From contig JBFLXN010000010.1 of NCBI GenBank assembly GCA_040755715.1, positions 1-27,962 on the forward strand: a stretch of DNA of 27,962 nucleotides. The letters run 5' to 3'. Under the pieces are notes generated by a model. It had not been told where the DNA came from and did no database searches. It saw only the letters and a program-made list of their open reading frames with translations. Source of the stretch: JBFLXN01 sp040755715 [NCBI: Candidatus Edwardsbacteria bacterium]. Its GTDB lineage: Bacteria; Edwardsbacteria; AC1; JBFLXN01. A program made the translations under genes and the position numbers. Every line of letters starts with the position of its first letter. The stretch's first letter is position 1. Of the stretch, positions 1 to 27,962 are shown in pieces.

Positions 1-6
1 TTAACC

Positions 7-53
7 TCCTCGGAAATTTTTTGACATTTAAATTATATCATAATTTCCGAGGA
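7..53. repeat. Perfect 12-bp inverted repeat
   Basis: TCCTCGGAAATT at 7-18 is exactly mirrored by AATTTCCGAGGA at 42-53, with a 23-base AT-rich loop. No T-run follows on the plus strand. It may be a terminator or dispersed repeat belonging to the gene upstream of the window. Confidence 0.6.
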
Positions 54-259
54 TACTCAAGAAATAATCAGACTGGAAATCACTATTTTTTGTTGGAATA
101 AATAATTTTTCACCAGTAACTATATATAAAATGGAAGTCCATCTTCCGGAAAGACTCACCGTGGCGAAAAGAAAGAAAAAAACTAAAATCTGAAATCTAC
201 AATCTTCTGTCGTCCTTATGGCTTTAGGGCAGACAAAATGAGAAAGGAGGTGAGAGGAA

Positions 260-279
260 GACTCCGATTCATCGGAGTC
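260..279. repeat. Short palindromic box GACTCCGAT / ATCGGAGTC
   Basis: A 9-bp perfect stem with a 2-base loop. The same left arm (GACTCCGAT) recurs in a palindrome inside the receiver gene at 23393-23414, and the core CCGAT/ATCGG recurs at 2624-2644 and 27905-27931. I read it as one copy of a dispersed palindrome family. Confidence 0.7.
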
Positions 280-376
280 AAGTCAAGAAATAAAGAGCAA
301 GAATTTTCTATCCGAGACTAGACATCTTTGGAATATTCAAAACAGAGGAGGTGAGATATAGAATCAAAAATTTCAT

Positions 377-441
377 GCTGACCTGTCCGTTATGCTAGGA
401 GGCGGAGCGAACGGTCAGGAAAGCAGGTCAGCCTCTGGCTG
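377..441 (+). other. Branched hairpin in the 5' leader
   Basis: GCTGACCTG (377-385) pairs with CAGGTCAGC (424-432). Inside it CCGTT (387-391) pairs with AACGG (410-414). An alternative hairpin CAGCC-TCT-GGCTG (429-441) competes with the outer stem. Mutually exclusive stems 49 bases before the start codon could be regulatory, or could simply be a dispersed palindromic repeat. No terminator T-run is present. Confidence 0.4.
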
Positions 442-489
442 AAAAAATCAAAAAGCAAAAAGTAAAAAGCAAAAAAGGAGGAAAGGGAA

Positions 490-2517
490 ATGAAGAAGTT
501 AATTTTTGCGTTAGTGGCTATCTCTCTGATAGCCGGAGTAGGTTTTGCTTTTGATGAGGCAGTTATGCCACAACACCAAGGGCGCTTCTTCAACTTGAAA
601 GGGACTAACCTGCCCCTGAATGTAAAAGCACCAGGCGCACCCGATACCGTAACGCACACCAATGTGTATTTGTTGGGCTCTATGAACCGGGGCGTTACCT
701 ACGATTTATGGAACAAATTCACATCCTTTGATAAATACACCAGAGATGGCCTTGGGGCAATGGGGGAGAGCAATATCCTTGTCCTCGGTAACCAGCCTCA
801 TGTAGCATTTAACGGCTGGGATGATGTGGCAGGGACTTGGAAAATGTGGTTTTACAGTCCCGGCACGGGGATAAAGGAAGTGTATTCCGGAGCCACATTT
901 GCCGGCTGGCAAAGTATCGGCTACAGTCAAGCGGCGAACACACTTTATATTTGCTGGGGAGACTTTTATTTTGGAGGCTTAGGTTCTGAGAATGCTATGG
1001 AAGGGGATATCTTTATTTCCTCTTCAGCGGATGGTGGAAATACTTGGGGTGCCCCGGTGAATATTTCTGATTTTATTCAAGCGACAACTCCGAATGATTC
1101 AGCCCAAGAATATCCGAAAATAGCGCCGAAGGTGGGAAATGCTATTCACCTCTTCTATCTTGATGACTCAAAATTACCTGGCTCTTCTATTCAAGGTATA
1201 GGTGTGGCGACTGATGCGCCTATTAGATACTGCCAGGTCAACCCCAATTTGAGCGGTCTTCTCTACGGACCAGTGGCGGGAGGGGTTACTGCATACGACT
1301 GGGCTACGACTGGAAATACTGAGGGAATTGTTACCGATGCAGCTGAGAACGCCATCTGGGTGTGGACTAAAATGGATACCCTTTGGAGTTTCCGGCTAAT
1401 TGGCTGGAATGCCTATACGGGTGTAGCTCCGGACCCTGTGGGCTATACTGTAGGTAGCAATTGGATCGGCTTTCCGGGGATAACCATTGATGCTAACGGT
1501 CTTCCCATTGTCTGCTGGCATCACGCGGGAAGGAATGCTTCTATAAGTTGCGTAGATGAAGGGGGAATCGGAGGCGGATTGTGGACGACACCAGATACAA
1601 TGTCAAAAGACTCAAGGGGATTTATCTGGCCGAGTATTACTGTTTCGGGAACCGGGGATACAATCTGTATGGTGGGTGCGCAAAGTAATTTAGGTGCAGA
1701 GGCACGCAGATACGACAATGCAATGTTCGGAACGGAAATTGGCTATGGCAATGGAAAGTTCTATGATACCACCAGTGTTCCCTGGGCAGACGCCCGCTAT
1801 CAATACATTGGCGTCTATGTAGGAATTGGAGCGGACCCGAGTTCTCAAATGGTATGGGGCTGTTTTGAAGCAGATACAGGGATTACAAGGTTTCCCCCTT
1901 CCAATCTTATTATTACTACTGTAGGTCCGGACACCTTTGACCTTGACTGGTTCGCCAGTGGTGATGCTGAAGTAGATAGTTACTTTGTCTACCGGAATCC
2001 AGATACGGCTGCGACTTGGAATGACAAATATCCTTTCGCGAATACAAGTTGGACCAGGATTGGAATCACAGATGCCGTTACACTTACATTTACAGATGTT
2101 CCTCCTCTCCCAGCCAGTGGCTATAAATACGCGGTGACCGCGATAGTAAAGACCCCAGATTATGAATACGAGAGCGGAGCAGCCACTGGATATGTTGTCG
2201 GAGTAGAGGAACTACCCAAGCCCGTTGCCGAATTGCCTAAGTCCTTCTTCCTTGCTCAGACCCATCCGAATCCGACCTCTGGAAAGTGCAACATTGAATA
2301 TGCCCTACCGAATCCTTGCCGTGTTTCTCTGAAGGTCTATAACCTTGCCGGACAATTAGTGAAGACTTTAGTAGACAGACACGAATCCGCAGGATATAAG
2401 ACTGCGAGATGGAACGGCACGGACGATAAAGGCGCAAGAGTGTCCAATGGCATCTACTTCTATCAGTTGAATGCGGGTAACTTCTCCAGCACGAAGCGAA
2501 TGATGATTGTGAGGTAA
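490..2517 (+). CDS. Secreted protein with Asp-box, Fn3-like and C-terminal sorting domain
   Basis: 675 residues. The start follows a strong AAGGAGG site. Residues 1-20 form a signal peptide (charged MKK, hydrophobic core, small residues at the end). The central region, about 60-465, is rich in Trp, Gly and Asp and carries an Asp-box/BNR motif (SADGGNTW near residue 178), which suggests a beta-propeller of the sialidase or exo-alpha type; no catalytic set was recognised. About 467-575 looks like a type III fibronectin-like domain. Residues 583-675 form a FlgD-Ig/type A sorting domain: the HPNPTSG motif, YNLAGQLVK, W-N-G-T-D, and an ending in NGIYFYQL and KRMMIVR. Likely exported by a type IX-like route and displayed on or released from the surface. 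The actual ligand is unknown. A 12-bp hairpin follows the stop. Confidence 0.85.
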   Translation: MKKLIFALVAISLIAGVGFAFDEAVMPQHQGRFFNLKGTNLPLNVKAPGAPDTVTHTNVYLLGSMNRGVTYDLWNKFTSFDKYTRDGLGAMGESNILVLGNQPHVAFNGWDDVAGTWKMWFYSPGTGIKEVYSGATFAGWQSIGYSQAANTLYICWGDFYFGGLGSENAMEGDIFISSSADGGNTWGAPVNISDFIQATTPNDSAQEYPKIAPKVGNAIHLFYLDDSKLPGSSIQGIGVATDAPIRYCQVNPNLSGLLYGPVAGGVTAYDWATTGNTEGIVTDAAENAIWVWTKMDTLWSFRLIGWNAYTGVAPDPVGYTVGSNWIGFPGITIDANGLPIVCWHHAGRNASISCVDEGGIGGGLWTTPDTMSKDSRGFIWPSITVSGTGDTICMVGAQSNLGAEARRYDNAMFGTEIGYGNGKFYDTTSVPWADARYQYIGVYVGIGADPSSQMVWGCFEADTGITRFPPSNLIITTVGPDTFDLDWFASGDAEVDSYFVYRNPDTAATWNDKYPFANTSWTRIGITDAVTLTFTDVPPLPASGYKYAVTAIVKTPDYEYESGAATGYVVGVEELPKPVAELPKSFFLAQTHPNPTSGKCNIEYALPNPCRVSLKVYNLAGQLVKTLVDRHESAGYKTARWNGTDDKGARVSNGIYFYQLNAGNFSSTKRMMIVR

Positions 2518-2527
2518 AACTAACCTA

Positions 2528-2561
2528 TTGGGCTCTCTCTTGATTTTCGGAGAGAGCCCAA
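2528..2561 (+). terminator. Terminator-like hairpin after the first exoprotein gene
   Basis: TTGGGCTCTCTC (2528-2539) pairs perfectly with GAGAGAGCCCAA (2550-2561), a 12-bp stem with a 10-base loop, 11 bases after the stop codon. The following tract (TTAAATT) is only weakly T-rich, so termination may be partial. Confidence 0.65.
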
Positions 2562-2589
2562 TTAAATTGTATAAGGGATTATACTTTCA

Positions 2590-2729
2590 GTATAGGATTT
2601 TTCTAAATAAAGCCATGGAATTTCACCCCGATAAAATCGGGGTGTGATTCTGTGGCTAATATCTTGCCGTATAGGAATTTCAATCCTATACTTGATTACA
2701 CAGATAATAAGTTAATCGAGGTGTAATCA
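2590..2729. repeat. Cluster of palindromic repeats before the retropepsin-like gene
   Basis: Three separate palindromes are packed here: CACCCCGAT-AAA-ATCGGGGTG at 2624-2644 (a member of the CCGAT box family), TATAGGA/TCCTATA at 2670-2690, and TGATTACAC/GTGTAATCA at 2693-2729. Between them lies TCTGTGGCTAATATCTTG (2649-2666), nearly identical to 3224-3242 on the other side of the next gene. No promoter was identified in this cluster. Confidence 0.6.
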
Positions 2730-2784
2730 TCTTTCAAAATCTGCGTAATCAGATTGCTGAACAAAGTGAGGCATATCTTCAAAA

Positions 2785-3162
2785 ATGGCCGGAATACAGA
2801 AAGAAATAGAACTTGCCGGGTCAAAAGGGAAAGAGAGAGTTATTGCTTTATTTGATAGTGGCTCTACCTATTCATGCATTAGATTGGATATTGCAGAGAA
2901 ACTTGGAATAGTAGAACATCTCCCAGAACCACTTACTTTAGCCACGGCCAAAAATGGTGAGAGTTTGGAAGTTGAAGAGCGTATTACACTTGACTTCCGT
3001 ATAAATGGTTATCGATTTGATGATTTGTTCATGGTAATCCCTGAATTATCAGAAAAAGTAATAATTGGGGCAAAGACACTTCAAGCCTGGCGGCTAAAAT
3101 TGGATTTTGAAAATGATGAAGTCATCATTGACCCGAGAGTAACAAAATTAAGATTATTATAA
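2785..3162 (+). CDS. Retropepsin-like (clan AA) aspartic protease domain protein
   Basis: 125 residues, a single small domain. The catalytic D-S-G-S motif is at residues 24-27 (ALFDSGSTYS), followed by the expected hydrophobic strand pattern, a flap-like segment with LTLATAKNGE, and the conserved late strand VIIGAKTLQAW that matches the IIG-x-x-xL signature of retroviral-type proteases and bacterial DUF1758/gag-asp relatives. One active-site Asp per chain implies a homodimer. There is no signal peptide, so it should act in the cytoplasm. The ribosome site is weak (GTGAGG about 10 bases before the ATG), and the upstream gap consists of palindromic repeats. The substrate is unknown, and no toxin-like or phage partner is adjacent. 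Confidence 0.75.
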   Translation: MAGIQKEIELAGSKGKERVIALFDSGSTYSCIRLDIAEKLGIVEHLPEPLTLATAKNGESLEVEERITLDFRINGYRFDDLFMVIPELSEKVIIGAKTLQAWRLKLDFENDEVIIDPRVTKLRLL

Positions 3163-3311
3163 AGCCCTAGGAATTTTAATAACCGCGGATTTGACGGATT
3201 ATACGGGTTAGAATGTCTGTAAATCTGTGGCTAAATATCTTGAAGGGGGGTGAGAAGAAAGCTATAAACTATAAACTATCAACTAATAACTGGTTTAAGG
3301 AGGGACAAAAG
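3163..3311 (+). other. Repeat-derived gap with microrepeat before the TonB receptor gene
   Basis: Contains TCTGTGGCTAAATATCTTG (3224-3242), a near copy of 2649-2666, then a degenerate short-period tract at about 3261-3291 with ATAAACT/ATCAACT-like units, then the AAGGAGGGA ribosome binding site at 3297-3305 that fixes the downstream start at 3312. Confidence 0.5.
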
Positions 3312-6300
3312 ATGTTCAAAATAAGCAAAGCAGTGGCTCTCTTCCTCATTATCGGTGGATTAGTCTGGTGCTGGGCGAGTTTTGTCTCAGCCGGCACCAC
3401 GGGAAAAATTGTCGGAAGAGTGACAGATGCCCAAACTGGCGAAGCTTTGCCAGGGGCAAATGTGGTCATTGTGGGAACGCAAATGGGTGCCGCCACTAAT
3501 CTTGATGGTTACTATGTAATCATCAATATTCCCGTAGGCACCTATTCGGTCAAAGCCTCAATGATGGGTTATGACCCAATGGTCTTTACCGAAGTAAGAG
3601 TGGTTATGGACTTGACGACCACTCAGAACTTCAAACTGAACCCTGCAGTGATTGAAATGAAAGTAGTAGAAGTGAAAGCAGAGCGTCCGATGGTAATTAA
3701 AGACGGAACCTCAACTACCCGGGTAGTAACTACCAAGGAAATTGCGGCACTGCCAGCCGCCAGTGCCCTTAATGTAGTATCAAACACCGCAGGGGCAGTG
3801 GGAAGTGGCGCCTTCATCCATGTGCGTGGAGGAAGGGAAGACGAAATCTCCTATTTTGTGGACGGACTTTCTGTCCAGGATCCTCTAGTTGGTGGAATAG
3901 GACTTCAGGTAAACACTCAGGCCATAGAAGAAGTAATGGTGATTACTGGGGGATTTAATGCTGAATATGGTGAAGCGATGTCCGGAGTAGTCAATATCGT
4001 CACCAAAGAAGGAGGAGAAAAATTTAGTGGCTTGGGGAGATATACGACGGATGAATTTCTTGGTTCAAGGTCCCGCCACTATAACCGCTTTGAGCTAAAT
4101 TTCGGTGGACCAGTTCCACTGATGAAGAATCTCACCTATTTTCTTTCTTCTGAAATTACCAATACTCAATCTGCTGATGCTGAAGCCCGGTTTATTACCA
4201 ATAATGAAATGTGGGTAAGAGACCCAAGTAGTAAGTGGTTTTGGGCTGATACACTCCAATTCAGTGAGTCAACCTATCAAGCAGATACCACCGAAGACAC
4301 ACTCGGATTAAAACATTGGTCGGGAAGTTGGGGGGATAGTAGTGCCGAAGCCTGGAATAGAGAAAAAGAGTGGCGAATTCAAAATGGCTGGAAAGATGGC
4401 TGGAAAAAAGAAAAGACATACTATCTTCCACACACTGACGGCAATTCTTATCGTTTTCAGGGAAAACTCGCCTTCAAAATTCCAGCCTTGAATGCCAAAG
4501 TTACTCTTGGTGGACTTTTAAGCCGAGACCAGCGAGCTCGCTATTCGGCTATTTGGAAGTATGCACTGGAGAACACTCGGGCTGGAATGACTAAGGGGGC
4601 TCAGTATACTCTGAACTGGCGTCATCAAATAGGGAAACTAACTTTCTATGTCCTTAATATCAATCATTTTGAAACAAGGAGCCAAATTGGCGTCAGAGAC
4701 CCGGCAGAGGAAAAGACAAGAAAATGGTGGGAAGACTACACATTTATAAGTGACGAGGATAAGACTACTCTTCTTAACAAGTATGGAGATACTGCGCCAC
4801 AACCAGATAGTATCTATGATGGTTATGCGGGGAGGGCTCAAGACAACTCGGTAGATGATAATCCCTACGGAGTTCGTGGAATCTTCTTTGGAGGCAGGGG
4901 ACTCTACAGGGTCTGGCACAAGCGCAAAGCAGAATATAACGGGGTAAAATTTGACCTCACTAGCCAGGTAACACGAACACATCAGGTTCAAGGAGGAGTA
5001 GAAGGTAAGTTTCATCATGTCTATCTAAAACAAAATTCTCTCCCCTGGGACCCCGTGCCTTTCAAGGATTATTACGATAAATATCCTGCTACTGGAGCGG
5101 CTTACCTTCAGGACAAGATGGAGTTTGAAGGTCTGATTGTCAACGCTGGTTTGCGTCTGGATTATCTCAATCCAGCGGCCAGGAAAAAGGTTGACTATTT
5201 TAATCTTACTGATACTGCTTCTACTATAAAGTCACTTCCTAAATATAGATTAAGTCCGAGACTGGGAGTTTCTCATCCGATTTCCGATAGAACCGTCCTC
5301 CACTTCAGTTACGGTCAGTTCTTCCAGACTCCAGAACTTCGATACCTATACGAGAGTTTAGGAGCGAACTTGGCTCGGGGCAATGTGATTATGGGTAACC
5401 CGGACCTGTTAGCTCAGAAGACGATTGCTTATGAAGCCGGTTTTTCCCATCAATTTACTTCTGATATTGCCGGGGATGTAACCCTCTATTATAAGGATAT
5501 CTTTGACCTAATTGGCACACGCCGACAGATTAGCCTTCAGACCGGAAGGGAATACACTGCCTATCTGAATTCTGATTACGGAAATGCCAAGGGTTTTGAA
5601 GTAACTGTCCAGAAGAGAGCGGGTGGAATCTTCTCAGGTAAAATTTCCTATAGTCTATCTTTTGCTAAGGGGACAAGTTCAAGTGCTTGGGAGGCGTATA
5701 TCCGTTATATCTATGGAGGAGGTGTGGACCCCGCAACCGGCACTTTCATCCCACTACCAAAGACTGATTACTATCTTGAATTTGACCAGAGACACACTAT
5801 TTCCGCCAGTACCAATTTTGAGTTGCCGGAAAAGTTCGGACCGACACTTCTTGGCGTAAAACCTCTGGCCAGCCTCTCAATTAATTTCCAGAACAATATT
5901 GGTAGCGGTTTACCCTACACAAAGGAAAACGCCCGAGGAGAACAAGTCGGAAATGTCAACGAAGGACGAATGCCCTGGACCTGGAATACAGACCTGCTGG
6001 TAACCAAAGATTTGAAACTCTTTGGCCTTGGTTTCTCTACTCAACTAGAAATCTTGAATCTCCTTAATCGCAAGAATGTAGAGAATGTCTATGCGGTTAC
6101 CGGAGACCCACTTGACGACGGGAGACTCATCCTGCCATCAATGTTTACTTCCACTATTGCAGATAGCATCACACTCTATAACGAGATAACCGATAAAATA
6201 GATTACAATGGAGACGGAGACAAGGCCGATACAATAAAGATGATTAATTCCTACTATAACAAGCTGAGAGACTTAGATGGGGATGGCCAGGTTACACCGG

Positions 6301-6446
6301 AGGATGAGGCATATAAAACTTATGTGGCCGCTTACAGGGATTATATAAGTGACCCAATTAATTCGGGCAGGGTCCCTGGAACAGTCTCCTACGGCGCCTA
6401 TGCTGGGCCACGGCGAATCCGTCTAATGCTATCCTTCAACTTTTAA
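3312..6446 (+). CDS. TonB-dependent receptor with CarboxypepD_reg-like domain
   Basis: 1044 residues from the ATG at 3312, chosen over a longer in-frame start at 3213 because AAGGAGGGA lies 6 bases upstream and a signal peptide starts there (MFKISKAVALFLIIGG... to about residue 28). About 30-110 is a carboxypeptidase-regulatory-like fold (GKIVGRVTDAQTGEALPGANV, TNLDGYY). About 130-240 is the plug (HVRGGREDEISYFVDG, VMVITGGFNAEYGEAMSGVVNIVTK). The rest is an outer-membrane beta-barrel ending in the aromatic sequence LMLSFNF. Two calcium-type D-x-D-G-D loops (about 964-971 and 986-998) sit in a late extracellular loop. In this family it imports a bulky ligand using TonB energy, or in SusC-like cases partners a surface lipoprotein; no SusD-like gene is adjacent. 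The substrate is unknown. Confidence 0.9.
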   Translation: MFKISKAVALFLIIGGLVWCWASFVSAGTTGKIVGRVTDAQTGEALPGANVVIVGTQMGAATNLDGYYVIINIPVGTYSVKASMMGYDPMVFTEVRVVMDLTTTQNFKLNPAVIEMKVVEVKAERPMVIKDGTSTTRVVTTKEIAALPAASALNVVSNTAGAVGSGAFIHVRGGREDEISYFVDGLSVQDPLVGGIGLQVNTQAIEEVMVITGGFNAEYGEAMSGVVNIVTKEGGEKFSGLGRYTTDEFLGSRSRHYNRFELNFGGPVPLMKNLTYFLSSEITNTQSADAEARFITNNEMWVRDPSSKWFWADTLQFSESTYQADTTEDTLGLKHWSGSWGDSSAEAWNREKEWRIQNGWKDGWKKEKTYYLPHTDGNSYRFQGKLAFKIPALNAKVTLGGLLSRDQRARYSAIWKYALENTRAGMTKGAQYTLNWRHQIGKLTFYVLNINHFETRSQIGVRDPAEEKTRKWWEDYTFISDEDKTTLLNKYGDTAPQPDSIYDGYAGRAQDNSVDDNPYGVRGIFFGGRGLYRVWHKRKAEYNGVKFDLTSQVTRTHQVQGGVEGKFHHVYLKQNSLPWDPVPFKDYYDKYPATGAAYLQDKMEFEGLIVNAGLRLDYLNPAARKKVDYFNLTDTASTIKSLPKYRLSPRLGVSHPISDRTVLHFSYGQFFQTPELRYLYESLGANLARGNVIMGNPDLLAQKTIAYEAGFSHQFTSDIAGDVTLYYKDIFDLIGTRRQISLQTGREYTAYLNSDYGNAKGFEVTVQKRAGGIFSGKISYSLSFAKGTSSSAWEAYIRYIYGGGVDPATGTFIPLPKTDYYLEFDQRHTISASTNFELPEKFGPTLLGVKPLASLSINFQNNIGSGLPYTKENARGEQVGNVNEGRMPWTWNTDLLVTKDLKLFGLGFSTQLEILNLLNRKNVENVYAVTGDPLDDGRLILPSMFTSTIADSITLYNEITDKIDYNGDGDKADTIKMINSYYNKLRDLDGDGQVTPEDEAYKTYVAAYRDYISDPINSGRVPGTVSYGAYAGPRRIRLMLSFNF

Positions 6447-6454
6447 ATGAAAAT

Positions 6455-6532
6455 GCCACGGAAACCACGGAGAACACGGAATTCGTAGATAGAAAATTGT
6501 TTTATTCTGTGTATTTCCGTGTCTTCCGTGGC
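6455..6532. repeat. Quasi-palindrome of CCACGG / CCGTGG units
   Basis: The left arm begins GCCACGGA and contains ACCACGGAG and ACACGGAA (6455-6482). The right arm contains TTCCGTGT and ends TCCGTGGC (about 6514-6532). Each arm is itself a degenerate tandem of 9-11 base units. It fills the gap between the TonB receptor and the next gene and ends a few bases before that gene's ribosome site. Confidence 0.65.
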
Positions 6533-6551
6533 TAAAAAGGAGGGTATTTCT

Positions 6552-9500
6552 ATGTTAAAGAAAAAAGACTTTTACTTCAGCAGAGTGGCGCTACTCGTGC
6601 TGTTTGTCTGTGCCTCGGCTACTGCCGGCTGGGGACTGGCCAAGAAAACTACAGGTTCCAGGCTGATAAGTTCCAGACACCTTGATGTCAACAACTGGGA
6701 TATCCTTACCACAAACTACGGACCTTTTGCTCTGCCTTTGGGAGGAAATCCAGCTGGATATTGGCCAAGGGGAACAGGTCACAACTACATTTATGGTGGC
6801 GGCCTTTGGGTAGCCGCCCTTGGGGCTGGAGATGTGAAGAAGGTTGCTGTCGGTTACAATCCTAATAGTGGAGCATACGAGTTCGGCCCAATCAGCCTTG
6901 ACGGAAATGAAGCAACTGGAGAGGGGGACCCACAGGCGAGGGTTTACCTCTCAAATGACCCTGCCGATATCGCCGAATGGCCCGTGAAGGATGCACTTGG
7001 TGTTCCTCAAATTCTCTCCCGTCAAGATGGATTCTCTATGTATAACGACCTTGACCCCCAATATACCTTTAGTGGGGAAAAATCGGTAGGGGTAGAGGTT
7101 CACCAGACCAGTTATGCCTGGAACTACGCAGACAACTCTGATATTATCTTTTTCGTCTTTGAAGTAAAAAATGTAAGTGGAGCTCCACTCAGGGATGTTT
7201 ATCTTGGTGTCTGCCTGGATTGTGATATCGGAAATGAAGCTGGCACTGCGGCAAATGACATGTTAACGTTTGATGTGGATAGAAATCTGGCAATGCAGTA
7301 CCAAAATATAAATGAAGGAGGTTGGGACAAGACAGGGGTAGTGGGTTTCCGCTTCTTTGAAAGTCCTGTAAATAATACAGGAAAGACCGTGAGAGTGATA
7401 GATGCCGATCAACCCGAGCTTTCTCGTGACATCCTTCCTGACAGCGTCCTTGGTATGACCGCTTTCAAGATATTTACCATTGAGATTGACCCTCAGACCG
7501 ATATTGAACGGTATGTGATGCTACAAGGTTACAACTACAAGACAATGGTGATGGACGCTTATGATAAAGATATATATGGTGAGGGAGATAAGAGGTTTGT
7601 CCAATGTATGGGACCATTCAACCTTCCAGTTGATAGTATAGTGAGAACTTGCGTCGGAGCTATCTGCGCTGACGATACCACCACCTTGAAAAAAGTCTCT
7701 GATGTTGCCCAGGAAATCTATAACAACAAATTCCAACTTGCGGCTCCACCAAAGGCTCCAAAACTGCACGCTCGGCCAGGGGATAACAGAATCTATCTCT
7801 ACTGGGATAGGATAGCCGAACTTACTCCAGACCCCTATATTCAAAAAATTCCTGATACCCTCGGATGGTATTTCATCTATCAAGATACTCTCGCCGATAC
7901 TCTCCTCATAAAGAGCATCATCAGGGATTGGGCAGAAGTTAAGGATGCTAAGACCTTCTATGACACCACTATAACGCCGGATGACACTATTGTCACACTA
8001 ACTCCCAAGGCGTTGTATTCTCAGTATCAAATGTACGAGCCTTATGATTTTCAGGGGTATCGCCTGTATAAGGCAAAAACCATAGCGGATTTAGCAAAAG
8101 CCGATAAAAGAGAGCTCCTTCTCACTTGTGATAAGATGGACGGAGTAACTATAGTGCGCGACTTTAACGATGTGTATTACTATCATCCTGGAGGAGCAGA
8201 TACCCTTCCTGGGTATGATACACTTGGCACTGACAATGGGCTATCTTATACCTATGTGGATAGCAATGTGACCAACGGTTTTGCTTACTACTATGGGGCT
8301 GTCGGATATGACTATCAGCCGAATGTCTTTCTTACTAGAAAGTGTCCGGTTAGTCTGGAAGGGAGCCCCTATGAAAACATGGTGATGGTCATTCCTCAGG
8401 CCGGGGCAGCAAATTATCAAAAGCCAACTGCTATTGATGCCCATACTGCCGGTGGAGCTACTGCCTGTTCCTTGAAAACGGAAATTTTTGCGGATTCATT
8501 AGTGAAGGATGCTTCCTATGAACTTAGATGGGTGGGAGGGGACCTGGATACCGTTGATACACTGGGTACAGGAAACTATGCGAAGCGACCAGAATATTAC
8601 TTCTCTTTATATGGACCAAAACGGGATAGCACTCTTCCAGATAGCGTATTCCTTGAAAAAACAAAGGTGGTGTTGACACCTGTTACCGAAGGTGGAAAGG
8701 ACTATTGGCGAGGTTCTCCTGTGAATGAGGTTTGTTTTGACGGTGCAAAATTGAATGTAAGATTGGGCATTAATATTAGCAGTTTCTCCGCTGACTCAGT
8801 CAAAGTAACCAAAGAAGTAGGAGGAGTATCGCAGGACACACTTAACTACACACTTCTTAGTCCGAGTAGTAGACTTTCTTGGGCATTCAGGGGGTCAGTC
8901 TATGAAATTAGATGGCATGTGAAAGGAGTTGTCCCTAATGACACCCTCACAGCTGAGGTTTGGGATATTACTAACAATCTTCAAGTGCCCTTTGAGAGTT
9001 CTAAATTTACTGACATGAAGACGAGTTCCTGGGCCTTTGGGACTACGACCACAAGTACAGGAAGAAATTACCTCACTTCTTCTGCTGTCGGTCCTGCTGG
9101 CAACGCCCGGAAGTGGATGTACTTATGCGGAACCCAGCTCTATTTTAACAAGGGAGGGACGATTAAGCCGATGACTTGGTCAACTCGTCCGGATGAGGGA
9201 GAGATTTGGACACTCTATACCAGCGGTGTCTGTGGACCTTTTACAGGGAATGTCTATACAATTAAGACAACCCCACCTCGCTGGATTTCTCAAACGACCG
9301 CCTCTATGCTTGACAAAATCAAAGTCGTTCCGAATCCTTATCTCGTGCGGCACGATTGGGACCCAAGCAAGGATTATTCTCATATCCGCTTCACTCACCT
9401 TCCAGCCAAGTGCACTATCCGAATTTATACTCTGGCAGGTGACCTGGTAAAGAAGATAGAACACGATAGCCCAATCAATCAAAATGATGGAATAGCCACC

Positions 9501-9611
9501 TGGGATGTATTGACACGGTATGATAAGAGACCAGCCAGTGGGATTTACCTCTATCACATTGATGCACCAGGTATAGGAACAAAGGTCGGCAAATTTGCCG
9601 TCATTCACTAA
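6552..9611 (+). CDS. Large exported protein with C-terminal sorting-like domain (paralog 1)
   Basis: 1019 residues. The start at 6552 follows AAGGAGGG (6537-6544), and residues 1-30 form a signal peptide. Residues about 45-390 are shared almost motif for motif with the protein at 10939 (NYGPFALPLGGNPAGYWP, VGYNPNSGAYEFGPISLDG, EIDPQTD). About 396-620 is a fibronectin-like stretch (PPKAPKLHARPGDNRIYLYW). About 625-909 contains a second region shared with the paralog (NARKWMYLCGTQLYFN). About 919-1019 is a divergent sorting domain (VVPNPYLV, IRIYTLAGDLVKKIEH, SGIYLYHIDA). I do not recognise an enzyme. It is probably a surface or secreted structural or binding protein delivered by the same route as its neighbours. 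The ribosome binding site of the next gene overlaps its stop codon, so the two are translated together. Confidence 0.8.
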   Translation: MLKKKDFYFSRVALLVLFVCASATAGWGLAKKTTGSRLISSRHLDVNNWDILTTNYGPFALPLGGNPAGYWPRGTGHNYIYGGGLWVAALGAGDVKKVAVGYNPNSGAYEFGPISLDGNEATGEGDPQARVYLSNDPADIAEWPVKDALGVPQILSRQDGFSMYNDLDPQYTFSGEKSVGVEVHQTSYAWNYADNSDIIFFVFEVKNVSGAPLRDVYLGVCLDCDIGNEAGTAANDMLTFDVDRNLAMQYQNINEGGWDKTGVVGFRFFESPVNNTGKTVRVIDADQPELSRDILPDSVLGMTAFKIFTIEIDPQTDIERYVMLQGYNYKTMVMDAYDKDIYGEGDKRFVQCMGPFNLPVDSIVRTCVGAICADDTTTLKKVSDVAQEIYNNKFQLAAPPKAPKLHARPGDNRIYLYWDRIAELTPDPYIQKIPDTLGWYFIYQDTLADTLLIKSIIRDWAEVKDAKTFYDTTITPDDTIVTLTPKALYSQYQMYEPYDFQGYRLYKAKTIADLAKADKRELLLTCDKMDGVTIVRDFNDVYYYHPGGADTLPGYDTLGTDNGLSYTYVDSNVTNGFAYYYGAVGYDYQPNVFLTRKCPVSLEGSPYENMVMVIPQAGAANYQKPTAIDAHTAGGATACSLKTEIFADSLVKDASYELRWVGGDLDTVDTLGTGNYAKRPEYYFSLYGPKRDSTLPDSVFLEKTKVVLTPVTEGGKDYWRGSPVNEVCFDGAKLNVRLGINISSFSADSVKVTKEVGGVSQDTLNYTLLSPSSRLSWAFRGSVYEIRWHVKGVVPNDTLTAEVWDITNNLQVPFESSKFTDMKTSSWAFGTTTTSTGRNYLTSSAVGPAGNARKWMYLCGTQLYFNKGGTIKPMTWSTRPDEGEIWTLYTSGVCGPFTGNVYTIKTTPPRWISQTTASMLDKIKVVPNPYLVRHDWDPSKDYSHIRFTHLPAKCTIRIYTLAGDLVKKIEHDSPINQNDGIATWDVLTRYDKRPASGIYLYHIDAPGIGTKVGKFAVIH

Positions 9612-9621
9612 GGAGGAAGAA

Positions 9622-10671
9622 ATGAAAAAGATTTTTCTAACACTTGTCCTGACTATTGGAATTAGTAATCTTCTTGGGGCAGTGGATTACTCAAATGTGG
9701 GGAAAGCGGGTGTAGTATTCCTGAAAGTGGGCATTGGCTCTCGGGCAATCGCAATGGGAGAAGCCTTTACTGCTGTAGCCAATGATGCCTCGGCACTCTA
9801 CTGGAATCCCGCTGGTCTGGTAAATCTTAAAACTCCAGAATTTATCTTTAACCATACTGAATGGATTGCCGGAATCTCCCACGACTACATCGGCTATGTG
9901 GCTCCTGCTGGATTGATTGGAACATTTGGAGTTAGCGCCACACTTCTTTCCACCGGTGAAATGGAAAGAACCCAAATTGATGACCCTACTACTCCATTAC
10001 GAGAGGACGAAGGAGAAGGACTAAGACCATTTACCTCCAGTAATTTTGCCCTCGGCGTGACTTACGCCTATAGATTTACCGACAAATTTTCTGTAGGTCT
10101 TACCAGTAAATATGTCCGGGAAAAAATTTCAGAAATGTCCTGCAGTGGAATAGGTTTTGATTTAGGAACTTACTACTGGACAGGATTCAAAACCCTCAGA
10201 ATCGGGATGGGAATCGCTAATTTTGGCGCTGACCTGAAGTTTCACGGTAAAGACCTGGAAAAGGTGATTACAGATACTAGTTGGCAAGGCAACTGGACCG
10301 GAAACTATTGGGAAATCCAAGCTACTCCTTTTCCAATGCCTCTGCGGTTTAAAATGGGAATTGCTTGTGACTTTCTGAATACTCCTCTTCATCGCCTTAC
10401 AGTAGCCACCGATATGGTCCATCCTAATGACGGCAAAGAGAAGGTAATGGTGGGAGCGGAATATACTTGGAAAAATTTCGTTTCTCTGCGTGCTGGCTAC
10501 AAATATGACCCTGACCTCTATGAGGACCGTTTCCGTATGAGCGAAAATATGAGTCTTGGAGGAGGTCTCAGTCATAAGTTTGGTAGAGTTGCGACTAATG
10601 TTGACTATGCCTACGTTGACCATGGCCGGTTGGCGAGCGTCCACCGCTTCTCCGTAGGATTGAAGTTCTAA
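9622..10671 (+). CDS. PorV/PorQ-family outer-membrane protein
   Basis: 349 residues. The ATG at 9622 is used because AAGGAGGA (9610-9617) lies just upstream, overlapping the previous stop. A signal peptide (MKKIFLTLVLTIGISNLLGA) is followed by the family hallmark GSRAIAMGEAFTAVANDASALYWNPAGL at about 37-64, then alternating strands of a FadL-like barrel that closes with HRFSVGLKF. PorV shuttles type IX cargo from the translocon to the attachment complex, and PorQ/PorV homologues outside Bacteroidetes are found with sorting-domain proteins. Its position between two large paralogous exoproteins fits a cargo-handling or anchoring role, which is inferred from context. It could also be a transport porin of the same superfamily. 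Confidence 0.85.
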   Translation: MKKIFLTLVLTIGISNLLGAVDYSNVGKAGVVFLKVGIGSRAIAMGEAFTAVANDASALYWNPAGLVNLKTPEFIFNHTEWIAGISHDYIGYVAPAGLIGTFGVSATLLSTGEMERTQIDDPTTPLREDEGEGLRPFTSSNFALGVTYAYRFTDKFSVGLTSKYVREKISEMSCSGIGFDLGTYYWTGFKTLRIGMGIANFGADLKFHGKDLEKVITDTSWQGNWTGNYWEIQATPFPMPLRFKMGIACDFLNTPLHRLTVATDMVHPNDGKEKVMVGAEYTWKNFVSLRAGYKYDPDLYEDRFRMSENMSLGGGLSHKFGRVATNVDYAYVDHGRLASVHRFSVGLKF

Positions 10672-10690
10672 AAAACACCTTTCTCCTGTA

Positions 10691-10724
10691 ATTCCCCCCT
10701 CCCCCCTTTTGTCAAAAGGGGGGG
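10691..10724. repeat. C/G-rich hairpin repeat (CCCCCCTTTT / AAAAGGGGGG)
   Basis: CCCCCCTTTT at 10701-10710 pairs perfectly with AAAAGGGGGG at 10714-10723 around a 3-base loop, preceded by a second C-run (10694-10699). The layout (C-run, then C-rich hairpin) resembles the repeats around the DUF559 gene at 17468-18027, although the arm sequence differs. Confidence 0.6.
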
Positions 10725-10756
10725 ATTTGGTAAAGTGAGAAATGGAGGCGAGCAAG

Positions 10757-10809
10757 AATATAAAATGGCTGTCTTTTGTATTAGAATAAGAAGACAGCCA
10801 TTTTATATT
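10757..10809. terminator. Strong bidirectional terminator-like hairpin
   Basis: A 19-bp perfect stem (10757-10775 with 10791-10809) around a 15-base loop. The arm contains AAAATGGCTGTCTT, so the right arm ends in CCATTTTATATT, giving T-rich tails in both directions. It separates the PorV-family gene from the second large exoprotein gene. Confidence 0.7.
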
Positions 10810-10844
10810 ACTAAAAGTTTGGCAAAAAGCAAGATGTTGTTTAG

Positions 10845-10898
10845 AACTCATCCCCTTCCCCTTCTCTTTAAAAGAGACGGGGAATAAGGGGTTGAGTT
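10845..10898. repeat. Imperfect long hairpin with CCCCTT units
   Basis: AACTCA (10845-10850) pairs with TGAGTT (10893-10898). Inside, CCCCTT pairs with AAGGGG, CCCC with GGGG, and TCTCTTT with AAAGAGA. Read on the minus strand the order is CCCCTTA-type run, CCCC, CTCTTT...AAAGAG, GGGG, the same logic as the 17468-18027 repeats. Confidence 0.55.
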
Positions 10899-10938
10899 AA
10901 AAGGGATTTTCGCTCAAGTTCATATAATGGAGGGTAAC

Positions 10939-13896
10939 ATGAGAATCACCAAACTACTTTTTGTTCTATGTTCAATGTGCCTCTTCTTTGGCCCTGCCAG
11001 CACCGTTTATTCAGCCAGTAAGAGAATTCCTCAAGGAATAAGAGTCCTTTCTAACAAATGGATTAACGGCAATCGCTGCAAATGGATTAACGGCAATCGC
11101 TGGGAAATCCTCACCTCAAACTACGGACCTTGTGCCCTACCTTTAGGAGGAAATCCAGCTGGATATTGGCCAAAGGGTTCAGGACATAACTATATTTATG
11201 GAGCCGGGCTTTGGGTTGGAGCAACAGACCCTGGTCTTGCTAAAAGAGTTGCAGTTGGATACAACCCCAATAGTGGAGCATACGAGTTTGGTCCAATTAG
11301 CCTTGATGGAAACGAAGCCACTGGCGAGACCGACCCAAAGGCAAGGGTCTATCTCTCTACCGACCCCACTGACCTGGCTGAATGGCCCATTAAAAATGCG
11401 GGAGGTGGAGACAGTATTGTCTCTCAACAGGATGGCTTTGCAATGTACAATGACCTTGATACCCAGTATACTTTTTCAGGCGACAAGGTAGCAGGAGTGG
11501 AGGTTCGCCAGACATCTTATGTCTGGACTTTCTATGATATGCAGGACATCGTCCTCTTCCAATTTGATGTGAAGAATGTGAGACCGGATTCGGCTATGCT
11601 GGATAGTGTTTATCTCGGAATCTGTGCTGACAATGACATTGGAAATGAGGCTGGCTCTGCCGCAAATGACTTAGTTGGATTTGATGTTTCACGAAACCTG
11701 GGGATGCAATGGCAGAATACACCAGAATCTGGTTGGGACACTACTGGGGTAGTCGGAATGCGGTTCTTTCAAAGTCCAATTAACAACACCGGAGATACTG
11801 TGAGAATAATAGATGATGTATATTCTCGCAAAATTCCTCCTGATAGCGCCTTGGGAATGACAGGCTTCAAGATTTTCACCATTGAAATTGACCCTCAGAC
11901 TGATGCCGAACGCTATCGTATGATGCAGGGGTTTAACTATCTAACGATGGTGATGGATGCCTATGATGTAGATACCTACGGTCCAGGAGACAAACGATTC
12001 ATTCAGTGCACCGGTCCATTCAAGTTGGCACACGATAGCACCGCCCGGGTCGTGGTGGGTTATATCGCCGCCAAAGATACCGTAGAATTGAAACAAAAGT
12101 CAGATGTAGCTCAGACTATTTATGACAATATCTACAATCCCCAAGTCAGTGTGAGTCTCCAAGCACCTAATGGTGGACAAATCTGGAGTGGAACTCAGAA
12201 CATCACCTGGACATCAAGCGGAAGTGTAGCTCCTTCCTGTTCCGCAGACATTTACTACTCAAGAGACGGAGGTTCTACTTGGAATCTGATGATTGCCAAC
12301 CTGCCAAATTCTGGAAGTTATGCCTGGAATACTACTACTCTTCCTGATGGTGTGCGCTATAAGATTGAAATTTATCTTCACAATGGACAGATTGCGGCCT
12401 GGGATGGTTCTGATTCAGTCTTTACTGTAAACAATCCTGGTAATGCTGTGCCTGAGGTGATGTTATACTCACCAAATGGTGGAGAAGTCTGGAGTGGAAG
12501 TCAGGATATTGTCTGGAAATTCGGAGATGCAGATGGAGATTTGCTTACCATAAGTCTAGATTATACGAGAGATGGCGGCTTGAGCTGGAATCCTATTACA
12601 AGTTTGCCCGGCAGTTCTCAATATTGGAAACAAGCAACACAATCCTGGGATACAACAAAAGAACCAAATGATAATAAATATCGGCTCAGAGTCAGTGTAT
12701 CCGATGCTTCATTGACTGCTTCCGATACATCCAATGCCAATTTCACTATATCCAATCCTCACGACCCTGCGGGCACTGTCAATCATCCTTCTGGAAGTGC
12801 AAATACGATTACAGTCAACCCCTACATACTTTATCCAGCACAGGTAACAGGGCATTTATATGAACTCAGATTCAAAGAAATTACAAAGAATACTACTGCG
12901 GGAAACAACTATACTTCTTTTTACACCTACGACCTTTGGGATGTAAATCTATCCACTATAGTTATGCCCGACAGAAAAATTTCTGTTTCTCAAACAGGCA
13001 CTGAAGTCTGGGATGTTCCTGACCCTGTAGATGGAGTGGTGGTGGAGACAAAGACAAAAGTAGATAGGACTACCTTCTCTGCAGATTCGTTTAAGATTAC
13101 ACAAGATGTCAATATTCAGAATCCTCCTTCAGCGGACACACTTGTTGTCAACACTTCTATTGACCAATATTGGCCCTGGCGGAGTGCGGATTATGAAATA
13201 AGATGGCATGTGATAGAAGGACCTGCTGATACACTTGATACACTATGGGCAGAAGTCTGGGACATATCCAACAATGTTTTAGTGCCATTTGATAGCCTCA
13301 CTTATAGTGGGCTAAAAAAGAGTTCCTGGGCCTTCGGTACCACGGCGACCATTAAAGGGAGAAATTACATCACTTCTTCTACTGTTGGAGCTGCCGGCAA
13401 CGCCCGGAAGTGGATGTACTTATGCGGAACCATTCTCTATTTTAACAGAGGGGCCACTATTCGTCGTCCTATGACCTGGGCGACAAAGCCTGAAGAAGGT
13501 GAAATTTGGACTGCCTATACCTCTGGAGATAGGCCGCCACACGATGGCGATGTTTATAGTTTCCAAACGACGGTGGGAGTGGAGGAACAACAGAATGCGG
13601 AATGCGGAATGCGGAATGCGGAATGTAGATTGATGCAGAATTATCCGAATCCGTTCACTTCACAAACCGCTATCCGCTATTCGCTGTCCGCTATTAGCCA
13701 CACTACTTTGAAAATCTACAACATTGCCGGGCAACTAGTGAGGAGTTTAGTTAACGAGCCTAAGAGTCCAGGAGTCTATAGTGTGAGGTGGAATGGAAGA
13801 GATGAGAGTGGAAAGCAAATGGCAAGTGGTGTATATTTCTATCGGCTCACTGCAGGGGATTTTAACGCCGTAAAGAAGATGATTATAATAAGATAG
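10939..13896 (+). CDS. Large exported protein with C-terminal sorting domain (paralog 2)
   Basis: 985 residues. The start at 10939 is preferred over the ATG at 10927 because GGAGGG lies between them. A signal peptide ends near residue 30. A perfect 24-bp tandem duplication repeats an octapeptide (KWINGNR plus C or W) around residue 40. About 45-395 matches paralog 1. About 400-500 and 504-604 are two homologous Ig-like repeats of the Kre9/KNH-type pattern (GGQIWSGTQNITW and GGEVWSGSQDIVW, each with RDGG-x-x-W). About 610-880 is shared again with paralog 1. About 898-985 is a canonical sorting domain (MQNYPNPF, LKIYNIAGQLVRSLV, SGVYFYRL, KKMIIIR), preceded by a 7-bp microsatellite in the coding sequence. 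The function is unrecognised; it is probably surface exposed. Confidence 0.82.
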   Translation: MRITKLLFVLCSMCLFFGPASTVYSASKRIPQGIRVLSNKWINGNRCKWINGNRWEILTSNYGPCALPLGGNPAGYWPKGSGHNYIYGAGLWVGATDPGLAKRVAVGYNPNSGAYEFGPISLDGNEATGETDPKARVYLSTDPTDLAEWPIKNAGGGDSIVSQQDGFAMYNDLDTQYTFSGDKVAGVEVRQTSYVWTFYDMQDIVLFQFDVKNVRPDSAMLDSVYLGICADNDIGNEAGSAANDLVGFDVSRNLGMQWQNTPESGWDTTGVVGMRFFQSPINNTGDTVRIIDDVYSRKIPPDSALGMTGFKIFTIEIDPQTDAERYRMMQGFNYLTMVMDAYDVDTYGPGDKRFIQCTGPFKLAHDSTARVVVGYIAAKDTVELKQKSDVAQTIYDNIYNPQVSVSLQAPNGGQIWSGTQNITWTSSGSVAPSCSADIYYSRDGGSTWNLMIANLPNSGSYAWNTTTLPDGVRYKIEIYLHNGQIAAWDGSDSVFTVNNPGNAVPEVMLYSPNGGEVWSGSQDIVWKFGDADGDLLTISLDYTRDGGLSWNPITSLPGSSQYWKQATQSWDTTKEPNDNKYRLRVSVSDASLTASDTSNANFTISNPHDPAGTVNHPSGSANTITVNPYILYPAQVTGHLYELRFKEITKNTTAGNNYTSFYTYDLWDVNLSTIVMPDRKISVSQTGTEVWDVPDPVDGVVVETKTKVDRTTFSADSFKITQDVNIQNPPSADTLVVNTSIDQYWPWRSADYEIRWHVIEGPADTLDTLWAEVWDISNNVLVPFDSLTYSGLKKSSWAFGTTATIKGRNYITSSTVGAAGNARKWMYLCGTILYFNRGATIRRPMTWATKPEEGEIWTAYTSGDRPPHDGDVYSFQTTVGVEEQQNAECGMRNAECRLMQNYPNPFTSQTAIRYSLSAISHTTLKIYNIAGQLVRSLVNEPKSPGVYSVRWNGRDESGKQMASGVYFYRLTAGDFNAVKKMIIIR
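11055..11102 (+). repeat. Perfect 24-bp tandem duplication inside the CDS
   Basis: The 24 bases at 11055-11078 are repeated exactly at 11079-11102, in frame, adding eight residues just before the conserved NYGP region. Paralog 1 has no such duplication, so it is likely recent. Confidence 0.9.
13594..13628 (+). repeat. 7-bp microsatellite (AATGCGG x4 plus one degenerate unit) in the CDS
   Basis: Four exact AATGCGG units (13594-13621) and a decayed fifth (AATGTAG) encode the linker NAECGMRNAECR directly before the sorting domain. Seven is not a multiple of three, so gain or loss of one unit would shift the frame of the last 90 or so residues. Confidence 0.9.
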
Positions 13897-13962
13897 CCTA
13901 AGAGCCTAAAAGGTCAAGAGGCGAAAAGAGAAAAAGATAAAAAACGAAGAGGAGAAGAGTAA

Positions 13963-13978
13963 GTCGGATAAATCCGAC
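13963..13978. repeat. Short palindrome GTCGGAT / ATCCGAC
   Basis: A 7-bp perfect stem with a 2-base loop, in a purine-rich gap of no other content (13897-13962). Its centre, GGATAAATCC, resembles the centres of other palindromes in this window. Confidence 0.6.
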
Positions 13979-14012
13979 CGCTACAGTAGTGGTGCGATTC
14001 ATAAAGAAGAAG

Positions 14013-14051
14013 AGGGCATTCCAGATTTATAAAAAGGAACGCCCTTTTTTT
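14013..14051 (+). terminator. Intrinsic terminator
   Basis: AGGGCATTCC (14013-14022) pairs with GGAACGCCCT (14036-14045) with a single A-C mismatch, followed at once by seven T residues. It closes the surface-protein block. Confidence 0.8.
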
Positions 14052-14052
14052 C

Positions 14053-14082
14053 TTGCTTTTATTTCTCCATTTTTGCTATACT
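14053..14082 (+). promoter_or_regulatory. Candidate sigma-70-type promoter for the DUF4175 gene
   Basis: TTGCTT (14053-14058) and TATACT (14077-14082) are 18 bases apart, directly after the terminator and 31 bases before the ATG at 14114. No clear Shine-Dalgarno lies in the short leader. Confidence 0.45.
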
Positions 14083-14113
14083 AAAATTGGCCACAAAATA
14101 AAGCGATGATATT

Positions 14114-17100
14114 ATGAACCAAAATTTCCTCACTTCTGATAATGCCTATCAAATACTAAGAGATAAACTACGCCGCCTGCGTCGGCAGGAATTTATTAGT
14201 TACAGCCTCAATCGCAGTCTGCTATTCTTGTCATTACTTTTGATTGCTTTCTTTCTTCTTCTTTTGATTAATGCCTTGCTTTCTCCCCCCCCCTTCTGGC
14301 GCACAGTTTTTCTTTTTGTTTCAGTCAGTCTCGTATTTTTCTATCTTCTATTTATTATCTTCTCCTATAAAATCCCTTCTGATGAAAAATTAGCTATAAA
14401 AATAGAAAAACATTTCCCCTTCCTGAAAGAAGCTCTAATTACAGTAATACAATTGTGGCCAAAGAGAGAAAGCAAAGAGACGGGTTTGAAACCTGTCCCT
14501 ACTTATTCCGCAGAAATCCTGTCTGCCTTGCTCTTACAGACCTACCACACTACCACTGCCCTTGATTTCTCAAAGGTAATCAGTCGCCAAAAATTATTTC
14601 TCCACACCCGCCTTCTTTCTGGAATAGTTATCCTTCTTTTGGCATTTGCCGCACTGAGCCCCAAACATTTTTATACTTCACTTTCACATTATATCACACC
14701 TTCTTCAAGAACTCTTGAGCAAATTACTGTTCTTAAGGTTAGCCCTCAAGATAAGAAAATTCTTAAGGGCGACAATATTGTTTTAACACTGACTATTTTA
14801 GGAAAGCTGGTCAAACCGGAAAAGGTCTTTCTCCATCTCAAATCAAAAGGAAGGGAATGGCAAAGAGAAAAGATGCAGTCCATTTCAGAAAAAAAATTTT
14901 CCTTTAAATACGAAAATGTCCAGGCAGATTTTACCTATTACCTTGCCGCAGATAAAACAAAGACAAAAAAATATCAAATCAAGGTGATAGAGCGCCCGGA
15001 AATCACCAGACTAAGACTCATCCTTCACTATCCTCACTATACTAAACTTCCAGAAATGCCACTGCCAGAAAATCAGGGTGATATTACTGCTCTAATTGGA
15101 ACAAAAATTTCTCTGGCGGCTGAATCAAATGTCCCAATAGCTAAGGCTAAGATTCTTTTTAGCGATTCTACGGAAGGCAAAGTTTATCAGCAGAATGAAA
15201 GGTCGTTCACGGCCAATTTTGTTATTAGAAAAAATCTCAACTATTCCTGTGAGATTGAAGACCGCTTATCGCATAAAAATACTTCTCCTGAATATCAAAT
15301 CATTGCTATTCCTGATGAATTTCCGACTGTCCGCATTCTTGAACCTGAAAAGGATACTAAGATTAGCCCTCAGATGTTACAACCGCTGAAAATCCTCGCA
15401 GTGGATGACTTTGGTATTTCAAAAATAAATCTAAAATATAAAAAGTCGGGTGAGGAAAAAGAACATGTGATAGAAATTACTAAATTTAGCGAACCTCCTT
15501 CAGAGTCTACTTGTGATTACCTTTGGGACCTTGCCTCACTTAATCTAGTTCCGGGAGATGTGTTGAGTTATTATCTAGAGGCTTTTGATAATGATACTTT
15601 TTTAGGACCCAAAAAAGCCACCAGCGAAGTTTATACCTTACATCTTCCCTCAATAGAACAAATTTATGAAGAAGTGAAAAGGGAGCAGGAAGAAAAAATT
15701 TCAGATTTAATCAGGGTATCACCCGAACAGAAGAAACTCAAGGAAGAATTGGACCGTCTTGCCCAAGAAATCAAAAAAAGTAAGGAAATCAATTGGGAAA
15801 ACAGACAGGCTATTGAAGAAGCGTTGAAGAAACAAGAGGAGTTAAGTAAAAAAGTAGAACAGATTTCCCGCTCTATTGAAGAGATGCGACAGAGGTTAGA
15901 TAAGAGCGCTTTGTTTGATGAGGAGACTCTGCAGAAATTGCAAGAGATGCAAAAACTCTTAGAAGAAGTAGCCACCGAAGAAATAAAAAAGGCATTAGAA
16001 CAATTGCGCCAGGCAATGCAAAAACTTGACCCAAAAATGATTCAAGAGGCGATGAAGAATTTGAGCCTTTCTCAGCAGGAATTGAAAGAGCGTTTGGACA
16101 GAACTATTGAGATGCTGAGAAACTTTCAGCGAGAACAGAAGATGAAGAGTCTGGTAGAGAAGGCCAAGGAATTAGTAGAAAAGCAAGAGGAAATTAGAAA
16201 AAAGACAGAGAAGGCTAATGAATCAGAAATGAAAGAATTAGCCCAAAAGGAAGAAACACTCCAGAAGAAATTACAGGAAATGCAAAAAGAAATGGAAGAA
16301 CTAGCTAAAGAAATGAAAGAAAATGAGCCAACGGTATCTGATTCACTCTCTTCACTTTGGCAAAAAATGCAAAGAGAAAATATTCAGGAAAATTTGACTC
16401 AAGCGATGAAAAGTCTTGAAGCCTGTGATAAATCAAACGCTTTGACTTGCGAAAAACAAGCTTTGGAAGGTCTAAAAAAACTTTCCTCTGGCTTACAGTC
16501 TGCCCAAAGTTCAATGATTGCCTCTCAGAAAAAGGCTATTTCCGAGGCGATGCAAAGGGCAATGAAAGACCTTTTGTATCTTTCACAAAGACAAGAAGAA
16601 TTAAATCAAAGAATGAAAGAAGAAAAATCAAATCCTTCAGAATTAGCCACAGAACAGGAGACTTTAAGAAAGGAAACTGAGCAGGTGGCTAATGACCTCT
16701 ATCGCCTTTCCCAGAAGACATTTTTTATTACTCCCGAAATTGGGCGTTCCTTGGGACAGAGCTTAGCAAAAATGAAAGAATCTGCCGAGAATCTGGAAAA
16801 GGGCAGCGGAAGCCAAGCAAAGCAGAGTGGTGAAGGAGCAATGCAATCACTGAATGCTACAGTAATCAATTTAATGAAGGCTCAGAGTGAATTGGCTCAA
16901 GCTAGTTCAGCTAGTGGATTACAAGAAATGATGCAAAAATTAGCGAGTTTAGCGGCTCAGCAGCAGGGACTGAATCAACAAACGCAAGGATTATTCCCTC
17001 TGCCGGCGGAAGGGGGAGACTTAACTCCACAGCAACGGGCGGCGATGGCTCGCTTAGCCGCAGAGCAAGAAATATTACAGAAAGAACTGGAAGGAATCCA

Positions 17101-17464
17101 AAAGGGTTTAGGAAAAAGAGGAGATGTCTTGGGGAGATTGGACCAGATTGGTGAAGAAATGAAAAAAGTAATTGAAGATTTAAAGAAACAAAATGTGAAT
17201 CGCCAGACGATTGAAAGGCAGGAGAGAATTCTCTCAAGATTGTTAGACGCCTCCAGGTCCTTTCGGGAAAGAGACTATCGGGAGAGAAGAAAATCTGAAC
17301 CTGGCAAAGAAATAGGAACCCGTCCCAGACCGTTGGCCTTGCCCGCTGATTTAGGCGAAAGAAAAAAGCAATTGAGAGAGGACCTCTTGAAAGCCCTGAA
17401 AGAAGGCTATCCCCCAGAGTATGAAGAATTAATCAGGGAATATTTTAAGGCATTATGTGAGTAA
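14114..17464 (+). CDS. DUF4175-family membrane-anchored coiled-coil protein
   Basis: 1116 residues. Hydrophobic segments at about 30-52, 58-82 and 166-182 anchor the N-terminus. About 190-500 is a beta-rich periplasmic-type region with repeated Ig-like strands (KVSPQDKKILKGDNIVLTL, RILEPEKDTKISP, YYLEAFDNDTFLGPKKA). About 515-930 is a very long Glu/Lys/Gln coiled coil. The C-terminus carries the family ending PPEYEELIREYFKAL. The layout and length match DUF4175 proteins of Bacteroidetes, Chlorobi and FCB candidate phyla, whose function is not established; they often sit near MoxR/DUF58 gene sets, absent here. Residues 122-130 (ETGLKPVPT) are encoded by a palindrome and look like an in-frame insertion. 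The start has no good ribosome site. Confidence 0.85.
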   Translation: MNQNFLTSDNAYQILRDKLRRLRRQEFISYSLNRSLLFLSLLLIAFFLLLLINALLSPPPFWRTVFLFVSVSLVFFYLLFIIFSYKIPSDEKLAIKIEKHFPFLKEALITVIQLWPKRESKETGLKPVPTYSAEILSALLLQTYHTTTALDFSKVISRQKLFLHTRLLSGIVILLLAFAALSPKHFYTSLSHYITPSSRTLEQITVLKVSPQDKKILKGDNIVLTLTILGKLVKPEKVFLHLKSKGREWQREKMQSISEKKFSFKYENVQADFTYYLAADKTKTKKYQIKVIERPEITRLRLILHYPHYTKLPEMPLPENQGDITALIGTKISLAAESNVPIAKAKILFSDSTEGKVYQQNERSFTANFVIRKNLNYSCEIEDRLSHKNTSPEYQIIAIPDEFPTVRILEPEKDTKISPQMLQPLKILAVDDFGISKINLKYKKSGEEKEHVIEITKFSEPPSESTCDYLWDLASLNLVPGDVLSYYLEAFDNDTFLGPKKATSEVYTLHLPSIEQIYEEVKREQEEKISDLIRVSPEQKKLKEELDRLAQEIKKSKEINWENRQAIEEALKKQEELSKKVEQISRSIEEMRQRLDKSALFDEETLQKLQEMQKLLEEVATEEIKKALEQLRQAMQKLDPKMIQEAMKNLSLSQQELKERLDRTIEMLRNFQREQKMKSLVEKAKELVEKQEEIRKKTEKANESEMKELAQKEETLQKKLQEMQKEMEELAKEMKENEPTVSDSLSSLWQKMQRENIQENLTQAMKSLEACDKSNALTCEKQALEGLKKLSSGLQSAQSSMIASQKKAISEAMQRAMKDLLYLSQRQEELNQRMKEEKSNPSELATEQETLRKETEQVANDLYRLSQKTFFITPEIGRSLGQSLAKMKESAENLEKGSGSQAKQSGEGAMQSLNATVINLMKAQSELAQASSASGLQEMMQKLASLAAQQQGLNQQTQGLFPLPAEGGDLTPQQRAAMARLAAEQEILQKELEGIQKGLGKRGDVLGRLDQIGEEMKKVIEDLKKQNVNRQTIERQERILSRLLDASRSFRERDYRERRKSEPGKEIGTRPRPLALPADLGERKKQLREDLLKALKEGYPPEYEELIREYFKALCE
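14477..14499. repeat. Palindromic element in frame inside the DUF4175 gene
   Basis: Two 11-base arms around G14488 pair with one G-T wobble and one mismatch (GACGGGTTT opposite AAACCTGTC). The codons run in phase and encode ETGLKPVP, a Gly/Pro-containing loop peptide in a region that is otherwise helical and charged. Confidence 0.7.
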
Positions 17465-17467
17465 AAT

Positions 17468-17549
17468 CCCCTCTTGAGAGGGGGTAAGGGGGTGTGTAAT
17501 CCCCTCTTAAAGAGGGGTGTCCCGACGAAATGTCGGGACGGGGTGTGTA
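17468..17549. repeat. Two tandem G/C-rich repeat units, the second with a nested palindrome
   Basis: Unit 1 (17468-17500): hairpin CCCCTC-TTGA-GAGGGG, then GTAAG, then GGGGTGTGTAAT. Unit 2 (17501-17549): hairpin CCCCTCT-TAA-AGAGGGG, then a palindrome GTCCCGAC/GTCGGGAC (17519-17539) in place of the spacer, then GGGGTGTGTAA. The next base pair of unit 2 is already the start codon of the DUF559 gene. Confidence 0.85.
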
Positions 17550-17918
17550 ATGAAAATTTACTACAATCCGAAATTAAAAGAGCGTGCCCGAGAACTCCGA
17601 AATAATAGCACCTTATCTGAAGTATTGTTGTGGCAACATCTTAAAAACAAACAAATGATGGGTTGTGATTTTCATCGTCAAAAACCAATTGATGAATACA
17701 TTGTAGATTTCTTTTGCCCCAAGTTGGACCTCATTATTGAAATTGATGGCGAAAGTCACAGTGATAGAACTGAAGAAGACAAGAAAAGACAAGCAAGATT
17801 GGAGTCATTAGGTTTTCATTTTTTGCGCTTCTGGGATTCTGAGGTAAACCAAAATATGGAAGGCATTCTTTTAGCTATTGAAGAATGGATTAAGACACAC
17901 CCCTGTATCCCCTCTTGA
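17550..17918 (+). CDS. DUF559 (Vsr-like) endonuclease-domain protein
   Basis: 122 residues, the normal size for this family. The ATG at 17550 is chosen because the open frame extending to a GTG at 17517 is only repeat sequence. The domain is complete: NPKLKERARELRNNSTLSEVLLW with Glu24, DFHRQKP, then YIVDFFCP (Asp53), LIIEIDGESH (Glu64, Asp66, His70), and LRFWDSEV near the end. These are the conserved positions of the PD-(D/E)xK/Vsr-like fold, so it is probably a Mg-dependent DNA endonuclease or nickase; that activity is inferred. Inverted copies of one repeat flank the gene, almost touch its start codon, and supply its last residues and its stop codon (17916-17918, in a hairpin loop). No Shine-Dalgarno is present. 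This suggests a self-contained mobile unit. Confidence 0.85.
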   Translation: MKIYYNPKLKERARELRNNSTLSEVLLWQHLKNKQMMGCDFHRQKPIDEYIVDFFCPKLDLIIEIDGESHSDRTEEDKKRQARLESLGFHFLRFWDSEVNQNMEGILLAIEEWIKTHPCIPS

Positions 17919-17926
17919 TAGAGGGG
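17895..17926. repeat. Inverted G/C-rich repeat unit overlapping the end of the DUF559 gene
   Basis: ACACACCCC, then TGTAT, then hairpin CCCCTCT-TGAT-AGAGGGG (17909-17926). It is the reverse complement of the unit type at 17468-17549, so the GTGTGT ends on both sides point inward to the gene. Confidence 0.85.
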
Positions 17927-17941
17927 ACTGCACCCACAAAT

Positions 17942-18027
17942 CCCCTCTTGAGAGGGGGGGGAAGGGGGTGTGTCATCCCCTCTTGAGAGAATGTAACACA
18001 CCCCTATATCCCCTCTTGATAGAGGGG
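17942..18027. repeat. Gene-less pair of inverted repeat units
   Basis: A direct unit (17942-17976: CCCCTC-TTGA-GAGGGG, long G-run, GGGGGTGTGTCAT), a fragment CCCCTCTTGAGA (17977-17988), then an inverted unit (17996-18027: ACACACCCC, TATAT, CCCCTCT-TGAT-AGAGGGG). The arrangement equals that around the DUF559 gene but without a gene between the arms, as in a MITE. Confidence 0.8.
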
Positions 18028-18036
18028 ACTATAAAT

Positions 18037-18714
18037 ATGGTCAATTCTAAGCAAAAGCCATTTGATGAAATATTAAAAATTACTAAAGGGGAAAAGAAAC
18101 ATTTTCTTGTCGGCTGTTCTGAGTGTGCCACTATTTGTAAGAGTGGTGGTCGAGAACAACTCCTGGAAATGGAGCGTCTCTTGCGCCAGGCGGGGAAAAA
18201 AATCACTGGTCTGGTAGTGCTGAAGTTAGCCTGCCATGATTTGAATACTAAAGTTTCACTCAAACATTACGCGGAGGAAATCAAACTCGCTGATTCCATT
18301 TTATCCTTCGCTTGTGGTGTTGGAACTCAGACGGTTCAAGAATTTGTGGAGAAGATTGTTCATCCTTGTGTGAATACACTCTTTGTCGGGCATATTAAAC
18401 GATTTGGCGAATTTGAAGAAAGATGCGTGATGTGCGGTGAATGTATTTTAGACCAAACTGCTGGCATTTGTGTCTATGCCCGTTGTCCCAAGGGATTAGT
18501 TAATGGCCCTTGTGGTGGAGCTAAAGATGGAAAATGTGAAGTCAATTCAGAAATAGAATGTATCTGGCAACTCATCTACGAACGATTGAAGAAAGCAAAG
18601 AGTCTAAACAAGATTCCATTTCCCCTCAATCCACGGGATTATACTAAAATTGTCTCTCCCCGTCAGCTAAAAATTAATGTTACTTCATTAAAGACGAAAG
18701 GCTCCCGGAAATGA
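18037..18714 (+). CDS. metV: MetV-type zinc-binding partner of methylenetetrahydrofolate reductase
   Basis: 225 residues from the ATG at 18037; the open frame further upstream is repeat sequence. The MTHFR C-terminal-type domain (PF12225) is recognised by its cysteine pattern: CSECATIC at about 27-34, then RCVMCGECILDQTAGICVYARCPKGLVNGPCGG at about 129-161, and KCEV. In acetogens MetV is the obligatory small subunit of the MetVF complex that reduces methylene-THF to methyl-THF for the Wood-Ljungdahl methyl branch. The stop overlaps the metF start (ATGA), so the two are translationally coupled. No Shine-Dalgarno is visible: the 10 bases before the ATG follow directly on a repeat unit, so expression may have been altered by the repeat insertion. 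Confidence 0.85.
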   Translation: MVNSKQKPFDEILKITKGEKKHFLVGCSECATICKSGGREQLLEMERLLRQAGKKITGLVVLKLACHDLNTKVSLKHYAEEIKLADSILSFACGVGTQTVQEFVEKIVHPCVNTLFVGHIKRFGEFEERCVMCGECILDQTAGICVYARCPKGLVNGPCGGAKDGKCEVNSEIECIWQLIYERLKKAKSLNKIPFPLNPRDYTKIVSPRQLKINVTSLKTKGSRK

Positions 18715-19604
18715 ACTCTGTGGTGAAAGGTTTTAAGATGAAATCTTTTGCAGAAAAATTATTAGAGAAAAAACCCTTGATCACGGCAGAATTCTGGATT
18801 GACGAAAAGATTGACCAGAACAGTATTCAGCAAAGGGTAAAATTTTATGACGAAAGAATAGATGCACTAAATGTCGTTGATAATCCCGGCTCAAATGTGC
18901 GCACTTCACCAATAGTAGTAGCACATCTTTTGCAGGAATTGAATCTTGAACCCATTGTTCATCTCACCTGTCGGGACCGCAATCGGTCAGCCTTAGAATC
19001 AGACCTTTTAGGAATGCACCTTTTAGAATTAAAAAATGTCTTGGCGCTAAGTGGAGATTATCCTACTCTGGGCAATCGTCCGCAAACAAAACCAGTCTTT
19101 GACCTGGATTCGGTTCAATTATTAGGACTGATTCAGAAGATGAAGGAGGAACAGAATTTTCTATTCTGTGCTGGAGCGGTGATAAATCTTAATCCAGAAC
19201 AAGTGGAATGGCAAATCCTGAAGATGAATCAAAAGATAAAAGTCGGAGCAAGATTTTTCCAAACTCAACCAATCTGGAAGGTAGAGGATTTTATTAAATT
19301 CAAATCCGCAATCCGTCCCGACGAGTCGGGACAATCCGCCATTCCCATTTTGGCCGGGATTTTGGTCCTCAAATCAGCTAAGATGGCAAAGTTTATCAAT
19401 GAACATATACCTGGTCTGACTATTCCCACAAATATTGTGGAAGAAATGGAAACGGCCACGGACCAGAAAGAAAAGGGAATTGAAATTGCCACAAGATTAG
19501 CCAGAGATTTGATTACTCTCGCTGAGGGAATTTACCTAATGACTATGGGGGCAGATGAGAAAGTAGCAAAGATTTTAGAACAAATCAAAATACTTCTCAC
19601 TTGA
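18711..19604 (+). CDS. metF: Methylenetetrahydrofolate reductase
   Basis: 297 residues in a TIM-barrel MTHFR fold: PLITAEFWID, the ALNVVDNPGSNVRTSP segment, HLTCRDRNRSAL, LLELKNVLALSGDYP and GARFFQTQPIW. It reduces 5,10-methylene-THF to 5-methyl-THF using flavin, feeding methionine synthesis or, with MetV, the Wood-Ljungdahl pathway. The start at 18711 overlaps the metV stop by four bases; an internal ATG at 18738 with AAAGG upstream is an alternative. Residues 202-208 (RPDESGQ) are encoded by an 18-bp perfect palindrome inserted in frame before the conserved PILAGIL strand, where related enzymes have a variable loop. The enzyme otherwise looks intact. Confidence 0.9.
   Translation: MNSVVKGFKMKSFAEKLLEKKPLITAEFWIDEKIDQNSIQQRVKFYDERIDALNVVDNPGSNVRTSPIVVAHLLQELNLEPIVHLTCRDRNRSALESDLLGMHLLELKNVLALSGDYPTLGNRPQTKPVFDLDSVQLLGLIQKMKEEQNFLFCAGAVINLNPEQVEWQILKMNQKIKVGARFFQTQPIWKVEDFIKFKSAIRPDESGQSAIPILAGILVLKSAKMAKFINEHIPGLTIPTNIVEEMETATDQKEKGIEIATRLARDLITLAEGIYLMTMGADEKVAKILEQIKILLT
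19315..19332. repeat. Perfect palindrome GTCCCGAC-GA-GTCGGGAC inside metF
   Basis: An 8-bp stem with a 2-base loop, 18 bases long (six codons' worth), so the frame is kept. Both sides carry AATCCG, a possible short target duplication. The same arms appear in the intergenic copy at 17519-17539. Confidence 0.85.
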
Positions 19605-19762
19605 GAACAACTGAAGAGTTTTTTAATCCAAAGATAAAGAAGATCTTATTTTTCTGTGTATTCAGTGTATTCAGTGGTGGACTTGAAGGATTTTCCTTGA
19701 TATATAAATAAAAATCTGATAGACTAAATTACAGAACCACAAACTCTGTGGGAGGCTAAAAG
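19605..19762 (+). other. Gap with TTCAGTG microrepeat before the hybrid kinase
   Basis: Contains a degenerate tandem of TGTATTCAG units at about 19655-19678, reminiscent of the right arm at 6507-6532, then the candidate promoter at 19697-19725 and the GGGAGG ribosome site at 19750-19755. Confidence 0.5.
19697..19725 (+). promoter_or_regulatory. Candidate sigma-70-type promoter for the signalling block
   Basis: TTGATA (19697-19702) and TAGACT (19720-19725) are 17 bases apart, 38 bases before the start codon at 19763. Confidence 0.4.
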
Positions 19763-21361
19763 ATGAATGAAAGAGAAATGACCGCCAAAGACAGCTTTAT
19801 CCTAATAGTTGATGATGACTCGCGCTTCCGGAAAATTTTAGAGTTTACCTTGAAGGAAAGTGGCTACCACCCCTCCTCAGCTGAGAATGGAATTAAGGCA
19901 CTGGAATTGATGAAAGAGAAACACTATGACCTTATCCTCGCTGACCTGAAGATGCCTGGAATGAATGGGATAGAATTTCTCCAGCGAGTCAAGGAGATAA
20001 ACCCTAACATTGAAGTAGTGATGATAACTGCCTATGCCAGTATCTCTTCAGCCCTGGAGGCGATGAAACTCGGAGCCTACGACTATATCACCAAACCGTT
20101 CAAAAGAGAAGAAATACTACCGGTTATTGAGAGAGCCTTAGAAAAAATACGATTGGAAAGAGAACGGCTTCAATTGCAAGAAACACTCAGTCTTTATCAG
20201 GTTGCTAAAGCACTCACTTCTACCTTGGAAAAAGAGGAGATTCTCAAACTGATTGTTGAAATTGCGAGGACTGAACTGAAGGTGGACGAAGTAATCCTCT
20301 ATCACTGGGATGAAAAGAGTAAATTTCTAAAACTCTCAACCACTTCAGGTATTGACCTTTCTTGCGAGTCTAAAGACTCTCGTCTTGAACTCATTCGCCG
20401 AACCATTGAAAAAGGCAAAGTTTTCCAGATGCAAGACAAAAGATGGAATAACGGAGCAGAAGGCAAAATTCCTGATGTTTTCTCTGCTTTATCTTTACCT
20501 TTAAAAGTTAGAGAACAATGCCTCGGCGTCTTGTGGATTGCCATCAAGACTGCCGGAAGGAATTTTCTGCCCGGTGAAGTTAGGAAGGCTGAACTGTTAG
20601 CAAATATCGCCGCTGTGGCTCTCAATAATGTCTTTTTAATCCAGTCATTGAATCAAAGCCTTCAACAGATTGCTACTTATCAAGAACAATTGATGCAATC
20701 AAGCAGATTGGCTATAGTTGGGGAGATGGCCGCCAGTATCTCTCACGAAATTAGAAATCCACTCTCCGCCATTACCTTAGGCCTAGAATATTTGCGGATG
20801 ATTCTCAAAGATGATGAGAAAAACAGAGAAGCTCTAGCCACCCTTTCCGAAGCGGCTGATTCTTTAGATAACCTAGTGGAAAACTTAGTCGGTTTTGCCA
20901 AAAAGCACCAGCCAATTTTTGAGCCGCTGGAAATCAATCACACCACAGACAAAGCCCTGAGTTTAGTTCATTATCATCTGACCAAGAATAAAATCAAAGT
21001 AGTAAAAGAATACGCTGAGAAACTTCCTTTGATAATAGGCGATGATGCCCAACTGCAGGAAGTCTTCATTAACATAATTCTTAACGCTAAGGATGCAATG
21101 CCCGAAGGAGGAACTTTAACCTTGATCACAAATGAACAGAAAAATAAAATTGTGGTGGAAATAAGAGATACTGGTTGTGGTATCTCTGAAGAAAATCTAG
21201 GGAAAATTTTTGAATCATTTTATACCACTAAGAGTAAAGGCACAGGTCTGGGACTTTCTATCAGTCACAGCATTATCAAAGGACATCACGGCAAAATTAG
21301 TGTCAAAAGTAAAGTTGGCCAAGGAACTACTTTTACTATTCATCTGCCAATAATAAAATGA
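19763..21361 (+). CDS. Soluble hybrid REC-GAF-histidine kinase
   Basis: 532 residues; GGGAGG lies 7 bases before the ATG. An N-terminal receiver (about 10-130) has the acidic pair DDD17-19, phospho-acceptor Asp61 (LILADLKMPG), MITAY and ITKPF. About 140-295 is GAF-like. The HisKA helix has His328 (SISHEIRNPLSAI), and the HATPase_c domain shows the N box (INIILNAKDAMP), G1 (IRDTGCGIS), F box and G2 (SKGTGLGLSIS). There is no membrane segment, so it works in the cytoplasm and its own kinase is probably gated by phosphorylation of the receiver and by a GAF ligand. The gene just downstream encodes an NtrC-type regulator that is the likely phosphotransfer partner. Stop and next start were probably once overlapped (see 21358-21462). 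Confidence 0.9.
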   Translation: MNEREMTAKDSFILIVDDDSRFRKILEFTLKESGYHPSSAENGIKALELMKEKHYDLILADLKMPGMNGIEFLQRVKEINPNIEVVMITAYASISSALEAMKLGAYDYITKPFKREEILPVIERALEKIRLERERLQLQETLSLYQVAKALTSTLEKEEILKLIVEIARTELKVDEVILYHWDEKSKFLKLSTTSGIDLSCESKDSRLELIRRTIEKGKVFQMQDKRWNNGAEGKIPDVFSALSLPLKVREQCLGVLWIAIKTAGRNFLPGEVRKAELLANIAAVALNNVFLIQSLNQSLQQIATYQEQLMQSSRLAIVGEMAASISHEIRNPLSAITLGLEYLRMILKDDEKNREALATLSEAADSLDNLVENLVGFAKKHQPIFEPLEINHTTDKALSLVHYHLTKNKIKVVKEYAEKLPLIIGDDAQLQEVFINIILNAKDAMPEGGTLTLITNEQKNKIVVEIRDTGCGISEENLGKIFESFYTTKSKGTGLGLSISHSIIKGHHGKISVKSKVGQGTTFTIHLPIIK

Positions 21362-21462
21362 ATCATTATTCAATTAGCAATATAAAATTAGCAACTATCA
21401 ATGAATAAAAAATAATTTTGCAATGCTAATTGCTAATTTTACAATTTGCAATGAATCATTAT
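21358..21462. repeat. AT-rich quasi-palindrome with 13-bp direct repeats at its ends
   Basis: AATGAATCATTAT occurs at 21357-21369 and again at 21450-21462. Between them lies an AT-rich quasi-palindrome of AATTAGCA / TGCTAATT units. The first copy creates an ATGA overlap with the upstream stop and a 16-residue dead-end frame; the second is the actual start of the NtrC-type gene. Confidence 0.75.
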
Positions 21463-22839
21463 ATCTTAATTGTAGATGACCAGCCTGAGATAAGAAGTAT
21501 TCTCAGCCAGGTATTAGGATATGAAGGCTATAAGGTCATTAGTGCCCAAAACGGCAGAGAAGCCTTAGAGGCTAATAAAAACACGGCTTTTGATTTGGTT
21601 CTCTTAGACATTCAATTACCGGATATGAGTGGGATTGAAGTCTTGAATCAGTTAAGAGAAAGAAATCCGGAACTCTTGGTGGTGATGATTACTGCGTATG
21701 GCACAGTGGAATCGGCGGTGCAAGCAATGAAATTTGGCGCATACGATTACCTCCAAAAACCTCTGCGGGCAGACACAATTATCCTGGTTACCCGAAAAGC
21801 CCTGGAGCGAAAAAGACTCTTAGATGAGAATAAATACTTGCATGAAATCCTTGAGAAGAAATACGAATTCCAAAACATTATTGCCAAAAATAAGCGGATG
21901 TTGGAAATCTTTGAGTTAATTAAGAAAGTTGCGCCGAGCAAGACCACAGTCTTAATTGAAGGAGAAAGTGGCACTGGTAAAGAACTCATGGCCAAAGCCA
22001 TTCACTTCAACAGTCCGAGGCGAGAGGCAAAATTTGTTCCTTTGAATTGTGGGGGAGTCCCGGAAACCCTTTTAGAAAGTGAATTGTTTGGCTATGTCAG
22101 AGGAGCCTTTACTGGCGCCTTTGGTTCAAAGGTAGGACTTTTAGAAATAGCTGATAATGGCACCATTTTTTTAGATGAAGTGGCGACAATGCCGGTTTCT
22201 CTCCAGGTAAAACTTCTGCGAGTTCTTCAAGAAAATATCTTCTTTGCGGTCGGTAGCACTAAACCAATTGAAGTAGATATACGCATCATTGCTGCCTCCA
22301 ATCAGAACCTGGAATCAGCAGTGAAAGCAGGAATATTCCGGGAAGACCTTTATTATCGGTTAAATGTAATTCGCATCATCATCCCACCTTTAAGAGAGAG
22401 GAGAGAAGATATCCCGCTGTTAAGCAATCACTTTCTAACAAAATTTAACAAAGAATTAGGGAAAAAGATTGAAGGCTTTTCTAAATCAGCGATGGAATCT
22501 CTCCTGCGCTACGACTGGCCTGGCAATGTGCGGGAATTGGAAAATGCTGTAGAACATGCGGTTACTTTAGCCGGTAGCAACTTGATTGAGCCACAGGACT
22601 TCCCAGAACCAAGCCGTCTTTCGGCTAAAGCAGAAAATTTGTTCACCAATCTCAGTCTGCATCAAGCGAAACAGGAATTTGAGAAGCAGTATATCATTGA
22701 ACTCTTAAAAATTAATCATGGGAATGTCACTCGCACTGCCAAGATGGCTCAGATTGCCCGCCAGAATATGCAATTGAAACTGAAAGAATATGGAATAGAA
22801 CCTAAAGAATTTGCCATCAAAAAAGTCACAAAATCGTGA
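21451..22839 (+). CDS. Sigma-54-dependent response regulator, NtrC class
   Basis: 462 residues from the ATG at 21451 (an ATG at 21430 lies in the repeat and adds unmatched residues). The receiver, about 1-120, has D9-D10, Asp53 (LVLLDIQLPD) and LQKP. The AAA+ domain, about 145-380, has Walker A GESGTGKE, the sigma-54 contact loop GAFTGA, Walker B TIFLDEV, and R-finger region FREDLYYRLNV. A Fis-type helix-turn-helix occupies about 415-455 (HGNVTRTAKMAQIARQNMQ). When phosphorylated such proteins form rings that open sigma-54 promoters from upstream enhancers. It is encoded next to a hybrid kinase and upstream of the polysaccharide kinase, so surface polysaccharide genes are candidate targets; that is inferred. 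No Shine-Dalgarno is visible. Confidence 0.93.
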   Translation: MNHYILIVDDQPEIRSILSQVLGYEGYKVISAQNGREALEANKNTAFDLVLLDIQLPDMSGIEVLNQLRERNPELLVVMITAYGTVESAVQAMKFGAYDYLQKPLRADTIILVTRKALERKRLLDENKYLHEILEKKYEFQNIIAKNKRMLEIFELIKKVAPSKTTVLIEGESGTGKELMAKAIHFNSPRREAKFVPLNCGGVPETLLESELFGYVRGAFTGAFGSKVGLLEIADNGTIFLDEVATMPVSLQVKLLRVLQENIFFAVGSTKPIEVDIRIIAASNQNLESAVKAGIFREDLYYRLNVIRIIIPPLRERREDIPLLSNHFLTKFNKELGKKIEGFSKSAMESLLRYDWPGNVRELENAVEHAVTLAGSNLIEPQDFPEPSRLSAKAENLFTNLSLHQAKQEFEKQYIIELLKINHGNVTRTAKMAQIARQNMQLKLKEYGIEPKEFAIKKVTKS

Positions 22840-22850
22840 CTTTGTCGTAA

Positions 22851-22884
22851 AAATACGCCTTACGCCTAACGCTCTACGCTCTAT
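22851..22884 (+). repeat. Degenerate TACGC microrepeat
   Basis: Units such as TACGCCT, TACGCCTA, ACGCTC and TACGCTC run in a degenerate short-period tract just after the NtrC-type gene. It resembles other short-period tracts at 448-475 and 3261-3291 in style but not in sequence. Confidence 0.55.
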
Positions 22885-23001
22885 TGGTATGTAACAAAAA
22901 TACATTGGGTTTGTAGTTGCTCAATTTATTGAGCATTTTGTTGTAATGCCTGATAAATCAGGAGACTACAATAACCGAAATATTTATGTTACTGTCCACT
23001 A
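22884..23001. repeat. Nested palindromic repeat: outer arms with an inner cloverleaf
   Basis: The outer arms are imperfect inverted copies (TTGGTATGTAACAAAAATA at 22884-22902 and TATTTATGTTAC...CCACTA at 22981-23001). The inner element is TTGTAGT (22911-22917) with ACTACAA (22965-22971), enclosing hairpins GCTCAA-TTTA-TTGAGC (22919-22934) and CCTGAT-AA-ATCAGG (22949-22962). The outer right arm is nearly the reverse complement of 27841-27860. Confidence 0.7.
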
Positions 23002-23037
23002 TGTTTTTAGCGTCAGACGTTAAGTGTCAAGCATGTG

Positions 23038-23066
23038 TTGGACCTTGGCATACCTCTTGCTATACA
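23038..23066 (+). promoter_or_regulatory. Candidate extended -10 promoter for the lone receiver gene
   Basis: TTGGAC (23038-23043) and TATACA (23061-23066) are 17 bases apart, and TGC precedes the -10, an extended -10 feature. AAGGAG at 23088-23093 then serves the ATG at 23100. Confidence 0.5.
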
Positions 23067-23099
23067 TTGTCAATGGAGGGTTAACCTAAGGAGAAAAAG

Positions 23100-23561
23100 A
23101 TGCCAAGGAAAGTTTTGTTAGTTGATGATGAGCTGCTCATTTTTAAAATGGCTCAGTTAATATTAGAAAAAGCCGACTTTGTAGTGGACACTTGTGCCAA
23201 TGGGGCTTCCGCCTGGAACAAAATTCAGGAAAATCCACCTGATTTAGTCATTTCGGATTTGGTAATGCCTGAACTTGACGGATACGGCTTGTTAAAAAAA
23301 ATCCGGCAGGATAAGAGGACTGCCTCAATGCCGGTTCTTCTTTTGACAGCAAACCCCGTACCTTTCTTAAAACGATGCCTGAGAAGCAGTAGGACTCCGA
23401 TTTATATTGGAGTCAGCTACGGAGCTGATTATTATTTACCCAAGCCCTTTACCGCCTCAAGATTTCTCTCTAGCATCTGGCAGGTCTTTGAATCAATGGG
23501 TAAACCACTGCCACCAACTATTTTCTCTAAGATAAATGAAAAAGATTTATCTGGGCCGTAA
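23100..23561 (+). CDS. Single-domain response regulator with an inserted loop
   Basis: 153 residues with a good AAGGAG site. The receiver hallmarks are D9-D10, phospho-acceptor Asp53 (VISDLVMPELDG), Thr83 (LLLTAN) and Lys115 (YLPKPF). Between beta-4 and beta-5 a stretch of about 13 residues (around 92-104) is extra compared with the usual short turn before YGADYYL, and residues 98-105 are encoded by a palindrome (23393-23414). There is no output domain, so it likely relays phosphate or binds a partner. Its end overlaps the next kinase gene by 26 bases, so the two are co-translated and the kinase is a likely partner. Whether the insertion disturbs the phosphorylation switch (beta4-alpha4 region) is an open point. 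Confidence 0.88.
   Translation: MPRKVLLVDDELLIFKMAQLILEKADFVVDTCANGASAWNKIQENPPDLVISDLVMPELDGYGLLKKIRQDKRTASMPVLLLTANPVPFLKRCLRSSRTPIYIGVSYGADYYLPKPFTASRFLSSIWQVFESMGKPLPPTIFSKINEKDLSGP
23393..23414. repeat. Palindrome GACTCCGAT / ATTGGAGTC inside the receiver gene
   Basis: A 9-bp stem with one G-T wobble and a 4-base loop. The left arm is identical to the leader palindrome at 260-268. The codons stay in phase and encode RTPIYIGV in an otherwise compact loop. Confidence 0.75.
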
Positions 23562-25185
23562 AAGTACTATTCTCATACTCCGCTGGTTAGTCGTCTTGTT
23601 GGTCATCTTCCTCACTGGCTATAGCCCTGCAGGAATTGACTTTGGTGACAAAAATTACCTTTTAGTTACCTTCTTTTTTCTCTCTAACCTTGGACTGACT
23701 TTTCTTCCTAAAAGATATTTTGACAAATCCTGGCTGACTTATACTATCTTTCTTTTAGATGTTGGCTTTGTTTCCACCGCCATTTACTTTTCGGGAGGAA
23801 TTGACAGTGACTTTTATTTAATCTATTTTCTCTGTATCTTCATCTCTACTATTGGCCAGAATCTAAAAGGAACAATCCCCGTAGCTTTTGTGGCTTCTCT
23901 TCTCTATGGCTGGCTGGTCTACCACAATCAAGGAACAATTAATTTTAGCTCTCCTTTTTTCTGGATTCGCATTCCCTTTTTCTTCCTTATTGCCCTTTTC
24001 AGTAGTTTTTGGGCTGAACAGGCTATCGCCGAAAGAAGGAAAAAGGAAGAAGCGGAAAGATTCGGTCAGGAATTACAAAGAGAAGTAGAATTGGCTACAG
24101 AGGAAATCAGAAGGACAAGTGAAAAATTAAAATCTCTCAAGGAATACAATGAAAATATCCTTGCCAGTATCACCAGTGGGGTCATCGTCGTTGATTTAGA
24201 GGATAAAGTTACTACTTTCAATCACGAGGCGTCAAAGATTCTTCGCTTGCCGTCTGTGGCAGTAATTGACAGAAAACTCAGTGAATTTGAGGAGCTAAAA
24301 CCAATAGATAATCTCTTGAGGCAGACGAGGGAGACAGGAAGGCCAATCTTTAAAGGCGAAATTTCTCTTAAGAACAAACACACTGAAAGAGGAATAGACT
24401 TGGGAATTTCAACTTCTATCTTGCGCACTCAGACGACGAGAACTAACGGAGCAATTGCTATCTTTAGAGACCTCTCAGAAATAAGAGAACTTGAAGAGCG
24501 AATGAGACGTTCAGAGCAATTGGTAATGCTGGGTTCAATGGCGGCGGCTGTAGCTCATGAAATCAGAAATCCCTTAAACTCCATCGCTGGATTTGCCCAA
24601 CTCTTACAGACAAAGATAGCGTCTACCAATCCTCACCGTCGGTATGCTGACATTATTGTCCAGGAATCTTTTCGGATTGATATTCTAATTACAGATATTT
24701 TGGATTTTGTCCGTCAAAGAAAATTGCAATTAGTTCCACTGAAAATTGAACAACTGATTGAAACAGTGATTTCCTCCCGAAAAGAAGTAGCGGAGAAAAA
24801 AGGTATTTCGTTGCGACAAAACTTCACCTCACCACTTCCTTCAATCCTAGGAGATTCCGTAAGATTAGAAAGGGTCTTTTTGAACTTAGTTAACAATGCC
24901 TTAGAAGCCACTCAAGAAAATGGAGGAGTTGTTGTCAGTGCTGGCTTAGTTCAGAAAGATGGTGAGGATGAAATAGAAATTTCGGTCCAGGATGATGGCT
25001 GTGGCATTCCTCAAAAAAATCTTAAGCAAATTTTCACTCCTTTTTTTACTACTAAGGAAAGAGGCACTGGACTTGGGCTCTCCATTGTTCAGAAGATTGT
25101 AGAAGACCACGGAGGCACTGTTTCGGTAGAAAGTGAAGAAGGAAAAGGAGCAACTTTCTTTGTTTATTTGCCAGTGAAAGAATAA
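23536..25185 (+). CDS. Membrane-bound PAS sensor histidine kinase
   Basis: 549 residues. Residues about 10-155 contain roughly six hydrophobic spans (ILILRWLVVLLVIFLTGYSP, then LVTFFFLSNLGLTF, FLLDVGFVSTAIYF, FYLIYFLCIFIST and others), an integral-membrane sensor of the 6TM type. A coiled linker leads to a PAS domain at about 205-315 (ILASITSGVIVVDLEDKVTTFN). HisKA follows, with His341 (VAHEIRNPLNSIAGFAQLL), then HATPase_c with NLVNNALEATQ, VQDDGCGIP, TTKERGTGLGLSIV and the G-rich end. The start at 23536 lies within the previous gene (26-base overlap). The kinase probably phosphorylates the receivers on either side (23100 and 25274). The signal is unknown. Confidence 0.9.
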   Translation: MKKIYLGRKSTILILRWLVVLLVIFLTGYSPAGIDFGDKNYLLVTFFFLSNLGLTFLPKRYFDKSWLTYTIFLLDVGFVSTAIYFSGGIDSDFYLIYFLCIFISTIGQNLKGTIPVAFVASLLYGWLVYHNQGTINFSSPFFWIRIPFFFLIALFSSFWAEQAIAERRKKEEAERFGQELQREVELATEEIRRTSEKLKSLKEYNENILASITSGVIVVDLEDKVTTFNHEASKILRLPSVAVIDRKLSEFEELKPIDNLLRQTRETGRPIFKGEISLKNKHTERGIDLGISTSILRTQTTRTNGAIAIFRDLSEIRELEERMRRSEQLVMLGSMAAAVAHEIRNPLNSIAGFAQLLQTKIASTNPHRRYADIIVQESFRIDILITDILDFVRQRKLQLVPLKIEQLIETVISSRKEVAEKKGISLRQNFTSPLPSILGDSVRLERVFLNLVNNALEATQENGGVVVSAGLVQKDGEDEIEISVQDDGCGIPQKNLKQIFTPFFTTKERGTGLGLSIVQKIVEDHGGTVSVESEEGKGATFFVYLPVKE

Positions 25186-25193
25186 GTTTACGC

Positions 25194-25256
25194 GGTTCGT
25201 TGGGTTTACTTGGTTTATTGGGTTTAACCCAATGGACCCAATAAACCCAACGAACC
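25194..25256. repeat. Long quasi-palindrome between kinase and receiver genes
   Basis: Two 31-base arms (25194-25224 and 25226-25256) around one central base match at 27 of 31 positions, with two of the four differences still able to form G-U pairs in RNA. Each arm is a degenerate tandem of TTGGGTTTA-like units. It ends 8 bases before the ribosome site of the next gene. It could attenuate read-through or be a dispersed repeat. Confidence 0.75.
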
Positions 25257-25273
25257 CCGATACAGGAGAAAAG

Positions 25274-25639
25274 ATGAAACACATTCTTGTGGCTGATGAC
25301 GAAGCGCATATTCGCCTTCTCTTTGAAGAGATTTTGACTGAAGAGGGCTATAAAGTAACCACTGTTGGCAGTGGTAGAGAAGCTTTAAGAAAACTTCTGA
25401 ATGAAGAGTTTGATTTAGCCATCTTTGATATCAAGATGCCGGATATGCATGGGCTGGAGGTGATTGAGAGAATTCGCGGACTAAAAAACCCTATTCCCAT
25501 TATCATCTGCACCGCCTACAAGCATCTTCAGGATGACTATGTTGTCGGCACAGCTGGAGTGACTGCCTACTTGACCAAACCGGTAAATATTGAAGAAGTA
25601 AAGAAGAAGGTGAAAGAAATCCTTCTGGAGGAAATATGA
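25274..25639 (+). CDS. Single-domain response regulator
   Basis: 121 residues. The start at 25274 follows CAGGAG; an in-frame ATG at 25232 lies inside the quasi-palindrome and would add low-complexity residues (PINPTNP). The full receiver fold is present: D8-D9, phospho-acceptor Asp52 (LAIFDIKMPDMHG), the ICTAY Thr and the LTKPVN Lys. No effector domain. The stop overlaps the start of the tyrosine kinase gene (ATGA), a strong sign of coupled expression, so it may relay the signal toward polysaccharide export. Confidence 0.92.
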   Translation: MKHILVADDEAHIRLLFEEILTEEGYKVTTVGSGREALRKLLNEEFDLAIFDIKMPDMHGLEVIERIRGLKNPIPIIICTAYKHLQDDYVVGTAGVTAYLTKPVNIEEVKKKVKEILLEEI

Positions 25640-27837
25640 AAGAACCCCTTGAAACAAAAAAGACCGAGACTAACATCTACGAGATGTTAGATACTTTATG
25701 GCGACGTAAAATTTTGGTGGCCATTTGTCTTGGCGGGGTGTTATTACCGATAGTGATTGCTAACTTTACTACACCGCCGGTTTATGAGAGCCAGACTACC
25801 ATCATCTTTGAACAGTGGCGAGAGCCTATTCCCACTTATGATATCTCCGAGGCATTTACCCGCAAGACCTATATTGTAAATCAAATAGAGGAAATAAAAT
25901 CAAGGGCGTTAGCTGAAGAAGTGGCTCAAAAACTTGATGAACCTACCGCTTCTCTCTTTCTCAATGTGCGGGTTAAAAACCTGTCACCGCCGAAGAGGCT
26001 TGAAATTCTAACAGGACAAATCAAGAAGAGCATTTCTGCTGAACCAATAAGGGATTCCGATGTCATTTTAATCAGGGCTCAAGGTCCTACACCCGAGGCG
26101 GCAGCCCGCGTGGCCAATCTGGCGGCTGAGACAATAAAGGAGCGCAATGCCTCAGTTAAAAGGGAGCAGGCTTCTTCCACCCGAAGATTCATTCAGGAGC
26201 AGTTGCCCGCCGTAGAGAGTAATCTAAACCGAACTGAGGAAGCATTGAAATCCTTCAAGTCTTTAAATCAGGTAATCTCTCTATCTGATGAAGCCAAGGG
26301 GATTCTTTCAAAAGTCACTGACACAGACCTGAAATACAGCTCAGCAATCACTGAGCGACAGAGCCTGGAACAACGGTTGGCGGCCATAAATGACCAGTTA
26401 CGATTCCAAAAGAACGGTGTTAATAACGGGCCCGAAGTCACCTCCGGTGTTCTGGCTGATTCACTCAGGAAAAGTCTGATAGACCTTCAGATGCGAGCAA
26501 CATTGCTTTCCATCAAGGGATACGGCACAGCTCATCCTCAAATGCAGGAGCTGAACTCTCAGATAGAAGCTACCAGAATCAAACTTTCTGATGAGCTAAA
26601 ACAAATCACACAAAATGAGTTCCTCTCGCCGATGCCCCAGATGGAGAGACTACTAACACAGATTCCTCAGCTTCAAATTGAATTAGCCACTGCTTCGGCT
26701 AAAGAGAGAGCTTTAAAGAGAATCTTAGACGAATACGAATTCCAGTTAAGTCGTCTGCCAGATAAAGAGCTACAACTGGCAAGACTACTGCGGGCTAAAG
26801 AGGTCACCGAGAACATCTATAAGATGCTCTCGGAGAAATATGAGGAAGCCCGGATTACTGAGGCCGGCAGGATTGGCAATGTCCGGGTAATAGACCCAGC
26901 CAGACAGCTGGGAAGCCCCATCAAACCACGGAAACAGCGCAATCTTACTTTGGGGCTGATAGTAGGATTAATACTGGGTGTAGGGTCAGCCATTTTCGTA
27001 GAGTCGCTGGACAGCTCGGTGAGATCGGCGGAGGAACTGGAAAGCAGATTCTCTCTGCCTGTCCTGGGACTAATTCCAACGATTCACCCCGAAGAATTGC
27101 ACCGTTATCGGAAGAAGACCGATGCCGATGAGGCAGTCCGAATAGCCGCCACCTTGGTGACCCATTATAGTCCCAAGTCACCAGTCTCTGAGGCTTACCG
27201 AACTTTGAGAACCAATATACAGTTTTCCCAAATTGACAGTCCTTTAAAGACAATAGTAATCTCCTCGCCCGGCCCAGGCGAGGGAAAATCAACTACCGTA
27301 GCCAACCTTGCTATTACCACTGCTTTGGCTGGGGTTAAGACTCTCTTGGTTGATGCGGACTTGCGTCGAGCAATAATACACTCCCTTTTTGAATTAAATA
27401 GAGAACCCGGACTGATAAACCTGTTGGCGGAAAAATTTCCACCAGAGAAGGTAATCACTCCTTCGGGAATCGAAAATCTGAATATCCTCCCCTGTGGGAC
27501 TATCCCACCCAACCCCTCAGAACTTTTGGGTTCCCAGCAGATGAAGGAATTGCTTAAGAGCGTCTCGGCGAAGTATGACCTTGTGCTCTTAGATTCGCCA
27601 CCGGTGATTACGGTAACTGATACTGCTGTTGTTGCCTCTGAGGTTGATGCTGTGATTTTGGTTGTGCTTTCCCATTCCACTGACCGGGGGGCACTCCAAC
27701 GGGCTAGGACTTTGCTCTCACATGTCAGAGCCAATCTCGTCGGGGCTGTCCTGAATCGGATTGAACATGTCGGACTTTCCGCAAAGTATGACTATTACTA
27801 TCGCTACTATTATTATGCGGAAGACCGACCGAAATAG
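25636..27837 (+). CDS. Polysaccharide co-polymerase / tyrosine autokinase (Wzz-Wzc type, BY-kinase)
   Basis: 733 residues. The N-terminal Wzz domain has a first membrane span at about 28-46. A long periplasmic coiled region (about 160-415) precedes the second span (about 434-455, LTLGLIVGLILGVGSAIFV). The cytoplasmic BY-kinase domain (about 510-715) has Walker A GPGEGKST (546-553), Walker A' LLVDADLR (Asp573, Asp575) and Walker B LLDSPP (Asp653). The tail carries a tyrosine cluster (YDYYYRYYYYAED), the autophosphorylation sites that control polymerisation and chain length of exopolysaccharide or capsule. The gene is coupled by ATGA overlap to a receiver gene. The rest of a polysaccharide locus probably lies downstream of the window. 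Confidence 0.93.
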   Translation: MKEPLETKKTETNIYEMLDTLWRRKILVAICLGGVLLPIVIANFTTPPVYESQTTIIFEQWREPIPTYDISEAFTRKTYIVNQIEEIKSRALAEEVAQKLDEPTASLFLNVRVKNLSPPKRLEILTGQIKKSISAEPIRDSDVILIRAQGPTPEAAARVANLAAETIKERNASVKREQASSTRRFIQEQLPAVESNLNRTEEALKSFKSLNQVISLSDEAKGILSKVTDTDLKYSSAITERQSLEQRLAAINDQLRFQKNGVNNGPEVTSGVLADSLRKSLIDLQMRATLLSIKGYGTAHPQMQELNSQIEATRIKLSDELKQITQNEFLSPMPQMERLLTQIPQLQIELATASAKERALKRILDEYEFQLSRLPDKELQLARLLRAKEVTENIYKMLSEKYEEARITEAGRIGNVRVIDPARQLGSPIKPRKQRNLTLGLIVGLILGVGSAIFVESLDSSVRSAEELESRFSLPVLGLIPTIHPEELHRYRKKTDADEAVRIAATLVTHYSPKSPVSEAYRTLRTNIQFSQIDSPLKTIVISSPGPGEGKSTTVANLAITTALAGVKTLLVDADLRRAIIHSLFELNREPGLINLLAEKFPPEKVITPSGIENLNILPCGTIPPNPSELLGSQQMKELLKSVSAKYDLVLLDSPPVITVTDTAVVASEVDAVILVVLSHSTDRGALQRARTLLSHVRANLVGAVLNRIEHVGLSAKYDYYYRYYYYAEDRPK

Positions 27838-27840
27838 ACT

Positions 27841-27895
27841 AGTGGTCTGTAACATAAATTAACGCTATTAAGTTGGCCCGAAGATACAGACCACT
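27841..27895. repeat. Inverted repeat AGTGGTCTGTA / TACAGACCACT
   Basis: An 11-bp perfect stem (27841-27851 with 27885-27895) around a 33-base loop. The left half resembles, in reverse complement, 22981-23000. It starts 4 bases after the kinase stop. Confidence 0.75.
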
Positions 27896-27904
27896 GCGGG
27901 GGGT

Positions 27905-27931
27905 CTTAGTCCCGATTCAATCGGGACTAAG
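27905..27931. repeat. Palindromic box CTTAGTCCCGAT / ATCGGGACTAAG
   Basis: A 12-bp perfect stem with a 3-base loop, the longest member of the CCCGAY/RTCGGG family here. A further TTGCC-AGT-GGCAA hairpin closes the window at 27950-27962. Confidence 0.75.
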
Positions 27932-27962
27932 GGGTTACAATTCCGAAAGTTGCCAGTGGCAA

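What the first reader, a model, noticed from the sequence alone, without database searches (positions are those of the whole stretch)
17468..17926. DUF559 nuclease gene fitted exactly between inverted G/C-rich repeats: a candidate one-gene mobile system
Seen: GGGGTGTGTAATG places the ATG directly at the end of the left repeat; the right, inverted repeat (ACACACCCC...CCCCTCTTGATAGAGGGG) encodes the last residues and supplies the stop codon in its hairpin loop. The conserved half-sites GTGTGT point inward on both sides. The nuclease keeps the family residues (Glu24, Asp53, Glu64, Asp66, His70). Known: DUF559 proteins belong to the Vsr/PD-(D/E)xK nuclease class and are small stand-alone proteins; RAYT transposases sit between REP hairpins. 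Inference: the nuclease nicks or cuts the hairpin repeat and mobilises the unit, a RAYT/REP-like system built on a different enzyme class.
Basis: partly seen in the sequence, partly recalled or inferred. Interest (0 to 1): 0.87.

Follow-up and report, generated by a model that had tools for sequence, protein, structure and literature searches.

The report
One-gene nuclease element with triplex-DNA ends
A small bacterial gene for a probable DNA-cutting enzyme sits between short repeats whose sequence would let them fold into triple-stranded DNA; similar packages occur in many bacterial groups and in one family have clearly inserted at new sites, even inside essential genes, which points to an unrecognised kind of mobile DNA and a candidate source for the unexplained BoxC repeats of E. 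coli.

Summary
The repeats and fitted DUF559 gene are real and far beyond chance. Each repeat is a pyrimidine/purine hairpin, a linker and a tail mirroring the purine arm (G to G, A to A/T): the reverse-Hoogsteen code of an intrastrand DNA triplex, as in E. coli BoxC/PIT repeats, whose origin is unexplained (PMC4666352). 291 of 323 such palindromes near DUF559 genes obey it. Such flanks occur at DUF559 genes in 14 phyla by record title; repeat class follows the nuclease tree; genomes with the repeats mostly carry DUF559. Empty sites show near-seamless 470-490 bp insertions holding only DUF559 and repeats. In Flavobacteriaceae a separate lineage sits in frame inside LeuRS, RecG and MetH, with uninserted relatives for the first two; similar inserts occur in PriA and other genes of the cyanobacterial phylum. 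E. coli ycjD ends in a BoxC unit. But 20 of 60 unbiased genes lack nearby repeats, and some repeat-bearing genomes lack DUF559. Best reading: a one-gene mobile element with triplex-forming ends; catalysis at the repeat is inferred, not shown.

The parts
17468..17497 (+). repeat unit E1: hairpin CCCCTCT-TG-AGAGGGG, linker, mirror tail ending GGGGTGTGT
17501..17548 (+). repeat unit E2: hairpin, linker that is itself a hairpin (TGTCCCGACGAAATGTCGGGAC), tail GGGGTGTGT ending 1 nt before the ATG
17550..17918 (+). DUF559 (PF04480) Vsr-like / PD-(D/E)xK-fold nuclease gene, 122 aa; alternative in-frame GTG start at 17517
17895..17926 (-). repeat unit E3, inverted (tail towards the gene); encodes the C-terminus, stop codon TGA in its hairpin loop
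17942..17973 (+). repeat unit E4; forms with E3 an inverted tails-outward pair
   Evidence: (inverted repeat I1)
17996..18027 (-). repeat unit E5, inverted, 9 nt before the ATG (18037) of the next gene (MTHFR C-terminal family)
10691..10723 (-). distant repeat unit of another arm class (CCCCCCTTTT..AAAAGGGGGG, tail GGGGGGAAT) obeying the same mirror rule

Best explanation
A single-gene mobile element. The gene encodes a small Vsr-like (DUF559) nuclease; the ends are repeats whose one strand can fold into a hairpin with its G-rich tail laid back on the purine arm as a reverse-Hoogsteen triplex. Shown here by sequence: the repeat rule, the specific association, the dependence of repeat type on nuclease lineage, near-seamless insertion of units holding only this gene and repeats, and in-frame insertion of a related lineage into essential genes. 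Inferred: the nuclease recognises the folded repeat (probably when single-stranded, as at a replication fork) and cuts beside the tail; host repair then copies or inserts the unit without a long target duplication; solo repeats, BoxC included, are non-autonomous derivatives moved in trans. Insertions are tolerated because the repeat can supply a stop codon in its loop, or can be read through in frame.
For: Mirror rule: of 323 palindromes within 500 bp of a DUF559 gene 280 have a matching tail on one side, 11 on both, 32 on neither; true code 304 near hits against 77 (parallel), 59 (scrambled order), 33 (complement) and 4 (A to C/G); arm-specific tails. Association: 185 elements in 110 kb near DUF559 against 30 in 756 kb elsewhere in the 80 loci plus window; per kb of non-coding DNA 7.86 against 0.59, and 4.34 against 0.68 in the unbiased Flavobacteriaceae set; 40 of 60 unbiased stand-alone genes have elements within 500 bp. 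Nearest elements on both sides point tails inward in 32 of 43, and in 17 of 28 of the unbiased set. Co-occurrence: type A in 15 of 199 Flavobacteriaceae genomes, 13 with a strong DUF559 hit, p 1.4e-5 (at least two copies: 8 of 9); type C in 12 of 146 genomes of the cyanobacterial phylum, 11 with DUF559, p 0.0026. Tail class needs 9 changes on the nuclease tree against 16.9 shuffled (0 of 500 as low) and 12.6 shuffled within phylum (2 of 500). Empty sites. In-gene inserts with uninserted relatives for LeuRS and RecG, forming one side of a branch (98/90) in the Flavobacteriaceae tree. E. coli ycjD ends in a BoxC unit. Fold: 3hrl and I-Bth0305I.
Against: 20 of 60 unbiased stand-alone genes have no element within 500 bp. 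G301 (22 copies), G151 (9) and G181 (1) have repeats but no DUF559 hit. In several genomes counted the pattern hits are, at least in part, the DUF559 gene's own flanks (e.g. G037, G124, G128), which inflates co-occurrence, and species are not independent. Orientation is not uniform, and in-gene inserts have tails outward (14 of 15 with any detected element, 5 of 20 with none), the opposite of most intergenic ones. The Flagellimonas insertion has intact elements only on its right, and the DUF559 frame of the Hanstruepera copy (L032) holds an internal TAA. Tails of two rare arm types fit poorly (2 of 6 and 1 of 4 readings). No target-site duplication was established. No activity was measured; published in vivo DMS footprinting did not detect the BoxC triplex in cells (PMC4666352). 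A DUF559 protein of Caulobacter has been linked to mismatch repair and DNA damage instead (PMC12907096 passages).
Confidence: 0.6

Rival explanations
1. Homing-endonuclease-like: DUF559 makes a double-strand break in alleles that lack the unit and is copied in by homologous recombination; repeats are parts of the recognised site or stabilise the flanks rather than transposon ends.
For: After 3hrl, the best structural match is the homing endonuclease I-Bth0305I catalytic domain (profile E 1.7e-4; Foldseek E 2.3e-4); E24, D66 and D77 invariant and H70 nearly so, compatible with an EDxHD-type site (family name from PMC3943268 passages; the residue equivalence is my inference); recurrence in LeuRS of 13 genomes and RecG of 5.
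Against: Homing needs an allelic target and does not by itself explain members of one clade in LeuRS, RecG and MetH, repeat copy numbers up to 128 per genome, or the mirror-tail rule.
Confidence: 0.22
2. Passenger: repeats are spread by another enzyme (for example a RAYT) and DUF559 is cargo or a defence gene trapped between repeats.
For: Some genomes have repeats without a DUF559 hit; REP elements with RAYT transposases are a known solution (PMC3733652 passages).
Against: The inserted units examined contain no other gene; tail class follows the nuclease phylogeny within phyla; the best defence-library match is a partial similarity to a methyl-directed REase.
Confidence: 0.1
3. Housekeeping repair: DUF559 is a Vsr-like mismatch or structure-specific repair nuclease, and repeats are terminators or fragile sites it protects or trims.
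For: Vsr-related fold; Caulobacter VsrA, with a DUF559 domain, linked to cytosine methylation and the SOS response (PMC12907096 passages).
Against: Patchy presence (89 of 199 Flavobacteriaceae genomes with any hit), empty sites, in-frame insertion in unrelated genes.
Confidence: 0.06
4. Chance or low-complexity artefact of G/C-rich repeats.
For: G-runs favour spurious matches; with the parallel or scrambled code 77 and 59 near hits still appear.
Against: Shuffles give about zero; arm-specific tails; enrichment against non-coding DNA of the same loci.
Confidence: 0.01

Closest known systems
BoxC / PIT / TM-ECO intrastrand triplex repeats (Holder et al. 2015, PMC4666352)
   Same: Hairpin plus third G-rich strand with the class II (purine motif) triplex code; intergenic, multi-copy, some in inverted pairs; a BoxC-type unit lies at the end of E. 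coli ycjD and BoxC-type units flank DUF559 inside PriA of the cyanobacterial phylum.
   Different: The paper reports no associated mobility gene and calls the origin unclear. Here the repeats flank a nuclease gene, end in GT in the window class, allow longer hairpin linkers, and vary in arm sequence with matched tails.
REP elements with RAYT transposases (REPtrons)
   Same: One small gene between inverted hairpin repeats, many copies genome-wide, paired copies, conserved bases at one side of the hairpin.
   Different: No HUH/tyrosine transposase in the unit: the enzyme is a Vsr-like DUF559 nuclease; the repeat has a mirror third strand instead of the GTAG tag (tag as described in PMC3733652 passages).
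EDxHD (Vsr-like) homing endonucleases, I-Bth0305I
   Same: Catalytic-domain fold, gene absent from related alleles, recurrent insertion sites.
   Different: At about 122 aa DUF559 here lacks the extra DNA-binding regions described for I-Bth0305I (PMC3943268 passages), is not in an intron or intein as far as examined, and is flanked by repeats.
Rickettsia palindromic elements (recalled; only a search listing seen)
   Same: Palindromic repeats inserted in frame inside protein genes.
   Different: Here the in-frame insert carries a complete nuclease domain with triplex-type ends.

Membership tests
DUF559 (PF04480) | Match above the Pfam gathering score over the whole domain | tested here: met
   122.8 bits against 20.6, residues 8-113
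DUF559 (PF04480) | Conserved acidic residues and Vsr/PD-(D/E)xK-type fold | tested here: met
   E24, D53, E64, D66, D77 invariant in 25; AF2 pLDDT 89.7; Foldseek top hit 3hrl
Intrastrand triplex (BoxC/PIT, class II) repeats | Pyrimidine arm, purine arm, third strand antiparallel to the purine arm with G to G and A to A/T | tested here: met
   code as in PMC4666352
Intrastrand triplex (BoxC/PIT, class II) repeats | Physical formation of the triplex | not testable with these tools
   shown in vitro for BoxC by CD/NMR in PMC4666352, not for these sequences
REP/RAYT system | Tyrosine HUH transposase | tested here: not met
   the only gene in the units examined is DUF559
REP/RAYT system | GTAG (or CGTC) tag beside the hairpin | tested here: not met
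   the window units, as printed, hold neither GTAG nor CGTC beside the hairpin; their tails end in GT after the mirror part
Homing endonuclease gene | Insertion absent from related alleles | tested here: met
Homing endonuclease gene | Cleavage of the uninserted allele | not testable with these tools
   needs enzyme assay
Insertion sequence | DDE/HUH/serine/tyrosine transposase and target-site duplication | tested here: inconclusive
   no transposase in the units examined; only a 1-nt overlap at L203, L204, L206, and flanks differ by species divergence
Anti-phage defence gene | PADLOC model match | tested here: inconclusive
   partial similarity to mREase_II (E 6.9e-8) and weaker others only

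The most novel reading that the evidence does not exclude
A previously undescribed class of prokaryotic mobile DNA: a one-gene element whose Vsr-like nuclease reads an intramolecular DNA triplex as its end or target signal. It has spread through at least 14 bacterial phyla (by record title), seeds BoxC/PIT-type repeats of E. coli, Cyanobacteria and Bacteroidota in trans, and includes lineages that insert in frame inside essential enzymes (LeuRS, RecG, MetH, PriA) without any splicing, so that an essential protein carries the selfish nuclease as a domain.
Probability: 0.45. Interest if true: 0.95.

Novelty: categorically new. Interest (0 to 1): 0.87.

Why it matters
Intrastrand-triplex repeats have been known in E. 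coli since the 1990s with no agent and no settled function (PMC4666352). Linking them to a nuclease gene gives a candidate mobiliser, including ycjD in a standard laboratory strain, so the question becomes directly testable. It would also be a mobile system in which a DNA triplex is the recognised structure, assign a role to a widespread family of unknown function, and add a selfish element tolerated as a domain inside essential enzymes.

Tried and rejected
Own genome of the window: not held, so copy number and an empty site at the window locus itself could not be tested. E. coli as a clean empty site: strains lacking ycjD carry other genes (a larger operon) next to fabI (PMC12817139 passages), and the BoxC locus ypfG-tkt holds a cluster of other repeats in K-12; neither gives a clean junction. 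In one search, listed ycjD-positive records show more places than ycjD-negative ones, but lineages confound this, ycjD-negative strains still have BoxC copies (e.g. L086), and I give it no weight. The large-ORF DUF559 hits were meant as a negative control; they turned out to be in-frame insertions with their own triplex-type repeats (28 detector hits in 166 kb), so they are not a control. Parallel-duplex reading of the tail rejected: it predicts A opposite every T of the arm, but the all-A code explains 6 of 442 readings against 212 for A/T. Literature, seen as listings only unless said otherwise: all 14 papers naming DUF559 (passages of PMC12907096 read), none about repeats by title; REP with Vsr gave no paper. 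The papers listed (not the whole hit sets) for REPIN/RAYT (20 of 105), triplex with REP (15 of 16), YcjD (10 of 16), intrastrand triplex or BoxC (15 of 4,373), 3HRL or I-Bth0305I (10 of 12), RPE (10 of 66,477) and very-short-patch repair with palindromic repeats or mobile element (12 of 792) showed, by title and start of abstract, none linking DUF559 to repeats. The library lacks most subscription papers and all preprints.

Selections and dropped rows: 80 of 88 related stretches were kept by the tool. The 60 unbiased genes are 60 of 68 stand-alone hits (open frame up to 215 aa, E 1e-20 or better) in the listing; the eight left out are G003's copy (already L021), a second copy lying inside L122, and one each of G018, G019, G045, G058, G155 and G182. 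20 large-ORF Flavobacteriaceae hits and 16 of the cyanobacterial phylum were chosen from longer, truncated lists. 'Strong DUF559' means E 1.5e-14 or better in Flavobacteriaceae (66 of 199 genomes) and 1.9e-19 or better in the cyanobacterial phylum (74 of 146); I set these limits after seeing the lists and typed the handles. One search used 33 of the 38 loci labelled; L025, L043, L044 and L063 (inside the Flavobacteriaceae clade; L044 titled as another phylum, a doubtful bin) and the window were dropped; L004, L013 and L049 carried two tail classes in equal numbers and were given one. 77 of 81 proteins entered the tree, 78 of 80 that.

Full report
Observation. The window holds five units of one repeat between a DUF4175-family gene (ends 17464) and a gene of the methylene-THF reductase C-terminal family (starts 18037). 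Units E1 and E2 read on the + strand left of the DUF559 gene; E3 (-), E4 (+) and E5 (-) lie to the right. E2 ends one base before the ATG; E3 encodes the C-terminus and gives the stop codon in its hairpin loop. The exact 9-mer GGGGTGTGT occurs five times, against a shuffled mean of 0.07.

The repeat rule. Reading related DUF559 loci (80 returned; flanks of 72 printed) showed different repeat sequences with one architecture: a pyrimidine 5' arm, short loop, purine 3' arm, a linker (often 2-8 nt, sometimes longer and itself a hairpin) and a G-rich tail. The tail is the mirror image of the purine arm with G to G and A to A or T, followed in the common classes by GT: AGAGGGG with GGGGTGT, AGGAGGG with GGGAGGT, AAGGGGG with GGGGGTT or GGGGGAT, GGAGGGG with GGGGTGG, AAGGGAG with GAGGGTT, AGGAAGG with GGAAGGT. 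In an arm-by-tail matrix the four commonest arms find their own tail in 0.47-0.49 of readings (the maximum is about 0.5, since each palindrome is read on both strands) and other tails in 0-0.12, except three cells of 0.47-0.50 where one tail pattern lies inside another; rare arms are noisier. Of 323 palindromes within 500 bp of DUF559 genes, 280 have a matching tail on one side, 11 on both, 32 on none; controls with parallel, scrambled, complement or A-to-C/G codes give 77, 59, 33 and 4 near hits against 304. This mirror rule is the reverse-Hoogsteen (purine motif) intrastrand triplex code. The same code defines E. coli BoxC/PIT/TM-ECO, whose triplex was shown in vitro by CD and NMR, though not by DMS in vivo, and for which the authors found no mobility genes and an unclear origin (PMC4666352: abstract, passages, Results parts 1-3 of 4, Discussion part 1 of 2).

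Association. Elements are 42 times denser near DUF559 than elsewhere in the same loci (185 in 110 kb against 30 in 756 kb). Per kb of non-coding DNA the contrast is 7.86 against 0.59; 10 of 304 distant intergenic regions hold one. The 80 loci were found by similarity to the window protein, so I drew a second set from 199 Flavobacteriaceae genomes: 40 of 60 stand-alone genes have elements within 500 bp, 23 of them with at least one tail-inward element on each side, 20 have none; non-coding density 4.34 against 0.68 per kb, and 5 of 93 distant intergenic regions. Where both nearest elements exist they point tails inward in 32 of 43 (80 loci plus window) and 17 of 28 (unbiased set). The stop codon lies inside a downstream inverted element in 33 of 81 loci.

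Repeat type follows the nuclease. Outside Flavobacteriaceae, TTGT-type tails occur with two neighbouring parts of the nuclease tree in Planctomycetota, Nitrospirota, Balneolota, Calditrichota, Myxococcota, Fidelibacterota and Bacteroidota (phyla by record title, mostly MAG bins), whereas other Planctomycetota and Bacteroidota with other nucleases have TGTGT or GATGT tails. Tail class needs 9 changes on the tree; shuffles need 16.9 (0 of 500 as low), shuffles within phylum 12.6 (2 of 500). The window protein is 80% identical to one in a Bacteroidota bin and 74% to one in a Planctomycetota bin, which suggests wide transfer; binning errors are possible.

Co-occurrence. The type A element was found in 15 of 199 Flavobacteriaceae genomes, 13 of them with a strong DUF559 hit, against 53 of 184 without the element (p 1.4e-5; at least two copies: 8 of 9). 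Type C was found in 12 of 146 genomes of the cyanobacterial phylum, 11 with DUF559, against 63 of 134 (p 0.0026). Copy numbers reach 128 (G041) and 125 (G004); the reversed-pattern control gave 0 in every genome listed. Exceptions: G301 (22 copies), G151 (9), G181 (1). The p values are optimistic: species are not independent, and in several genomes the pattern hits are the DUF559 gene's own flanks.

Mobility. At one Flagellimonas locus all 60 genomes searched match the flanks. Among 30 loci held, 13 show separate left and right flanks: 11 join within 0-6 nt, L196 has 65 nt of other sequence and L186 a decayed copy; L021 carries about 488 bp there, with two intact units on its right only. At the Hanstruepera locus three relatives (L203, L204, L206) join the flanks at the same base, where the upstream stop overlaps the next start (TCATGA, read by eye). 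The inserted strain L032 has 470 bp there: unit, DUF559, inverted unit; the hairpin loop TAA gives the upstream gene a stop and the downstream ATG is kept. This copy's DUF559 frame has one internal TAA, so it may be decaying. Only DUF559 and repeats lie in either insert.

In-gene lineage. Large-ORF DUF559 hits, fetched as a control, proved to be domains inserted in frame in LeuRS (13), RecG (5) and MetH (2) (one of each checked with Pfam). Flanking peptides are read from triplex-type repeats; the detector finds a unit in 15 of 20, tails outward in 14. Of 30 LeuRS loci held, besides the query itself 26 lack a DUF559 insert (several have other short inserts), one (L242) has a shorter, decayed-looking one and two gave no two-sided match; of 30 RecG loci, 28 lack it and two (query included) have it. 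The seven best-matching relatives of the LeuRS-inserted G160 lack it, the closest with 94% and 89% flank identity. The in-gene domains form one side of a branch apart from stand-alone ones (98/90), with RecG and MetH as single groups among LeuRS, so the lineage changed target gene. LeuRS host and insert identities correlate weakly (r 0.33, 78 pairs). In the cyanobacterial phylum DUF559 lies inside PriA (L291 by Pfam; L292-L295 by eye), GHMP kinases (L299, with two DUF559 domains and IspE-like by eye; L305), Eco57I- and MmeI-type methylases (L300, L303) and an M14 peptidase (L306), and at the end of a radical SAM protein (L296); PriA inserts are bounded by BoxC-type units, tails outward by eye. 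Uninserted relatives were not compared for MetH or for these genes.

E. coli. ycjD is DUF559. In strain 118UI its 3' end runs into an inverted BoxC-type unit (one stem mismatch, as the published motif allows) with the stop codon in the hairpin loop; in K-12 that unit is shortened, with another BoxC about 165 bp downstream; upstream lies a long inverted repeat without the triplex rule. A paper independently notes that ycjD is 12 nt longer in ST69 and ST182 (PMC12817139 passages). I did not count BoxC or DUF559 across whole E. coli genomes.

Enzyme. The AF2 model (pLDDT 89.7) matches 3hrl (a putative endonuclease-like protein) best and the I-Bth0305I homing endonuclease catalytic domain second, then mitoribosomal proteins, PvuRts1I and Vsr at weaker scores; profile search agrees on the first two (E 1.2e-30 and 1.7e-4). 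YcjD was already placed in PD-(D/E)XK (PMC1189080 passages).

Mechanism. Shown: structure rule, association, near-seamless insertions, gene-to-gene movement within a clade. Inferred: recognition of the folded repeat, cleavage beside the tail, movement of solo repeats in trans, repair-based copying. The opposite tail orientation in intergenic and in-gene units is unexplained; it may mean that the two lineages use the ends differently, or that intergenic copies sit between two solo repeats.

Novelty. Components are known separately; in the searches named under Tried and rejected I saw no report joining them. It fails the tested defining features of REP/RAYT and could not be fully tested as a homing gene, so I file it under no existing mobile-element family; the nuclease itself is an ordinary DUF559 member.

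Noticed in passing
window 10691-10723: A second repeat with different arms obeying the mirror rule, between two other genes of the window.
   Followed up: partly
L067 2608-2988: The Nitrospira-bin DUF559 protein has an in-frame extra peptide (NNPLYPPLVRGN) like the products of these repeats, as if one had inserted in the nuclease gene itself.
   Followed up: no
L237, L241, L243, L251 (LeuRS loop): The LeuRS loop that takes DUF559 carries other short, palindrome-like in-frame inserts in other Flavobacteriaceae, e.g. GTCATTGCGAGCGAAGCGAAGCAATCTC (by eye): perhaps a hot spot for in-frame repeats.
   Followed up: no
L207, L212: At the locus where Hanstruepera has DUF559, two relatives carry instead what looks like a small toxin-antitoxin-like gene pair between the same two genes (judged by eye).
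   Followed up: no
L299 1857-3587: Two DUF559 domains in one GHMP-kinase reading frame.
   Followed up: partly
G301, G151: Genomes with 22 and 9 repeat copies but no DUF559 hit: lost nuclease, incomplete assembly or another mobiliser.
   Followed up: no
L300, L301, L303, L304: DUF559 inserted in Eco57I/MmeI-type restriction-modification proteins of the cyanobacterial phylum with long repeat-derived low-complexity stretches (only L300 and L303 were scanned with Pfam).
   Followed up: partly
H1 (E. coli ETEC6): ycjD locus interrupted by an IS1-like element according to its annotation.
   Followed up: no
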